From NCBI GenBank assembly GCA_900471925.1, contig UCGV01000005.1:1-64000 (forward strand): a stretch of DNA of 64,000 nucleotides, read 5' to 3'. The notes beneath the pieces were generated by a model that searched no databases, was not told the origin of the DNA, and was given only the letters and a program-made list of their open reading frames with translations. The DNA is from Hyphomicrobiales bacterium. Lineage in GTDB: Bacteria > Pseudomonadota > Alphaproteobacteria > Rhizobiales > Rhizobiaceae. Both the position numbers and the translations under genes were made by a program. Every line of letters begins with the position of its first letter. The stretch's first letter is position 1. Shown here one piece after another: positions 1 through 64,000 of this stretch.

Positions 1-152
1 GAAACGTCGACATGGCTGTGCGGCGCCGTCTGGTAGCCGCCATAGATGGAAAATTCCAGATCTTCCGCAGAAGCCGTGCCGGCTACCGATGCGAGAGCGC
101 AAAATGCAATACCTGCCAGGAGGGATGCCGAACGGTTGAATTCAAATCTCAT
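1..152 (-). CDS. N-terminus of a secreted outer-membrane (lipid A oxidase-like) protein, cut by the window edge
   Basis: About 50 residues are visible. A Sec signal peptide with the hydrophobic run LLAGIAFCALASVAG ends in TASA, with cleavage likely before the mature start EDLEFSIYGGYQTAPHSHVD. A mature end of the type xFSxYGGYQTxPHS recalls the beta-barrel proteins annotated in rhizobia as lipid A oxidase (LpxQ-like). That match is from memory and rests on a short stretch. The ATG has an AGAAGG-type ribosome site a few bases upstream. The catalytic part lies outside the window. A generic outer-membrane beta-barrel protein is the alternative. Confidence 0.5.
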   Translation of the reverse strand, partial: MRFEFNRSASLLAGIAFCALASVAGTASAEDLEFSIYGGYQTAPHSHVDV

Positions 153-961
153 AGGATACCTTCTGCTTTGATCCCTTGGATGCGCAACGCCCTTTACTTT
201 GATCGCACCGGAAACGCCGGACGAGCCTCCGTCATCAATCGAACCACATTTCGATAAGCTCTCCGCAATGCCGATGGCGAGACTGATCAATCACTTCCGT
301 GGCGAGTTGAAGAATGGAGATTGGGCGCGTGCTCCCCAGGCCGCTATTCATAAAAAAGCTTTAATGATGATTCCTGACAATAAGCTGAAAGCACCCCGGC
401 AGGGATGCATTATGCACTGATGGTGGCGCGAGGGGCGTCGTGGCAGAACAAGCCTCTCCTGCCGCGCCAGTTGACAGAGAAAGAGCGGCGCGGCCTCCGA
501 AACCACCGGATATATTTGCGAGCAGGCGCTCGCGCCGACATGCAATCATATTTGACTCACTCGGCCGACGCTTTGCGGAGCTGCGACGTCATACGGGTAA
601 GCGCCCAAGCCTCAAGCCGTTCTCCCACCTACCAGGACAAACGGGTTTGCCCTCATCCCAGCAATGTCGCCCATTTGGTTCTGATCCCTGGCGATAGACT
701 CCAAATCGAGGGAGATCGCACTATCATCCTCGCAATTCTGGAAATAAACTAAATAAATCCGCGGATGGGCGACGATTCCCTGTCTTGGCCGAAGTCACCG
801 ACGTCCACACAACATCAAACGGCCGCAATGCGACCATATAAGATTCTTGCGATGCCGCGCCGAGGCGGCGATACTGGCTCAAAAGCCTGCATTAGTCGCG
901 GTCAATCATCCCCTAATTACGACGTTTATGGAGCAAGCCTAACGAGGCTTGAATTGTTCTT
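153..961. other. Intergenic region without a supported gene
   Basis: About 0.8 kb. The open frames here (for example 405-752 on the plus strand) have no recognisable domain, no convincing ribosome site and Arg/Ser-rich composition typical of non-coding frames in GC-rich DNA. The promoter of the outer-membrane gene read leftwards should lie just above position 152. Confidence 0.5.
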
Positions 962-1195
962 TTGAATTTACCCTACCGAAATTCCCGCCCATCTACTAGG
1001 TCGCCTGCACACGCCAGCACGACTCCAATCGCAGCAACGCGCTCGCAGAGCGCAACGAGGCAATATGAGCACTATATGCTTCTGGCGCAGGAAACCGCCC
1101 AAGCCGGCGACCGGATTGAGGCGGAAAACCTCTATCAGCACGCCGAACATTTTTATCGCACGGCAGCCCTGCAGAAAGCCGGCCAGCAACAATGA
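962..1195 (+). CDS. Short DUF4167-like protein
   Basis: This encodes 77 residues. The C-terminal half (YEHYMLLAQETAQAGDRIEA followed by ENLYQHAEHFYR) matches the alphaproteobacterial DUF4167 core, in which an RxxYxxYxxLAxxAxxxGDRxxAENLYQHAEHYxR pattern is typical. Family members are usually several times longer with a low-complexity tail, so this is a minimal version holding only the helical core. The first 30 residues are Ser/Thr/Ala-rich and look unstructured. The stop overlaps the next start (ATGA), which implies translational coupling to the desaturase. No strong ribosome site precedes the ATG, so the start is uncertain. Function is unknown. Confidence 0.6.
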   Translation: MNLPYRNSRPSTRSPAHASTTPIAATRSQSATRQYEHYMLLAQETAQAGDRIEAENLYQHAEHFYRTAALQKAGQQQ

Positions 1196-2241
1196 ACGCA
1201 AAATCAGCGTACCCCTCGTCTGAAAACTCGGACGAAAAAGCCTGGCTGAAAATCCTCGCCGACTATCGCACCCCGCATGCTGGCCGCAGCGTGTTCGAGT
1301 TGGCGGTCACGGCCATCCCTTTCGCCGCCTTCTGGACACTGACTTGGTTGGCGGTCCACCACGGCTTCTGGTGGGGGTTGGTCCTCATCGTACCGGCTGC
1401 CGGGTTCCTGTTGCGCCTGTTCATGATCCAGCACGATTGCGGCCACGGCTCCTTCTTCGCCCGCCGGCGCTTCGATGATTGGACAGGCCGTGTTCTCGGC
1501 GTCCTGACCCTGACCCCTTATGACTATTGGCGCAGGGCACACGCAGCACACCATGCCACAGCCGGCAATCTCGATGAACGCGGCGTCGGCGACATCACCA
1601 CTCTCACGGTAACAGAATATTACGGTCGGTCCCGGTGGGGGCGGATCGGATATCGCTTATATCGGCATCCGCTGGTGATGTTTGGAATAGGCCCGGCCTG
1701 GCTTTTCCTGTTTAAGCAACGCCTGCCGATGGGCATGATGCGCGACGGCGTCCTTCCCTGGATGTCGACGATGGCCACGAACGTCGCGGTCGTGGCCATC
1801 GCAGCACTCCTGATCTGGGCGATCGGCCCCGTCTCCTTTCTGGTCGTTCATCTGCCTATCGTCCTTCTGGCGGGATCTATCGGCGTCTGGCTTTTCTACG
1901 TGCAACATCAGTTCGAGGAGACGCACTGGTCGAAGGAGCCGGAATGGCAGTTTCCAAAGGCCGCCTTGCACGGTGCCTCGCACTATGATCTGCCGGGTCC
2001 TTTGCGCTGGTTGACCGGCAACATCGGCATCCACCACGTGCACCACCTCTCCAGCAAGGTCCCCTACTATCGCCTGCCAGAGGTCCTTCGAAACCATCCG
2101 CAACTCGGCGAAATCGGCAGGATAACGCTGTGGCAGAGCCTGCAATGCGTGAAGCTGGTCCTCTGGGACGAAGGAAGCCGGAGGTTGATTTCGTTTCGCG
2201 AGGCGGCCCGTGTCGCATCGGCCATCAAGCGAGCTCCCTGA
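1192..2241 (+). CDS. Membrane fatty acid desaturase
   Basis: The 349-residue protein belongs to the membrane di-iron desaturase family, which introduces double bonds into acyl chains of membrane lipids. All three histidine boxes are present: HDCGHG at residues 81-86, HAAHH at 117-121 and HHVHH at 281-285. Hydrophobic segments near 38-80 and 180-235 fit the usual four-helix arrangement with boxes facing the cytoplasm. The order and spacing resemble bacterial delta-12/omega-6-type enzymes, but regioselectivity cannot be read from sequence. The start overlaps the DUF4167 stop by four bases. No electron-transfer partner is adjacent. Confidence 0.88.
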   Translation: MNAKSAYPSSENSDEKAWLKILADYRTPHAGRSVFELAVTAIPFAAFWTLTWLAVHHGFWWGLVLIVPAAGFLLRLFMIQHDCGHGSFFARRRFDDWTGRVLGVLTLTPYDYWRRAHAAHHATAGNLDERGVGDITTLTVTEYYGRSRWGRIGYRLYRHPLVMFGIGPAWLFLFKQRLPMGMMRDGVLPWMSTMATNVAVVAIAALLIWAIGPVSFLVVHLPIVLLAGSIGVWLFYVQHQFEETHWSKEPEWQFPKAALHGASHYDLPGPLRWLTGNIGIHHVHHLSSKVPYYRLPEVLRNHPQLGEIGRITLWQSLQCVKLVLWDEGSRRLISFREAARVASAIKRAP

Positions 2242-2345
2242 GATCTCCCTGCCACTGATCAGAACGTCCTGAAGTCCCATTAAATCGGTCACCCTTTCGA
2301 CGAACAGCTAAAACATTCCCATCGAAGACGCAGATATCGATCCGC

Positions 2346-2777
2346 TCATTCCTCGGCGCTGGTCGGCACGGGCGGCATGGCAGTCAGCACGATACCGGGC
2401 TGAACCAATATCTTGCCGCCGTCTGACGTCGTCGCAATGAGCCCGTCCGTGTAGATCTTGACAGACGATATGATGCCTTTGACCGACCCGTCTGCGCTCT
2501 CGATATACTTGCCGATATAATTGGCAGCCTGCGTGACGTTGGAGCCGGCAAGCAAGGCATCCAGCTTCTGGTTCGTCTCGATGGCCTGCTCGACCTGCGA
2601 GAAGCTCGCCAGCTGCGCAAGCTGCTCGCTGGCATCGACAGGGTCGGTCGGGTCCTGGTTCTTCAGCTGCGCGATCAGAAGCTGAAGGAAGTCGTCGTAG
2701 TTGACCGTTGCCTTGTGCTGTGCGTTTGCGGTGGACACAGATGGCGAGGAGCCGAGGCCGTTGAGGGAATCCGTCAT
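2346..2777 (-). CDS. flgD: Flagellar hook-capping protein FlgD, isolated copy
   Basis: FlgD caps the growing hook and is needed for hook polymerisation. The 143-residue protein has the diagnostic segment YDDFLQLLIAQLKNQDPTDP followed by a Gln/Ala-rich stretch containing SEQLAQLASFSQVEQ, the conserved N-terminal FlgD domain. Its length fits the short rhizobial FlgD rather than the roughly 230-residue enterobacterial form. The ATG before TDSLNGL was chosen because an ACGGAAAG site lies at normal spacing; the frame stays open further upstream. No other flagellar gene occurs in the window, whereas flgD normally sits among flaF, flbT, fliQ and flhA. This may be a second copy. Confidence 0.85.
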   Translation of the reverse strand: MTDSLNGLGSSPSVSTANAQHKATVNYDDFLQLLIAQLKNQDPTDPVDASEQLAQLASFSQVEQAIETNQKLDALLAGSNVTQAANYIGKYIESADGSVKGIISSVKIYTDGLIATTSDGGKILVQPGIVLTAMPPVPTSAEE

Positions 2778-3288
2778 ATGTTTTCTTTCCGTGAAGGGCT
2801 GGAGCAAAGCGATCGTTAAAAATGAGCATCCCGTCCGTCGAATCAGGAACGGAACGAAGGCAGGCTACCTTCTAGTTGGTAGGCATTCAATCGCTCGTAG
2901 AGCCCCCGTGCGTTGCGTGGGGAGCAGATCGCCGTGTGCCTATGTTTTCTATCGGAAACGCGAGGACAGCTTACCCTAGCAGTCAGCGTGCTCACCTGCC
3001 CTGTCGCTCCAGTCAGCGTTTGATATCGATGATGTCGTCGCGGCCGGCGGTCAGATCCTCTTGGTTCCAGGCAACGCCGAGCCCGATCTTGAAATCGACG
3101 CCCCTCACCGTCGTCAGCTCAAACCCGCGGTTCGGCAGATCCCTCGGCCGGCGCCGACGTGGTTATTTTCGCCGAGACACATCATCGTCATACGCGAAAC
3201 CCGGCACGCTGCCGGGTTCCTCGCTCCGGTTATAGCCGGAATTCGGCGCGCAGCCGCGCCGATAGGTATCGTGCAGGGCAGCCGAACA
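2778..3288. other. Intergenic region with little coding signal
   Basis: About 0.5 kb upstream of flgD. Apart from a possible 47-codon remnant on the minus strand, listed separately, I see no gene. No clear sigma70 or flagellar-class promoter could be fixed. Confidence 0.4.
3014..3157 (-). pseudogene. Possible 3' remnant of an unrecognised gene
   Basis: The minus strand reads an open tail ending GVDFKIGLGVAWNQEDL...DDIIDIK-R-stop. The alternating residues look like the last strands of an outer-membrane or secreted protein rather than random GC-rich frame. The frame is closed by a TAA about 47 codons upstream and no start is available, so if real it is the end of a degraded gene. I do not recognise the family. 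Confidence 0.2.
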
Positions 3289-3543
3289 TTAGAGGTCTGG
3301 CGACAATTCGTTGTGAGCATTTTTCACGCCATTGATTGTCAGCGTAATCTCGTCGGCAAGTGACACTTCCTCTCTCTTGTGCACCCAGCCGGCCAGAGTG
3401 ATCTCGCTGCCGCGGGCCGTGACGAAGATGTAGCTGGGGTTCAAAGTATCTGTATGGGCAAGTGCACTATAGACGGCGAATTCCAGATCGTTTTCGTCGG
3501 GCGAGCCGATTGCCATCGGGTTTACGACGCTCAGATGCTTCAT
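3289..3543 (-). CDS. Small BON-domain protein
   Basis: The 84-residue protein has the BON pattern: a helix ending in VYSALAHTDTL, a strand IFVTARGSEITLAGWVHKRE with the usual G-x-V-x-L-x-G-x-V core, then a helix and GVKNAHNEL. BON domains bind membranes or other proteins and occur in stress-induced and periplasmic proteins. No signal peptide or membrane segment is visible, so this one is probably cytoplasmic. The chosen ATG has an AAGGAG site about 18 bases away, longer than normal. It follows the DUF1488 gene by 38 bases and is probably co-transcribed with it. Confidence 0.7.
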   Translation of the reverse strand: MKHLSVVNPMAIGSPDENDLEFAVYSALAHTDTLNPSYIFVTARGSEITLAGWVHKREEVSLADEITLTINGVKNAHNELSPDL

Positions 3544-3581
3544 GCCAACTGAGATGGCTTGGCTCCTTGAGCGTGTGAAAA

Positions 3582-3848
3582 TTATTGGCGAACGTCCTCC
3601 GCGGTGAGGGTATAGCGGTCCTTGCCGCCGCGCCCATAGACGTTGGAGGCTGCCTTGAGGATGGTGTCCCGCGCTGAGTCGAAGGCTCTCAGACACTCGT
3701 CCTCGGAACGGCTAACAGCACTTGCCGTTCGCAGGGCGCTAGCCTCAATCAGAAACTTCACTTCGAACATGCCGTCATATCCGGTGAAACGAACACCATT
3801 TCGGCTCTCGTCGAAACTGCGACTTCGATTAGGGAAAATCAGAGGCAT
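3582..3848 (-). CDS. DUF1488 family protein
   Basis: The 88-residue protein begins MPLIFPNRSRSFDESRNGVR and has the family layout: a strand around VRFTGYDGMFEVKFLIEA, an Ala/Arg-rich helix, an AFDSARDTILKAAS helix and a final LTAEDVR. DUF1488 proteins are small cytoplasmic proteins of unknown function common in rhizobia and other proteobacteria. The ATG is preceded by GGAGA at good spacing. It is the first gene of a two-gene unit with the BON protein. Confidence 0.7.
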   Translation of the reverse strand: MPLIFPNRSRSFDESRNGVRFTGYDGMFEVKFLIEASALRTASAVSRSEDECLRAFDSARDTILKAASNVYGRGGKDRYTLTAEDVRQ

Positions 3849-4202
3849 TAGGACGTCTCCACGAGAATTGTTGAACTATCAGCATCTACCTTGGGCAGAT
3901 CATGCACGTACTGCCGACTTTCCGTGCGATACGCTAACGGAAGCTCTCGCCGACCCGAGCGCTGAAGGAGTGAGATCTGATGGCTGGTGTAGTGGTACCA
4001 GGATGATGCGTGTCTCGCTGCCGATTTGCAGCGTGCGGGAGACTTCAGGTCTTTTCTGCGTATCGGCCACGCCATCTGCGTAATACCGCCTTAGTAACAT
4101 ATGGAGCGCCTGCCGGGGATTGCAATGCGCATCTCTAGGGAGCCCGACGAAAGTCTCCACAGCCTGTCCACTCGGTGAGCAAATATGCGCGAACCCTTGG
4201 AT

Positions 4203-4350
4203 CATAGATACCCTGGAATGTGTGCCCGTCGAGCCGGTCCGGCGTGTCTACGATGTGACCGCTACCCCTCAAGTCGTCGGCAAATGCGCGCACATCCTGG
4301 GTCAGCCCCTGTGCGTGGTGGAAGAGCAAAACTTCCGTCACACCGATCAT
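4203..4350 (-). pseudogene. Remnant of a dienelactone hydrolase-family gene
   Basis: The frame starts VTEVLLFHHAQGLTQDVRAF and continues ADDLRGSGHIVDTPDRLDGHTF, the N-terminal strand-helix-strand of dienelactone hydrolase-type alpha/beta hydrolases. Homology stops after about 49 codons and the frame then reads unrelated sequence. The Cys/Ser nucleophile and the rest of the roughly 190-residue enzyme are missing. It is a 5' fragment of a lost gene. Confidence 0.6.
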
Positions 4351-4500
4351 TCTATAGCGCCATCAAGTCGCCAAGAATGCGGACACTTTAGAGGAGCAAT
4401 TCTGCGATCCAGATGGCGAACGTGAAGCGACGAAAGAACCTATACCGCTCACAGCATCCCAACGAGCAGTGATGTAGGGCCGTTGAAAACTTCACGTTTC

Positions 4501-4525
4501 AAAATGATTTGTCATTTTAAATGAC
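4501..4525. promoter_or_regulatory. Nested palindromes upstream of the FabMG-like gene
   Basis: Two inverted repeats share an arm. AAAATGA-tttg-TCATTTT covers 4501-4518 and GTCATTT-t-AAATGAC covers 4511-4525, both without mismatch. They end about 60 bases before the start codon in an AT-rich patch, which fits an operator for a dimeric regulator. No regulator gene is adjacent. Confidence 0.45.
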
Positions 4526-4586
4526 TTTCCATTGGGAGCGGCCGTGTTCAATAAGTCATCAACGACTATTGGAGCGGTGACTCGAC

Positions 4587-5975
4587 ATGGAAAAGCCGAT
4601 CGCGCTGGAGAACATCTCCGAAAACACGGTATTTCGAAAAGGCGATCTCTTCGTTCTCTTCGGCGAATTGTTCGGTCGCGGCTATGCGACGGGCCTGCTC
4701 GACCAAGCCCGGAAAGTCGGAATGCAGATCGTCGGGATTACAGTCGGGCGTCGCGACGAAAACAACGCCTTGCGGCCTCTGACCGACAACGAGCTCAGTG
4801 AAGCTGAAACGCGGCTCGGTGGAACAATCATCAACATTCCGCTGATGGCTGGCTTCGATCTCGACGCACCGGCGGATGGCCCCACACCCACCGACCTCTT
4901 GGCTGGGCTTACTTTGGAGAGTTGGGAGCGCGAAAAGCTCGACTGGGACTATATCGAAGAATGCCAAGCAGTCGCGACGGCGCGGTTCACAGAGTCACTG
5001 TCGCAGGTCATGACCATCCTCGACGGCATGATAACCGACGGGCGCAACGTCTTCTTTGCCCATACGATGGCGGGAGGAATTCCCAAGGCAAAAGTCTTCC
5101 TGGTCGTCGCCAATAGAATCTACAAGGGTACGGGACCCCGGCACATGTCTTCGCAAACCCTGGTCGAAAGCGATATGGGCAAACTGATCCTTCGCAATTT
5201 CGACGAGGTGTCGGCAAACACCTTCCGCCATCTTATTGATTTCAGCACGGCGATCCGGGAGCGTGTTGAAGCCTCGGGCGGCCAGGTCAGGTACACGGCA
5301 TATGGCTATCACGGCACGGGTATACTGATCGATGGTGAATATCGTTGGCAGACATATACGAACTACACGCAAGGCTACGCCAAGATGCGGCTCGAGGGCA
5401 TCGCTGCGGATGCCTGGGCGATGGGAGTGAAGGCTAGCGTTTATAACTGTCCCGAGATCCGGACCAATTCATCCGACGTATTCACAGGAATTGAACTGCC
5501 TCTTATCCCCCTTTTGCTTGCACTGAAGAAGGAAAACGGCGGCGAATGGGCGTCCGAACAATGGCGCAAATGCGAGGAGCTTCTGGCCGAGGGTCACACG
5601 ATAGATGACGTCATCCGCAAGATCAGCGAACTGCAGGCGAGCGAAGTCATGACCCCGTTCTATAACTTCTCCGCCTGGCCGATGCCCAACAACCAGGCAC
5701 AGGCCGACCTGACGATCGGCACGTCGAACCAGATCACCTCGATGCACCGAGACAGCAAGGTCATGATCAGCGATCTCCTGAGCACTCTGGTCGTGGAAGC
5801 GACCGGACAGCTGATTTTCGGTGCATCGTCTTCGCCTTCCGGGCCGGTGCAGTGGCTCAACCACGACATCGTGGCCCGCCGTCTCAATGCTTCCCACGGA
5901 GAAAACGAAACCGCATCGAAAGGAAAAACGCGCCGATCGCGTGATGATGCGGCATCAAGGCTGGAGATTGCCTGA
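4587..5975 (+). CDS. Large FabMG-like protein (putative enoyl-ACP reductase family)
   Basis: The 462-residue protein is clearly coding and probably soluble, with no signal peptide or membrane segments. An early segment, GDLFVLFGELFGRGYATGLL, is a possible nucleotide-binding Gly-rich loop. Later landmarks are FFAHTMAGGIPKAKVFLVVANR, YTAYGYHGTGILIDGEYRWQ and an Asn-rich stretch. From memory this resembles proteins annotated as enoyl-ACP reductase FabMG family, reported from metagenomic triclosan-resistance screens; the assignment is tentative. The last 40 residues are basic and look disordered. GGAGCGG lies at suitable spacing before the ATG. It stands alone, behind the nested palindromes. Confidence 0.55.
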   Translation: MEKPIALENISENTVFRKGDLFVLFGELFGRGYATGLLDQARKVGMQIVGITVGRRDENNALRPLTDNELSEAETRLGGTIINIPLMAGFDLDAPADGPTPTDLLAGLTLESWEREKLDWDYIEECQAVATARFTESLSQVMTILDGMITDGRNVFFAHTMAGGIPKAKVFLVVANRIYKGTGPRHMSSQTLVESDMGKLILRNFDEVSANTFRHLIDFSTAIRERVEASGGQVRYTAYGYHGTGILIDGEYRWQTYTNYTQGYAKMRLEGIAADAWAMGVKASVYNCPEIRTNSSDVFTGIELPLIPLLLALKKENGGEWASEQWRKCEELLAEGHTIDDVIRKISELQASEVMTPFYNFSAWPMPNNQAQADLTIGTSNQITSMHRDSKVMISDLLSTLVVEATGQLIFGASSSPSGPVQWLNHDIVARRLNASHGENETASKGKTRRSRDDAASRLEIA

Positions 5976-6370
5976 CTGTTAAATGGCCATGGGGGTGAGG
6001 TGCTGCCCAGCGACAATCCCTATGCTGATCTAGCCACATCAACTCATTGTTCGGTCGTTGCGAACGCGGATTCGTCCTGCCAGGGGAGCCGTCGCAGCCA
6101 TATCTGACTGCCGATTGGTACCAAAAATTCCACACCCGCCACTGCGCAGGTTTGAGAACGTCTTAGCCCGACCCCTTCGGCGACACATTTTTGAGTTGTT
6201 GAATGATTTCCAGACGATTGGCCGCCGCCAGCCCAAATCCATTCCAAGCGTCGACGAGCTTAGCTGCCGCTTCAATGACTAGGACATTGACCTGCGCTCG
6301 CCAGACCGTGCTCGCAGGCAACCTCGAAGACCGCTGTACCATCGCCCTCGATCTCCGATTCGCTCACCTG
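5976..6370. other. Intergenic region, possibly with a short gene remnant
   Basis: No intact gene. On the minus strand around 6160-6300 a short run (IEAAAKLVDAWNGFGLAA) ends at a stop and looks faintly like a degraded CMD/AhpD-type C-terminus. That would fit an eroded extra copy near the operon that follows, but the signal is too short to call. Confidence 0.35.
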
Positions 6371-6979
6371 TCACCTCATTGCTGGTGTCGGTTCACCAAG
6401 CGAAAGCATCAGTCGGTTTGCCCAGTTAAAGAACGCGGCCCCGTGGATTGCGTCTGCAATCTCCAAGTCTGTCAGCCCCGCGACGCGAAGCTGCCCGATA
6501 TCTTCGACGTCGAAATCCGTCGGCGTTTCGGTAAGAGCAACTGAAGCTGCGACCACAGCGTTCCATCGACGGCTACCGAGATCGATACCCGTTCCCTCGT
6601 CCAGCAAGCGATTGACGTCTTGCGTCCGCTTGGAGTGATGCGATGCAAACCGCGAGTGAACGGATGCGCAGAAAATGCAGCCGTTCGTTCGGGAAGCAGC
6701 GGTGGCGGCAAGTTCCCGCTCGGCGCGCGGCAGCCCCGAGGACGCATTATAAAAGATATCCTTGTCCGTCTTGGTTCTCGCTTCCAAGGCATCGGCGTCA
6801 CGCACGAGCAGCATGAAGTAGGGAGACTTGGATCTCGAGGCATCCACCAAACCTGCCCAGTGACGATCGGTCAGATCGGCTTCCGTCAAAGGTTCGAGCC
6901 ATGGCGTCCAACCGATTTCATCTTGAGTGAAGACGTTGGGCGAATTGTCGATATCCGGGCGAATTACGATCTCGGTCAT
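6371..6979 (-). CDS. Alkylhydroperoxidase domain protein, Avi_7169 type
   Basis: The 202-residue protein belongs to the AhpD/carboxymuconolactone decarboxylase superfamily. The redox motif is visible as NGCIFCASVHSRFA (C-x-x-C followed by H), the classic AhpD active-site pattern. The N-terminus (IGWTPWLEPLTEADLTDRHW) matches the family annotated as alkylhydroperoxidase domain protein, Avi_7169. It is the last gene of a seven-gene operon, ten bases after its CMD partner. The ATG before TEIVIRPD was chosen over upstream frame because an AAGGAGCC site precedes it. It probably detoxifies or processes a product of the upstream monooxygenase; that is inference. Confidence 0.85.
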   Translation of the reverse strand: MTEIVIRPDIDNSPNVFTQDEIGWTPWLEPLTEADLTDRHWAGLVDASRSKSPYFMLLVRDADALEARTKTDKDIFYNASSGLPRAERELAATAASRTNGCIFCASVHSRFASHHSKRTQDVNRLLDEGTGIDLGSRRWNAVVAASVALTETPTDFDVEDIGQLRVAGLTDLEIADAIHGAAFFNWANRLMLSLGEPTPAMR

Positions 6980-6989
6980 GTTCGGCTCC

Positions 6990-7622
6990 TTATTCTGCCG
7001 CAGCGGTTGAAACGGTGTTCGCAGCGCCGGCGGCGGCGAGTGCCTTGAGGCCCTTGATGACCCTGATCTGGAAGGACAGGAAGGCAACGATCTGTGAGAG
7101 CGTCACGATCCCCGTGGTAGACCAACCCGCATCCAGCAAAACCTGAAGCGCATCGACACTGGCGTCCCGTGGACGAAACACGAGCAGATGCGTATGCGCG
7201 AGACCTGCGACAAGCTTCGGGCCCAGGACTGCCTGGCTGAAATCGGAGACGGTGAACGTCAATCCTTCAACGTTCTCAGCGGATAGCGGCCCTGCCGGAT
7301 AGTTCCCATAGGGTCCTTTCGTCGCTCCTCGCGCAGTCTCTGTTTTTATGGCTCCGGAGAGCGATGCTCCGCCCGGTTGCTCGAGCAGGCCAGCCTCGTA
7401 AAACGCCTTGGCTTCCTCGGCCTGATGGAGGCCAGAAACGAAGGTCGCAATTGCCAAACGCTCGGCGCTCGTCACATCACCTATTTCCCGCGGTTCGAAA
7501 AGCGCCAGATAGCTCCTTTGCGCGTTCAGCTTGGTTTCGGGGCGCTGGTTACGGATGCCGTCCACAGACGAACCGGGTTGGATTCCGGCCAGAAGGTCGA
7601 TCACATCTTTTGATGACGACAT
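6990..7622 (-). CDS. CMD domain protein, Avi_7170 type
   Basis: The 210-residue protein is a second AhpD/CMD-like helical protein. It starts SSSKDVIDLLAGIQPGSSVD, a typical start of the Avi_7170 CMD family, and ends in an Ala-rich helix. Unlike its partner it has no C-x-x-C motif in the expected helix, so the two are probably not redundant and this one may be structural or non-redox. It sits between the luciferase-like monooxygenase (17 bases) and the Avi_7169 protein (10 bases). The ATG has a GGAGATATT site. Confidence 0.82.
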   Translation of the reverse strand: MSSSKDVIDLLAGIQPGSSVDGIRNQRPETKLNAQRSYLALFEPREIGDVTSAERLAIATFVSGLHQAEEAKAFYEAGLLEQPGGASLSGAIKTETARGATKGPYGNYPAGPLSAENVEGLTFTVSDFSQAVLGPKLVAGLAHTHLLVFRPRDASVDALQVLLDAGWSTTGIVTLSQIVAFLSFQIRVIKGLKALAAAGAANTVSTAAAE

Positions 7623-7639
7623 AGAATATCTCCATTAGA

Positions 7640-8689
7640 TCAAGCGGTTGTTGCACGCAGCCGCGGTTGAGAACTAGGTTTGGAACCTGACCATCCGAGC
7701 GCCGGAGCTACCTCGGTTGCGATCAGCTCAAGCGACCGCAAAATGTAGGGGTGCGGTGGATCGACCGAATGAACCTGGAATACGAGATCGGTGACGCGTG
7801 CGAGGGACACATCCGCCTTCAGGCTGGCGATGACCTCATCGGGCGTACCGACATGGACGTCGAATGCCTTGATCAGCTCTTCCGTCGTGGATGCATTCAC
7901 CTTGTGGCCGTTCGCGATGAACCGCTCAAGGCTAAGCCGAAGACCGATCTCCGCGAAACGAAGTGCCTCCTTGCGGTCATCGGCAACAAACAGGCTGCGG
8001 GAGCCCAGAATGCGCCGAGCTCGTCCCTTCGGAAGCGCGGCCAGATAGGTATCGATAATCGGGTTCTGGAGCTCCCAAAGTTCGGCGTTCGGGGCTTCTT
8101 CCGGCCGGGGCTGTGTTCGCGACAACATCAGCCCGTCGCCATCCTTTCCAGCACGCTCACCGCCCGCAACGGAAAACGTTGCTTGCCAAACACGGTCGCC
8201 GAGGTCTCTTCCGGACGGATACAGGTGGTTATCTCCGGCAAGCGCCCGTCCCGCCCACGCATCGCGAACGGTGGCGAGATGGCTGGCGTAAACAGTAGCC
8301 CGATCGCCGCTTTGCAATCCAAAAGGCAGGAAGGACTGCGGCGTTCCACCCGTACCAAAACCGACCTCAAGACGGCCATCTGAAAGCAGGTCAAGGACGG
8401 CTGTATCTTCAGCCACTCGGACCGGATTTTCCATCGGAAGAGTTATAACGCCCGTCCCCAGTCGGATGCGTGAAGTCCGAGCTGCCACGTCCGCGAGGAA
8501 TACCAAGGGAGCAGGCAGGCCGCCTTCGTCACCGTTGAAATGGTGCTGGGCGATCCAGGCCGTGTCGAAACCGAGTTTCTCCGCATGGACGATCTGTTCT
8601 GCCACGAGGCGATAACGGGTCGCCGGGTCTGCCTGGTCGAGCACCCTGCTGAAGAAGCCGAGCCGTTTGGGGATGTCTGTCCATGTCAT
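7640..8689 (-). CDS. FMN-dependent luciferase-like monooxygenase, KPN_01858 type
   Basis: The 349-residue protein has the bacterial luciferase-like TIM barrel. The pattern EKLGFDTAWIAQHHFNGDEG, SRIRLGTGVITLPMENPVRV and DLLSDGRLEVGFGTGG is diagnostic of flavin-dependent LLM enzymes, including the QHHF signature. Such enzymes use reduced FMN and oxygen to oxygenate substrates, often organosulfur or amine compounds. No flavin reductase is in the operon. The ATG two bases after the ABC ATPase stop was preferred over one overlapping it because a GCAGGA site serves it. The substrate is unknown. Confidence 0.85.
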   Translation of the reverse strand: MTWTDIPKRLGFFSRVLDQADPATRYRLVAEQIVHAEKLGFDTAWIAQHHFNGDEGGLPAPLVFLADVAARTSRIRLGTGVITLPMENPVRVAEDTAVLDLLSDGRLEVGFGTGGTPQSFLPFGLQSGDRATVYASHLATVRDAWAGRALAGDNHLYPSGRDLGDRVWQATFSVAGGERAGKDGDGLMLSRTQPRPEEAPNAELWELQNPIIDTYLAALPKGRARRILGSRSLFVADDRKEALRFAEIGLRLSLERFIANGHKVNASTTEELIKAFDVHVGTPDEVIASLKADVSLARVTDLVFQVHSVDPPHPYILRSLELIATEVAPALGWSGSKPSSQPRLRATTA

Positions 8690-8690
8690 G

Positions 8691-10376
8691 CTAATGTCCT
8701 GCATTAAAAGTCGTCGGTTGAATGGCGAGATGAGGCAGCTTCCTCCCGGGGATCGCTTCGATCAGTTCTCGGGTGTAGGCGCTCTTCGGATTGGTGAAGA
8801 CCTCTTCGACGGGTCCGTCATCGACGATACGTCCCTTGTTCAGCACACTGACGGTGTCGGCGATCTGCCTGACCACGGCGAGATCGTGCGAGACGAAAAG
8901 ATAGGTCAGACCGAGATCGCGTTGCAGCTCGTCGAGCAGTGCGAGGATTTGCGCCTGCACGGTAACATCGAGGGCGGATACCGCTTCATCCAGCACCAGA
9001 ACCTGCGGCTTCAGGACCAGTGCTCTGGCGATGGCGACACGCTGACGCTGGCCTCCAGACAATGCCTGCGGCCTTCGCTGCAGCACGGTGAGTGGCAAGC
9101 CAACTCGCTCAATCGTGTCCTCGACACGTTTAGCTCTTTCTTCCTTGCGCAGTGGTTCGAAATTGAGAAGCGGCTCTTCGACAGTGCGGAAGATCGTTTG
9201 CTTCGGATCGAGAGAACCGAACGGGTTCTGGTAGACGAGCTGTATCTTCCTGCGAAACTGTCTCAACGTTTCGCCGCGAAGGATCGACAGGTCGAAGCCG
9301 TCCACGATCACCTTGCCGGAGCTCGGTTTCTGGAAGCCCGAAACGATGCGGATCGTTGTCGTCTTTCCGGAGCCGGACTCGCCGACGATCGCGTGGGTCG
9401 ATCCTCTGCGAACGCGGAAAGAGACGTCATCTACGGCCCGGAAGTTTGCTTTGCCGCCCAGTCCGAAATCCTGGACGAGGTTATCGACGACCAGAATGTC
9501 GTCAGATGCCCGGTGACTTTCGCCTTCGGTCGATGCGAAACGCGGTTTGGAATTAAGAGACGGCGCATCTGCCAGCAACTGCCGGGTATAAGCGCTCTGT
9601 GGGTTTGCCAGAATATCGGCAGTGCGACCTTGCTCCTGGATGCGGCCCTGCTTCAGGACGACCAGTCTGTTCGAACGGTCCGCGGCCACTCCGAGATCGT
9701 GGGTTACCAGAAGGACCGCGGTCCCATACTCGGTTCGTAGTTCATCGACCAGATCGAGAATGTGCTTCTGTACGGTGACGTCGAGCGCACTCGTGGGTTC
9801 GTCGGCAATGATCAATGCGGGCTTCAAAGCTATGGCGATTGCGATCAGCACACGCTGCTTCATGCCGCCAGAGAGTTCGTGGGGATATTGCTGGGCACGT
9901 AGCTTCGGCTCTGAGAGACCGACGCGCTCGAGCAGTTCTATTGCTTGGGCATAGGCGACGGGACCAGTTGCATGGCCATGGATCGCGAGAATTTCCGCGA
10001 CCTGCTTGCCGACGGTCTTGACCGGATTGAGTGAATTGCCGGGATCTTGCGGGATCAAGCTGACAACCTTCCCGCGTATTGCGTCGAGACGTTTCTGCGG
10101 CCAGCCTGAAATATCAGTACCGTTGAGCCGGATGCTGCCGCTTTCGATGCGACCGTTTGCGGCCAGCAGGCCGATTATGGCCTGCGCCGACGAGGTCTTT
10201 CCCGATCCTGATTCACCGACAAGCGCAACAACTTCACCGGGTGCCACCTTGAAGTCGATGCCATGGACCACCTTATGGAGCCCGGTACCGTCTTGATAGC
10301 CGACCGTCAGCCCGACTACATCAAGAACAGGTTCCAAACCGACAGCCTCGATCGGCGTTGAGATTGGGCGGTTCAT
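8691..10376 (-). CDS. Peptide-type ABC transporter, fused ATPase (DppD-DppF like)
   Basis: The 561-residue protein carries two complete ABC ATPase domains. The first has Walker A GESGSGKT, signature LSGGMKQR and Walker B LIIADEPTSALD. The second has GESGSGKTTT, LSGGQRQR and LVLDEAVSALD, where Ala follows the catalytic Glu instead of the more usual Pro. Each domain is followed by the short C-terminal extension (nPqsaYTRqLL) of oligopeptide/dipeptide importers. The start overlaps the DppC-like stop (ATGA). It powers import of the substrate captured by the family 5 binding protein upstream. Confidence 0.92.
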   Translation of the reverse strand: MNRPISTPIEAVGLEPVLDVVGLTVGYQDGTGLHKVVHGIDFKVAPGEVVALVGESGSGKTSSAQAIIGLLAANGRIESGSIRLNGTDISGWPQKRLDAIRGKVVSLIPQDPGNSLNPVKTVGKQVAEILAIHGHATGPVAYAQAIELLERVGLSEPKLRAQQYPHELSGGMKQRVLIAIAIALKPALIIADEPTSALDVTVQKHILDLVDELRTEYGTAVLLVTHDLGVAADRSNRLVVLKQGRIQEQGRTADILANPQSAYTRQLLADAPSLNSKPRFASTEGESHRASDDILVVDNLVQDFGLGGKANFRAVDDVSFRVRRGSTHAIVGESGSGKTTTIRIVSGFQKPSSGKVIVDGFDLSILRGETLRQFRRKIQLVYQNPFGSLDPKQTIFRTVEEPLLNFEPLRKEERAKRVEDTIERVGLPLTVLQRRPQALSGGQRQRVAIARALVLKPQVLVLDEAVSALDVTVQAQILALLDELQRDLGLTYLFVSHDLAVVRQIADTVSVLNKGRIVDDGPVEEVFTNPKSAYTRELIEAIPGRKLPHLAIQPTTFNAGH

Positions 10377-11287
10377 CTTGATCCCTTTCCGATGGCTTGA
10401 CTGATCCGGTTCACCGACAGCACCACGACGACAACGACGATGCCCGGCGCTGCGGTGAGCCACCACGCGGTAGCGACATAGTTTCGGCCCTCGGCGATGA
10501 GCAAACCCCACTCGGGTGTTGGAGGCGGCGCGCCATAGCCGAGGAAACCGAGCGTCGACAGCTGCAAAATGGCCCAGCCGATCTGGAGCGCGGTGTAGGC
10601 GATGACAGACGTCAGAGAGTTGGGGAGGACATGGCGCCAGAGCACTTTCAGGAAGCTGCCGCCACTGCCGAACGCCGCCTCGACATAGTCACTGCGTCTG
10701 ACGGAGACGACTTCGGATCGAACCAGGCGGGCAAAGCTCGCTATTGAGGTTACGCCCACCGCAATCGCCGCGTTGATCGTACCAAATCCCAGAAGGATGA
10801 TGATGCTCAGCGAAAGCAGCAAAACGGGTATGGAGAGAAGGACGTCGATGATGCGCATCACGACCGTCTCAACCCAGCCCCCCAGAGAACCTGCAAGAAG
10901 CCCGAGTGTCGTTCCGACGATCAGCCCAATGCCAACGGCAGCAAGCGCACCGGACAACGAGTGGACAGCGCCGTAGACGAGACGTGCGTAGAGGTCACGC
11001 CCAAGCGAATCCGTGCCGAGCAGATGCAGGGCGCTCGGTGCCTTCAGCTGCTGACGCGGAATACCTTCCACGGGATTGTAGGAGGTGAACAGACCGGGCG
11101 CGATAGCCCAGAGCAGGACGATGACCAACACGATGCTGGCGAGAACCAGACTGGGATCGAATACGAGGCGACGCCTGGTCGCTATCGTGCTCGTCCCGCC
11201 ATCGACGCCTTGAGTTGCGGCGGGCCGGGTCACCGGATCGGGGCTGTCCATGTTGAACTGGCGTTCCGGGGCCTCGACATGGCTCAT
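10373..11287 (-). CDS. Peptide-type ABC transporter permease (DppC like)
   Basis: The 304-residue protein has a disordered N-terminus, one membrane segment (LVLASIVLVIVLLWAIAPGL) and five more in the BPD-type permease domain. HLLGTDSLGRDLYARLVYGA is the hallmark of DppC/OppC proteins, and the EAA loop reads YVEAAFGSGGSFLKVLWRHV. It overlaps the DppB-like gene and the ATPase by four bases at each end, so the three are translationally coupled. The start before SHVEAPE is fixed by this overlap. Confidence 0.92.
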   Translation of the reverse strand: MSHVEAPERQFNMDSPDPVTRPAATQGVDGGTSTIATRRRLVFDPSLVLASIVLVIVLLWAIAPGLFTSYNPVEGIPRQQLKAPSALHLLGTDSLGRDLYARLVYGAVHSLSGALAAVGIGLIVGTTLGLLAGSLGGWVETVVMRIIDVLLSIPVLLLSLSIIILLGFGTINAAIAVGVTSIASFARLVRSEVVSVRRSDYVEAAFGSGGSFLKVLWRHVLPNSLTSVIAYTALQIGWAILQLSTLGFLGYGAPPPTPEWGLLIAEGRNYVATAWWLTAAPGIVVVVVVLSVNRISQAIGKGSR

Positions 11288-12228
11288 CGGCGTTCTCCCA
11301 GCGTTGTTCTCAGGCGCGGATCGAAGACGGGGTAAAGAAGATCGACAACCAGACTGATCGTGACGAATGCCGCGGCCGAAATGACGACGATCGTCTGGAG
11401 AACGGCGACGTCCTGGAAGTTCACCGCCTGTTCGGCGAGACTTCCAATTCCATTCCGCCCGAACACGGTCTCGGTGATGACAGCTCCGGCGATCAACTCG
11501 CCGAACAGCAGGCCGGCCACGGTCATGACAGGGAGCACTGCGTTCTTGGCGACATGCCGCCACAGCACCCACGAATGAGAAGCGCCTTTGGCACGGGCAA
11601 CAGGCACGAACGGGCGCGTAAGCACCTCATCGATATTGCGCAATAGAATTTGGGCGAGCGGAGCCGAGATCGGAACGGCGACCGTCAACACAGGCAGGAT
11701 CAGCCCCTGCCACGGGCCGGGGTTGATGACCGGGACCAGCCGAAAGCGGAACGAGAAAATCTGGATCAGCATGATCCCGAGCCAAAAGGTTGGAACGGAG
11801 ATGAACAGCGAAGGGATCGAGTGCGCGAGGGAGCGCGCCCATCCGAAGCTTGGTAGGTTCGCGAGCATGGCGATCAGCACCGACAGCACGATCGCCCCGA
11901 GCAATCCCAAACCCGCCAACCACAGTGTCGGCGGAAGGTTCGCGGCAATCTGTTCCCGGACGGCGACGCCCGCCTGCAATGAATATCCGAAATTGCCGGT
12001 CAGGAAATTGCTGATGGAATGCAGGTATTGGGCGAAGATCGTTCCATCCGCCGCGTAGGCGGCGCGGATATCGGCGATCTGTTCCGGGCTCAAACCGAAG
12101 TCCGGGTTTTGGAACTTGATCAGAACCGCGTCGCCCGGCAATGCCTGAAGCAAGACGAAGGAAACCGTGAACGCTGCCCAAAGGACGAGCACCGCCTGCC
12201 CAATTCGCGAGAGTATGTATTTTGCCAT
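11284..12228 (-). CDS. Peptide-type ABC transporter permease (DppB like)
   Basis: The 314-residue protein has an N-terminal membrane segment (ILSRIGQAVLVLWAAFTVSF) and the large periplasmic loop and five-helix core of DppB/OppB permeases. The EAA region reads VARAKGASHSWVLWRHVAKN. The ATG before AKYILSR follows a GAGGAGACC site. A GC hairpin in the 47 bases separating it from the binding-protein gene probably lowers expression relative to that gene. Confidence 0.92.
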   Translation of the reverse strand: MAKYILSRIGQAVLVLWAAFTVSFVLLQALPGDAVLIKFQNPDFGLSPEQIADIRAAYAADGTIFAQYLHSISNFLTGNFGYSLQAGVAVREQIAANLPPTLWLAGLGLLGAIVLSVLIAMLANLPSFGWARSLAHSIPSLFISVPTFWLGIMLIQIFSFRFRLVPVINPGPWQGLILPVLTVAVPISAPLAQILLRNIDEVLTRPFVPVARAKGASHSWVLWRHVAKNAVLPVMTVAGLLFGELIAGAVITETVFGRNGIGSLAEQAVNFQDVAVLQTIVVISAAAFVTISLVVDLLYPVFDPRLRTTLGERR

Positions 12229-12242
12229 AAAGGTCTCCTCGG

Positions 12243-12265
12243 CTGGCCCGGGCTTGCCGGGCCAG
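12243..12265 (-). terminator. Intercistronic hairpin after the binding-protein gene
   Basis: A perfect nine-base stem CTGGCCCGG/CCGGGCCAG with a five-base loop lies between the binding-protein stop and the DppB-like start. No T tract follows on the minus strand, so it is more likely a transcript stabiliser or attenuator than a full terminator. This is a common arrangement for keeping binding protein in excess. Confidence 0.55.
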
Positions 12266-12275
12266 TCTCCTGTAC

Positions 12276-13904
12276 TCAATGTTCAGCGAGCCAGGTGCTG
12301 TAGAAGGAGGGCCGACCAACAGCTTCAAACGCGACGCCATTGACGTATGGAGCGCCAGCAAAGGCTTGCGGCTCTTCGAAAATCGGGATCGCATAGGCTT
12401 GATCGAGGACGTAGTTCTGGACTGCGGCCGCGATCGACAGGCGCTTTTCCCGGTTTGGTTCCGAAGAAAGGCTTTCCAGCAGCTGGTTCAGCTTGTCATC
12501 GACGAAGCTCTTCACTTTGTCGCTTTGGCCACCCTTCTGGCGTAGGACGTCCCGGTTCTTCGGGTAATAATTGCTCTTGATCACATCGGGATCTGCACGA
12601 CCGACCATCGCCGGCGACACCGGCGTCTTCGCCGGATCGAGATCGTCCAATGTCTTGCTGCCTGCGTCCCCAGCCAGCACGTTGAGCGCTACGCCAAGCT
12701 TGGCCCACTGCTGTGCAACCAGCTGAAGCGTGGCCTTGTTCTGCGGCTGCGGCGGGGATTCATAGGCGGTCAGCACCAGCTTCTGACCGTCCTTGGCGCG
12801 GATTCCGTCTCCTCCGAGCTTCCAGCCGGCGTCGTCCAGGAGTTTTGCGGACTGCGCGGGGTCGTAGCTCAGCTTCGCCGACAGATCCACATAGCCTTGT
12901 GCCGTCGAAGCGATGATCGACTTCGCCTGCGGATAATGATCCGAGAACAGTGTCGTCACGATTTCCTGCGCGTTGGTGCCATGGAGGAGAGCTTCGCGGA
13001 CACGCAGATCGCTCACCAACGGGTTATCCGGGCGGAAGACGACGCTGTTGTTCACGCCGCGAGTCGGGGCCGCGTAGATCTTGTAGCCCTGCGCTTCCAC
13101 CTGCTCCTCGTCGTAGGCTTGAACCTGGCGGATGAAGTCTGCCTGACCTGAGAGCAGCGCGCCGATGCGGACGCTGTCCTCTCCCGTCACGATGTATTTG
13201 ATCCCGTCGAGATAGGCGCTGCCCTGATGCTCGAGTTTCGCCGGACCCCAGTTGTAGTCATTGCGAGCCTTCAGCGACAATTCCTTGCCGAGCGTCTCGC
13301 TTTCAACAACGAACGGACCCGAGCCGATGATCTTGGTCGCGTCACCCAGCTGCTCGAAGGGCAAAGACAGTGTCTTCAGCGATACAAGGCCCGATCCGAT
13401 GACCGACGTGCCCTGCAGAAAACCCGGCGACGGGCGCTTGAAATAGAACTTGACGGTATAGGGATCGACCACCTCGCTGTGGTCGTAATTATTGATAACT
13501 TCCGACACCGGAAGCTTGAGAGCTTTGTCGCCGAGGCCGAAGACGTCATAGTTCTTGGAAACTGCGTTCGCATCCACGGGCGACCCGTCCGAGAATGTGA
13601 CGCCTTTGCGGATCTTGAACGTATATTCCGTGGCGTTGTCGTTGACCGTCCAGGATTCCGCGATCCATGGCTCGATCTCCAGCGTCTTGGGATTCTGATA
13701 GGTCAGCTTGTCGGTGATCTGGTTGAGAATACCGCCGTTCGGGTAGAAGCCGCCTGCAGGCGGATAAAGATTGGTATGCGTTTGCTGCTCAAGATAGATG
13801 AGCGTGCCCCCTTTTGCGGGTTGGTCATCTGCGAAGGCGGATGCGCCAAGCGCGATCCAGGCCCCGAGGAAAGTAGCAGCAGTGAGATTGGCTTTAATGC
13901 CCAT
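12276..13904 (-). CDS. Peptide-type ABC transporter binding protein, KPN_01854 type
   Basis: The 542-residue protein is a family 5 periplasmic binding protein. A Sec signal (LTAATFLGAWIALGASAFAD) is followed by GGTLIYLEQQTHTNLYPP and then WIAESWTVNDNATEYTFKIR, the conserved early domain of this family. The combination with the LLM enzyme and two CMD proteins matches the clusters whose members are named after KPN_01854 and KPN_01858. It is the first gene of the operon, downstream of an inverted repeat. The ligand is unknown; a sulfur- or amine-containing small molecule is only a guess. Confidence 0.88.
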   Translation of the reverse strand: MGIKANLTAATFLGAWIALGASAFADDQPAKGGTLIYLEQQTHTNLYPPAGGFYPNGGILNQITDKLTYQNPKTLEIEPWIAESWTVNDNATEYTFKIRKGVTFSDGSPVDANAVSKNYDVFGLGDKALKLPVSEVINNYDHSEVVDPYTVKFYFKRPSPGFLQGTSVIGSGLVSLKTLSLPFEQLGDATKIIGSGPFVVESETLGKELSLKARNDYNWGPAKLEHQGSAYLDGIKYIVTGEDSVRIGALLSGQADFIRQVQAYDEEQVEAQGYKIYAAPTRGVNNSVVFRPDNPLVSDLRVREALLHGTNAQEIVTTLFSDHYPQAKSIIASTAQGYVDLSAKLSYDPAQSAKLLDDAGWKLGGDGIRAKDGQKLVLTAYESPPQPQNKATLQLVAQQWAKLGVALNVLAGDAGSKTLDDLDPAKTPVSPAMVGRADPDVIKSNYYPKNRDVLRQKGGQSDKVKSFVDDKLNQLLESLSSEPNREKRLSIAAAVQNYVLDQAYAIPIFEEPQAFAGAPYVNGVAFEAVGRPSFYSTWLAEH

Positions 13905-13960
13905 TTGAAGCGCCCCGAAATTTGTTACGGGACAAAGCTAGGCTATAGATTATTTAGTAC

Positions 13961-13978
13961 ATAGAATTTGTATTCTAT
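13961..13978 (-). promoter_or_regulatory. Inverted repeat upstream of the peptide-ABC/monooxygenase operon
   Basis: A perfect seven-base inverted repeat ATAGAAT-ttgt-ATTCTAT lies about 57 bases upstream of the binding-protein ATG in an AT-rich patch. Position and symmetry fit a regulator site for the operon. No regulator gene is adjacent. Confidence 0.4.
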
Positions 13979-14112
13979 TTTCTCTCACGCGCGTAAAATG
14001 AAAAGAGCGTTGGCTGTCCCCTCGTCGGCGGGACTTTCCGAGCAAGGGGGAAGTGGGGCAAAGGGTACACGCGCGTTGGGTGAGCGGAGGTCGTGCCGCG
14101 GCTGGACCCATT

Positions 14113-17100
14113 CTACTCCGCCGCGATCCTACCAAGCCGGGATGCCGACTGAACCGTCTCCAGATCATGCAGCCGGACACCCGGGCAAACCTTCTTGGCG
14201 ATCTCGGTCAGGTGCTGATGATGCGTCAAATAAATTACCTGTCCATGCCCGGCCATCTCAGTGAACAACCGGAATGCCTCCTCCGCGCGGAAGTCATCGA
14301 AGGTTTCCATGATGTCGTCGGCGATGAACGGAATGGGGGCTCGATTGGCGACGAACTCGTGATATCCCGCCACCCGTAGCGCGAGATAGAGCTGGAACCG
14401 CGCCCCCTTGGACAGTTCGTCGGCAATCTTCGAACCACCGTTCGCCGATACGGCGATCAGAAACTCCCCATCCTTGCCGGGTTGCGCGGCGACACCTGTG
14501 TAAGCTCCGCGGCTGATGGTCTTGAATGCCTCCGACGCCCTTGTCATCATCCCGCTTCGATGGCGATCTCTATAAAGTTTCAGCGCCTGTTCGGCGGCGG
14601 TTATTCCCGCGCGAAGCTCAATGTAACGGCCCGCCCGCTCCTCGATTTCAAGCAAAATGGTGCGCCGCTGCTCTTCAATTGCCGCGACGGCGGAATCGCC
14701 GCCGATGGCGTCGAGCGCTTTTTGCATGGTGGAGCGTTCATGGAAGACGTCGTGACATTTTCTGTCCTGGTCTTCGAGGATCGGCGTCAGCAGTGCAAGC
14801 TGGCCCTCCAAATCCTCCCTATTCACCGATGCGAGCTTCTCCTCGACATCACCGATATCGTTCGCGCCATTGATCTCGATGAGTTCTTGCTCGACGTCAG
14901 AAATCGAGGTCCGCAACGCTCGCCGTTTCGTGGAAAGGTCAATGAAGGCTTCGACCTCATCGAGGCTGGTGCAGCCAAAGAACGCTGCCATCTTCTCTAT
15001 CTGGGCATCGAGCACTTCCTTGGTGACAAGATATTCGCGCCCGTCCTCGTGCCTCTTGTCGAGATCGCGTCCAAGCCTCTCGCGCTGCTCCCTTCCCCGC
15101 TCCGCTGCCTTGATACGATCGGTGATCGTCCGTGTAAGCTCCGTGAGAGAGGCGGATTTCTGGATTTCCAGGCTGTCGCACAATTCGAACACCGAAGCTT
15201 CGAAGAGCGCGCTGTCCTTTTCCATTTTCTGGATTCGATCGATGAGGCTGTCCTTGGCTTCGATTGCGGACGCCAGCTTCTCGATAACGTCGAGGATCCC
15301 GTTGACTGCATCGACGTCCGGGAGGATTGACGCCTCACCCAACCAGCAGCCGTTGCACAGCTCGGACCATCTGGCGTCCCATTCCTGCAGGGCCTTCACA
15401 GCATCGTTCATCGCACGGGCGCGCGCGGCATTATCCTCCTTCAGTCGCACCAGACCATCTGCCTGATCCATGGCGTGGTTGAAGCCATCGAGGCCTTCCT
15501 CGGCGGCGGCAAACAGCGTTGCGAGGTTGGCATCGCCGCCGGCCGTCAGGCCAGCAGCCTTGATAGCCGCAAGCAACAGTCTCTTCGATTGCTGAGCCCT
15601 GTCGCGGATTTCGGCGACTTCCTGGTCGACGGCCGATAGGTCGTCACGTGCTCTCAGAGCAACGGTTCTTCTGCGCAGCCATTCTTCCAGCTCTGAAGGA
15701 TCAACGCCAAATTCGACACCGGACGAAATCGATGCCAAAGTTGGGGACATCTCCGCCCGTAGTTCCGCGAGCGAACGTGCGGTCGATTCAATGCGCTCGC
15801 GCGCAATTTCGATATCGGAACCTACGGACGCTCGGCTCAGCATCAACTGCGCGAGCTTGCTGGCTTCCGAGAAATGCAGGAGCCGTTGCGAAACGAGGTG
15901 ATCGTCCGCTCTCATGGTATGCTCAAAGGCGTCGGCCGATTGCTGGTCCATGGCCTGACGGTGTGAAACCCATGCCTTTTCACGGGCGGCCCTGCTAGCC
16001 GCAACCGAAGGCTCATCGATCTCCCCTGCCCGAGCGCGCAGGACTTCGATCTCCGCGTTCATCCGTCGGGCTTCCGGCTCCAGGCGCTCGAGTTCGGCAT
16101 GCGTTGTCTTCGCCCGCTCCCGGCCCGCCTGATATCGCGTTTTCCAATCGTTCAGCTTCGCGGCCGACGGCACACTCATTGCCGCCAGGTCGGCCGGGCT
16201 GCCATTCCAGGGAACCAACTGCGCAAGGCTTTCGGCCAATACGCCGTCCGCGCCATCCCGCCGCCGCAGCAGCGAACGGGACGCGACCTCGTCGTCCGAT
16301 TTCGGCAACGCTTTCACCGTCGCCGCAAGCGCTTCGAAAGCCCTGATCCGTGCAGGATCGCGAAAGTCCTCGAAGAGGGAAATCCGATCGCCCTCATCCT
16401 GAAGTGCGCGCTCCGAACGAGCAAGCTCTTCCGCCGCGGAAGCGTGTCGAGCTTCGACACCGGATCTGGCACTGATAAGCGATCGGAATTTCCCGACGGT
16501 CGCCGCATCCAGCACCAACTGCGCAGGCGTTTTCTCGCCGGCTTTGCCCAGCTGCAGGAGGAGCGTTTCGACAGAGAGTTCAGCGACACGCCCAGTCAGC
16601 TTCGGTACATCGACCTGTGCCGTCAGGTATCTCGGCTCTAAGGTCTTCGTGAGATCGGCAACGCGGGCCGCAAGGCCAAGAGCGACCGCATCATCGACGA
16701 TCCCGTCAATATCGTTCTCGATTTCCGCTACGGTTCGGGCGATCTCGTCAAGCTTGACGCGGATTTCGATTTCACCGTTGCGGATTTTCGGGAGTTCGAT
16801 CTTCCACGATTCCGGAGGGTCGGAAACCGTCTCGAGCGCGTCGAGCTGACCTCGAAGCCCGGTGAGCCGCCGCATCGTGGGAAGCGCGCGCAGGACACGG
16901 TTGATGTCGTCGGCCTGACGCTGGGTGTTTGCGCGCTCGGTCAAAGCCTTGTTATACAGACCGTCGAGGCGCTGCAGTTCAGCCAACCTCTTACGATACT
17001 CAGTGGCTTGGAGGTCGAGCTCTTCGCGCTTCTGCTTCAGCTCCGCCAACCGAGCCTTGAGCTCGCTCAATTGGCTGCTGCGTCCGCGAAATTTGTAGAA

Positions 17101-17619
17101 GCTGTCCGCATCGCCGCGGATCGCCACGAGTTGACGGCTGAGATCGGAGAGCCCTGCGCTGGCGGAGAAAAGCAGTTCGCCCAGGTCACCCTTGCTTGCC
17201 AGAATACTCTCGCCGCCTTTCTCGAGCGTGATGTCATCCAGCGAAAACATCGTCGAAAACGCGTCACGGTCTATCCCGCCAAGGTCGGCCCGTATCTCCG
17301 TATCAGCGAGACTGCGTTCTTCTCGATCGAGCAGACTGTTCTGCGGCCGCTTGATACGGACGAAGTCCCTGTCCTGACCTCCCACATGAACGTTCGCCCC
17401 TAAGCGCATTGTATTGTAAGGGTGCAGAAACCCGTATTTCGTCGTGTTGCCGATCCCGAAAATCAGGTCGAGGACGGCATCGAGAGTGGTCGATTTACCA
17501 GCCTCGTTCGGACCGTAGATGACATGGAGGTCTGGAGATCCGACGGGACGCGGTCCGAAATCGATAACGGCATCGGTGAACTTGCCATAGCGCGTAAGGT
17601 CGAGGCGGTTGATGCGCAC
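14113..17619 (-). CDS. YhaN/SbcC-like AAA ATPase of a DNA-processing nuclease pair
   Basis: The 1168-residue protein has an SMC/RecF-type split ATPase. Walker A GPNEAGKST lies at residues 36-44 in HVIYGPNEAGKSTTLDAVLD, then come about 850 residues of heptad-rich coiled coil. The C-terminal half-site reads DELSKGARFQLYLALRVA (signature) and PIPFIADDIMETFDDF (Walker B). The final TGHHQ-like segment is LTHHQHL. This architecture is that of YhaN, the ATPase partner of nuclease YhaO. The GTG start was chosen because GGAGAATAGC precedes it one base after the nuclease stop; the frame is open further upstream within the neighbour. It probably acts on DNA ends or intermediates. Confidence 0.88.
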   Translation of the reverse strand: MRINRLDLTRYGKFTDAVIDFGPRPVGSPDLHVIYGPNEAGKSTTLDAVLDLIFGIGNTTKYGFLHPYNTMRLGANVHVGGQDRDFVRIKRPQNSLLDREERSLADTEIRADLGGIDRDAFSTMFSLDDITLEKGGESILASKGDLGELLFSASAGLSDLSRQLVAIRGDADSFYKFRGRSSQLSELKARLAELKQKREELDLQATEYRKRLAELQRLDGLYNKALTERANTQRQADDINRVLRALPTMRRLTGLRGQLDALETVSDPPESWKIELPKIRNGEIEIRVKLDEIARTVAEIENDIDGIVDDAVALGLAARVADLTKTLEPRYLTAQVDVPKLTGRVAELSVETLLLQLGKAGEKTPAQLVLDAATVGKFRSLISARSGVEARHASAAEELARSERALQDEGDRISLFEDFRDPARIRAFEALAATVKALPKSDDEVASRSLLRRRDGADGVLAESLAQLVPWNGSPADLAAMSVPSAAKLNDWKTRYQAGRERAKTTHAELERLEPEARRMNAEIEVLRARAGEIDEPSVAASRAAREKAWVSHRQAMDQQSADAFEHTMRADDHLVSQRLLHFSEASKLAQLMLSRASVGSDIEIARERIESTARSLAELRAEMSPTLASISSGVEFGVDPSELEEWLRRRTVALRARDDLSAVDQEVAEIRDRAQQSKRLLLAAIKAAGLTAGGDANLATLFAAAEEGLDGFNHAMDQADGLVRLKEDNAARARAMNDAVKALQEWDARWSELCNGCWLGEASILPDVDAVNGILDVIEKLASAIEAKDSLIDRIQKMEKDSALFEASVFELCDSLEIQKSASLTELTRTITDRIKAAERGREQRERLGRDLDKRHEDGREYLVTKEVLDAQIEKMAAFFGCTSLDEVEAFIDLSTKRRALRTSISDVEQELIEINGANDIGDVEEKLASVNREDLEGQLALLTPILEDQDRKCHDVFHERSTMQKALDAIGGDSAVAAIEEQRRTILLEIEERAGRYIELRAGITAAEQALKLYRDRHRSGMMTRASEAFKTISRGAYTGVAAQPGKDGEFLIAVSANGGSKIADELSKGARFQLYLALRVAGYHEFVANRAPIPFIADDIMETFDDFRAEEAFRLFTEMAGHGQVIYLTHHQHLTEIAKKVCPGVRLHDLETVQSASRLGRIAAE

Positions 17620-17620
17620 G

Positions 17621-18886
17621 CTATTCTCCCTCGCCGCCGCGCAGACGCGCCAAGACCTGCGACGCACCGTCCTCGGCAAATTGCGCCAACAAGCTCTCGA
17701 AAGACGCCTCGTCCTTGCCGAAGATCTCGCGAAGCTCGGCTGGGAGCTGCCCACGCAGTTCATCGGCGATCGAGCGTATCTCGTCGCGATATTCGGTCGA
17801 GCCGTGGATCTCGCTGTCGATAATCGCTGCAAGTTCATCGAGCGCGCTCGGCCGCGCATCATCCTCTTTGGGCGCGACCGGCGACGTCACCACTTTCTCG
17901 ATCCAGACGTTCCCGATCGTCGCACCGTGTGTCTCGAGTTCGGTCCGGAGAAGGTCGGCGTCTCGCCGGATGCGCCAAGCGAGTTCTGTGGCTCCGGTTA
18001 TTTCGACCCGGGCAACCAGATGGTCAGCGGACACTACTGAGGAAAGGCGTTCCAATGAGCCTTTGGCCTCAAGGACCACATCTCTCCAATCGGTCGCTCT
18101 GGAGACATCGACGACCATCCTTTCGAACTGGGCGACAGCGCTCTGGCGTTCTTCGATAACGACAGAGCGGTCATCCCGTATGGTAACGAGGCAGACGGAC
18201 TTTGGACCGTCCTCGTTTATATCGCGCCCTTGAGGAATGCCGGGCATGACGATCGCCGACGATGTGTCCTCGACCGCCGACCTTTTGTGAATGTGGCCGA
18301 GTGCCCAGTATCGAAATCCCGTTTGGCGGAGGTCGGCGACGCTACAGGGCGCGTACAGATCGTGCCCTGCCGAGCCGCCAAGACTGGTGTGCATAATGCC
18401 GATGTTCACGGCATCCGGCACAGGAGCAGCATAATGCCGAACGAGGCTTTCCGGTGCTTGCGGCTTGGCGAAACTCAGTCCATGTATCGCAACTGGGAAC
18501 CCGCCGGGAGCTCGGTCGATGGCGATGGTTTCGGCCACGGAACCGAACACTTTGACGGAGTCCGGCATTACTAGCTCTGCAGTGATCTTCGAGAGCGCAT
18601 CGTGATTGCCGCGAATGATGAACGCCCTGATGCCTGCCTCGTGCAAACGCGCAAGCTGCTCGGCCAGGAACCGCGCGGTCTTCATCGACGTCTGTTCGCC
18701 ATCATAGAGATCGCCGGCGATGACCAACGCGTCTACTTGTTCGTCGAGGCACAGATCGATGATGCGGACAAACGACCGTCGGGTCGCCAATCCGATCAGC
18801 TCGGAAAGCTCGGCATTGCGCAGGGCGAGCGTCCGCAACGGGGAATCGAGATGGATGTCGGCGGTGTGGATGAATCGATAGACCAA
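17621..18886 (-). CDS. YhaO/SbcD-like metallophosphoesterase (DNA repair exonuclease)
   Basis: The 421-residue protein has the full Mre11/SbcD phosphoesterase motif set in order: FIHTADIHLDSPL, DALVIAGDLYDGEQ, FIIRGNHDAL, IGIMHTSLGG and WALGHIHKRS. These residues bind the two metals that cleave DNA. The C-terminal 130 residues are acidic and helical and probably dock on the ATPase. The gene precedes the yhaN-like gene by one base, the usual order of this pair. Length and layout favour YhaO over classic SbcD. Confidence 0.9.
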   Translation of the reverse strand: MVYRFIHTADIHLDSPLRTLALRNAELSELIGLATRRSFVRIIDLCLDEQVDALVIAGDLYDGEQTSMKTARFLAEQLARLHEAGIRAFIIRGNHDALSKITAELVMPDSVKVFGSVAETIAIDRAPGGFPVAIHGLSFAKPQAPESLVRHYAAPVPDAVNIGIMHTSLGGSAGHDLYAPCSVADLRQTGFRYWALGHIHKRSAVEDTSSAIVMPGIPQGRDINEDGPKSVCLVTIRDDRSVVIEERQSAVAQFERMVVDVSRATDWRDVVLEAKGSLERLSSVVSADHLVARVEITGATELAWRIRRDADLLRTELETHGATIGNVWIEKVVTSPVAPKEDDARPSALDELAAIIDSEIHGSTEYRDEIRSIADELRGQLPAELREIFGKDEASFESLLAQFAEDGASQVLARLRGGEGE

Positions 18887-19058
18887 AGCAGAGCCTCATC
18901 TGTTGGTCGATCTTCGTAGCCCTTACAATTTACCGGCGCCAGCCCTCATTCTTGTTTTGTTCTGGAAATCCCCAGAAAGCTGGACGCTCTCATGGATGTA
19001 GGCAAGGGCTTTGCCATCTCGTGCTTTGCCCTTGCTCGAAATTACCCATTCGACACCA

Positions 19059-19958
19059 CTACGCGGATGGTGCGTGAGCATTCTTCACAAGTTCGGCTTT
19101 GAGCCGCGCAGTCTCCAAACCGAGTTCGATGAACTGGCGGGCATGTCGGGCCAACGCAACATTGTCGTCCCAGAGATTTCTCCAGATCGCCGTCTTCAGT
19201 GACAGATCTTTGTCAACGATGGCGGTCGAGAAGGATTCGAACGTGACGTAGTCGTCCCAGCCGATAGCGACCAGAGCATCGAAGATGGCGGCAAAGTTGA
19301 TGTTGCCCGTTCCAAGATAGCCGCGATGGCTTTCACCGATATGAACATAGCCGATTTTGTCGGCAGCATTGCGAACTGCCAGTCCGACGTCAGCTTCCTC
19401 GATATTCATGTGGAAGGTGTCGAGATGCAGGAAGACGTTCGAGGCACCTGTGTCCTTGATGTAGGCCAGGCCTTGAGCTGCCGTGTTGAGCATGTTGCTC
19501 TCGAAGCGGTTGACGATTTCGAGATTGAGAGTGACGCCGGCTTCCTTCGCACGATCGGCGACCCGCGACAGCGTGGTGACACTCGTTTCCCATCCCTTGC
19601 GAGACAGCGCATGCTCCTGCTTGCCGTGCGAGGAACTCAGAATGCCGGCGAGCTTTGTGCCGCCTAGATCGCGAACCAGCGCAACGGCTCTGTCCAGAAT
19701 GGCCTCACCGTTGGCGACCACCGACTGATCATCGCTGGAGATGTCTCCATCGGTCGGGAGGCCCATGCTCACTGCGACGTCGAGGCCCAGTTCCCGGACG
19801 CGGGACGCGAGCCATCTCACGTCGACCAGCTTTGGATCGAGATAGGAAAACTCCACGAGCTTGAAGCCGAGTTCATGCGATCTCGCAAGCGTGCGCTCGA
19901 GCTCATCACGAGACGAGCCAGCGCTCCAGACGAAAGAGTGGACGCCGATTTTGGACAT
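19059..19958 (-). CDS. Sugar phosphate isomerase/epimerase (tagatose/psicose 3-epimerase-like TIM barrel)
   Basis: The 299-residue protein is an AP-endonuclease-2-type TIM barrel. Metal ligands appear in order as NLEIVNRFESN (Glu), LHLDTFHMNIEE (Asp and His), GYVHIGESHRGYLG (His) and YVTFESFS (Glu). The FHMNIEE and HIGESHRG signatures are those of ketose 3-epimerases. It is the last gene of the sugar ABC operon, so it probably converts the imported sugar or its keto form. The ATG before SKIGVHSF was chosen by alignment to the family start; a TCATTGAAGG-like segment lies upstream. Confidence 0.85.
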   Translation of the reverse strand: MSKIGVHSFVWSAGSSRDELERTLARSHELGFKLVEFSYLDPKLVDVRWLASRVRELGLDVAVSMGLPTDGDISSDDQSVVANGEAILDRAVALVRDLGGTKLAGILSSSHGKQEHALSRKGWETSVTTLSRVADRAKEAGVTLNLEIVNRFESNMLNTAAQGLAYIKDTGASNVFLHLDTFHMNIEEADVGLAVRNAADKIGYVHIGESHRGYLGTGNINFAAIFDALVAIGWDDYVTFESFSTAIVDKDLSLKTAIWRNLWDDNVALARHARQFIELGLETARLKAELVKNAHAPSA

Positions 19959-19992
19959 GACACCGAATTCCTGAATTTCATTGAAGGAAGAG

Positions 19993-20019
19993 CTCGCCGG
20001 GCCAGACGGCACCGGCGAG
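19993..20019 (-). terminator. Intercistronic hairpin after the sugar-binding-protein gene
   Basis: A perfect eight-base stem CTCGCCGG/CCGGCGAG with an eleven-base loop begins 17 bases past the binding-protein stop. On the minus strand it is followed by CTCTTCCTTC, only partly T-rich. It likely stabilises the binding-protein message or partly terminates before the epimerase gene. Confidence 0.5.
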
Positions 20020-20035
20020 TTCCTGGGAGGAAAGG

Positions 20036-20974
20036 TTAGCGAGCTGCAGTCCAGCCCTTGTAGTCCTTGACGTTGTCAGCCGTGATCAGCTTCGGGTCGA
20101 GCAGGACGGTGTTCTCGGCCGGCTTCTTGCCGTTCAGAACATCGACAGCCATCTTGAGGGCGTCGCCGGCCATGACGTAGGGGTCCTGGGAAGCAGAAGC
20201 CTTGATCATCGAATTGCCGCTTGCCAGCGACTTCTCGATATCCGGGGCACCGTCAACGGCGGTGATGAAGAACTCGTTGCGGTTCAGCTGCTTGGCGGCA
20301 AGTTCTGCACCAATCCCTGTCGGGTCATTGATGGCGAAGACGGCGTCGATCTTGTCAAAGCGCGTCAGCAGGCCCTGCATGACTGCGAGACCGCCATCAC
20401 GCGAACCTTGACCATTCTGGTCGTCGGACAGGATCTTGATGTCAGGGCTCTTCGTCAGCACGTTCTTGCAACCCTGAACGCGGTCGAGGATCGAGGACGA
20501 TGCCGGACCGTTGATGATGACGACGTCGCCCTTGCCCTTGATCTGATCGACGATGTACTGGCACGCTTCCTCACCAGCCTTGATGTTGTTCGTCATGACG
20601 GTGACATCAGCGCCCGGTGCGGAGACGTCGAAGGCAGCAACGATGACGCCAGCCGCCTGGGCCTTCTTGACGGCCGGAGCGATCGCCTTGGCATCGACGG
20701 CGTTCAGCATGATGATGTCGACGCCCGCGGCGATGAAGCTGTCGATCTGCGAAACCTGCTTGTTGAGGTCGTAGTCGGCCGAAACCGAGGTGACCTGAAC
20801 GTTCGGATTGATTTCCTTGGCGCGATCCTCGATGCCTTTGATGGTCGCAACGAAGAACGGATTGCCAAGCAGGCCGACGGAAATGCCGATCTTCTGAAGG
20901 TCTTTGGCGGCTGCCGGCATTGCGATGGCTGCGGCCAGAGCGGTCGCTGCGAGCAGTTTCGAAATCATGCGCAT
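20036..20974 (-). CDS. Sugar ABC transporter periplasmic binding protein (RbsB type)
   Basis: The 312-residue protein has a Sec signal ending MPAAAKD and a type I binding-protein fold. Landmarks are IGISVGLLGNPFFVATIKGI, FIAAGVDIIMLNAVDAKAIA, DVVIINGPASSSILDR and FAINDPTGIGAELAAK. These match the ribose/galactose-type pentose and polyol binders. A GGAGGAAAAT site precedes the ATG. It is encoded after the ATPase and permease genes instead of first. Ligand specificity is unknown. Confidence 0.92.
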   Translation of the reverse strand: MRMISKLLAATALAAAIAMPAAAKDLQKIGISVGLLGNPFFVATIKGIEDRAKEINPNVQVTSVSADYDLNKQVSQIDSFIAAGVDIIMLNAVDAKAIAPAVKKAQAAGVIVAAFDVSAPGADVTVMTNNIKAGEEACQYIVDQIKGKGDVVIINGPASSSILDRVQGCKNVLTKSPDIKILSDDQNGQGSRDGGLAVMQGLLTRFDKIDAVFAINDPTGIGAELAAKQLNRNEFFITAVDGAPDIEKSLASGNSMIKASASQDPYVMAGDALKMAVDVLNGKKPAENTVLLDPKLITADNVKDYKGWTAAR

Positions 20975-21039
20975 ATTTTCCTCCTTATGGCGCTTCCTGC
21001 GCCCCGTTATCCGGCAACCCCGGTTCCTCCAGCCACACG

Positions 21040-22023
21040 TCAGGTGCGGCTAAGTCCTTTGAGCCTGTAGCGGTCGAGCGCCACGGCGACGATGATGACA
21101 AGTCCCTTGATGATGTACTGCCAGATGTCCGAGACACCGACGAGGATGAGACCATTGGACAGCACTGCGATGATGAGCGCGCCGATCAGCGTGCCCCAGA
21201 TCGAACCGACACCACCGACGAAGCTGGTGCCACCGAGAATGACAGCGGCGATCGCATCGAGTTCGTAGGATTGACCAAGCTGCAGGCCGTTGGCGGCATA
21301 AAGGCGGGCCGCGGACATCACGCCGCCAAGCCCGGAAAGCAGACCCGACATCGAGTAGACGAAGAGCAGCACCAGCGGGACTTTGATACCGGTGAGGCGC
21401 GCGGCCTCGACGTTTCCGCCGACAGCGTAGATCCAGGTGCCCAATACCGTACGCTTCAAGATGAACCATGAGATCAGGATCGTGGCCAGAGCGATGATTG
21501 CGAGCCATGGCACGCCGAAAAAGCTGCCATTGCCGATAAAGTCGAACGGCAGATCGGGATTGAAAACCGTCGTGTCGCCACCGAGCAGTCGGGCGATGCC
21601 GCGCATGGCCGTCAGCGAACCGAGCGTGACGATGAAGGGCGGAAGCTTGAGCGCGGAAATGATCGTGCCGTTGACGACACCGCAGGCAAGTCCCACGCCG
21701 ATCGCAGCAGGAATACCCAGCATGCCGACATCAGGCCAGAGAGATACGATGACGCCAACCATGGCCGAGGCCGCAAGGATAGACCCCACCGACAGGTCAA
21801 TGCCGCCGGTCAGGATCACGAAGGTCATCCCGGCAGCCAAGACCGTATTGATCGATGCCTGCTGCATGACGATCGACAGGTTGTTGACGCTTAGAAAGCG
21901 ACCGCTCAACAGATGAAAGCCGATGGCCAGGATGACGAGCACTGGCAACATGCCGAGAGCGGTAAGCGTCGATCTGAATCTTGCCTTGCCGGCGTTCGGC
22001 TGGTCGGTTGATGTCGAGGTCAT
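21040..22023 (-). CDS. Sugar ABC transporter permease (RbsC type)
   Basis: The 327-residue membrane protein has the RbsC/AraH pattern. FVILTGGIDLSVGSILAAS is the conserved second-helix signature, and GLLSGLGGVMSAARL plus AAVILGGTSFVGGVGSIWGT mark the later helices. About eight to ten membrane segments are apparent. It lies 32 bases after the ATPase gene and 65 before the binding-protein gene. It should form a homodimeric channel with the single ATPase. Confidence 0.92.
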   Translation of the reverse strand: MTSTSTDQPNAGKARFRSTLTALGMLPVLVILAIGFHLLSGRFLSVNNLSIVMQQASINTVLAAGMTFVILTGGIDLSVGSILAASAMVGVIVSLWPDVGMLGIPAAIGVGLACGVVNGTIISALKLPPFIVTLGSLTAMRGIARLLGGDTTVFNPDLPFDFIGNGSFFGVPWLAIIALATILISWFILKRTVLGTWIYAVGGNVEAARLTGIKVPLVLLFVYSMSGLLSGLGGVMSAARLYAANGLQLGQSYELDAIAAVILGGTSFVGGVGSIWGTLIGALIIAVLSNGLILVGVSDIWQYIIKGLVIIVAVALDRYRLKGLSRT

Positions 22024-22055
22024 ATCTTTATCCCGTCGTCTTTTGTTATCCGGCT

Positions 22056-23600
22056 TCAGGCGACTTTCGATGCCGATCCGGTGGAGAAGGCCATGATGGC
22101 TTCCTGACTAATTGGCTGATCGGGCGCCGCCAGAACTTCACCCGCGATGCGGCCTTCGCGCATGACAAGGACGCGGTCGGCAATGCCGATGATCTCCGGC
22201 AAGTCACTCGAAATCACGACGATCGCGATGCCCGCCTGCGCAAGATCGTCGATAATCCGGTAGATCTCGGACTTGGCACCCACATCGACACCGCGTGTCG
22301 GCTCGTCGAAAATGATCACCTTGGGCTTCGTTTCGAGCAGACGGGCAATCAGCGCCTTTTGCTGGTTGCCACCCGACAGAGCACCGACATTTATGCTTGC
22401 GCTCAGCGTGCGAATGGAAAGCGATTTAATGGCGCCGGCGGCACGCTCCTTGGCCGCGGCAAAGTTCAATATGCCGCCAGGGCCGGCATCCTTGCCTATA
22501 ACACCGATGTTGATGTTCTCGTTGATCGTCATGTCGAGGAACAGGCCGAGGCCTTTACGATCCTCGGTGAGATAGGCGATCCCGGCATCCATCGCGTCGC
22601 GAGGTCCGGCAATGGCCAGCTCTTTGCCCTCCAGCGACACCGTGCCGGTCGTTTTCGGGTCCGCACCGAAAATAAGACGCGCGAGTTCCGTCCGACCGGA
22701 GCCGACCAGACCCGCAATACCGAGGACTTCGCCCGCCTTTGCGTCAAACGAGCATCCGTGAACCCGGCGACCGTCACCGACGTCTTTCACGGACAGAACG
22801 GTTTTGGCCGCGTGCGGCGTTGTACGGTGTTCTTTCTTGTAGAAGGTCGAGAGATCGCGACCGACCATCATCGAGACCAGTCGTCCGGCCGACAACTCTT
22901 CACGTTCGAGCGTGCCCACGTAAGCGCTATCACGCAACACGCTGACACGATCGGCGAGTGCGTAAATCTCCTCCATACGGTGGCTGATGTAGATGATTGC
23001 GATGCCACGTGCCTTGAGGCCCGCGATGACCTCGAACAGCCGTTCGGTCTCCCTGGAAGTCAGCGAGGTCGTCGGCTCGTCCATGACGATGATCTTCGCA
23101 TTGGTGGTGAGCGCACGCGCGATTTCCACCATCTGACGTTCGCCCAACGAGAGCGTTGCCACGAGCTGTGAAGGTCCGAAGTTTATGCCCAGCTGCTTGA
23201 GGATTGGCTCGACACGGGCGCGTGCGGCAGCACTGTCTACGACACCATAGCGCGACGGCTCGGCACCCAGGAACATATTCTGGGCAACCGTCAGGTTCGG
23301 GGCGAGCGACAGTTCCTGATAAATGACGGAGATGCCATTTGCCTTGGCCTTGATCGGATCGCCGGACACGATCGGCTTGCCATCGACGAGCACTGCACCG
23401 CCAGGATCGGCGACATACGCCCCGGAGAGCACCTTCATCAGCGTTGACTTGCCCGCGCCGTTCTCGCCCATCAAAGCATGGACTTCTCCCGGATAGACGG
23501 TCAGCGAAACATTGGTGAGCGCCTTGGTGCTGGCGAACGTCTTGCTGATATTGCGCATCTCCAGGACAGGTGCGCGCGTTTGAGTGTTTGTCGCGCTCAT
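22056..23600 (-). CDS. Sugar ABC transporter ATPase with two ABC domains (RbsA type)
   Basis: The 514-residue protein has two ABC domains as in RbsA/AraG/MglA. The first has Walker [10 protein letters not shown], signature LSLGERQ and Walker [12 protein letters not shown]. The second has the degenerate Walker [10 protein letters not shown] typical of this class, signature LSGGNQQK and [19 protein letters not shown]. The start overlaps the kinase stop (ATGA). With the RbsC and RbsB proteins it forms a complete importer. Confidence 0.93.
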
Positions 23601-25003
23601 GCGTGGAACTCCTTCTTTGGGGCCGCCGCCCCCGGCTCGTCAATCTCAGCCAATGTTCGCCATGCGTCGCGGTAGGCCTCGAGACCAAAGAGCTGAGATG
23701 GCGCTGCTTGTCTTGTCTCATTCGCGAAAGGTTTTTGACCCAGCGTGTCGAAGACAAGTGCCGCAGCCCCAAATGCGCTACCTTCAGCGGTCGGACTGGT
23801 GAAGATCTCCTGCGAAGGCCGCAACTGCGCGAGTATCTCGGCAAACAACCCCGTCTTTACCAGGCCACCGTCTATGACGATCGCGTTATCGGATCGAATG
23901 AGATCGAGGGACAGATTGGTCATGAGAACCACGTAGAGAAGTGCAGCTGCCGCCCTCTCCTCGCCTTCGACTTCGGGGCCGACAAATCGGCCTTCGAGAC
24001 CCTGCATCGGTCCGCCAGGCGCGAACGACGGCAAAGCGAACACGCCTTTTGCAATCACGCGTGACAGTGCTTCGGGGCTGATCGGCTTGTTCCAGCCGCC
24101 GCTTGCAAGGTCGTATTCTCTGCCGCCCATGAAACGGATCGTCGGCGCTGGCTTGCCGTCGACGGTGACGTTTGCGAGCATGTCCCGATGTTCATCCAGC
24201 GCTTCGAGCGGGCATGCCGAATTGAAGATCACCACCCAGGTGCCCGTCGACACGAGCGTGAAATCCTGGAAGCCGACAGACCGGTAGTAGTAGAGAGCGG
24301 AATTGCTGTCGTGTACACCGTTGTGGACCACGACCGGGACCGGCGCTTCCTCGTTCGAGGTGACTTGCCAATGGCCCAGGGCGGCCCCGGCCTTCTCAAA
24401 AGCAGGCATCTTTCCGCGCCAGCCCCGGCTGTGGACCAGGCTGCTGAAATATCCGCGCAACGGTGCCCAGAGGTGGGAGTGGCAACCGATGTAGGAAACC
24501 TCGGACACCTTGCGGCCGCAGAATTTCCACGACCAGAATTGCGGATAGGGAAGGACGGTATCGGCGCGGCTGAAGGTATCCGGCTTGACCGCCTCCAGCC
24601 ACAGCATGTGCCGTCCATAATTGAAGCCCAGTGGCAGCCTTGGGGAGTAGGTCTCCCCGAAGGCAGGCACCAACATGTCAATGCGATCCGTCAGCGCCTG
24701 GGGCGGTTCCTGTTCGTAGTCGAGGATGGGATGAACAAGGTGGTCCTGCTCTACGAGCGCGAACGTGCAGCCGTGACCGGAGAATGTCACGTGCGCCACA
24801 GCGTGGTCCTTGACCGCCCTTGCGAGTGAAACTTTCATCCAGTTGAAAAGCGCCTCGTCGTCGAGCACGCGCAAGCCCTCGTATTCGACCCACGAAGGCC
24901 TTGTCCTAGTCTCCGAAAGCACGGAGCCGTCAGCTCCGAAGACGAAGAGCTTCGAATTCGTCTTGCCGAGGTCGAACACGGCGATCGCGCTCGTCAACGT
25001 CAT
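23597..25003 (-). CDS. FGGY-family carbohydrate kinase (first copy)
   Basis: The 468-residue protein has the FGGY kinase fold. [17 protein letters not shown] is the N-terminal phosphate-binding strand pair, [14 protein letters not shown] a substrate-side loop, and [13 protein letters not shown] with [11 protein letters not shown] the ADP-binding domain. [15 protein letters not shown] and [10 protein letters not shown] form the C-terminal part. It phosphorylates a sugar or ketose with ATP. It is not closely similar to the second FGGY kinase across the divergent promoter. It overlaps both DeoR and the ATPase gene by four bases, so the three are tightly coupled. Confidence 0.85.
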
Positions 25004-25779
25004 GATTGACCTCCCACAGCGGCAATCATGATGGTAATCCCGGCGTCCTCGAGCATTTTTGCGCCGGCATCCGACAGTCCGTCATCGATCACGATCGTAC
25101 CGATACGCGAAAGCGGGAGAACGACATTGCGGGGCTGAATCGAGAGCTTCCTGCTATCCGCCAGGAGAACTATCTCGTCGGCGCAGTCACTCAACTCGCC
25201 GATTGCCTTCGTCAACAGCGGATGCGATTCCAGGAGGCCTTCTGCGCTGATGCCCTGGGTGCCGAGAAAGAACCGAGAGGCGAAGAAGTCGGGCGCACCT
25301 GCGGACGCGTCATGAATGATCCCGGGCTCCCGATAAAGCTCTCCACCTGCCAAGGTTAGATGGCATGTGCCGTGTTCGCCGAGATAGGCGGCAAGCGGCA
25401 TGGAATTCGTGTAGAGACGGACGTTGCGGCGGGCCAGCTGAAGGCCAAGCTGGTAACACGTCGATCCCGCATGAACGATGATCGAGTCCCCGTCTCTCAC
25501 GAGACCCGCGGCGGTTTCTGCGATCGCACGCTTGGCATCGACAGCTATGTCACGGTTTTCGTCATATGGGCGGGCGGACAGGCGCGCGGTCGATGCCGAT
25601 TCATTCGCGGAAATCCCACCGTAGACCTTCCGGGCCACCCCGATGTCATGAAGCTTGTCGATATCCCTTCGGATCGTCGCGGGAGAAACACCAAGCCGCT
25701 TCTGCAGGTCACGAACAGACGCAAAGGGGCGCTCGCGAAGCATTTCTGCGATCAGACGATGGCGATCGGAATCGTTCAA
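25000..25779 (-). CDS. DeoR-family transcriptional regulator of the sugar locus
   Basis: The 259-residue protein has an N-terminal winged helix (ASVRDLQKRLGVSPATIRRD followed by IDKLHDIGVARKVYGG) and a C-terminal sugar-phosphate sensor. The sensor landmarks are DGDSIIVHAGSTCYQL, LYTNSMPLAAYL and VLLADSRKL. A TTG start was chosen because GGAGG lies six bases upstream (25785-25789); the frame is open further up but lacks a site there. It heads the kinase/ABC/epimerase operon and faces the aldolase operon, so it probably represses both until a phosphorylated intermediate accumulates. Confidence 0.85.
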   Translation of the reverse strand: MNDSDRHRLIAEMLRERPFASVRDLQKRLGVSPATIRRDIDKLHDIGVARKVYGGISANESASTARLSARPYDENRDIAVDAKRAIAETAAGLVRDGDSIIVHAGSTCYQLGLQLARRNVRLYTNSMPLAAYLGEHGTCHLTLAGGELYREPGIIHDASAGAPDFFASRFFLGTQGISAEGLLESHPLLTKAIGELSDCADEIVLLADSRKLSIQPRNVVLPLSRIGTIVIDDGLSDAGAKMLEDAGITIMIAAVGGQS

Positions 25780-25973
25780 AGCAGTCCTCCAATGACGCTT
25801 CTCCCTCAGCGTCCGTGACGAACTATAATCACATAAGATACGGTCTCGCAATGTCCGAGAAGCAAAATCTTCACCGTTGACGATTTGCAATCACATTTAT
25901 AGGATCACGCAAAAGTTCGCTCATGCGCCTACCGGACCGTAAGGCGATTGTCAGCGTGGCAGGAGGAGACGAG
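25780..25973. promoter_or_regulatory. Divergent promoter region of the sugar locus
   Basis: The 194 bases separate the DeoR operon from the aldolase operon. An eight-base direct repeat AATCACAT occurs at 25827-25834 and 25889-25896, 62 bases apart, in otherwise AT-rich surroundings. These are candidate DeoR sites; exact promoters could not be fixed. A GGAGGAGACGAG site just before 25974 serves the aldolase. Confidence 0.4.
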
Positions 25974-27056
25974 ATGACGAAGCCGGACCCGAGGGACACG
26001 GAGCTATTCAGAGGTTTTCTGCGCCTCTCCAGCCAGATTGGCGGCGACATCCTCAAGACGCAGGGCGCGGGCGGCAACACGTCGATCAAAAGCGACGGCG
26101 TGATGTGGGTGAAGGCATCTGGCACGTGGCTTTCCAAGGCCGATGCGGAAGACATCATGGTCCCGGTCGTTGTCGATCCGCTGGTTGCAGCTCTTCGGGC
26201 GGGCGATCCGCGTGCCGAGAAATCCACCGATTTCGTCGTTTCCGAGCTCAATTCCAGTGGCCTTCGCCCGTCGATCGAGACGAGCTTTCACGCGGCACTC
26301 AGAAGTCCAGTGATCGCCCACTATCATTGCGTGAACGCCATCGCGCTGGCTGTGCTTGAAGACCGCGACGCAGAACTGGCCGCGCGGATGAGCAATGTTC
26401 CCGATCTCAGCTGGGTGACGATACCGTACAGGCGTCCGGGAACCCCACTCGCCAGGGAGATCGAGAAGGCGGCCTCGTCGATGCCGGACGTCCTGATCCT
26501 GTTCAATCACGGGATCATCGTTTGCGGCGATACGGTGGAGGTCGTGGCCGATCGGATCGACCGCGTCGCCAAGGCGCTTTCATGCGAGCCTCGCGTTGGC
26601 GGTTCCGCTGACATCGATGCGCTGGAGCAGATAGCCAGGAACTCCACCTATCACCCTGCGCGCGACGCACAAAGCCACATGGTGGCGCTTTCGAAGATCA
26701 ATCGGGAGATCGCAACCGGCGGCTCGCTTTATCCGGACCACGTTATCTTCCTTGGTACCGAAATTGGCGTGCTCCCTGACGGGCAAAGTGCGGCGGACCT
26801 GGAAGCCGTAACGCACCGCGAAGGTCGCGACGCTCCGAAAATGCTCATCGTACCGGGCAAGGGCGTCCTCCTATCCGGTACGCTCACTGCAGGCGGCGAG
26901 GTCATGGCTCGTTGTCTGGCGGAGGTGGTGGGTCGTATCTCCGAAGGGAAGTCGGTCGTGCACCTCTCCAAGGACGATGAATATGAGTTGACGCACTGGG
27001 AAGCGGAGCAATACCGACAGGCGCTGGACCGGGGTTCCGAAAGGCAGCCCGCGTGA
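25974..27056 (+). CDS. Class II aldolase/adducin-family protein (RhaD-like aldolase domain)
   Basis: The 360-residue protein carries the zinc aldolase fold found in the N-terminal part of RhaD/short-chain-dehydrogenase fusions, here without the dehydrogenase. Landmarks are QGAGGNTSIKSDGVMWVKAS (phosphate loop), the zinc pair HYH at residues 116-118, Glu102 and NHG around residue 180. It probably cleaves a phosphorylated ketose to a triose phosphate and an aldehyde. The ATG before TKPDPRD follows AGGAGGAGACGAG. Its stop overlaps the next start (GTGA). Confidence 0.82.
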   Translation: MTKPDPRDTELFRGFLRLSSQIGGDILKTQGAGGNTSIKSDGVMWVKASGTWLSKADAEDIMVPVVVDPLVAALRAGDPRAEKSTDFVVSELNSSGLRPSIETSFHAALRSPVIAHYHCVNAIALAVLEDRDAELAARMSNVPDLSWVTIPYRRPGTPLAREIEKAASSMPDVLILFNHGIIVCGDTVEVVADRIDRVAKALSCEPRVGGSADIDALEQIARNSTYHPARDAQSHMVALSKINREIATGGSLYPDHVIFLGTEIGVLPDGQSAADLEAVTHREGRDAPKMLIVPGKGVLLSGTLTAGGEVMARCLAEVVGRISEGKSVVHLSKDDEYELTHWEAEQYRQALDRGSERQPA

Positions 27057-28333
27057 GCGCGAACAATGGACAGGCCGTCGCCCTCGGCATCGATATCGGC
27101 ACGTCCGGCGCACGCGCCGCCGCTATCGACCTCAAGGGCAACTCCGTAGGCTTCGCCTCCGCACCATTCAGTTCGCCAGAAGAGTCGCGTCAAGCTGCGT
27201 GGTGGTGGAATAGAGTAGCCGAAGCAGTCGAGCGTCTCGCCCAAAAAACGGATCTCGGTTCAATCCAAGGCGTTGCCGTCGATGGAACGTCCGGAACAGT
27301 CCTCTCGCTCGATCATGCTGACGAGCCGACAGGTCAGGTCCTTATGTACAATGATCCCTGCCCCGATGGTGCAATCGTCGACAGCATAGCAAAGAACGCC
27401 CCGGCGGGCAGCACGGCCGTCGGCGCAAACTCGGGTCTGGCCCGAGCTATCCATTTGTCGCGCCAGGACGGAGCTCGCTCTATCGTTCATCAAGCCGACT
27501 GGATTTTGATGAAATTGGGGTGTCCAGAGCGCGTCAGCGACGAAAACAATGCCCTCAAGACAGGTTTCGATCTGGAAACGGAATGCTGGCCAGATTGGAT
27601 CGAAGCCGCGGGAATGGATGTCTCAAAACTGCCTGTCGTCTATCGTGCGGGCATGAAGGTAGCGCCGGTCGAAGGACACCTCCGCAATATTGGTCTGCCC
27701 GCTTCCGCTTGGTTCCATGCGGGCACGACCGACGGGTGTGCCTCCTTTTTGGCTACCGGTGCGTCGGCGATAGGCGACGCTGTGACCGCATTGGGATCGA
27801 CGATCGTGCTCAAATTAGCGTCGGACGCCCCGATCAACGCGCCCGAATACGGCATATATTCTCACCGTGTCGGGCGGTTCTGGCTTGTTGGCGGTGCATC
27901 AAACAGCGGCGGAAACGTCGTGCGTGCCTTGATCGGCGACGAGCGGCTGGACGAACTCACAGAGAAGATCGACCCTACCCGCAAACTGGATCTCGATTTC
28001 TATCCGCTCCTCCGTCCGGGGGAGCGTTTCCCGTTCAACGACCCGCAATATCCGCCCCGGCTTACGCCGCGGCCAGCCGACGACAGTGAGTTCTTTCAGG
28101 CCATCCTCGAAGGCATGGCGGAGATCGAACGACTGGGGTACCAGCGATTGCGCGAACTCGGTGCGCCAGCGCTCGCGTCCCTTCGAACGGTAGGTGGCGG
28201 CGCGCGAAATCCGGTTTGGACCACCATGAGAGTGCGGGCTATGGGCATCGATACGCTGGCTGCGAAATCAGTCGAGGCGGCTGTCGGCACTGCTGCGTTG
28301 GTTCTCGCTCGATTGGATAACGCCAGTGCCTAA
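27053..28333 (+). CDS. FGGY-family carbohydrate kinase (second copy)
   Basis: The 426-residue protein begins VALGIDIGTSGARAAAIDL, a classic FGGY/xylulokinase N-terminus. IQGVAVDGTSGTVLSLD, HAGTTDGCASFLATGA and LRTVGGGARNPVWTTMR complete the sugar- and nucleotide-binding motifs. At 426 residues it is shorter than most FGGY kinases (about 480-520). The GTG start overlaps the aldolase stop by four bases. Two different FGGY kinases in one locus suggest that two substrates, or a substrate and an epimer, are phosphorylated. Confidence 0.85.
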   Translation: MSANNGQAVALGIDIGTSGARAAAIDLKGNSVGFASAPFSSPEESRQAAWWWNRVAEAVERLAQKTDLGSIQGVAVDGTSGTVLSLDHADEPTGQVLMYNDPCPDGAIVDSIAKNAPAGSTAVGANSGLARAIHLSRQDGARSIVHQADWILMKLGCPERVSDENNALKTGFDLETECWPDWIEAAGMDVSKLPVVYRAGMKVAPVEGHLRNIGLPASAWFHAGTTDGCASFLATGASAIGDAVTALGSTIVLKLASDAPINAPEYGIYSHRVGRFWLVGGASNSGGNVVRALIGDERLDELTEKIDPTRKLDLDFYPLLRPGERFPFNDPQYPPRLTPRPADDSEFFQAILEGMAEIERLGYQRLRELGAPALASLRTVGGGARNPVWTTMRVRAMGIDTLAAKSVEAAVGTAALVLARLDNASA

Positions 28334-29165
28334 AGTAGCGGCTGTCACCCTCCCCCAGTTGATTCAGAAATACGACGTCTTCTTCGTCGATCAGTTCGGA
28401 GTACTGAGAGATGATGCCGGCCCTTACGAGGGCGCTGTCACAGCTCTGTCTGAACTCGCGTCGGCTGGCCGAAAAGTGGTCATCCTGTCGAATTCCGGTA
28501 GAAGCGGCGAGTACAATGCAGAGCGGCTTGTTAAGCTCGGCTTCGCATCAGAAGGCTTTGACTTCTTCGTCACATCGGGCGATGTGGCTTTTGATATTTT
28601 GTCGCGGCCTGACAACGCAATCCGAAAAGGGGCCAACTGCCTTACGATTTCCAGCGGTGGGGACAGCAATCTCGCGGATCGGCTTGGTCTGGTTTCCACC
28701 GAAAAGGCGTCGGAGGCCGAAATCGTAGTCATTTCGGGCAGTGAAGCCGAACACATATCTATGGATGACTACCGAGAAATGTTGCGTCCAGCGGCTAAGA
28801 GGGCCATCCCCTGCTACTGCACCAACCCCGACATCCATAAATTGAGCAACGGCTCCACCGCTCCGGGGGCAGGAAGCATTGCCAAACTCTACGAGGCAAT
28901 TGGCGGTCACGTAACCTGGCTGGGAAAACCGTACCCCGAAATCTACGAACACGCATTGAATCTCGTTGGTATCACCGACCGTCGCCGCGTGGTCTGCATC
29001 GGCGATAGCATCGATCACGATATTCTGGGAGCAATGTCGGCCGGCCTGGATTCGGTCCTCGTTCGCACCGGTATCCATGCTGAGGCCAGCGATGATCAAA
29101 TCGAAAAACTGTGCGAGAATGCCGGTGCCACCCCCACGCATATCCTTCGGCATTTTGCACTCTAG
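28326..29165 (+). CDS. HAD-superfamily IIA hydrolase (TIGR01459-like)
   Basis: The 279-residue protein has the HAD motifs VFFVDQFGVL (motif I, nucleophile Asp22), VILSNSGRSG (II), WLGKPYPEIY (Lys, III) and VCIGDSIDHDILGA (IV). In motif I the second Asp is Phe (D-Q-F), which is usual in this subfamily and may mean altered or weak phosphatase activity. The GTG start overlaps the kinase stop by eight bases. It is the last gene of the aldolase operon and may dephosphorylate a side product of the pathway. Confidence 0.82.
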   Translation: MPKVAAVTLPQLIQKYDVFFVDQFGVLRDDAGPYEGAVTALSELASAGRKVVILSNSGRSGEYNAERLVKLGFASEGFDFFVTSGDVAFDILSRPDNAIRKGANCLTISSGGDSNLADRLGLVSTEKASEAEIVVISGSEAEHISMDDYREMLRPAAKRAIPCYCTNPDIHKLSNGSTAPGAGSIAKLYEAIGGHVTWLGKPYPEIYEHALNLVGITDRRRVVCIGDSIDHDILGAMSAGLDSVLVRTGIHAEASDDQIEKLCENAGATPTHILRHFAL

Positions 29166-29536
29166 TCCGGGCGTGTCACCCCGACTGTCAAAATACAGAC
29201 TTATAATACTAGGAGCCGGAAGAGCTCACTTGCGCTCGCACCCGGATATCAGAAAATCGAGTATTGCCTTTGCACCCACCGAAAGATGATGGCCGCGGCC
29301 CTGGCGTTTGGATGGTGGTCGCGATCACAGCCCGGTGCGTCGCAGTTTCCATTCCGACGAACCGTTCGACTAAATCATTCCGCGACTACAAGCGAAAATC
29401 TTTGTAGCAAAAACCGATTATGTTCGCGGAAATCAGGACGATTGTAGAAAGCCCAAGGCAGCTACCAACGGCTTTACAACTTTGAAACACGGTCTACCTG
29501 AGCTCGACATCGTGAATTGGAGGGGCCGGCGGCGGT
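29166..29536. other. Intergenic region between convergent genes
   Basis: About 370 bases between the HAD gene and the DUF378 gene. No gene is supported. The only structure noted is a weak imperfect hairpin (GTCCGGG...CCCCGAC) just after the HAD stop that could act as its terminator. Confidence 0.4.
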
Positions 29537-29782
29537 CTACGGACGGTCGATGTTGCCACGCTTTATTTTAGCTCCGGCATCACCGAGATGCACGATCCCG
29601 AAGAGAGGCAGGAACTGCCATAGCGCAGAAATTCCGATCAACGTGTAGACGATGCGAGAGAGGATTGCTCCCGAACCTCCCAGGAGAATGCCGATGAAGT
29701 CGAACTGAAACAGGCCAATAAGAAGCCAATCCAACCCACCGACAATGATGAAAAGCAATGTAATCGTGCCGAGTATACGCAT
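29537..29782 (-). CDS. DUF378 family small membrane protein
   Basis: The 81-residue protein starts MRILGTITLLFIIVGGLDWL and continues LIGLFQFDFIGILLGG, the DUF378 pattern with G-x-x-x-W-x-x-x-G-x-F. Two membrane helices are evident (residues 3-20 and about 40-62). The C-terminal 18 residues are polar and likely cytoplasmic. GAGGAG precedes the ATG. Function is unknown. It lies downstream of a strong hairpin that separates it from the SH3 gene. Confidence 0.85.
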   Translation of the reverse strand: MRILGTITLLFIIVGGLDWLLIGLFQFDFIGILLGGSGAILSRIVYTLIGISALWQFLPLFGIVHLGDAGAKIKRGNIDRP

Positions 29783-29802
29783 TTTCGGAACTCCTCGTTA
29801 AA

Positions 29803-29840
29803 GCATCCTGCGCGCGTATTTTGGGACGCGCACAGGATGC
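29803..29840 (-). terminator. Hairpin terminator after the SH3-domain gene
   Basis: The arms GCATCCTGCGCGCGT and ACGCGCACAGGATGC pair over 15 positions with one mismatch around an eight-base loop. On the minus strand the stem is followed by TTTAACG. It lies 100 bases beyond the SH3 gene and 20 bases before the DUF378 start, so it probably ends that transcript. Confidence 0.6.
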
Positions 29841-29941
29841 TGTCACACTTTGAACTAACCCATCAGGCTCGCACTGCACGGCAACATCGACACGCGCCTC
29901 GCAAGAGGCTTCGCCACGTTGCACAGTCGCGATGCAACCCA

Positions 29942-30286
29942 TCATCTGTTCAGGCAAACGTGTCCGCGTGCGCCGTGAAAACAAATCGTGCCGGGGCGAC
30001 CGATGGAGACGCCGCTCACCCGATCCAGGTACCGCGCACGAACCCATCCGCTGCGCAAGCGTCGAGGCTGCACATGGCACCAGCGACCGGACGGTGTGCA
30101 ATGGGTTACATTCACCCGGTCGCGTATGCGCAACCGTCCGATGACCCTATACGAAGTGCTCGGGCCTGATCGAAGCTGGACATTGCTGGCTGTAACAACC
30201 GCCGGCGCAGCTTCAACAGGAACAATACCCGCCCAAAGCACGCTCGCTGACACGAACGCAATGGCGATCAATCGCTTGAGCATCAT
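29942..30286 (-). CDS. Small secreted SH3-domain protein
   Basis: The 114-residue protein has a Sec signal (MMLKRLIAIAFVSASVLWAG, cleavage near VEAAP) and a bacterial SH3 domain. ASNVQLRSGPSTSYRVIGRL followed by RIRDRVNVTHC and WCHVQ matches the N-x-R-x-G-x-S-x-x-Y-x-V-I-G pattern. Four cysteines in the mature part could form disulfides in the periplasm. The start was chosen because GGAGGAGG lies seven bases upstream. Such proteins usually bind peptidoglycan or other envelope partners. Confidence 0.75.
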   Translation of the reverse strand: MMLKRLIAIAFVSASVLWAGIVPVEAAPAVVTASNVQLRSGPSTSYRVIGRLRIRDRVNVTHCTPSGRWCHVQPRRLRSGWVRARYLDRVSGVSIGRPGTICFHGARGHVCLNR

Positions 30287-30404
30287 AGTTCGACCTCCTC
30301 CTCCAACACCGGGAACGAACTCATTCCCGTTATGTCTCCCCCGTCTTTCTCGCCCTTGTCCGTCGCAGTCGCAGCGTAACATCAACAGGAAGGAAGCCTG
30401 GGCA

Positions 30405-31211
30405 CTATTGAGAGGATGCGCCAAGCATCTCGACCGCATCGGACATATCGAGCGTGCGATTGAATGCACCGGATTCCAGAAAGTTGACGGCCTCCGCAAT
30501 GACGACCGGGTTGAACATCATGAAGGTGTGCGTTGCATGCAGAACCAGGTGCTCCTTGGCGCCGTCCAGCCGGGTCGATTGGACCGTGACTTTTCCATCG
30601 TTTGGCCCATCGAGAATTGCATTGAAAATCGGATTGACGGAGACATCGCCGGCAATGATGCCAAGCGGGAAATCGGGCTTGGGTAGTCTGGTCAGTATAG
30701 ATTCTGAATCAGTGCCCAGCTCCAGGCCCGCAGGACCATTGAGCCATTCGAAAGGAGGCATGTCTCCGAAAACATCCACGATCTCCGAACCATGATTGGG
30801 AGGCCCCAGCATGACAACCCGGCCGAGATCTGCAGGCCGATGATCCGCCAGCCACAAACGCAGGAGAATGCCGCCCATGGAATGGGTGACGAAGTTCACC
30901 CGGCGCGCGCCGCAATCCGCTACGGCCTTGCCAACATGTGCGGCAAGGTTTTCGATCGTTGTGGTCGTTGAAGGATATTCGACATTCACGACGAAATAGC
31001 CGCGCTTCGACAATACTTTCTCGATCAGCCAGAACGAGCCGCTCCCGCGGGCGAGCCCATGGATGAGCACAACGCATTCGTTCCCGGCACTTTCCGAAGC
31101 CTGGACCTTGCTTGCGCTGGGGGATATGCCGCAAAGCGCGATGGACGCCAACAGGAATGACATGCCGCCACGGCTCCACCACATGCGTTCCCTATCCGGA
31201 CTATCGACCAT
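30405..31211 (-). CDS. Exported alpha/beta hydrolase (lipase-like)
   Basis: The 268-residue protein has a Sec-type N-terminus ([20 protein letters not shown]) and then [20 protein letters not shown], the oxyanion-hole region of lipases. The nucleophile elbow is THSMGG, and the [15 protein letters not shown] segment is typical of triacylglycerol lipase-like proteins. The catalytic His is probably in [12 protein letters not shown] near the C-terminus. The start overlaps the AI-2E gene by 11 bases and is served by GAGGGTGAGC, so the two are coupled. Lipase or esterase activity in the periplasm is inferred. Confidence 0.8.
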
Positions 31212-32256
31212 GCTCACCCTCGTATCCGGAATTGACCACACCGCTGTCGGAAAGCAGTGTTGCAATCCATTGCGTCGAACCACCCATTGAACAGAAGATA
31301 ATGAAGGCGATCAATATCGGTACTCCGATGAAGGCTCCGGCCAGCCCCCACATGAAGCTCCAGAAAAACACAGCGAAGATAACCGCGAAAGGCGAAATGG
31401 CCAGGGATGCACCCGCGAGCCTCGGCTCGAGATAACTGCCGATGATAAACTGAATGATATTGAGGCTCAGGAATATGATGACGGCGGGTTGCCAGGTATC
31501 GAACTGGGCGATGGCAAACAGGGTCGGTAAAGTCGTCGCCACGAGGGGACCGAGGAACGGGATATAATTGAAGGCGAAGGCCATGACACCCCAGGCCGTC
31601 GCCAGTTCCAGCCCCGCGGCCAAGGCGAACAGCCAGACGAGTAAGCCTGTGAGCACGCTGGCGAACGTTCGCACCGCCATGAAACGGCGAAACTTCATCG
31701 CTATGGTCCGGGTCGCCGAAAGAATGATCCGACCGTAGGGCTGCGCTGACGGTTGAACCAGTCGCGCCGCAAACTCCTCGACTTCCAGCAGACCCAGCAT
31801 GACGAAGATCAGGACGAGAAGAGTAAAGCCGCCGAAACTGTTCAAGCGGCCCGCCGTGCCTTGCAGCACCGCAAGCAGCCACGATACGCTGAACCAATCC
31901 GCAATCGCTCCGGCCATGACGATGCCATGTTGCTCGAGCCACTCCGCTGTCGCGACATAGACCGCCTGGAGCCGGCCGGCATTCGTGAACAGCCATTGGC
32001 CCAGCCTGGCCAGCCCCCACGCAAGCGACGAACCGACGGCAATGATCACGCCGATCGTCACCACCAGCGTGAGCAGCAGCGCTATCAATCTGGGAAGCCT
32101 TGCCTGCAGGGCGAGCTGGCAAGGCCAGACGATTGCGATGATGAACAAGGCAAAGAAAAAAGGCGCAAAAACCGATTGCGCGACAAACAGAAGCGCCAGA
32201 ACGAGAATGCCGGCGATCAGCAGGCCAGTCATCGGTTTGTTACGCACGGCCGACAT
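31201..32256 (-). CDS. AI-2E family transporter (PerM/TqsA-like)
   Basis: The 351-residue integral membrane protein has the family layout: two hydrophobic pairs near the N-terminus, a long amphipathic stretch around residues 80-140, and a C-terminal block of five or so helices. [20 protein letters not shown] is the conserved signature with N-Y-I-P. Family members export small molecules such as AI-2 or ions; the substrate here is unknown. It is coupled to the lipase gene by overlap. Confidence 0.87.
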
Positions 32257-32346
32257 TCATCTCTCCTGACACACCTCACCCTCTTCCATGCATGTTGCTT
32301 ATGCAGATGCGATGCCTTCGCCACCGCGTTTGGCAAGCAACCCGTT

Positions 32347-33783
32347 TCACAATGTATTCTTATGAATACGGCCGTCCTTCATGATGACCGACAGATTCTT
32401 GCCCGGGTCTTCCAGCAAGCCGATGTCATCCAGTGGATTGCCGTCGACTACGATGAGGTCGGCGAATGCGTCAGCTTCGATGACGCCAAGCTTGCCGGGA
32501 TACGGATTTCGAAAACTGGATAGGGCCATCAGCTCGGCATTGCCGGACGTTGCCATCTGCAGGATTTCCGCCGTCTTGTACCAATTGCTCAAATGGGTGA
32601 GCATGAAGTTCTGGCGTGGCCCCAGTTCGGGAGAAAAAAGCAAGTCGGATCCCCAGGCCGTCTTTATTCCGTATTTCCGGGCAAACTCGTAGATCCTCGG
32701 CGTGCCGACAAAAAGCTGCTGGATACGCTCCAGCGCCGGACCGCTCAAGGAAGCGGTATCGTCCAATGTCAGGAAAGGCTGCGTGCTGAGCCACGCGCCT
32801 TTGTCGGCTATCATTCTTGCTGTTTCCTCATCGACCAGATGTGCATGTTCGATACAGGTAGCCCCTGCCGCCAGTGCTCGCTGCACGGCGCGCGGCGTAT
32901 AGGCATGAACCGCGACATAGGTATTCCAATCCTGCGCCACCGTGATCGCCGCGCGCAGCTCCTCCTCGCTGAATGTCGTCATATCGAGCGGACTTCTCGG
33001 CGAGGACACACCGCCACTGCCGACAATCTTGATCTGCGAGGCTCCCTGGAGCAATTGTTCGCGCGCTCGCATCTTGATGTCGCCGATACTGTCGACGATT
33101 GCCGATGCTCCCATCAGCTCGCTTGAACTCAAGCGAGCCCCATCCCGGGGAATTTCCGTCGGCAGACGCAGATCGCCGTGGCCGCCGGACGTCGTTATCA
33201 TCGCGCCGGACGGGTAGATGCGAGGGCCGGGTATTATTCCGCTGTCCACTGCCTGCTTGAAGGAAAAGGCGGGCCCGCCGAGATCGCGAACGGTTGTAAA
33301 GCCGCGCAGGAGGGTACGCTCCGCCTCGGCGGTCGCGGCTGCAAAAATGATGCCCGGATCTCCGGCCATCAGGATATTGAGTGGAACCCCGGCGAAAATC
33401 GTATGCCAGTGAGCGTCGATCAAGCCCGGCAGCAGCACGCCGTTTCGGCAATTGATAACCGTCGCATCCGCCGGAGCCGGACTGTTTGTCGCGTCGACGG
33501 CCTTTATCCTGTTTTCCTCGACAAGAACCTGAGCACCGTCCTGGATTACGCCGGACTTGCCGTCGAAAACGCGCACTTCGCGAAACACGATTTTCGATGC
33601 GCCCGCTTGTGCAAATGAGATCTTTGGTGATCCGGCCGACACGGCTGCAGCGCCGATGCCGGCCAGGAAACCGCGTCTCGACAATGTTTCCAGTCGCCGT
33701 GATACGATCTGAAGCGAAGGATGAAGGCAGCCACAACCGGAACCATGGACAAGATGGCTGTATTTTTCTCCGTAATTTTGCAT
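32347..33783 (-). CDS. Tat-exported metal-dependent amidohydrolase (imidazolonepropionase/Xaa-Arg dipeptidase-like)
   Basis: The 478-residue protein has a twin-arginine motif SRRGFLAG at residues 35-42 followed by a hydrophobic stretch, implying export in folded, metal-loaded form. The amidohydrolase barrel shows LLPGLIDAHWHT (HxH at 125-127), YVAVHAYTPRAV, TCIEHAHLVDEE and TAWGSDLLFSP. This matches the subgroup that includes peptidases acting on Xaa-Arg/Lys dipeptides. Lying directly after arginine deiminase in the same direction, it could release arginine from peptides outside the cytoplasm; this is inference. A GGGGAGGGG site precedes the ATG. Confidence 0.8.
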   Translation of the reverse strand: MQNYGEKYSHLVHGSGCGCLHPSLQIVSRRLETLSRRGFLAGIGAAAVSAGSPKISFAQAGASKIVFREVRVFDGKSGVIQDGAQVLVEENRIKAVDATNSPAPADATVINCRNGVLLPGLIDAHWHTIFAGVPLNILMAGDPGIIFAAATAEAERTLLRGFTTVRDLGGPAFSFKQAVDSGIIPGPRIYPSGAMITTSGGHGDLRLPTEIPRDGARLSSSELMGASAIVDSIGDIKMRAREQLLQGASQIKIVGSGGVSSPRSPLDMTTFSEEELRAAITVAQDWNTYVAVHAYTPRAVQRALAAGATCIEHAHLVDEETARMIADKGAWLSTQPFLTLDDTASLSGPALERIQQLFVGTPRIYEFARKYGIKTAWGSDLLFSPELGPRQNFMLTHLSNWYKTAEILQMATSGNAELMALSSFRNPYPGKLGVIEADAFADLIVVDGNPLDDIGLLEDPGKNLSVIMKDGRIHKNTL

Positions 33784-33911
33784 GGGAAAACCCCTCCCCT
33801 GAAATGGACACCTACCGCCGCCCTGCGCGGCAGGGTCGCGATATGACAAGTCAGGGAGCGCATAGGTCTCGGTCGGTTCGGCACGCGCTCCCGGCGGTTT
33901 CCTGCAATGCG

Positions 33912-35156
33912 TCAGTAGTCGACCGCATCGCGGATGATCGGGCAGGTCATGCAGTGGCCCCCACCACGCCCGCGACCAAGTTCGGCACCAGTAATGGTAA
34001 CGACCTCGATACCCTCCTTGCGAAGTAGAGTGTTCGTGTAGGTATTGCGGTCGTAGGCATAGACCACACCCGGCGAAGCGCAAACCAGGTTGGCGCCGCT
34101 ATCCCATTGCGTGCGTTCCCGCACGTAGTCGTTTCCGCCGGTCTCGACGACGCGCATCTTTTTCAAGCCGAGAGAATCCCGGACCGTTTCGACGAAGCTA
34201 CCTTTGTCCTTGTGCAACTCGACCCCGCCCTTACCGTCCGGGCGGAAGGAGAAGGCTTCGATGCCGTTGACGATATCGGGGTAGAGCAGAACGCAATCAC
34301 GGTCGGCAAATGTGAAGACCGTATCAAGATGCATGGCCGCACGAAGTTTCGGCATGGCAGCGACGATTACGCGTTCCGCCGCTCCCTTTTCGAACAGGGC
34401 CGCGGCGACCTGACTGATGGCCTGACGCGATGTTCGCTCGCTCATGCCGATAAGGACATTGCCTTTGCCGATCGGCATCACGTCGCCGCCTTCCAGCGTT
34501 GCGAGCCCCCAGTCCTTGGTTGGATCGCCCCACCAGACATTGACCTTGCCGGCGAAATCAGGATGGAACTTATAGATCGCCGTCGTCAGGATTGTTTCTT
34601 CGTGACGCGCCGGCCAGTAAAGGGAATTGAGGGTAACGCCGCCATAGATCCAGCATGTCGTATCCCGCGTGTAGAGCGTGTTGGGAAGTGGCGGCAGAAG
34701 ATACTCGTTGACCCCGGCAGCATCCCGGATCAAGGCGAGTTGCTCTCCGCCAACGGCATCCGGAAACTCGTTGGTCGACAGTCCGCCGATTAGCGTTTCG
34801 GCAAGCTCCCGGTTCCCCAATCCTTCAAGATAGGATCGAACTTCGTTGATAAGACCAAGTCCGATCTGGTTCGGTACCACCTGATGATCCAGAATCCAGG
34901 TCTTGGCCTCGGGAACGGCGACTGTGTCGGCCAGCAGATTATGCATCTCGACGACCTCGATGCCCCTGTCGCGCATCTTGGTCATGAAATCGAAATGATC
35001 GCGCTTGGCGTTTTCCACCCACAGGACGTCGTCGAAGAGCAGCGCATCGCAATTGGTCGGTGTCAGCCGCTGGTGCGCTCGTCCGGGCGCGCACACCATT
35101 ACCTTGCGCAACTGCCCCACTTCGGAATGAACGCCAAAAGGTTTCGTTTGTGTCAT
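33912..35156 (-). CDS. arcA: Arginine deiminase
   Basis: The 414-residue protein hydrolyses arginine to citrulline and ammonia. Family motifs are present in order: [57 protein letters not shown] and the catalytic Cys402 in GGGHCMTCP near the C-terminus. Length agrees with ADI enzymes (about 400-420). It follows the arcD-like gene by 18 bases. Neither catabolic ornithine carbamoyltransferase (arcB) nor carbamate kinase (arcC) occurs in the window, so the pathway is incomplete here. Confidence 0.95.
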
Positions 35157-35174
35157 GACCTTCGCCTTTCCAGT

Positions 35175-36605
35175 TTAGGGTGTGATGATACCTGTGAGCA
35201 GGCCGTAGGCCCCGACAAGGCCCCCGATCAGCGTCACTGCGAACACAATGAGCTCTGCGGGCGTGAACAGTGTGAGTTTCTGTTCACGGCGCGCCCAGAC
35301 GTAGAGAATGGTGCCCGGCACAAACAGCACCGCGACAAGCAGAACGTATTTCAAGCCCGCCGCGGCGAACATGAAGAGCGTGTAGATGACAGCGATCCAG
35401 GCAAAGAACTGGTCGCGGCCGCGTTCTTCGGGCGTTGTTTCGTAACCCTCGCCTCTCCGCGCGAGAAGGACGCCATAACCAGCGACCAGCAGATAGGGCA
35501 AAAGGGCGGTCACACTTGTCATGTCGAGCATGAAGTTGAATGCATCGCGCGACCAATAGGTCGAGATCACGAAGAGCGACACGACGATATTGGTGAGCCA
35601 GAGGGCATTCGCGGGCACGCGGTTCCCGTTCTGCGCGGCAAACATCTTCGGCATGTCTGCCGATTTGGCGGCAGCAAAGAGCACTTCTGCGCAGATCAGA
35701 GACCACGCAAGATACGCGCCGAGAACGGAAACCAGGACGCCGATCGAAATGAACACCGCGCCCCAATGACCGGCGACCGCCTCAAGGGCGCCGGCCATCG
35801 ATGGCTGCTGAACTGCAGCGATCGCCGATCGTGGCAATGCTGCATAAGGCAGCAATGTAACCGCGACCATAAGCCCGGTGACACTGACGAAACCGAGGAT
35901 CGTCGCGGAGCCGACATCCGATCGCTTTTGCGCGAAACGGGAATAGACGCTCGCCCCCTCGATGCCCAGGAACACAAAAACCGTAATCAACATCGTGTCA
36001 CGCACTTGGGCGACCAGCGACTTCGCCGGCATATCGACGCCGCCGAAAAAATTCTCGGAAAACTGGGTGAAGTTGAAGAAGACGATCAAAGCCAGAATGA
36101 AGACCAGGATCGGAACGATCTTGGCAATCGTCACCACGGTATTGATGAAGGCAGCCTGCTCCACGCCGCGCAGGATCATGAAATGAAACGCCCAAATGCC
36201 GATCAGCGAAACGACAATGGCGATTGCGCTGCTCCCGTCGCCGAAGAGCGAAGGGAAAAAGCGGCCGAGCGTTGAACCGATCAACACCCAGTAGAAGACG
36301 TTGCCGAGGCAACTGCCGAGCCAGTAGCCGAAGGCCGACAGGAAACCCATGTAATTTCCGAAACCCTCCTTGGCATAGGCGAACACACCGGAATCGATGT
36401 CGGGCTTCTTTTCGGCGAGCGCCTGGAAAACCCGGGCCAGCATGTACATGCCTGTTCCCGCAATGCCCCAGGCGATGATCGCGCCAAACGGCCCCGTCGC
36501 CGTTGCGAAGCGGCCCGGCAGGTTGAAGATGCCAGCACCGACCATGGAGCCGACAACCATAGCCGTCAGTGAGAATAGTGTGAGTTTCTGCTGCGAACCT
36601 GCCAT
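35175..36605 (-). CDS. arcD: Basic amino acid/polyamine antiporter (ArcD type), copy 1
   Basis: The 476-residue APC-family protein has about twelve membrane helices. [20 protein letters not shown] is the first-helix signature of the APA family, and [19 protein letters not shown] the helix 6 region of arginine:ornithine antiporters. It immediately precedes arcA in the same direction. The usual partner is ornithine, but without arcB a citrulline or other exchange is possible. The ATG before AGSQQKL follows GGGAGGG. It is closely related to the upstream copy, a tandem duplicate. Confidence 0.87.
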   Translation of the reverse strand: MAGSQQKLTLFSLTAMVVGSMVGAGIFNLPGRFATATGPFGAIIAWGIAGTGMYMLARVFQALAEKKPDIDSGVFAYAKEGFGNYMGFLSAFGYWLGSCLGNVFYWVLIGSTLGRFFPSLFGDGSSAIAIVVSLIGIWAFHFMILRGVEQAAFINTVVTIAKIVPILVFILALIVFFNFTQFSENFFGGVDMPAKSLVAQVRDTMLITVFVFLGIEGASVYSRFAQKRSDVGSATILGFVSVTGLMVAVTLLPYAALPRSAIAAVQQPSMAGALEAVAGHWGAVFISIGVLVSVLGAYLAWSLICAEVLFAAAKSADMPKMFAAQNGNRVPANALWLTNIVVSLFVISTYWSRDAFNFMLDMTSVTALLPYLLVAGYGVLLARRGEGYETTPEERGRDQFFAWIAVIYTLFMFAAAGLKYVLLVAVLFVPGTILYVWARREQKLTLFTPAELIVFAVTLIGGLVGAYGLLTGIITP

Positions 36606-36702
36606 GAACCTAACCCTCCCGGTCACAGTTTCCAGTCAGTTCCCGGCCTTGCTAAAACCGGACAAGCATATGTAAATTCAGAACATTCCACCCGTATTGA
36701 TG

Positions 36703-38169
36703 CTATACGACGATCGATCCGTTAGAAATTTTGAATATTGCTATGCAAAAGGAAACAATCAGCGCGACGAAAATGACCGCTTCGATCCGGCTAAATCCAA
36801 TGTCACCCTGTTCCCTTCTCGCCATCAGGAAGAGAACCGTGCCCGGCACGTAAATCAGCGTTGTCAGGAGCAGATATTTTGCTCCTGCTGCATAGATAAG
36901 GCCAGCGGTATAGATGAACGCCAGGACCGACTGCATCCCGTCGAAACGACCTCCCCTCGTCTTGACCAGAGAGCTCCCTCGTTGCCAGTTCGATTTCACA
37001 CCGAACGCGGCAACCAGAAAGTAAGGGACGAGGATCATCGAGCTTGTCATCGCGACGGCGAGCGCGAAGGCGTAGTCCGTGAACATGGAGACGATCAGGA
37101 AGAGCTGGACGATCACATTCGTCAGCCAAAGCGCGTTTGCCGGAACGCCGGCCCGGTTTTCTCGAGCAAGAAAGCTCGGCATCGTCTGATATCGAGCAGC
37201 GGAATAAAGGATCTCCGCCGCCAGCAGGACCCAGGCAATATAGGCGCCGGCAACGGATATGACCAAGCCGAAGCTGACGAAGACCGCCCCCCATGGCCCC
37301 GTGGCAGCCGCGAGCACGCCTGCCATTGACGGATTACGAAGTTGCGCAAGCGCTTCCTTCGGCATCACGCCGTAGGAAAACAGGGTAACAGCCAGCATGA
37401 GACCGAGAACGAACAAGAACCCGGTAACAGTGGCCGTCCCCACATCCGCGCGCTTTTGCGCATAGCGTGAATAAACGCTGGCGCCTTCGATGCCGACGAA
37501 GACGAAGACGGTCACCAGCATCGTGTTTCGCACCTGGCTGCCCAGCGCAGCATATCCTGGATCTTCGGAACCCCAGAAATTTGCGCGAAAAACATCCCAA
37601 TCGAAGGCGAGCAGGACAAGCACAAGGAAAATGAAGATCGGCAAGAGCTTGGCGATCGTCACAATCGCGTTCAGAGCGGCCGCCTGCCGGATGCCTTTTA
37701 GAACCAGACTATGGATCACCCACAAAAGAACGGAGGATGTCGCAACAGCAACAAGCGTGTTGCCATCCCCAAAGGCCGGAAAGAACAATCCGAGTGTTGA
37801 TTTTATCAGGATAAAGTAGGTGACATTGCCGAGAAGCGCTGCCGCCCAGTAGCCGAGAGCGGAAAGAAATCCGAGATAGTTCCCGAACCCTTCCTTGGCA
37901 TACATGAATATCCCGGCATCGAGATCAGGGCGGCTCTGGGCCAAGCCTTGAAAAACGAATGCCACCATGAGCATTCCAACGCCGGCAATGGCCCAAGCGA
38001 TGATCGCACCCAGAGATCCCGTTGCCTGTCCGAACGCCTGTGGCAGTGAAAATATGCCGGCTCCGACCATGGAGCCGACGACCATGCCGGTTAATGTTAC
38101 CAGTGATAACTTTGGGTCATCACGACCAGACTCCGACACCCCCTGATCGTGAATTGAGCTTTGCGTCAT
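36703..38169 (-). CDS. Basic amino acid/polyamine antiporter (ArcD type), copy 2
   Basis: The 488-residue APC protein shares the motifs [20 protein letters not shown] and [20 protein letters not shown] with the next gene but has diverged across its length. Twelve or so membrane helices are apparent after a 25-residue polar tail. Its ATG overlaps the RND pump stop (ATGA), so translation is coupled to the efflux genes. The 97-base gap to copy 1 is the largest in this part of the run. Specificity may differ between the two copies. Confidence 0.85.
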
Positions 38170-41100
38170 CCTTCGCGCGCTCCTGCCTTGACCTGTACGA
38201 CTTGCGCACCGGAGCCAAACCACGCGGACTTGAGCCGTTCACGGAAGGTCTGAACCAGGACGTAGAGGACAGGGATAATCAGCATGCCGATCAAGGTGCC
38301 GACCAGCAGGCCGCCGAAAATCGAAACGCCTATTGCCTGTCGACTGCCAGCGCCGGCCCCGGTCGCCAGGACCAGTGGAATAACCCCGAGAACCGAGGCC
38401 ATCGCCGTCATGAAAACGGGCCGGAAACGCTGAAGCGTTGCCATATGGGCAGCCTCGACAATACCCAGGCCCGCCTCGCGCTGCTCCTTGGCAAATTCGA
38501 CGATCAGGATGGCGTTTTTGGCGGCCAGGCCGATCAGCAGGACCAATCCGATCTGCGCATAGACGTTCAAATCCAGACCGGCGACCAGGAGGCTGAAAAG
38601 AGCGCCGGCCGCAGCCGCGCATACGGAAAGTATGACTGCCACGGGTATCGACCAGCTCTCGTATTGGGCGACAAGAAACAGGTAGGTAAAAACGATCCCC
38701 ATGACGAGCAGAATGGTCGTCTGCGCGCCGGCTTGCTTTTCCTGTAGCGCGAGCCCGGTCCATTCAAAACCGAAGCCCGGCGGGAGTGTTTCCGCCGCAA
38801 CCTTTTCCATCGCGACGAGCGCCTCGCCGCTGCTGACGCCCGGCGCCGGCTGACCATTGATGGCAGCCGCGGGAAACAGATTATATCGGTTGATGGAACT
38901 GGGGCCATAAACCGTGGAGATCGAAGCGATGGCTTGGAGGGGAATGAGCGCGCCGTTTGCGGAGCGCACCTTCAGGCGTTGAATATCCTCCACCCGGGAC
39001 CGAAACTGGGCGTCATTTTGCAACCGCACCTGGAAGACGCGGGAAGAGAGATTGAAATCGTCAACATAGGAAGACCCGAGTTGCGCTTGCGCGGCACCGA
39101 AAATCGTCGCCGGTGATACGCCGTAAAGCTCGGCTCGGCTTCGATCGATGTCCATGAACAATTGTGGAGAATCCGCGGAAAAGGTGCTGAACACGCCAGC
39201 AAGACCGTTTGACTGATTGGCCTTGCCGATAAGGCCGCGCATGACCTGGGCCAGATCGTCCGCCCCCTGCCCGGCTCGCGCCTGCAACCGAAGGTCAAAG
39301 CCGCCTGTCGTCCCGAGCCCTGGTATTGCCGGCGGATTGAATGCAACGACGGAAGCATTGGAGAACACCGAGAAATCCGACCTCAGCTTCTGGAGAATGG
39401 CATCAACGCTCTCGGATGCGCCGCGCTCCCTCCAGGGCTTGAGCGCGGCAATCACCATCCCGGCATTCGACCCGCCACCACCAATGAGGCTCATTCCCGA
39501 TATGCCAATGACGTTATCCACGCCGGGTGTGTTGCGCAGTATCGTCTGTACCTGCGCGACCGTCTGCTCCGTCCGCCCTATAGCCGCGGCATTGGGCAAC
39601 TGAACATTGGCGAAAAGGTAGCCCTGATCTTCCGAGGGGATAAAGCCGGTCGGCAAGGCGCGCATGAGTGCATAGGTCCCCGCGAAAATTCCCAGGATGA
39701 TCAGGATCGACACGAATGCGCGCGCGGCGAGTGCATGCAGCATCCGGATGTAGCCATCCCTGACCATTGCGAGCGCATTGTTGAATGACCGGAATATCCT
39801 TGGTTTGTCCGCTGCAGGAGGCTTCAGCAGCATCGCGCACAGTGCCGGACTGAGCGTCAGCGCATTGATGGTCGAGATGGTGATGGTGACCAGGATGGTG
39901 ACCGCAAACTGACGATAGAGTTGCCCGGTTATGCCCGGCAGGAAGGACACAGGAACGAACAACGCGGCCAGCACGAGCGTTGTCGCAATGATCGGGCCGG
40001 TCACCTGTTGCATCGTCTTGAGCGTTGCCTCGGTGATCGAAAGCCCCTCGTCCTGCATGATGCGCTGGGCGTTTTCAGCAACGATAATTGCATCATCGAC
40101 GACAAGACTGATGGCCAGAACCATCGCAAACAGGGTGATCGTGTTTGCCGAATAGCCGATGAAGTAGAGAACAGTGAAGCCACCGATCAGAGACACGGGG
40201 ATCGTCAGGGTGGGCAATATCGTTGCGCGCCAATCCTGGAGGAAGAGGTACACGACCGCGACCACCAGAATGAACGTGATGGCGAGAGTAATGACGATCT
40301 CTTCGATCGTCGCTTCGAGAAAACTGGTCGTATCGAAAACAACCGTATAGGCGATATCATCCGGGAACTGCTGTTGAAGGCGTTGCAATTCGGCCTTGGC
40401 AGCCCGTGCGACCGAGAGCGCATTCGCATCGGCGGATTGATAAAGAACGATTGTCGCACTTGGTCGCCCGTTGAACGTCGATACGGTGTCGAAGGATTGC
40501 GCGCCGAGTTCCACCCGCGCCACGTCGCTCAACCTAACGATTGCTCCATCGCTGTTGGTGCGAACGACGATGTTTCCGAACTCGGAGGCGTCACTCAGCC
40601 TGCCCTTTGCAAGCACGGTCAGTTGCAACTGCTGCCCGCTCACCGTCGGCGGCGAGCCAATCTGGCCAGCCGATGCCTGCGCGTTCTGCGCTTGAACTGC
40701 GGCACTAAGATCCGCAGCCGTCACCCCGAGCGCTTCCATCCGATCGGGGTTCATCCATATCCGCATACTGTAGGAGGGACCAAAGACGCCGGCATCTCCA
40801 ACCCCGGCGATACGTGCCAATGCATCCCGGATATTGATCGAGGCATAATTGCTGACGAAAAGCTCATCGCGCGTCGCCTTTGGCGAGTAGATGGCTATCC
40901 CCATCAGCATGCTCGAGGATCTGCTTCTGACAGTCACTCCCGTTTGCGAAACCACGGCCGGCAGACGCGGGGTTGCGGTCGCTACCCGGTTCTGCACGTT
41001 GATCTGCGCGATCTCGGGATCGGTGCCGACAGCAAAGGTAACGGTCAACGAATAGGTGCCATTGTTGGTACTGGAGGAAGACATGTAAAGCATGCCCTCG

Positions 41101-41321
41101 ACGCCATTCACCTGTTCCTCGATGAGTGCGCCCACGCTTTCAGCCATGACACCGGCGTTGGCACCGGGATAGCTTGCCGAGACCTGTATCTCCGGTGGCG
41201 TGATCGGTGGAAACTGTGTCACCGGAATCTGCGTCATGGCGAGGGCGCCGGCAATCACCATGACGATGGCGATGACCATCGCAAACCTTGGAAGCCGGAT
41301 GAAGCTTCCCGGGCTCATCAT
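38166..41321 (-). CDS. RND multidrug efflux pump inner-membrane transporter (AcrB/MexB type, HAE1)
   Basis: The 1051-residue protein has full HAE1-RND architecture: two sets of six membrane helices with two large periplasmic loops. Landmarks are [40 protein letters not shown] and the proton-relay Asp pair in [33 protein letters not shown] and [20 protein letters not shown] mark the later parts. It overlaps the adaptor gene and the arcD-like gene by four bases each. No outer-membrane TolC-type gene is in the operon, so it must borrow one. Confidence 0.93.
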
Positions 41322-42454
41322 GGTGTTGACCCGCTATCGGCGGCCGGTACCACCTTCAGCGCCATGCCGTCAGCAGCGCTCTGAAGGTTTCCTGTGATCA
41401 GTCGCTCGCCACCGACGAGCCCTTCCTCCACAATCCAGGAGCCGCCGATCTCGTTTTCCGCCTTGATCCGCCGCAACTGCGCATGATCGCCTTCTCCAAC
41501 GATAAGAACGAATTTTCCTTCCTTATCCTGCTGCACGACTTCCTGTGGAACCACAGGCTTCATCAAAGGCGCCACGTCACCCACGACAACGGTCACGAAC
41601 TGGTTCGGCACAAGCAAGGCGTCCGGATTTGGAAACAGCGCGCGCACGGCAAGTGTGCCTGTCTGTATATCGACCTGATTGTCGAGAAACTCGATCTGGC
41701 CGGGCTGCGCGTAGGTTTGCCCATTGGACAAGCGAAGAGCCGTCTTGAACTGTTTTGCCAGTTCCTCTTTCGAGGCTCCGCCCGCTGCGGCGCGCAAATC
41801 GAGGATTGAACGATCACTGACCGAAAAGACCACGCGAATGGGGTCCATCTCGACCACTCTGGCAAGCACGGTCGTCGCATTGCCCACGAAACTGCCGACA
41901 GACACATGCGATACGCCTATCCGTCCATCGATCGGGGCGTAAACGGTCGTGTAGCTGAGATTGAGTTTGGCCTGGCTTACCCTGACATCCGCGGACTGAA
42001 GATTGGCTCGCGCTGAATCACGTGCGGCCTGGCTTTCCTCAAGTGCGGCCTGCGAAACGCTATTGCTGGCAAGCGATCGGTTGCGGGCAAGACGCCGTTC
42101 GGCATCATCGAGGCTCGCCTGCGCGGCCTCGCGGGCTGCCTCCGCGTCCTCTAGTGCCAGTTGGTATCCTTGCCTTTCAATCACATACAGCGGCTGGCCC
42201 CTGGCGACATACTGCCCCTCCTGGAACGACCGCTGTTCGATAAATCCCTGCACTCTCGCAAGGAGATCCACGGAATTGGCTGCTTCCACCCGGCCCACGA
42301 ACTCATGCCTCGGCGAAACATCCACGAGCTTGACTGCAACGGTTTCCACACTCTGCAACGTCTGTGCGTATGACGCAGTGGAGCCGATCCCTCCCGCCAA
42401 GATCAGCCAACTTGAAGTCAAGAATGAAATAACGAAAAGGTTCGGCTTGCACAT
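41318..42454 (-). CDS. RND efflux periplasmic adaptor (AcrA/MexA type)
   Basis: The 378-residue protein has an N-terminal signal ([16 protein letters not shown], cleavage near SYAQ), a lipoyl half-motif [20 protein letters not shown], a long coiled coil with [20 protein letters not shown], and the second half [19 protein letters not shown]. There is no lipobox Cys, so it is probably soluble. The ATG before CKPNLFV gives a proper signal; no strong ribosome site is visible, so the start is moderately sure. It is the first gene of the RND/arcD/arcA run and its stop overlaps the pump gene. Confidence 0.88.
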
Positions 42455-42685
42455 TTGTAACCCGCACTCAATCACCGGCGTTGGCAGACGAACTGGCAAC
42501 AATCGATCTTGATTTGGAGTCTTCGCGGGGTAACCCGCTTGATGCACATGAGAATTCTTGAGGACGAACGTCTTCAAGACATGTCTATTCATTATTAGTA
42601 ATGTTGAATACCATTTTATGGCGACCGAAGATAGATATGAATTCAAGCCTAAGCTGCTGAAAAAATTAAACCAGTTAAGAGCGCA
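42455..42685 (-). promoter_or_regulatory. Probable promoter region of the RND/arc run
   Basis: The 231-base gap between the YqhA-like gene and the adaptor gene is AT-rich at 42570-42680. It should carry the promoter for the co-directional run downstream. No clear operator or TetR/LysR gene was identified; exact elements could not be fixed. Confidence 0.35.
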
Positions 42686-43201
42686 TTAAGGCGAGTGGCC
42701 TTCGTCTTCGGTCGCTTTGGATTGATGTGATGTCGCGTGTACGGAAGCCGTGGCGATTATTTTCATCGCAGCCGCAAGCAGCAGTATTGAAACCGGCAAT
42801 ACCAACGCGTTCCAATCAGGCATATCCTCCAGTTCCGCTACCAGCGTCACGAAGTGCACGACCAGATAAAGGATAATCATCTGGAAGAAGAGGTTCTTGA
42901 GTTCGGCAACATCCTCTATGACCATCCAGCGTGGGAGCTGTGCTCTCCAAGGCGATCCGGCGCGAATAACGAAGCCGACAGTAATAGCGCATCCGAAAAT
43001 CACCAGAACGATGGCGAAGAGCAATTTGTCCACGCCTTGCAGAACGGCTGCGACAATTGCCTTGTCGGGATTGGCCCGAACTTGGATGAAGGCGCTGCCG
43101 ATCGCCATCAAACCTTCCCAAAACATGAGAAAAGAAGCTGCAATCACCCCGACAGAGGCGAGCCCCATGACGTATCGCAGACTGAGCAGGAGTGACAACA
43201 T
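42686..43201 (-). CDS. YqhA/UPF0114-family membrane protein
   Basis: The 171-residue protein has four hydrophobic segments (about residues 10-30, 58-80, 105-125 and 133-152). The segments LQGVDKLLFAIVLVIFGCAI and WMVIEDVAELKNLFFQMII match UPF0114/YqhA proteins, which carry a conserved E-D-x-x-x-L-K. Function is unknown. GGAGATAAGGCG precedes the ATG. It is divergent from the MgtC gene. Confidence 0.8.
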   Translation of the reverse strand: MLSLLLSLRYVMGLASVGVIAASFLMFWEGLMAIGSAFIQVRANPDKAIVAAVLQGVDKLLFAIVLVIFGCAITVGFVIRAGSPWRAQLPRWMVIEDVAELKNLFFQMIILYLVVHFVTLVAELEDMPDWNALVLPVSILLLAAAMKIIATASVHATSHQSKATEDEGHSP

Positions 43202-43519
43202 CGCCTTATCTCCACGTTTCGGAAAGCCTGATGCGCCGATCCAAAGTATTACAGCGTCCTTTGCGCGGCTGAAAAGACGCGCGTCGCTGTAACACCGGGC
43301 AGCGTCCCGGCTCTCCGGCGTTTAATTTCGATCTCAGATCAGTCTGCCTTGGCAAAGCTGCAGCAACTGCACAATGCTGCCACTGCATCATAAAATCTAC
43401 GCCGGCAGACGGATGTCTTACTTGCATATTTTCTTCCCTAAGGCGACGCTGTGTTACAAATCACTCAGGCGTTCCAAGGTTTCGACCCTTACAGCACTCG
43501 AAAGTGAGTGGAGCTGCTC
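43202..43519. other. Intergenic region between divergent yqhA- and mgtC-like genes
   Basis: The 318 bases contain the two promoters but no gene. Short G/C hairpins occur around 43290-43320 (CCGGGCAGCGTCCCGG). No magnesium-responsive leader peptide was recognised. Confidence 0.35.
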
Positions 43520-44221
43520 GTGATCAATGATCTTATTCCTCTGCTGTCCGATACGTTGTCGATCTCGCTGCGCTTGATTGCCGCCGTCGCGCTGGGAACA
43601 ATCGTCGGCCTCGAACGACAATGGCGTCACGGCACGACCGGGCTTACAACACATGCCCTCGTGGCGTTTGGGGCGGCGGCGTACTGCGCGCTGCCCGCCA
43701 TACTGGACGTCACTGAAGACATCAGGATGGGAGGTCAGGTCGTGACAGGCATCGGTTTCCTGGGAGCAGGCTTGATCATGCGCGACGGCGCCAACGTTCG
43801 CGGTCTCAGCACATCGGCCACGGTTTGGGCAACAGGAGCGATCGGCGTGTTGGCCGGCTACGGGGAGCTTTTCGAAGCCACAGAGGCCACGTTCCTGATC
43901 CTGCTCATCAACGTCGCCTCCCCCGGATTGGTACGTGCCGTTGAGCGCTTCATTCCGCACAGGTCTCCTGCGGCCAGCGAACGTACAATCGAAATCCGTG
44001 CAGCTGCCGAGAATGAAGCAGAGGTCCGGGCAAATTTGATGGCGCAGACGGAACACAACCAGCTGGCCATTCGATCGCTGGCAAAGCGCAGCAATACAGT
44101 CGACCAAACAGTTACACTTGAAATCGTGATTTCAGGAGAAGCGATCGAGAGCGACACCATCGGCGCTCTCATTGGAGCTCTCAGCCTTTCTCCGACCATT
44201 CTCTACTGCGCTTGCAGGTAG
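43520..44221 (+). CDS. MgtC/SapB-family membrane protein
   Basis: The 233-residue protein has the MgtC N-terminal membrane domain: LRLIAAVALGTIVGLERQWR, GLTTHALVAFGAAAYCALPA, VVTGIGFLGAGLIMRDG and VRGLSTSATVWATGAIGVLA. The C-terminal 90 residues form a cytoplasmic ACT-like domain. MgtC proteins support growth at low magnesium and modulate F-type ATP synthase. The GTG at 43520 was preferred because GGAG lies six bases upstream; a GTG 12 bases earlier is an alternative. Confidence 0.88.
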   Translation: MINDLIPLLSDTLSISLRLIAAVALGTIVGLERQWRHGTTGLTTHALVAFGAAAYCALPAILDVTEDIRMGGQVVTGIGFLGAGLIMRDGANVRGLSTSATVWATGAIGVLAGYGELFEATEATFLILLINVASPGLVRAVERFIPHRSPAASERTIEIRAAAENEAEVRANLMAQTEHNQLAIRSLAKRSNTVDQTVTLEIVISGEAIESDTIGALIGALSLSPTILYCACR

Positions 44222-44268
44222 AACGATAATGGCAATCTTGTTGAACCCAATATAGCTGGAGCGGTTAC

Positions 44269-45153
44269 ATGCCCAATATGATCGATGCGCATTTCGCCCT
44301 CTTACCGGAATCCACAGGTTCGCATTCGAAGGCAGCAAGGCCCCGGCTTTTTCACTATACGACCCTTGCCGGATATCTCGGGATTGTCTCCCAGAAAGCG
44401 ATCTGGGCAACAAATATTCACTATCTCAACGACTCCGCGGAATTTTCCTATGGGCTGGGCTATCTGACCGAGGAAATGGCGGTCAGGGCCAAGCATGCAG
44501 ACCCCGTCGGACAGGCGGTTCTGTTTCGTGCTGCGGAACTGGTGAGCCTTTACAAGGAGGGTTTCATCTACACGGCATCCTTTGCCGAGGACGACGACCT
44601 TCTCAGTCAATGGCGCGGTTACAGCGCCGGAGGCGGCATCTGCCTGGGTTTTGTGGTAGCCGATCTAAAGAAGATCGCAAACCGGGCGGAATTCCGGCTG
44701 ATCAGATGTATCTACGAACAGTCTCAGAAAGCTGCCCTGGCAAGGGAATTCGTTGACCATTGGCTAAACATCGTCCGCTCTGAAGACGTCGTACCGGAGG
44801 CGCGCATCGAGCGGCATTCGCATGATCTGGTCACTCAATATCAGCAGCTTGCCTGCGCGTTCAAGGATCCGTCGTTCCGCGAAGAGAACGAATGGCGCCT
44901 CGTATCGAAATTCGTTCCTTTCGAGCACTCCTCCGTCAAGGTCCGCTGTACGCCAACAATGCTGGTGCCGTATTTTGAAGTGCCTCTCGATCTGGGCTTT
45001 GACAATGAGGGTCTCGCGAACATCGGCATCGACACCATTATCGTGGGACCCAGTCTCCAGAGGGAACGGATCCTTCGAGCGGCATCAATAGCCGCAAGAG
45101 GGGTTTCGATTGCCGACTTGAGCCTGTCGGAAATACCCTATCGATCGCTCTGA
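44269..45153 (+). CDS. DUF2971 family protein
   Basis: The 294-residue protein has the DUF2971 signature: LFHYTTLAGYLGIVSQKAIW then ATNIHYLNDSAEF near the N-terminus, FIYTASFAEDDDLLSQWRGY in the middle and EENEWRLVSKF further on. These proteins look like ADP-ribosyltransferase-fold or toxin-related cytoplasmic proteins and are often found in defence or accessory loci; their biochemistry is not established. It follows the MgtC gene by 47 bases. No antitoxin-like gene is adjacent. Confidence 0.82.
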   Translation: MPNMIDAHFALLPESTGSHSKAARPRLFHYTTLAGYLGIVSQKAIWATNIHYLNDSAEFSYGLGYLTEEMAVRAKHADPVGQAVLFRAAELVSLYKEGFIYTASFAEDDDLLSQWRGYSAGGGICLGFVVADLKKIANRAEFRLIRCIYEQSQKAALAREFVDHWLNIVRSEDVVPEARIERHSHDLVTQYQQLACAFKDPSFREENEWRLVSKFVPFEHSSVKVRCTPTMLVPYFEVPLDLGFDNEGLANIGIDTIIVGPSLQRERILRAASIAARGVSIADLSLSEIPYRSL

Positions 45154-45458
45154 GCATCGTTCCCTGGCGCAAGGATACGATGGCCAAGTCGTGGGAATAC
45201 AGTCCCTTCTGTCGAACCAACGCCGCCAAACTGGGTTTCGTCGGCAAAGTAGAAATCACCACGCTCTGAAGAAATGCTTGGTGTATCGCCGTATAGACGA
45301 GGAACCGCTAGATCGTATTTGTCGGCCAGGCTCGATGCCAACTCGAAATCGTTGGTCTTCATCAACGTTGCAGTAGGAAGATCGCGTATCTCTGCACGGA
45401 GAGCTTCACGCCTCTGATCTTGGCGCATTAGTGCAAGGTCCAAAGACCTACGCATCAT
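45138..45458 (-). CDS. Hypothetical small protein in operon with the LuxR-type regulator
   Basis: The 106-residue frame reads MMRRSLDLALMRQDQRREAL, then LRAEIRDLPTATLMKTNDFE and LADKYDLAVPRLYGD. Its composition looks coding for about 75 residues and less so at the end. It starts 11 bases after the regulator stop in the same direction, so it is probably the second gene of that unit. The 3' end overlaps the convergent DUF2971 gene by 16 bases. I do not recognise the family; a truncated gene is possible. Confidence 0.4.
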   Translation of the reverse strand: MMRRSLDLALMRQDQRREALRAEIRDLPTATLMKTNDFELASSLADKYDLAVPRLYGDTPSISSERGDFYFADETQFGGVGSTEGTVFPRLGHRILAPGNDAQSDR

Positions 45459-45469
45459 GCTCAAGGATT

Positions 45470-46207
45470 CTAACCCGGCGCGACGTCATGCCCGCCGATG
45501 GGTCTTTGACCTAAGCGAGCGACCACTTCCGTGCGGTTCTGCGCCTGAAGTTTGCGCATTATATGCTGCAAATGCATCTTTACCGTGTGACCCGAAAGAT
45601 TGAGTTTTCCTGCAATCACCTTATTCGAGCAGCCGCTTTGCAATGCCGCGAGGACATCCGCTTCTCTGGGGGTGAAATCGGCAAGCGCCAGGTACTGACT
45701 CCTGTCATGCACGCTTTTTTCGGCACCACTTCTCGTCGGAATATGATCATCCGAACCGTTCGTAGCAGTGCCCAGGAGTTGCGGGAAAAATGTCCCCCCT
45801 GCCAGGACGAGACGAAGACCGGCAAGGGCAAGGTCGATGGGAAGTGACGTCGAGAAAAAGCCGCGGATGCCCATCATGAGAGCCTGACGCGCGATAATGA
45901 CGTCATCCGTACTTGAGAGCAACGTGATAGGAGCCTCGGGAAAACGTGCAGAAATTGCAGCAAGATCGTCCTGCAGGCTGATGCTCTCGACACCTCTTCC
46001 GGCCAGATCCAGCGCAATCAGGCGCACCTCGGCCCCCAAAGCTCGATCAAGGCTCTCGGTCGAGACCAAATCGATAAAGTTCCACCCGACGAGTTCGCGC
46101 TCGAGAAGCTTCACCACGGTGGTGCGCGCCAGTGTAGAATGCTCAATCACGATCACAGTTGGGGCGTTGCGCCCCGTACGACGCTTAGTTCCAGCACTGT
46201 CGGACAC
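45470..46207 (-). CDS. LuxR/FixJ-type regulator with an atypical receiver domain
   Basis: The 245-residue protein has a receiver-like domain (residues about 16-145) and a LuxR helix-turn-helix (about 176-232) with FTPREADVLAALQSGCSNKV and IAGKLNLSGHTVKMHLQHIM. In the receiver the acceptor Asp67 (LIALDLAG) is kept, but the N-terminal acidic pair is a single Glu22 and the conserved Lys is replaced (GIRGFFSTSLP, Thr/Ser instead of K). It may therefore work without phosphorylation. It lies about 0.75 kb from the glycine-rich protein gene and could regulate it; that is inference. Confidence 0.85.
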   Translation of the reverse strand: MSDSAGTKRRTGRNAPTVIVIEHSTLARTTVVKLLERELVGWNFIDLVSTESLDRALGAEVRLIALDLAGRGVESISLQDDLAAISARFPEAPITLLSSTDDVIIARQALMMGIRGFFSTSLPIDLALAGLRLVLAGGTFFPQLLGTATNGSDDHIPTRSGAEKSVHDRSQYLALADFTPREADVLAALQSGCSNKVIAGKLNLSGHTVKMHLQHIMRKLQAQNRTEVVARLGQRPIGGHDVAPG

Positions 46208-46329
46208 TTGCGTGCTCCCCAGAATATTTACAACCCAACCGTCCTTGATATTATTCCTGTTCTCGCGTCATGTCATGATAAAAAGCGAGTGTATTGGTGA
46301 CATCAATAGTCTGATCTCTCATGATAATT

Positions 46330-46344
46330 CTTATAGTCTATAAG
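46330..46344. promoter_or_regulatory. Palindrome CTTATAGTCTATAAG
   Basis: Seven-base arms pair perfectly around a single central base. It lies 17 bases before an ATG at 46362 in an AT-rich patch, where a regulator site or small hairpin would act. The binding protein is unknown; the nearby LuxR-type regulator is one candidate. Confidence 0.35.
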
Positions 46345-46361
46345 ATTTCAGCGAGAGACAA

Positions 46362-46667
46362 ATGAACCTAAAGAGCACTTTAAGAAACTTATTTATCCGG
46401 ATCTGCGAAGGACTTGGCGCGGCAGACTTTAAAGTCTTCGTTGAATTCACGTATGGCAAGCTATTCAACAAATCTTTCAAAGGCACTGAAAAAGCAACCG
46501 ATCCATTACGACTCCATTCAGGGAAAAGCCAATGGATATGGCGAACTGTCGATCATCCTGGCCTGGTTTCCGGATTTCGCCTCAGAGCATGCATGGGGTT
46601 GGACAGCAAATTGCCCGGCTCGAAAACCAACGAAACCGGTGGACCGATAACCACCCGTTATAATTAG
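46362..46667 (+). CDS. Weak hypothetical small ORF
   Basis: The 101-codon frame starts MNLKSTLRNLFIRICEGLGA and continues ADFKVFVEFTYGKLF, which reads like protein for about 50 residues; the rest is less convincing. A GAGAGA site precedes the ATG at short spacing, and the palindrome above lies just upstream. There is no recognisable domain. It may be a real short gene or a remnant. Confidence 0.22.
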   Translation: MNLKSTLRNLFIRICEGLGAADFKVFVEFTYGKLFNKSFKGTEKATDPLRLHSGKSQWIWRTVDHPGLVSGFRLRACMGLDSKLPGSKTNETGGPITTRYN

Positions 46668-46961
46668 AGAAATCTGCGCTCTAATGACGCATTAATACCA
46701 CTCGGGCATCGGTTTCAGGTGGATGCAGATAAGGTTTTCAACGATAGATGCCCCGTCAGGCAAAGGCTTGAGCTGCCCTCCCGGCGGTCGGGCCGACGAG
46801 GATGCGGATAGGGTCATTAAAGAGAGATCGTTATTTCGGCGAGCCCATCGTTTTTCGCCAAGCTGCCAGGAGAGATGGGCGCGGTGCGGAGGAAGCGATC
46901 AACATGGGAATGGCGTGAAAAACGACATCGCGTCGTCAAGCGTTTGGCAGGCGGGCAGCCA

Positions 46962-48050
46962 CTAGCTGTGCATGAAGCTCAGAATGTCGTCCACGAGGGC
47001 CGAATGGGCGTCGGTAAGGTTGCTCTCCCCGCCGTGGCCGGCGATGCCCGCCAGTTGCATCGCGTGCTGATCATAGAGAACATGATCGATCTGTTGAGCA
47101 TCCGCCGTGCCGCCGGCGGGAACGGCAATGTTGATCGGGTGGTAATAAGCGAAGTTGAGGTCGACCATATTGCCGGCCGACGATCCGGTCCCGCCGCCGC
47201 CACCGGCCTGGTTACCTGTAAAAATCGTGTCCGACGACAGGTTGAAGCCACCGCCATCGCCGCCGATGCCTGCCATCTGCACGGTGCCCTGATCGAAAAT
47301 GACATTGTTCGTCTGATGGGCCTCTGCCGAGCCGCCAGCGGCGCCTATGGCGATGTTGATCGGCGAAAAGATGGCGATACTCACGTCAACCATGCTGCCG
47401 ACGAAATATCCATCGCCGCCGTGACCCGCGTAATTGTCGCCGGTGAATGTAAGCGATGTTCCCGGACTCATCGTCGGGCCATGGTTTGCGATGTTGTGGT
47501 CTCCGCCCGAGCCGCCAACACCGCCGATCTGGGTCGCCCCTTGCAGGAACGCCGCGTTGTTCGATTGATCGGCATGAGCCACCGCGCCGGGACCTACAGC
47601 CACGGCGGTATTGACGGGGGCAAATAGTGCGGTTTCGGTGCTGACGAGCCCACCATAGAAGAGGCCGCTGCCACCGCTGCCGGCATGGTTGGCGCCATCG
47701 CCGCCGCCGATGACAGCATTGCCGCTGCCGCCATTGCCGCCTATCCCCGCCATTTCCGTGGGATGCTGGTTGATGAGCGCTGTATTGCCCTGAATGGCGT
47801 CGGCACTCGAATGGGGGCCGGCAATTGCGGCATTGGACGGTGTGAAGACCGCCAAAGCGTTGCTGCTGATCACGCCCTGGCTTATCCCATCACCGCCACT
47901 ACCGGCCGAATTCGAGCCTGCACCGCCAGCGACATCCAATGGAAGCCAGGTTGGTACCAGAGCGAGGTGCCCCGCAGCCACGTTGGAGGTGAGGTATTGA
48001 TCGGTGCCCGTCTTGGGCATGTCTTCCTGTAAGGGACGAGTGTCCGTCAT
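46962..48050 (-). CDS. Large glycine-rich four-repeat protein, candidate type I secretion substrate
   Basis: The 362-residue protein has no signal peptide and almost no Cys. After a 63-residue head come four repeats starting near residues 64, 138, 223 and 298. Each runs x-A-x-F-x-P-x-N-x-A-(I/V)-A, then Ala/Gln/Asn-rich sequence, then a glycine block such as MAGIGGNGGSGN, AGSGGSGLFYGG or AGHGGDGYFVG. There are no RTX GGxGxDxxx calcium repeats. The C-terminus LVDDILSFMHS is short, acidic then hydrophobic, as in type I signals. GGAGACGGTA fixes the start; the frame is open 26 codons further up. The nearby ABC/HlyD pair on the other side suggests it is exported. Confidence 0.75.
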   Translation of the reverse strand: MTDTRPLQEDMPKTGTDQYLTSNVAAGHLALVPTWLPLDVAGGAGSNSAGSGGDGISQGVISSNALAVFTPSNAAIAGPHSSADAIQGNTALINQHPTEMAGIGGNGGSGNAVIGGGDGANHAGSGGSGLFYGGLVSTETALFAPVNTAVAVGPGAVAHADQSNNAAFLQGATQIGGVGGSGGDHNIANHGPTMSPGTSLTFTGDNYAGHGGDGYFVGSMVDVSIAIFSPINIAIGAAGGSAEAHQTNNVIFDQGTVQMAGIGGDGGGFNLSSDTIFTGNQAGGGGGTGSSAGNMVDLNFAYYHPINIAVPAGGTADAQQIDHVLYDQHAMQLAGIAGHGGESNLTDAHSALVDDILSFMHS

Positions 48051-48640
48051 TACCGTCTCCATTGCGCGATCAGCTGCGCGTCCACCGGGCACGCGTCGGC
48101 CGCTCGGGACTGTTCGATTATTGTGCATCCGAATGCAGGGAAAACAGAGCCTGTAATTCGTCTACATCTCGTCGACTAGTGCTATAGCCATTTGGCCGTC
48201 ATCGCCGCGCTGCTCGTGGAGCGAATTTAATCACCCGAAATCCGCCTCTGGATGATCGGCGCCGCATCTTTCTTGCGGCGGAGCAGTAACGTTTGTTGGC
48301 TCCAAACAGGCTCCTTCTTCGCCAATGTCGACCCAGAGAAAGCCACCAAATATCGCCGAGTTTCCGGGCGGTGCCTCACCTCGATAGACGGCATAACTTC
48401 GTCGAGATCGAATTCCTGATTACGCCACATCGTCTGGCGTTAAATCATAATGCTCCACGTGAAAGTAACGATTCGCCGCGCGCTATATATACCCAAAGGA
48501 ACGTCACCGAATATCTAGATAGCTCGCATTCTAAAACACGAGCAATATTCACCTGCTGTCGTATTGGCTGGTGGCGACAAGCTGGATAACCACGTCGCAG
48601 TAAATAACTTAGGCGAAACGAAGTAGAAGGAGTGACGTCA
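48051..48640. promoter_or_regulatory. Divergent intergenic region between the two glycine-rich genes
   Basis: About 0.59 kb with both promoters and no supported gene. The half nearest the small glycine-rich gene is AT-rich (CGCTATATATACCCAAAGG around 48480). A 67-codon minus frame at 48227-48430 is not convincing. Shared control of the two genes is likely from the arrangement. Confidence 0.4.
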
Positions 48641-49213
48641 ATGCCTATTCCACAGATATCGGACACGATTCATCTCAGCAACCCGGATGCGGGTGACGCA
48701 AATGCCGGCAACGGCGGTGATGGCTTCAATTATGGGAATATTGATTATAACCCGGTTGCGTATGTCAACCATTCGCAAACGGTCGATGGAGCAACTACCG
48801 ATCTGCACAACGGCGATCACGTCTGGCAGACGGCAGATTGGGACGCAGGCGGTGGTGGACCCGGGGGCTTCAGCCAGGCACAGAACGGTTTCCTGGCATC
48901 GCTCACCAGCGGCGCCGGCGGCGCGGGGGGAGAGGCTCACTCCAACGGCGATCAAGGAAACACGAGCGGTGGTGATACGGCTACGGTGAATGCGGCTACG
49001 TCCGCAACACAGTATACGCAGCTCATGGCCGATCAGCATGCCACCATCCTTGCCGGCGTCGGCGGCAACGGCGGCAATGGGAACATGGCTCAGGGCGGCG
49101 ATATATCATCCGCACTGGTTCACACGGATCCCGAAACGACGACTGTGAACAACTCTCTCGATCACTTCCTCAATGCCTTCGGGCATATCGATCTCAGCCA
49201 TCTCGGCTCGTGA
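48641..49213 (+). CDS. Small glycine-rich protein related to the four-repeat protein
   Basis: The 190-residue protein shares motifs with the divergent larger protein. NAGNGGDGFNYGNID near residues 21-35 parallels its AG-x-GGDG-x-x-x-G blocks, and QHATILAGVGGNGGNGN (residues 132-148) parallels its Q-x-x-x-x-AGIGG-x-GG-x-x-N units. A glycine block GAGGAGGEAH lies in the middle. There is no signal peptide; the C-terminus NSLDHFLNAFGHIDLSHLGS is amphipathic like a type I signal. AAGGAG eight bases before the ATG fixes the start. It is directly upstream of the transport genes and probably the main substrate. Confidence 0.72.
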   Translation: MPIPQISDTIHLSNPDAGDANAGNGGDGFNYGNIDYNPVAYVNHSQTVDGATTDLHNGDHVWQTADWDAGGGGPGGFSQAQNGFLASLTSGAGGAGGEAHSNGDQGNTSGGDTATVNAATSATQYTQLMADQHATILAGVGGNGGNGNMAQGGDISSALVHTDPETTTVNNSLDHFLNAFGHIDLSHLGS

Positions 49214-49316
49214 ATTCAATCCTTGAGGGTCGCCGGTTTAGGCTGGCGACCCCTCGAGCATTGGAGAACCGAAAGCAGCCCCTTCTTGTCAGTATCAAGT
49301 GCAGTGAGATCTGATA

Positions 49317-51032
49317 ATGGCAACGATTTCCATAAAGCCATCGCGCACGCAGACACAGCTCGTCCTGGCACTACGGGCCTGTGTCGGAGCCTTCGGGCTG
49401 GTCTTCATCTATAGCTGTGGCTACAATCTCTTTCTTCTGGCACCCTCCATCTATCTCCTGCAGATCTATGACAGGGTCTTGTCGAGCCGAAGTGCCGACA
49501 CGCTGCTGATGCTGACGATCATCATCGCGATCGCCGTGTTGGTCGGTTCCATGTTGGATATCGTGCGCAGGGCCGCTCTTTCACGCATCGGCAGCTGGCT
49601 TGACCACAGGCTACGGCCCATGGTGCTCACCGCTTCATTCGAATATGCCGCGCGCGCCGATGCGGGTGCCGCGACCGAATGCTACAGGGACCTCGCCGCG
49701 CTCCGCCAGTTCCTCGATTCACCAGCCAGCTCGCTTTTTTTCGACGTGCCCTGGGCGCCACTCTTCCTGCTCCTGCTTTTCCTTGTTCATCCGCTGCTTG
49801 GGACCATCGGTCTTTTGAGCGCGCTTGCCCTTTTGCTGTTTGCATTCCTGACGGAAGTTGCGACGCGAGAGCCCCTCGCCCGCGCCAATCTCGGCCTTTC
49901 GCGAAGCTATCTGCGATTTGCGACCGCCCTCAAGAACATCGAGGTAATCCGCGCCATGGGCATGCAGGATGGCGCGGCGCAAATCGTCTATCGCGATGCG
50001 GAAATGGCAAGAAAGGCGCAGGACGTCGCGATGCATCGCACGGAGATCATTCTTGGTTTCTCCAAATCGATCCGCACGCTCGCGCAGATCCTCATGATGG
50101 GATCTGCGACGTGGCTGGTGCTTGCTGATAACGGCAGTCCCGGAATCATTTTCGTCGCGAGCCTGTTGCTCGGACGCGGGCTGGCACCGATCGAGGGCGC
50201 AATAGGCGCATGGCGCTCTTTTGCCTTTGCGCGCAACGCCTTCAATCGCCTGAACAGAATGCTCATCGCAGTCGCAGCGGATGGCGATGCCCGGATGGTG
50301 CCGCTACCGGAACCCAATGGCCTCATTCTCGAGAATGTCAGCTATACCCAGCCATTCGCCAATCGCCGGATATTGACTGATGTCACGCTGCGCCTCGCAC
50401 CAGGCGACTGCGTTGCACTCATCGGTCCCTCGGGATCGGGGAAGTCGACCCTTGGCCGCGTCATCGCGGGCGTTGCGCAGGCAACAAGCGGATGCGCCCT
50501 TCTTGGCGGGGTTGATATTTCGGCTCTGCGTCTTTGCGGAGGAACGCGACACATCGGATACCTGCCGCAGGACATCGAACTGTTCGGTGGCGCGATCAAG
50601 GACGTGATCGGACGGTTGGACGGAGGAGATCCGGGCAAGGCGATCGACGCTGCAAAGCTGGTCGGATTGCATGAAGCGATCATGCGGCTGCCGCAAGGTT
50701 ACGAGACCGATATCGGAGAGGGCGGAAACCTGCTCCTCCGCGCTCAGCGCCAGCAACTGGGACTGGCACGAGCAGCCTATGGCAATCCGTCTCTTGTCGT
50801 TCTCGACGACCCGAATTCGAGCCTGGATTATGACGGCGAACGCATGTTGTTCACCGCGATCGAGCGGATGAAATCCAGGCGGATGACTGTCGTCATCATC
50901 ACTCACCGGATGGGGATCCTGCCGGTCACCAACAAGATCGCCATCATACGCAACGGCACGGTGGCAGCGTTCGGTGACAGTGAGAGAATATATGAAACCT
51001 ATCTTCAACCGCCGTCACGAACAGGAACATAG
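49317..51032 (+). CDS. Type I secretion ABC transporter (PrtD type) with degenerate ATPase motifs
   Basis: The 571-residue half-transporter has six membrane helices (residues about 20-300) and an ATPase domain. YNLFLLAPSIYLLQIYDRVL and QFLDSPASSLFFDVPWAPLF are typical of PrtD/AprD-type exporters without a C39 peptidase. Walker A GPSGSGKST (370-378), Q418 and H530 are intact. The signature, normally LSGGQ, is LLRAQ (473-477) in GEGGNLLLRAQRQQ, and the catalytic Glu after Walker B is Asp498 (LVVLDDPNSSLD). Since it should homodimerise, both sites carry these changes. It lies 103 bases after the small glycine-rich gene. The start has only a weak ribosome site. Confidence 0.88.
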   Translation: MATISIKPSRTQTQLVLALRACVGAFGLVFIYSCGYNLFLLAPSIYLLQIYDRVLSSRSADTLLMLTIIIAIAVLVGSMLDIVRRAALSRIGSWLDHRLRPMVLTASFEYAARADAGAATECYRDLAALRQFLDSPASSLFFDVPWAPLFLLLLFLVHPLLGTIGLLSALALLLFAFLTEVATREPLARANLGLSRSYLRFATALKNIEVIRAMGMQDGAAQIVYRDAEMARKAQDVAMHRTEIILGFSKSIRTLAQILMMGSATWLVLADNGSPGIIFVASLLLGRGLAPIEGAIGAWRSFAFARNAFNRLNRMLIAVAADGDARMVPLPEPNGLILENVSYTQPFANRRILTDVTLRLAPGDCVALIGPSGSGKSTLGRVIAGVAQATSGCALLGGVDISALRLCGGTRHIGYLPQDIELFGGAIKDVIGRLDGGDPGKAIDAAKLVGLHEAIMRLPQGYETDIGEGGNLLLRAQRQQLGLARAAYGNPSLVVLDDPNSSLDYDGERMLFTAIERMKSRRMTVVIITHRMGILPVTNKIAIIRNGTVAAFGDSERIYETYLQPPSRTGT

Positions 51033-51046
51033 GGAGGAATGTCGCC

Positions 51047-52492
51047 ATGACCCTTGTTCAACTGGACGCAACGCTGACGCGGTTTTCCCATTCGCTGGGA
51101 ACGATACGGCGGCTTGCTCTTCAACCGGTAGCGATTGCCAGAAGACAGGCGGTCTATCCATCTGTGATAACGCCCGATCAACGCGGCCTCGCCCCCTCTT
51201 CGCCCATGCCGAGGCTGAGAGGCGTTGTCTGGATAGGGAACCTGTTGATCCTGGTCTTCATCGTCGGATTGGGCACCTGGTCGGTTCTGGCACCGCTGCA
51301 AAGTGCTGCGATCGCATCAGGCATTATCGAACCGGAGACCAGCCGAAAGACGATTCAGCATCTGGAAGGTGGAATTGTGCGACGCATCCTCGTGAAGAAC
51401 GGCGACGCAGTCATGGCAGGGCAAATTCTGGTCGAACTCGACGATACGAAGTCTCGTTCGGAGCGCGACAGCATTCAGGGCCAGCTTTGGGATGCTGAAG
51501 CGGGTCGCGCCCGCCTGCTTGCAGAGCAGACGAGTGACGACCATGTCGTCTATCCGCAGGACCTCACGGCAGCAATGGCCAGATATCCTGCGGTCAATGC
51601 GATCCTGACCGGGCAGCAGAAAATCTTCGAGGCCCGCCGCCAGGTCAGGCAGGCGGAAATTGGGATCACCAACGAAAAGATCGCACAGGTACGGCAGGAA
51701 ATCGTTGGACTTGGCGCGCAGAAAGCGTCGCTGGCCGATAGAGCCTCAATCTCGAAGGAAGAGCTGGATCAGGTTACGGCCCTCAACGCCAAAGGGCTGG
51801 AAAGGAAGAGCAGGCTTCTCAACCTGCAGCGGGAGAGAGCAGACCTTGATGGCCAGCAGGGCGAAATAGACGCACAGATTTCACGTGCCTACCAGGTGAT
51901 CAGCGAGTCGCAGGCCGATCTCGCGAAACTTGAAAGCGACCGGTTGAGCGAAGTTGCCCAGGGCATGCGCGACACGGAGACCAAGATCATGCAGTTGCGC
52001 GAGCGCCTGCGGGCGATCGACGACCAGGTTGCCAGAACCGATATTCGTGCTCCCGAAGATGGAACGATCATGAACCTGCGCATCCACACGGTGGGTGGCG
52101 TGATCGGCGCGGGGGAACCGCTCGTCGACCTTCTGCCGCGCGCCGATCGCCTCGTCGTATCCGCCCATGTCAGACCGGAAGACATCAATCTTGTGCGCTC
52201 AGGTCTTGAGGCGCAGGTTCACCTTCTTCCATACAATCAGCGGCGTGTTCCACTCCTGAAAGGTCGGGTCGAGTATGTGTCGGCGGACCGCCTCACCGAC
52301 CCGCAGAGCGGCCAGCCCTATTATGCCGCGACAATCCGTGTAACGGACGAGCGGTTGGCAAAAATGAGGGATGTCGAGCTGGTCGCGGGCATGCCCGCCC
52401 AAACACTGATCGAAACGGGCAAAAGCAGCGTGGCGTTCTATGCTATCCGACCACTCCTCGACAGTTTCAACAGAGCATTTCGCGAGGATTGA
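51047..52492 (+). CDS. Type I secretion membrane fusion protein (HlyD/PrtE type)
   Basis: The 481-residue protein has a cytoplasmic tail of about 60 residues, one membrane helix (VVWIGNLLILVFIVGLGTWS) and then VLAPLQSAAIASGIIEPETS. HLEGGIVRRILVKNGDAVMA is the lipoyl half-motif of the family. A long coiled coil follows, then IRAPEDGTIMNLRIHTVGGV and a C-terminal beta region. It bridges the ABC protein and an outer-membrane TolC. GGAGGAATGTCGCC precedes the ATG, 14 bases after the ABC gene. No TolC gene is present. Confidence 0.92.
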   Translation: MTLVQLDATLTRFSHSLGTIRRLALQPVAIARRQAVYPSVITPDQRGLAPSSPMPRLRGVVWIGNLLILVFIVGLGTWSVLAPLQSAAIASGIIEPETSRKTIQHLEGGIVRRILVKNGDAVMAGQILVELDDTKSRSERDSIQGQLWDAEAGRARLLAEQTSDDHVVYPQDLTAAMARYPAVNAILTGQQKIFEARRQVRQAEIGITNEKIAQVRQEIVGLGAQKASLADRASISKEELDQVTALNAKGLERKSRLLNLQRERADLDGQQGEIDAQISRAYQVISESQADLAKLESDRLSEVAQGMRDTETKIMQLRERLRAIDDQVARTDIRAPEDGTIMNLRIHTVGGVIGAGEPLVDLLPRADRLVVSAHVRPEDINLVRSGLEAQVHLLPYNQRRVPLLKGRVEYVSADRLTDPQSGQPYYAATIRVTDERLAKMRDVELVAGMPAQTLIETGKSSVAFYAIRPLLDSFNRAFRED

Positions 52493-52499
52493 AGCTGTG

Positions 52500-52772
52500 A
52501 TGGGCAAGAGAAAATTCGACGACGACCAGATTACGGGCATTCTGAAGGAGCACCAGGCCGGGGTAACGGTGGCAGATGTTTGTCACAGATACGGCATCAG
52601 TGAGCCAACCTTCTATCGGTGGCAGTCCCTGCAGTTCGGAAATGTCGGTCTCTACACCAGAAGAGTGCGAGCGCTGGAGGAAGAAAACCAGAAGCTCAAG
52701 AAGCTTCTGGCCGAGGCCATGCTTTCGGCGGCAACGCTGAGCGAGATGCTGGCGAAGACACCGAAAGGGTGA
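52500..52772 (+). mobile_element. IS3-family orfA without orfB (insertion sequence remnant)
   Basis: The 90-residue product is a transposase OrfA: MGKRKFDDDQITGILKEHQA, VADVCHRYGISEPTFYRWQS (helix-turn-helix) and a Leu-zipper RALEEENQKLKKLLAEAML. In an intact element orfB with the DDE catalytic domain follows by frameshift; here no orfB sequence appears in the next 300 bases. The gene sits seven bases after the HlyD-type gene. Terminal inverted repeats could not be recognised. The element is inactive on its own. Confidence 0.85.
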
Positions 52773-53074
52773 AGCAATCTCCAAGCTGACCGCGACTGCT
52801 GTCGTCGGCTCACATATTGTTTGACGCTGACCGCATCGCGTGTCGTCGGCGCCACCCTTCCCCTGCCCTGACACCGACCTCCCCATTTGCGAGCCGCACG
52901 GCCGCGAAACCATAAAACTCGAACAGCAGCTAAGCGCCTGCGCTTAAAATCGGGACGTTCGCTTCCATTTGCTCAATAGTTGCGAAATACCTTTGTTTCA
53001 GAGCGACTTTGCCGCTCGATTTGGACAATTCCGGGCGTTACAACTCCTCGCCATACCATCGATGGAAGGTCCCG
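52773..53074. other. Scar between IS remnant and flavin reductase gene
   Basis: About 300 bases with no gene. It contains two near-copies of GCTGACCGC...GTCGTCGGC (52787-52808 and 52830-52852), a possible direct repeat left from rearrangement. Confidence 0.4.
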
Positions 53075-53659
53075 ATGAACGAGCACATGAAAATCGTGGA
53101 ACGCAAGAAGGCCTTCAGGCTGATCAATCACGGGCCGACGGTCCTTGTGTCTGCCCGCCATGACGGCATCGACAATGTAATGGCTGCCGCATGGTGCTGC
53201 GGGCTCGATATCGATCCTCCGAAGCTCACTGTGGTCATCGACAAAATTGCCCAGACGCGTACGCTCATCGAAGCGAGCGGGCGTTTCGTCATCCAGGTGC
53301 CGACGGTCGCGCAGCTCTCGTTGACGCGTGAAGTTGGAACGCGAAGCCTCTACGAAGAGCCCGACAAGCTGCAGAAATCGGGCGTGTCGATCTTCGAGGT
53401 CCCGGGAGAGGCCCTCCCCTTCGTTGAGGGATGCTCGGCCTGGCTCGCCTGCAAGCTGATCAGTGAACCTCATATCCAGGATGCTTATGACCTGTTCATC
53501 GGCGAGGTTACCGCGGCTTGGGCAGACGATCGGGTGTTTCGCGACGGACACTGGCATTTCGAAACAGCCGGCCCGGAATGGCGCAGCCTGCATCACGTTG
53601 CTGGGGGTCATTTCTACGCCATTGGAGAAGCCCTTGCGGCTGAGACTGGTTCCGCCTGA
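53075..53659 (+). CDS. Flavin reductase-like (FMN-binding split barrel) protein
   Basis: The 194-residue protein has the flavoredoxin/flavin reductase fold: VLVSARHDGIDNVMAAAWCC, LDIDPPKLTVVIDKIAQTRT, LIEASGRFVIQVPT and a late DLFIGEVTAAWADDRVF. Members bind FMN and reduce it or transfer electrons. GGAAGG before the ATG fixes the start. It stands alone between an IS remnant and a permease fragment, so it may have lost its partner genes. Acting with the luciferase-like enzyme 45 kb away is possible but unsupported. Confidence 0.82.
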   Translation: MNEHMKIVERKKAFRLINHGPTVLVSARHDGIDNVMAAAWCCGLDIDPPKLTVVIDKIAQTRTLIEASGRFVIQVPTVAQLSLTREVGTRSLYEEPDKLQKSGVSIFEVPGEALPFVEGCSAWLACKLISEPHIQDAYDLFIGEVTAAWADDRVFRDGHWHFETAGPEWRSLHHVAGGHFYAIGEALAAETGSA

Positions 53660-53668
53660 AGCGCGACG

Positions 53669-53815
53669 TCAGCCCTTGGTCGTGCCAGCCGCCAGCCCGC
53701 CGACGAATGGGTTCTGGAAGAAAAGAGACAGAAGCACAAGCGGAACCGTCATCATCATGGAGGCGGTCACGACCGCTCCCCAATCGGTATTGAATTCGGC
53801 CGAGAATTCAGCAAG
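53669..53815 (-). pseudogene. 3' fragment of a carbohydrate ABC permease gene
   Basis: The minus strand reads FSAEFNTDWGAVVTASMMMT, then PLVLLSLFFQNPFVGGLAAG-TTKG-stop, the exact C-terminal pattern of MalG-type sugar permeases. Upstream of Leu at about 53815 the frame turns into Arg-rich non-coding text. The other roughly 230 codons are missing. It shows that an earlier sugar importer was deleted here, probably with the IS3 element involved. Confidence 0.75.
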
Positions 53816-53884
53816 GCGCGATCGGCGCCTTCGCAGAAATCCAACTTGAACGCGAACGATGCCAGCGACCGCAGCCAATTCTCA

Positions 53885-53914
53885 TTGACATCGCGGTTTT
53901 TTGGCTCCTATAGT
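53885..53914 (+). promoter_or_regulatory. Sigma70-type promoter of the sugar importer operon
   Basis: TTGACA (53885-53890) and TATAGT (53909-53914) are separated by 18 bases. The transcription start would be near 53921, about 84 bases before the first gene, just in front of the inverted repeat listed next. Confidence 0.6.
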
Positions 53915-53924
53915 TGGTCCGTTA

Positions 53925-53942
53925 TGAACTATATGCTGTTCA
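53925..53942 (+). promoter_or_regulatory. Candidate IclR operator at the sugar importer promoter
   Basis: TGAACTATATGCTGTTCA has TGAAC/GTTCA arms eight bases apart; with flanking bases the arms extend to TATGAAC/GTTCATA. It lies immediately after the predicted start of transcription, where a bound repressor would block. A matching 18-base element lies beside the iclR gene. Confidence 0.55.
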
Positions 53943-54004
53943 TATAAGAACAGATCTTCGGCGAACTGGAGGAGCGGGACGCTGTCGATCTTGGGAGGAG
54001 GCTC

Positions 54005-54880
54005 ATGGGAATCCGATGGAGCCGCGTTACCCCGCATCTGGCCGTTGCGCCTGCTGCGCTGCTGACGCTCGTCTTTTTCATTGGGGCGATAGGCTGGACC
54101 GTCTATCTCTCGTTTACGGCATCGAGACGCTTTCCCGACTACGAACTGGTCGGCTGGAAGCAATATTGGCGGCTGTTTCACGATCCGTCATGGACCTTGT
54201 CGCTGCAGAATCTCGTCATCTTTGCCATCGGCAGTCTGCTGTCGATCGTGATGGGCTTCATTCTCGCGGCCTTGATCGACAAGGAAGTGCATGGAGAAGG
54301 CATCTTCCGCACGGTCTTTCTCTACCCGCTCGCCGTTTCGCTGATTGTCACTGGACTTGTCTGGCGCTGGCTCTTCAATCCGGGCCTCGGCATTGAAAAC
54401 GTTCTTCACTCGATGGGGTGGGAGAGCGCTTCCTTCAACTGGCTCGCGAGCCAGGACACAGTGATGTTCGGGGTCATTCTTGCGGCCGTCTGGCAATCGA
54501 CCGGCTTCTTCATGGCGCTCATGCTCGCTGGCTTGAAGTCGATCAATACGGAGATCTGGCAGGCTGCGCGCCTTGATGGCGTGCCCTTCTGGCGGCTCTA
54601 TATCGAAGTCATCATTCCCATGATGAAGCTCACTTTCCTCACCTGTATCATCCTGCTCTGCATCGGCGTGGTGAAGGCCTACGACATCATCGTGGCCATG
54701 ACCAATGGCGGGCCGGGTGGTGCATCGGTCATGCCGGCCTATTTCGTCATTGACGCTTATTGGCAGAAGCAGAATCTCGGCTTCGCCTCGGCGGGCGCCA
54801 CCGTCATGCTGCTGACGACGCTCGTTCTTTTTCTGCCGCTGGTCATCCTTACCGCCATCCGGCAAAGGAGGGACGCATGA
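54005..54880 (+). CDS. Sugar ABC transporter permease (MalF/UgpA type)
   Basis: The 291-residue protein has six membrane helices. The BPD-type EAA loop reads EIWQAARLDGVPFWRLYIEV-IIP, and FRTVFLYPLAVSLIVTGLVW is typical of sugar importer permeases. GGGAGGAGG precedes the ATG. It is the first gene of a four-gene importer operon and overlaps the next gene by four bases. Confidence 0.92.
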   Translation: MGIRWSRVTPHLAVAPAALLTLVFFIGAIGWTVYLSFTASRRFPDYELVGWKQYWRLFHDPSWTLSLQNLVIFAIGSLLSIVMGFILAALIDKEVHGEGIFRTVFLYPLAVSLIVTGLVWRWLFNPGLGIENVLHSMGWESASFNWLASQDTVMFGVILAAVWQSTGFFMALMLAGLKSINTEIWQAARLDGVPFWRLYIEVIIPMMKLTFLTCIILLCIGVVKAYDIIVAMTNGGPGGASVMPAYFVIDAYWQKQNLGFASAGATVMLLTTLVLFLPLVILTAIRQRRDA

Positions 54881-55785
54881 CGGCGATATCAGCCGAATCT
54901 CAATCCGGGCGCGTGACGAAAGCACGTCGACGCCCGCTGATCCGGCCAAGCCGGGTGGTCATCTTCGTCTTTCTGCTGATGGCCGCTGCCTTCTTTGCTG
55001 TGCCACTCTATGTCATCGTCGTCACGTCATTCAAGACGATGGATCAGATCCGCGAGGGGCAGATTTTCTCCCTGCCCTCGCCCTGGACGGTCGATGCCTG
55101 GTCCTATGCCTGGGCGCAAGCCTGTTCCGGTATGAACTGCAACGGCGTGCGCGTGGGCTTCGTGAATTCGCTCTATATTCTCGCGCCCAGTCTCGTTCTG
55201 ACGATCTCGCTATCGATCATCACCGGCTACGGGCTGGCGCTCTGGAATGTCAAATGGGCGAACGGCTTCCTGTTCGTGCTTTTCATATGCGCCTTCGTAC
55301 CGTTCCAGATCATCATGTATCCGCTGATCAAGATCACCGGCTCACTGCATATCTACGGCACGACATTCGGCATCGCCGTCATTCACAGCGTCTTGTCGAT
55401 GCCCTTCCTGACATTGATCTTCCGAAACTATTTCAAGGGAATGCCGCCGCAGATCATCGCCGCGGCGATGATCGATTCCGGCTCCTTCTGGCGGATCTTC
55501 TTCGAAATCGTCCTGCCCATGTCGGGCAATATCATGATCGTCGTGCTGATCCTGATGATCACGGGTATCTGGAACGACTTCCTGGTCGGCTTGACCTTCG
55601 GGGCTCAGGACACGCAGCCGATGACGGTTGTGCTCAACAACATCACAGTGACGACGACGGGCGCCAAGAACTATGCGGTCGACATGGCCTCGGCGCTGCT
55701 GACCGCGCTGCCGCCGCTCGTCATCTACTTCGTTCTCGGCAGGTTCTTCGTGCAGGGCATCACTGCCGGCGCCATCAAGGGATAG
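54877..55785 (+). CDS. Sugar ABC transporter permease (MalG/UgpE type)
   Basis: The 302-residue protein has a polar N-terminal 20 residues, then helix VVIFVFLLMAAAFFAVPLYV and five further helices. The EAA loop reads IIAAAMIDSGSFWRIFFEIV. It ends FVQGITAGAIKG, the same tail seen in the permease fragment upstream. The ATG overlaps the previous stop (ATGA). Confidence 0.92.
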   Translation: MTAISAESQSGRVTKARRRPLIRPSRVVIFVFLLMAAAFFAVPLYVIVVTSFKTMDQIREGQIFSLPSPWTVDAWSYAWAQACSGMNCNGVRVGFVNSLYILAPSLVLTISLSIITGYGLALWNVKWANGFLFVLFICAFVPFQIIMYPLIKITGSLHIYGTTFGIAVIHSVLSMPFLTLIFRNYFKGMPPQIIAAAMIDSGSFWRIFFEIVLPMSGNIMIVVLILMITGIWNDFLVGLTFGAQDTQPMTVVLNNITVTTTGAKNYAVDMASALLTALPPLVIYFVLGRFFVQGITAGAIKG

Positions 55786-55789
55786 AAGC

Positions 55790-56893
55790 ATGCCTTCAAT
55801 CGCATTTAATAACATCGTCAAGAAGTTCGGCGCTCTGACGGTCATCGAGAACCTGAACCTCAGCATTGGCGACGGAGAGTTTCTGGTGCTGCTCGGGCCG
55901 TCGGGCTGCGGCAAGACAACACTTCTCAATCTTCTGGCAGGCTTGCTTGAGATCGACGACGGGGAAATCCTCATCGACAAGCGCGATGTCAGCTACCTCG
56001 ATCCCAAGGACCGCGGCCTTGCCATGGTCTTCCAATCCTATGCGCTCTATCCCACCAAGACAGTGCGCGGGAACATGAATTTCGGACTGACGTCGCGCGG
56101 CATTTCGCGGGAAGAAGCGGACAAGCGGATCGCCTGGGCGGCCAAGCTCCTGCAGATCGAACACCTGCTGGATCGCAAGCCCTCCCAGCTCTCCGGCGGA
56201 CAGCGTCAGCGTGTTGCCATCGGCCGGGCGCTGGTCAAGCAATATGGCGTCTGCCTGTTCGATGAACCGCTTTCGAACCTCGATGCCAAGCTGCGCAACG
56301 AGATGCGGATGGAGATCAAGAAACTCCACAACCAGCTCAGGAATACCGTCGTCTATGTGACCCATGACCAGGTCGAGGCCATGACGATGGCAACCAAGAT
56401 CGCCGTCATGAACAAAGGCGTCATACAACAATTCGGTACGCCCGATGAAATCTACAACGAGCCGGCCAATCTCTTCGTCGCCGATTTCGTTGGCTCTCCG
56501 GCCATGAACCTGCTCGATTGTGTCGTCAGACAAGAAGGCAGCGATCTTGTCGCCCTGGATGAGAAGGACGGCATCCGCATCAATCTCGGCGAATATAAAT
56601 GGAAGATCGGCGCCGGCGCCGGTAAGTCCGTCAAGATCGGGTTCCGTGCCGAAGAGCTCCTGATCGAGGAGCGGCTCGACGCGGGAAACACTGTTCGCTT
56701 CGACTGCCCGGTCGAATATTTCGAAAAATCCGGACCTGACGCGTTCGCTTTCCTGACCATGTCGGGAAAGAGCATCGCCGTGCGCATCGATGGGCGCGAT
56801 GCCAACCGCTATCGCGGCCTGCCGACTCTGCCCGTCTATCTGCCGCTGACCAAACTGAACGTCTTCGACGCACCGACGGGCCAGCGACTGTAA
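55790..56893 (+). CDS. Sugar ABC transporter ATPase (MalK/UgpC type)
   Basis: The 367-residue protein has Walker A LLGPSGCGKTTLLN, Q-loop VFQSYALYPTKTV, signature LSGGQRQRVAIGRAL and Walker B CLFDEPLSNLDAKLR. The last 120 residues form the regulatory OB-type (TOBE) domain. The spacing and length are those of MalK-class ATPases. The gene begins five bases after the permease gene, so the transporter proteins are made together. Confidence 0.93.
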   Translation: MPSIAFNNIVKKFGALTVIENLNLSIGDGEFLVLLGPSGCGKTTLLNLLAGLLEIDDGEILIDKRDVSYLDPKDRGLAMVFQSYALYPTKTVRGNMNFGLTSRGISREEADKRIAWAAKLLQIEHLLDRKPSQLSGGQRQRVAIGRALVKQYGVCLFDEPLSNLDAKLRNEMRMEIKKLHNQLRNTVVYVTHDQVEAMTMATKIAVMNKGVIQQFGTPDEIYNEPANLFVADFVGSPAMNLLDCVVRQEGSDLVALDEKDGIRINLGEYKWKIGAGAGKSVKIGFRAEELLIEERLDAGNTVRFDCPVEYFEKSGPDAFAFLTMSGKSIAVRIDGRDANRYRGLPTLPVYLPLTKLNVFDAPTGQRL

Positions 56894-56919
56894 CCAGATC
56901 AAAAAGGGAGGAATGTTGC

Positions 56920-58167
56920 ATGACGAAATGGAAATCGCTGAAGAGACTATCGCTCCTGCTCGCCGCGACCACGCTTGCCGCCAACGCCTGGGCAGATGAG
57001 GTCGTCGTCTATCACACCTGGTCAAAGCCATCGGAGATCGCAGCACTCAGCGTTCTCCGCGATGCTTGGGCCAAGGACGGCCACCAGTGGAAGGACCTGT
57101 CCATCGCCCACGATTCCGGCGCCAATGTCAGCCTGATGAACATGATCACCGGCGGCAATCCGCCCGCGATCTTCATGAATTCCGATCCCGGCATCTATCG
57201 GGATCTGAACAAGCAAGGTCTCGGCGTGCCGCTCACCAAGCTGTTCGACAGTATCGGCGCCACGAAAAACTTCCCGCCTTCGGTTCTGAAAAACATCACC
57301 GTCGATGGCGAGATCATGAAGGCGCCGGCAACGGTGCATATCGACGGCATGATCTATTACAACAAGCATGTCGCCGAAGCCGCCGGCGTCGATCCGAAGT
57401 CCTGGAAGTCGCTCGACGACCTCTTCGCGGCCTTCGACAAGGTCAAGGCTGCCGGTTATATCCCTATCGCCCAGGGCGGCGACCAGTTCCAGAAAGCCTA
57501 TCTGCTACAGGCGCTGATCGCCTCGGAAGAAGGCCCTGCTATCTACGATCGTTTCTACGGTGAAAAGCCTGATCGCACCGTGATCGATACGCCGGAAATG
57601 CGGGCGGCGCTGAAACGCTTCCGCCAGATCGCCGACCACACGGATCCGGGCTCGCCCAACCGCCAGTGGAACGACACGACCAATCTGGTGATCACCGGAA
57701 AGGCCTTGTTGCAAATCCACGGCGACTGGATGAAGGGCGAGTTCGTGGCGGCGCAGAAGAAGCTCGGCGAAGACTTTGATTGCATCAATATTCCGGGAAC
57801 CAAGGCTGTCGTCGTCACGGTCGATTCCTGGGGCTTCCTCAACACCAACAATGCCGACACGGCAAAAGCCCAGGAGGATTTCGCCAAGCTCGACGTCGAT
57901 CCGAAGCTCAATGCCGAGTTCGTGTTGAAGAAGGGCGCAAGCCCTGTTCGTACCGACGCCGATACGACGAACCTCGATGCCTGCAACAAGCTCGTCCTCG
58001 AAACACTGAAGGATCCGACCAAGCAGGTATCCAACCCGTTCAATACGGCCGACGCCGATTGGTATCGCACCATCTGGCAGGAAGCCGACAAATATTGGAG
58101 CGATCCGAAGCGGACGGATGACGAGTTCGTGCAGGCGATGCAGGACGCCTACGACCAGATCTTCTGA
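56920..58167 (+). CDS. Sugar ABC transporter periplasmic binding protein (family 1)
   Basis: The 415-residue protein has a Sec signal (LSLLLAATTLAANAWAD) and a MalE/UgpB-type fold. VVVYHTWSKPSEIAALSVLR, IFMNSDPGIYRDLNKQG, TVHIDGMIYYNKHVAEAAGV and LLQIHGDWMKGEF are standard landmarks. The ligand is probably a mono- or oligosaccharide. It is the last gene of the operon, followed by a strong terminator. GGGAGGA precedes the ATG. Confidence 0.92.
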   Translation: MTKWKSLKRLSLLLAATTLAANAWADEVVVYHTWSKPSEIAALSVLRDAWAKDGHQWKDLSIAHDSGANVSLMNMITGGNPPAIFMNSDPGIYRDLNKQGLGVPLTKLFDSIGATKNFPPSVLKNITVDGEIMKAPATVHIDGMIYYNKHVAEAAGVDPKSWKSLDDLFAAFDKVKAAGYIPIAQGGDQFQKAYLLQALIASEEGPAIYDRFYGEKPDRTVIDTPEMRAALKRFRQIADHTDPGSPNRQWNDTTNLVITGKALLQIHGDWMKGEFVAAQKKLGEDFDCINIPGTKAVVVTVDSWGFLNTNNADTAKAQEDFAKLDVDPKLNAEFVLKKGASPVRTDADTTNLDACNKLVLETLKDPTKQVSNPFNTADADWYRTIWQEADKYWSDPKRTDDEFVQAMQDAYDQIF

Positions 58168-58175
58168 TCTACAAC

Positions 58176-58209
58176 GAAGGAACCCGGCAGATGACCGCCG
58201 GGTTCCTTC
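58176..58209 (+). terminator. Rho-independent-like terminator of the sugar importer operon
   Basis: A perfect 13-base stem GAAGGAACCCGGC/GCCGGGTTCCTTC with an eight-base loop starts nine bases after the binding-protein stop. It also lies 34 bases past the end of the convergent VOC gene and could serve both directions. The following bases are only weakly T-rich. Confidence 0.75.
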
Positions 58210-58242
58210 AAGTTACTCGCTGCAATGCATATTACAGTCCGA

Positions 58243-58686
58243 TCAGACTGATTCAGAATGCAACCTCTTGATGGCCTGCAGCTGAATGCAATCCGGCGCC
58301 ATTTCCATGACCTCGATCTGCGTGCCGTCAGGATCCTCGATCCAGGCACCACGATTGCCATCGATGCCGATCGTGGTCGGCCTTGGCTTGCTTGGCTGAA
58401 TACCGACTTTTGCAAGCTCTTCGAACGTCTTGTCGATGTCTTCGACAGTGAGGCAGATATGGAAGATGCCAATCATATCAGGCGCGGTTTCCGGCCGCTT
58501 TACGCCCTTCGGGAAAAGCTCGAGATACTGATCGTCGTTGATGCGCAGATAGACGATCCACGCCTCGCCCTGGTCGTTGAGCAGACGCGTCATCTCGCGA
58601 AAGCCGAGCTTATGGTAAAAAGCCAGCGACTTGTCGAGGTCGTTGACGCGCAATGCGATGTGACCGAGATGCTTGAAAAGATCCAT
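58243..58686 (-). CDS. VOC (glyoxalase/dioxygenase-fold) protein, copy 1
   Basis: The 147-residue protein has two beta-alpha-beta-beta-beta modules. LGHIALRVNDLDKSLAFYHK starts the first, IYLRINDDQYLELFP-type strands carry a Glu ligand, GIFHICLTVEDIDKTFEELA starts the second, and ARGAWIEDPDGTQIEVME-like sequence ends it. The H/E/H/E metal-ligand layout is retained. It lies three bases downstream of a related paralogue. Substrate is unknown; an epimerase or lyase role on sugar-derived compounds is possible given the operon context. Confidence 0.82.
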   Translation of the reverse strand: MDLFKHLGHIALRVNDLDKSLAFYHKLGFREMTRLLNDQGEAWIVYLRINDDQYLELFPKGVKRPETAPDMIGIFHICLTVEDIDKTFEELAKVGIQPSKPRPTTIGIDGNRGAWIEDPDGTQIEVMEMAPDCIQLQAIKRLHSESV

Positions 58687-58689
58687 GGC

Positions 58690-59124
58690 TCAGCCCCTTG
58701 CATTGATGCGGCGAACGGCGGCCGTCTGCATGGCGTCGGCGCCAAGCTGCATCAGTTCGATCCGGTTGCCTTCGGGATCTGCGATCCAGGCCTGATAATT
58801 GTTGTCGACGCCGAGCTTCTTTTCGGTCGTCAGAACAACACCGCGGCTGGTGATGTCGGCTATCGCCTCATCGATGTTCTCCACCTCGAGGCAGAGATGG
58901 TTGTAGCCGACATTGGCAAAGGGCGGCGCGCTGTCGCCGACACCTTCCGGAAACAGTTCGATGAACTGCGTGTCGGTGATCCTGAGATAGACGATCCACA
59001 GGCGGCCATCACGCTCCAGGCGGAACATTTCGTCGAAGCCCAGCTTGTTGACATAGAAGTCGAGCGAGCTGTCGATGTTCTTCACACTGACGGCCACGTG
59101 TCCGATCGATTTCACACTCTTCAT
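58690..59124 (-). CDS. VOC (glyoxalase/dioxygenase-fold) protein, copy 2
   Basis: The 144-residue protein parallels the adjacent copy: SIGHVAVSVKNIDSSLDFYV, LWIVYLRITDTQFIELFPEG, YNHLCLEVENIDEAIADITS and AWIADPEGNRIELMQLG. Tandem position and matching spacing of motifs show duplication. GGAGGAGG precedes the ATG. The gene reads away from iclR, with the candidate operator between them, so the pair is probably under IclR control. Confidence 0.82.
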   Translation of the reverse strand: MKSVKSIGHVAVSVKNIDSSLDFYVNKLGFDEMFRLERDGRLWIVYLRITDTQFIELFPEGVGDSAPPFANVGYNHLCLEVENIDEAIADITSRGVVLTTEKKLGVDNNYQAWIADPEGNRIELMQLGADAMQTAAVRRINARG

Positions 59125-59245
59125 TGCATCCTCCTCCGTATTTCCGTTTCACCGCGCGTGCTGGCGCAGCTGCTCGCCGAACTTCCCGATCCGGCATCCT
59201 TAGGGAGCGCTATGCCGAGGATAAATCGACATGGCGTTTCCTATT

Positions 59246-59263
59246 TGAACTGATATAAGTTCA
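59246..59263. promoter_or_regulatory. Candidate IclR operator between the VOC and iclR genes
   Basis: TGAACTGATATAAGTTCA is a perfect six-base inverted repeat (TGAACT/AGTTCA) with the same TGAAC-N8-GTTCA layout as the element at the sugar importer promoter. It lies in the divergent space between the VOC operon and the iclR gene. Confidence 0.55.
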
Positions 59264-59381
59264 GGTAAGAATTTATCGGCATTCGTGTGCCGGAGTCAAT
59301 CGGAAGGAGCTGCGATTGCGTGAACTCCACGCATTGCTTATGGAAGGCTGAGCATCGCCTTGTTGGCATGGCAGGATTTCA

Positions 59382-60254
59382 ATGACTGACATTAGTGAAG
59401 ACGCCGCGCAGAAATATCGTATCCCCGTCATCGAGCAGATGGTGGAGGTCTTCGCGCTTCTGGAACGCACGCCGGAGGGCGCGACGATCCGCGACGTCGT
59501 CAAGGCGGTGAAGCTGTCACGCACTACCGTCTACCGTATGCTCAATACGCTGAGCGCCTACGATTTCGTGCATCGCTCGCCGGCGGGAAGCTATACGCTC
59601 GGCCGGCGCCTTCTGACCCTTGCGGCCCATGTTGCGCCGACCGTTGCGAGCTATGATCTGCTGGCGATCGCGCAGCCACATCTCAACAAGATCTCCGAGT
59701 TTCTGGGCGAAGGCAGCAAGCTGACGGTGCCGTCAGGTGACAATATCCTGGTCGTAGCTTCGGCACAGGGACACGGCCAATATGCGCTTTCGGCAACAGC
59801 CGGCCAGCGACTGCCGTTTCATGCAGGCGCAGCCGGCAAGATCCTGCTTGCCTTCTCGCTGCATGAGGATATCGAACGACGTCTGACCAAGCTGGAGCGC
59901 TACACCAATCAGACGATCACCGATCCCAAAAAGATGCTCGAAGAACTTGCGCTGATCCGCAGGCAAAATTGGGCGCGGGACATGGGAGAGCAGATGTCAG
60001 GCGTTCACGCAATCGCGGCCCCGGTAAGAGACTACCAGGACGCAGTGATTGCAGCCGTCAGCGTTCCTTTCGTCACCGGCGTGGACGAAAAACGCGTGGC
60101 CGATATCCGGCAGGCGGTAATTGCGGCTGCGCAATCGATTACCGCTGACATCAGATCCGCGACGCCCGAGATCCCGTCAGTCAATCCTGTCGCCGAGAAA
60201 CCCGTCCCCAAGAGTACAAGTCCAAAGACGATAGCAAAGTCCAAACAGCGATAG
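59382..60254 (+). CDS. IclR-family transcriptional regulator
   Basis: The 290-residue protein has an N-terminal winged helix (VFALLERTPEGATIRDVVKA followed by KLSRTTVYRMLNTLSAYDFV) and a C-terminal effector domain of the IclR type, with LPFHAGAAGKILLAF and AIAAPVRDYQDAVIAAVSVP. The final 40 residues are a basic Lys/Pro/Ser-rich tail, longer than usual. It probably represses the sugar importer and VOC operons through the shared inverted repeats. Confidence 0.88.
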   Translation: MTDISEDAAQKYRIPVIEQMVEVFALLERTPEGATIRDVVKAVKLSRTTVYRMLNTLSAYDFVHRSPAGSYTLGRRLLTLAAHVAPTVASYDLLAIAQPHLNKISEFLGEGSKLTVPSGDNILVVASAQGHGQYALSATAGQRLPFHAGAAGKILLAFSLHEDIERRLTKLERYTNQTITDPKKMLEELALIRRQNWARDMGEQMSGVHAIAAPVRDYQDAVIAAVSVPFVTGVDEKRVADIRQAVIAAAQSITADIRSATPEIPSVNPVAEKPVPKSTSPKTIAKSKQR

Positions 60255-60266
60255 GGTCGCCATCTT

Positions 60267-60316
60267 CCCGGAGACGGACGGTGCATTCGCGCATCGCCCG
60301 CCTGACCGTCCGGGAG
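60267..60316. terminator. Possible bidirectional hairpin between convergent genes
   Basis: TCCCGG-agac-GGACGGT pairs with ACCGTCC-GGGA, with a four-base bulge and a loop of about 22 bases. It lies in the 68 bases between the iclR stop and the dehydrogenase stop. The structure is imperfect, so the call is weak. Confidence 0.3.
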
Positions 60317-60322
60317 GGAGCC

Positions 60323-61447
60323 TTACGTGAATTTTCCCTCCGTCAGATGCCGAGGGATCGGGTCCGGGCGACCGCAGCTGCTGTGAATGGCAACCGGCCG
60401 TTTCGATTGAGCGGATCGTTCGAAAGCGGTCATGACCTCCAGGGCATGGAAGGCGAGTTCCGATGAGACACGATGCGGCCTGCCTGCGCGCAGCGAATCC
60501 ACCATCTCGGCAGCGCCCAATCCCCTAAGACCGAGATGGCCGGGAACACCTTCGACATAGGGATGATCGACCGCCACCTCTTCCCAGGCCTCGCCGCCTT
60601 CGGTGAAGACCTCGACCTTGCCGGTGAAATTGTTCGGGTCCGGCGTCACCATCGATCCCTTGGAGCCGTAGATCTCGATCTGATTGTGCTTGTGCCTGAT
60701 CACATCAAAGCTTGTGGCGATCGTCACCGTGGCGCCACTATGAAATTCCATGACACCGGTCAGATGCGTCGGCGTCAGCACCTTGATCGTTTCGCCGAAA
60801 CGCGGCTCCGTCTTCACTGTGCGCTCTATCCGCGTGACTTTGGCCGCACCGAAGACTTCACGGACCGGCCCGAGAAGGGCGATCAGGTTTGTGACGTAAT
60901 AAGGGCCGACATCCAGCATCGGCCCTCCCCCGCGGCCATAAAAGAAGGCCGGGTTGGGATGCCAGTGCTCGTGGCCGGGAAGAAGCAGCATGGCCGTCGC
61001 TGCAATTGCAGATCCAATCCGGCCCTCGTCATAAAGACGCCGCGTCAACTGATGGCCGCCGCCCAGAAACGTATCGGGTGCGCAGCCGAGCCTGAGATCG
61101 CCGGCACGCGCCAGCGCCATCAATTCTTCCGCCTCCTGCATGGAAACGCCGAGCGGCTTTTCGGAATAGACATGCTTGCCGGCGAGCAGCGCCTTCTTGC
61201 TGATCGCATAGTGGGCGGTCGGCGTCGTGAGATTGATGACAAGGCCGATCTCGGGATCTCCAAGCATGGTATCGAGTGACACGGCCTGCACGCCGAATTG
61301 TGCAGCAAGTTTGCGCGCCGGCTCCTCATAGATGTCGTAGATCGACTTCACGCGAATGAAGTCGAACATATGAAGCGTCGCGACATAGGTGGCACTGATA
61401 TTGCCTGCGCCGACGAGGCCGACTTTCATGGGACTGCTTCCGCTCAT
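60323..61447 (-). CDS. Gfo/Idh/MocA-family oxidoreductase
   Basis: The 374-residue protein has an N-terminal Rossmann fold with KVGLVGAGNISATYVATL and the EKP motif in HVYSEKPLGVSMQEAEEL. The C-terminal domain carries the GGGPMLDVGPYYVTNLIALL signature with the conserved Asp and Tyr/His region. Such enzymes oxidise sugars, inositols or their acids with NAD(P). It lies nine bases after the isomerase gene and is co-transcribed. GAGGAGAAAGA precedes the ATG. Confidence 0.88.
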   Translation of the reverse strand: MSGSSPMKVGLVGAGNISATYVATLHMFDFIRVKSIYDIYEEPARKLAAQFGVQAVSLDTMLGDPEIGLVINLTTPTAHYAISKKALLAGKHVYSEKPLGVSMQEAEELMALARAGDLRLGCAPDTFLGGGHQLTRRLYDEGRIGSAIAATAMLLLPGHEHWHPNPAFFYGRGGGPMLDVGPYYVTNLIALLGPVREVFGAAKVTRIERTVKTEPRFGETIKVLTPTHLTGVMEFHSGATVTIATSFDVIRHKHNQIEIYGSKGSMVTPDPNNFTGKVEVFTEGGEAWEEVAVDHPYVEGVPGHLGLRGLGAAEMVDSLRAGRPHRVSSELAFHALEVMTAFERSAQSKRPVAIHSSCGRPDPIPRHLTEGKFT

Positions 61448-61456
61448 TCTTTCTCC

Positions 61457-62386
61457 TCAGGCGATGGTGATGTCGAGTTCGGCGGCACATTCACGCAGAT
61501 AGCGGATGCCGCGCTTCATTTCGGAATCGAATTCCGGCGTAGCTTCCCGAAAATGCGTCCAGTGCGATGCGCCTGGCGCATCCTCCAGCTCGAGCGTGAT
61601 CGGCCCGGAATAGCCGATCGCTTTGAGAGCTGCGAAGATCGCCTTCCAGTCGATCTTACCGCGGCCAGGACGCCAATGAGCATTGGTATGCCCCTCATTG
61701 TCGGAGAAGTGCGTGTTATAGATCCGGTCTCTGAGCTGGAGCACAACGTAGTGCGGCATGTCTCCGGCCGGAAAGAGATGGCTGGGATCGAAATTGAGAC
61801 CAAGATTGGGAGCGCCGGTGCGCTCGATCAGCCGCAGCATGCCCTGCCCCGAGCTGACCCAGCGATAGGGATGCGGCTCGATGGCGACACGTAGTCCGGC
61901 ATCCGCAGCAATGGCACAGGCCGCCGCGAAACCTTCGACGACGACCTCATATTCCTCTGCCCAATCCCATTCGGGCTTCACCACCGCCGACCATTCCTGC
62001 GCTGTCGGCCGCTGCAGGATCGGCTTGATATCCGACTGGAAAGGATAGGGCGTCATGCTTGTCACGATCGGCGCGCCAATCCTTGCCGCGAGTTCGACGC
62101 CGCGCTTGTAAGCATCCAGATTCACGCGTGAAACCGGAGCGCCGTCTCCGCGTGAAAACGGCAGATTGTAAAAGAAGTTGGTCAGGGTCAACCCTTCACC
62201 GTCGGCGACAGACTTGAGTTCCCGGATCGTCTCGTTGGTGTAATAACCGAGCATGTCGACCGACCATGCCGTCAGCTCGAAGCCCTTGCAGCCTGTAGCC
62301 GCCAGTCGTCGCAGGGCAGCCGCATAGGGCGGGTTCCAGTTGAATGTCCAAATCGGTGAACCGAAAAAAAGTGCCTGGGCTCCCAT
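61457..62386 (-). CDS. Sugar phosphate isomerase/epimerase (TIM barrel)
   Basis: The 309-residue protein is an AP-endonuclease-2-type TIM barrel. Metal-site motifs occur as LRVAIEPHPYRWVSSGQGML (Glu), LGLNFDPSHLFPAG (Asp, His), DNEGHTNAHWRPGRGKIDWK (His, Arg, Gly-rich) and PITLELEDAP (Glu). It resembles isomerases that work with Gfo/Idh/MocA dehydrogenases in inositol or sugar catabolism. GGGAGGACAGC fixes the start. It is the first gene of a LacI-controlled two-gene operon. Confidence 0.86.
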   Translation of the reverse strand: MGAQALFFGSPIWTFNWNPPYAAALRRLAATGCKGFELTAWSVDMLGYYTNETIRELKSVADGEGLTLTNFFYNLPFSRGDGAPVSRVNLDAYKRGVELAARIGAPIVTSMTPYPFQSDIKPILQRPTAQEWSAVVKPEWDWAEEYEVVVEGFAAACAIAADAGLRVAIEPHPYRWVSSGQGMLRLIERTGAPNLGLNFDPSHLFPAGDMPHYVVLQLRDRIYNTHFSDNEGHTNAHWRPGRGKIDWKAIFAALKAIGYSGPITLELEDAPGASHWTHFREATPEFDSEMKRGIRYLRECAAELDITIA

Positions 62387-62452
62387 GCTGTCCTCCCATG
62401 GTCATCGCAGCATTCTTAACCTTCGGAGCGCTCCAATCCGCTCTAAAAGTCA

Positions 62453-62470
62453 ATTCGTAACGTTACGAAT
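62453..62470. promoter_or_regulatory. LacI-type operator, perfect 18-bp palindrome
   Basis: ATTCGTAACGTTACGAAT is perfectly symmetrical about a central CG, the hallmark of LacI/GalR sites. It lies 67 bases before the isomerase start. With the second copy 88 bases further up, a DNA loop is possible. Confidence 0.7.
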
Positions 62471-62540
62471 GAACTTCGAAATTGATGCTGTCAACGGCTA
62501 AAGTTCGCTGCTCATTGATGAGCTGTGCTCAAAAAGCCGA

Positions 62541-62558
62541 ATCCGCAACGTTACGAAT
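62541..62558. promoter_or_regulatory. LacI-type operator, second imperfect copy
   Basis: ATCCGCAACGTTACGAAT matches the first operator except at two positions in the left arm. The two centres are 88 bases apart, close to a whole number of helical turns. It lies between the lacI-type gene and the isomerase operon. Confidence 0.6.
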
Positions 62559-62590
62559 ATGTTGTTAGGCAGCGTGTTTTTGATGCCGAT

Positions 62591-63649
62591 CTAGCGCAAG
62601 CTGAATTCGCTGCGTCGCTCGACGAAACTGGCGCGGACAATCTCGGCCAGACTGGATGCCGGCTCGCCCTGAATCGACCGGAAGAGCAGATCGCTGAGGC
62701 GCTGTCCGATGATGAAATTTGGGAAATAGTAGGTGCTCAGCGGCGGATTGTAGAAATCATGAAGTCGATTTCCGGAATAGGTCAGGATCGAAAAATCCTC
62801 CCCGACCTTTCGCCCGAGATCGGCAAGCGCTGCAACGAAACCGAGGGCCGCCTCGTCGCTTGCCACGAAGGCGCTGGTGACGTCAGGATATTTGGCAAGC
62901 GCATCCACCGCGATCTTCCTGCCACTGTCAGGCGTGGTAGCGGTAAAGAACATCCGTTCATCAGGAACCGTCAGGTTCCTGTGATTGAATTCGCTCGTCC
63001 AACCCTTGATGAACTGCAGACTGTAGGTGAACTGGCTCGACGGCGCGACGAGAAGCGGTGACTGGTGTCCTGCATCGAGCAGGCGGGCGGCAGCCGCCGC
63101 ACCGATTTCCTCGTGATCGATATCGATGCTCGGGTGTTTGCTCAAAAGTTCGGTGCGACCAAAAGTGACGAAAGGCATGCCGACTTCCAGCAGGTACTTC
63201 ACGCGATCGTCCTGCGGCCTCGTATGGGTGAGGATGATGCCGTCGACGGCGCCGTCCTCGACTAAATCGCGCACCGTTGCCAGCGGGTCGTCTGCCTGAA
63301 ATTGGGGCGCGACCGTCGTGCGGTATCCGCGCTGCTTCATCGCGCCGCAGAATCCTTCGATCAGTGAAGCGACGACGATGTTCATTTCCCCATCGCGGTG
63401 GAACGGTATGACAACACCAACAGCATGGGTCTTGCCCGTCCTGAGATTGATACCACCCAGGTTCGGCCGGTAACCGAGGTCGGATGCGGCTTTCTTGACA
63501 AGATCGATGGTCTCGCGGTTGACCTCAGGGCCATCCTTGAGCGCGCGACTGACGGTCGTAACGGAAAGGCCGAGCGACTTTGCTACCGTGCGCAGGGTCA
63601 CCCGCTGCGCACCTGTGCGCGATGCCGGCAGTCTTTTATGATCCGCCAC
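62591..63649 (-). CDS. LacI-family transcriptional regulator
   Basis: The 352-residue protein has the LacI helix-turn-helix and hinge (LRTVAKSLGLSVTTVSRALK at about residues 19-38, then DLGYRPNLGGINLRTGKT) and a periplasmic-binding-protein-like sensor with VGVVIPFHRDG, GAVDGIILTHTRPQDDRV and TSAFVASDEAALGFVAALAD. The GTG start was chosen because GGAGGAAG lies eight bases upstream, overlapping an alternative TTG start. It reads in the same direction as the isomerase operon and should bind the two adjacent palindromes. Confidence 0.9.
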   Translation of the reverse strand: MADHKRLPASRTGAQRVTLRTVAKSLGLSVTTVSRALKDGPEVNRETIDLVKKAASDLGYRPNLGGINLRTGKTHAVGVVIPFHRDGEMNIVVASLIEGFCGAMKQRGYRTTVAPQFQADDPLATVRDLVEDGAVDGIILTHTRPQDDRVKYLLEVGMPFVTFGRTELLSKHPSIDIDHEEIGAAAAARLLDAGHQSPLLVAPSSQFTYSLQFIKGWTSEFNHRNLTVPDERMFFTATTPDSGRKIAVDALAKYPDVTSAFVASDEAALGFVAALADLGRKVGEDFSILTYSGNRLHDFYNPPLSTYYFPNFIIGQRLSDLLFRSIQGEPASSLAEIVRASFVERRSEFSLR

Positions 63650-63784
63650 GCAGACTTCCTCCAATTCGACAACAGCATCCTTGTCAGCGATCTCTAGCCT
63701 ATCTCGGGAGACGCGTCCAAAAGGAGTTATTGAAGAGGGCTAAGCTTGCGCTAGCCACGCGCATACCATTCGCTTAATAGGCGG

Positions 63785-63800
63785 ATAACCGTTTGGTTAT
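63785..63800. promoter_or_regulatory. Inverted repeat upstream of the aldo/keto reductase
   Basis: ATAACC-gttt-GGTTAT is a perfect six-base inverted repeat with a four-base spacer, 25 bases before the reductase ATG. It could be a regulator site or a small leader hairpin. Confidence 0.3.
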
Positions 63801-63825
63801 TTTGCAACGCTCTGAGGTATTCATC

Positions 63826-64000
63826 ATGAAATTCTACAAATTTCCCCAGACAGACCTGGACGTATCGAGCGTCATCCTCGGGATGATGCGGATCGTCAAC
63901 ATGAGCAATGGCGAGATCCAGCAGTTGGTGGGCGGCGCACGGGATGCGGGCGTCACCTTCATCGACCATGCCGACATCTACGGCGGGGCGCCGCATCGCT
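63826..64000 (+). CDS. Aldo/keto reductase, N-terminus only
   Basis: The visible 58 residues start MKFYKFPQTDLDVSSVILGM and reach GVTFIDHADIYGG, with the conserved Asp-x-A-x-x-Tyr of the catalytic region. This is typical of YdhF-type aldo/keto reductases, which use NADPH to reduce carbonyls. TGAGGT precedes the ATG. The gene continues beyond the window. Confidence 0.85.
   Translation, partial: MKFYKFPQTDLDVSSVILGMMRIVNMSNGEIQQLVGGARDAGVTFIDHADIYGGAPHR

Follow-up and report, generated by a model that had tools for sequence, protein, structure and literature searches.

A PrtD-type exporter of Rhizobium and its relatives with a conserved, altered signature motif and an aspartate at the catalytic position

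In a clade of bacteria spanning three NCBI families, an ABC protein of the type I secretion system (T1SS) carries an altered signature motif and lacks the catalytic Glu of its ATPase domain, and both changes are fixed and maintained. The exporter gene studied here lies in a window of 64,000 nucleotides from a Hyphomicrobiales bacterium of the Rhizobiaceae (GCA_900471925.1, contig UCGV01000005.1, positions 1 to 64,000, forward strand) and, by map order, is the orthologue of tobD of Rhizobium leguminosarum. It is inherited together with an HlyD-type adaptor and two glycine-rich repeat proteins, which from this linkage are the likely cargo. With moderate confidence, we propose that TobD is a maintained, low-turnover, ATP-gated T1SS exporter of these two adjacent proteins, working as a homodimer with both of its ATP sites altered. 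The features of the locus are as follows; the names GlyA and GlyB are labels from this analysis.

45470-46207, minus strand: LuxR-type response regulator, found with the module
46962-48050, minus strand: GlyB, four-repeat glycine-rich protein of about 362 aa, likely cargo by linkage
48632-49213, plus strand: GlyA, glycine-rich repeat protein of 193 aa upstream of tobD, likely cargo by linkage
49227-49252, plus strand: hairpin between glyA and tobD, recognized by its perfect stem and by comparison with shuffles
49317-51032, plus strand: tobD orthologue, PrtD-type T1SS ABC permease/ATPase of 571 aa, assigned by family model, solved relative and R. leguminosarum match
49716-49718, plus strand: Asp134, where the PrtD "FxT" motif of TM3 has Thr (alignment; motif from PMC8277102)
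50733-50747, plus strand: signature LLRAQ, residues 473-477, where the aligned family mostly has LSGGQ or LSAGQ
50808-50810, plus strand: Asp498, aligned with the family's catalytic Glu
51047-52492, plus strand: tobE orthologue, HlyD-type membrane fusion protein of 481 aa (TIGR01843, 371 bits against a cut-off of 209)
52497-52772, plus strand: OrfA-like HTH protein (HTH_Tnp_1) of 91 aa from a conserved Met, assigned by Pfam, synteny and dN/dS

The exporter frame (49317-51032, plus strand) runs through 571 residues without an internal stop, in keeping with the sequence-only reading, which had called it intact. Its product scores 542.3 bits with the NCBIfam PrtD model TIGR01842 (curated cut-off 510.15), and its best solved relative by sequence is AaPrtD, the Aquifex PrtD (PDB 5l22; E 8e-111). 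Of the further PrtD marks, F132 of the TM3 FxT motif, W299 and R300 in TM6 and the gating R311 are kept, and Asp134 stands where FxT has its Thr. Both the LSGGQ-type signature and the catalytic Glu of the PrtD type are absent: translation and family alignment bear out the LLRAQ at residues 473-477 and the Asp498 noted earlier from the letters, with Walker B (LVVLD) closing at Asp497 and Asp498 following where the aligned family has Glu. The Walker A motif GPSGSGKS (370-377), the Q-loop Gln418 and the H-loop His530 are unchanged, as that reading had also held, and so is the D-loop SSLD. Because the curated cut-off is still passed, descent from the PrtD family stands; ordinary catalysis does not follow from it. 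On the sequence side, where the facts are firm, the protein is a genuine variant within a known type of exporter, both conserved and out of the ordinary.

The rarity of these residues can be gauged from PrtD-family controls, drawn from a class-wide sample in which 144 of 289 genomes gave a match at the limit used. Ninety proteins among the matches listed were aligned (the 30 best and 60 picked down the list, some sharing one genome). Of these, 89 carry the catalytic Glu and one has Asp there; Ser fills the second signature place in 89, and Arg occurs at the third in none. The sole Asp belongs to an alphaproteobacterial PrtD-like protein (L311) whose signature reads LSSGL, whose Walker B is followed by LDDL and whose D-loop is abnormal; either a gene in decay or the degenerate half of a pair of subunits may be at hand. 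Column 134 holds T, S, A or G in 88 of the 90 controls. In an initial set of 20 outgroup exporters, every one combines LS[GAS]G[QY] with Glu. PrsD, the canonical paralogue, was matched in 26 of 60 genomes at the limit used, and the 22 readable loci all carry LS[A/T]GQ with LDEP, the other four having been left out because a wrong or cut frame made the motif unreadable. A regular-expression survey of ABC proteins in the window's own genome gave 22 matches, with 19 Glu, one Asp (the tobD orthologue) and two Ala; the Ala cases were taken for misparses and the signatures of L002 and L006 were misread, and the aligned 90-protein control was used instead.

Similar comparisons among close relatives show that the two changes belong to the lineage. 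A scan of one genome per species over 84,980 species, whose patterns reach close relatives only, gave 79 loci among the matches listed (best 80): 74 have LLRAQ or LLRSQ with Asp, four remote ones at 38-46% identity have canonical motifs, and one is broken. In Rhizobium the orthologue occurs in 76 of 148 genomes, of which 30 were fetched first (the window's own and 29 others, partly overlapping the species scan) and a few more later. Removal of identical genes left 87 distinct LLR[A/S]Q coding sequences, the window's own counted in, from Rhizobium, Ensifer/Sinorhizobium, Phyllobacterium and environmental Brucella. Asp498 is present in all 87 and Glu in none, although a Glu codon is just one base away from the Asp codons in use (GAT in 78, GAC in 9); Arg475 is encoded by all six Arg codons, and Asp134 is likewise found in 87 of 87. 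By the thresholds set, 10 of the 571 columns switched specifically in this Asp clade, and four of them (474, 476, 480 and 498) lie in or beside the signature or at the catalytic place.

The gene is also under purifying selection. Of 300 sampled pairs, 150 gave usable values for the whole gene, with a median pairwise dN/dS of about 0.11; for the ATPase domain 174 of 300 were usable and the median is 0.09. No stop falls within the match in 76 Rhizobium and 66 Bradyrhizobium genomes. The exporter's dN/dS of 0.114 is, however, approximately 2.5 times that of PrsD in Rhizobium (0.045), so its constraint is weaker, which tells against a strong claim. The sequence-only reading had looked to a homologue alignment and to dN/dS to settle whether the gene is sound, with standard LSGGQ/LDEP in all relatives as the mark of a pseudogene or sequencing error. 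That pattern was sought and not found, canonical motifs appearing, among the matches listed, only in relatives at no more than 46% identity. Since both changes are common to relatives and dN/dS is low, decay and sequencing error were rejected as their origin. The one broken locus, on a Brucella cytisi contig (L125), matches the module genes in pieces only, as though sequencing had introduced indels or the locus were decaying throughout; its match was too short and it was excluded from the motif counts.

An IS insertion next to the exporter, to which decay had been tentatively ascribed, proves to be a lone OrfA-like HTH gene. It occupies the same place in 47 of the 55 Asp-clade loci of at least 8.6 kb, is single-copy (the next match in the genome is at 39%), and has a median dN/dS of about 0.17 (200 of 400 sampled pairs), indicating purifying selection; no OrfB was recognized by eye among the downstream ORFs of at least 80 aa. 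On synteny, single copy and purifying selection the insertion was rejected, and the proposed decay in its wake is not supported. On these sequence comparisons, the gene looks like a domesticated OrfA-type gene rather than part of a fresh IS.

A sister clade in Bradyrhizobium (66 of 195 genomes, 49-56% identical) suggests the order in which the changes arose. In the 47 distinct genes read from it the signature takes the forms FSRGY, FSRGF, LSRGY, LSRGF and LPRGF, so that Arg is third in every case, and all 47 retain the catalytic Glu; column 134 is Glu in 39, Gln in six and Asp in two. In a tree of 90 rows (39 of the 87 LLRxQ/Asp genes, 31 of the 47 from Bradyrhizobium and all 20 outgroup exporters) built with the motif columns left out, the LLRxQ/Asp, xxRGx/Glu and canonical rows are each set apart from the rest by a single branch (SH-aLRT 99, 100 and 100). 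The rooting is not strong, because the tree is midpoint-rooted, comes from a quick search and has long outgroup branches. As a clade with the signature Arg and Glu exists, parsimony on this tree indicates that the Gly-to-Arg change probably predates Glu-to-Asp. The simplest history would start with Arg; Leu for Ser, Ala for Gly, Gln for Arg480 and Asp for Glu would then have arisen in the common ancestor of the Rhizobiaceae, Phyllobacteriaceae and Brucellaceae set.

Among 73 module loci of at least 8.6 kb (55 from the Asp clade and 18 from Bradyrhizobium), all 73 combine the exporter with HlyD, GlyA and GlyB, and in all 73 the HlyD gene starts within 400 bases of the exporter on the same strand. 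Neither GlyA nor GlyB was found in 13 canonical-exporter loci of at least 8.6 kb. Genome-wide, GlyB occurs in the same 76 of 148 Rhizobium genomes as the exporter (sets compared by eye), and in Bradyrhizobium the exporter is found in 66 and GlyB in 67 of 195. In the single extra genome the GlyB frame is lost part way, and its PrtD relatives are of the canonical type only, at 36-38%. A class-wide search of 385 evenly drawn genomes found GlyB in one, the window's own. The start of GlyB was set at a conserved Met (the ORF tool had used 48128); where relatives' extractions contained a stop, it lay upstream of the first conserved block in 21 of 23 and at position 17 in the other two. Between subclades (L050-L085 versus L086-L088, L090-L099 and L101-L105), GlyB flips direction and the response regulator swaps side relative to the exporter, and the glyA-tobD-tobE core is constant across them.

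Between glyA and tobD, a perfect stem of length at least 7 is present in 107 of 132 intergenic stretches, compared with 4 to 16 in five mononucleotide shuffles, and the window's own stretch has a z of -3.85. The stems are kept between Rhizobium and Bradyrhizobium although their sequences are unlike. Such a hairpin would suit a putative role in which cargo is expressed above the exporter. No promoter or terminator signal exceeded shuffles in a scan, and no Rfam family reached its gathering score between 44000 and 54000.

GlyB is built of a unit repeated four times, in which certain Gly, Gln and Asn positions never vary. Neither it nor GlyA passed the cut-off of any Pfam or NCBIfam family in the window's own proteins. 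DUF4774 matched 26 of 45 GlyB members (best E 2.3e-5), a similarity put down to glycine-rich make-up; against the window's own GlyB it gave E 0.021 and 15 bits, under the cut-off of 25. A further search returned scattered weak matches (best E 0.0019), and the best match of a GlyB profile to PDB sequences, a ribosomal protein at E 0.0088, was taken as chance. The GlyA of one locus (L130) is annotated as a "PE-PGRS family protein", and a competitiveness association table lists a PE-PGRS-labelled chromosomal gene (PMC8457355). The predicted structure of GlyA is unusable (mean pLDDT 43), and that of GlyB is of medium confidence (pLDDT 71, pTM 0.66). Foldseek found no PDB match to the GlyB model at E 0.001 or better, the best being the FapC amyloid at 0.086; a virus protein at E 8.7e-4 with a TM of 0.06 was discounted. 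In VIA-align comparisons with 83 top chains, the best was a springtail antifreeze polyproline-II bundle (7jjv; Z 11.9, rmsd 2.9, 113 aligned) and a second such bundle reached Z 7.5, beside Z 7.9 for the best unrelated row and with the program's warning that repeats can reach such scores. Resemblance of the predicted GlyB fold to polyproline-II bundles is a lead, and a Curli- or Fap-like amyloid is only a lead as well.

The counterpart in R. leguminosarum bv. viciae 3841 is 92% identical (NC_008380, 670,880-672,592). Three PrtD-type genes occur in 3841, at 91.5, 670.9 and 3,854 kb, and a 2008 study lists RL0072 (toaD), RL0623 (tobD) and RL3658 (prsD) (Krehenbrink and Downie, PMC2275737). The identification with RL0623 follows from being the middle of three on the map rather than from annotation; the 52% identical Bradyrhizobium protein of that study and the synteny also fit TobD/TobE (RL0623/RL0622). 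A tobD::Tn5 mutant of 3841 had no phenotype and unchanged supernatant proteins (PMC2275737), and export by TobD is therefore putative. The accessible part of the study names no TobD cargo, terms two systems enigmatic, and of the ATP-site motifs mentions Walker A only, neither the signature nor the Glu. In the literature found for tobD, tobDE or RL0622-0625 this is the study with data; PMC10925705 mentions tobDE once.

How might such an exporter work? With Walker A, the Q-loop, the Walker B Asp and the H-loop all intact, both sites of a TobD homodimer would bind ATP. Arg475 would sit near the Q-loops and stop the sites from locking on ATP, as proposed for the equivalent Arg of human BSEP (ABCB11), and Asp498 would leave hydrolysis slow. 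The outcome would be a low-turnover, ATP-gated exporter, fit for small cargo that folds outside the cell. An unlocking Arg acquired first would make loss of the catalytic Glu tolerable, and the Arg-first history fits because the BSEP Arg is proposed to act in this way. In the accessible text of PMC7544095, the E556M change in ABCB1 locks ATP and arrests transport, and addition of the BSEP residues S474E, G1178R and Q1180E restores it, which is argued to reflect avoided ATP occlusion; simulations have the Arg forming hydrogen bonds to both Q-loops, with weaker binding of ATP. By residue number, G1178 corresponds to Arg475, each being third in its signature. Sites with Asp for Glu apparently retain hydrolysis at a slow rate (PMC7756269). 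Against a slow TobD, the export of one type I substrate is believed to require many rounds of hydrolysis (PMC8277102), and the literature searched held no tested precedent for a homodimeric exporter with two such degenerate sites. Where the sequence-only reading had left a choice between a slow or regulated exporter and a decaying one, the former stands as the better of the two, the changes being fixed and under purifying selection, and the latter is not supported.

Other readings were considered. If Asp498 acts as the base and the signature helix still orients ATP, turnover could be near that of a normal PrtD and the motif would represent drift within a functional envelope, with compensation. 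The strong conservation, the intact Walker A, Q-, D- and H-loops, the kept Gln477 and the charge preserved by Asp (PMC7756269) agree with this; the controls, with Glu and the second signature Ser in 89 of 90 each, speak against it, as does ABCB1, where changing both Walker B Glu residues to Gln, Asp or Ala left the same residual ATPase (PMC7756269), and we regard such near-normal catalysis as unlikely. Conceivably, the gate needs no hydrolysis: the channel would simply open and close as ATP binds and leaves, and the glycine-rich cargo would be drawn through by its folding on the outside. The alteration of both hydrolysis elements on one chain, a TAP D-loop mutant that behaves as a nucleotide-gated facilitator (PMC7756269) and the medium-confidence GlyB repeat model, with its likeness to the 7jjv polyproline-II bundle, would accord with this. 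However, known Asp-site proteins retain slow hydrolysis, and the Foldseek comparison of GlyB with the PDB gave no match at E 0.001; this gate seems to us quite unlikely. The same low standing applies to its fuller form, in which TobD would need no fast hydrolysis at either site, the early signature Arg would have made Glu loss tolerable, and cargo folding outside would give direction.

TobD might instead pair with a canonical ABC subunit encoded elsewhere, giving a heterodimer with one degenerate site. Heterodimers are the usual home of such sites (PMC7756269), and the genome holds five further PrtD-type ABC genes at 33-37% identity. Nevertheless, the flanks (up to about 6 kb) contain no other ATPase-domain match in 63 of the 73 loci, and in the remaining 10 any such match lies at a distance of at least about 2.5 kb. 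With the signature and Glu changes on one chain, moreover, each of the two sites formed with a canonical partner would be half-altered, a pattern different from that of TAP or TM287/288; such pairing is very unlikely in our estimation. Least credible, to the point of being barely worth entertaining, is a non-functional or decaying transporter. The silent tobD mutant (PMC2275737), a constraint weaker than that of PrsD and the broken locus on the Brucella cytisi contig lean towards it, against changes shared by 87 of 87 distinct relatives at low dN/dS, matches without stops in 76 and 66 genomes, and exact co-retention with GlyB.

How far secretion ABC proteins need hydrolysis, and what purpose degenerate sites serve, are open questions usually studied with one site normal. 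Here a whole clade appears, from its sequences, to have both sites altered in one chain. Together, the Asp clade, the Bradyrhizobium genes as a living intermediate with Arg and Glu, and the canonical paralogues in the same cells form a natural mutational series. For TobDE, enigmatic in 2008, this reading supplies a probable substrate and may explain why the system was silent.

Among known systems, TobD/TobE of 3841 share orthology and synteny with the tobD-tobE pair of the window. With AaPrtD (5l22) and PrsD-type exporters, TobD shares domain order, the TM6 Trp and basic residue, the gating Arg, Walker A and the Q-, D- and H-loops, and it differs in having LLRAQ for LSGGQ, Asp for Glu and Asp134 in FxT. 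The heterodimeric exporters TAP, TM287/288, BmrCD and TmrAB likewise combine Glu-to-Asp with an altered signature. In these exporters each of the two changes sits in its own ATPase domain, leaving one site canonical, whereas in TobD both are on one chain, with no linked partner gene. The degenerate site of human BSEP is similar to that of TobD in having Arg at the third signature residue and in having lost the catalytic Glu (PMC7544095). The second BSEP site is canonical, however, and the degenerate one has Met rather than Asp at the Glu place; TobD lacks two Glu residues of BSEP, one preceding the Q-loop Gln and one closing the signature, and has Pro417 and Gln477 there, and Ser474Leu and Gly476Ala of TobD lie outside the BSEP set. 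Rescue with BSEP residues used three of them jointly rather than Arg on its own (PMC7544095). The two proteins share no subfamily, and the likeness between TobD and BSEP is convergent.
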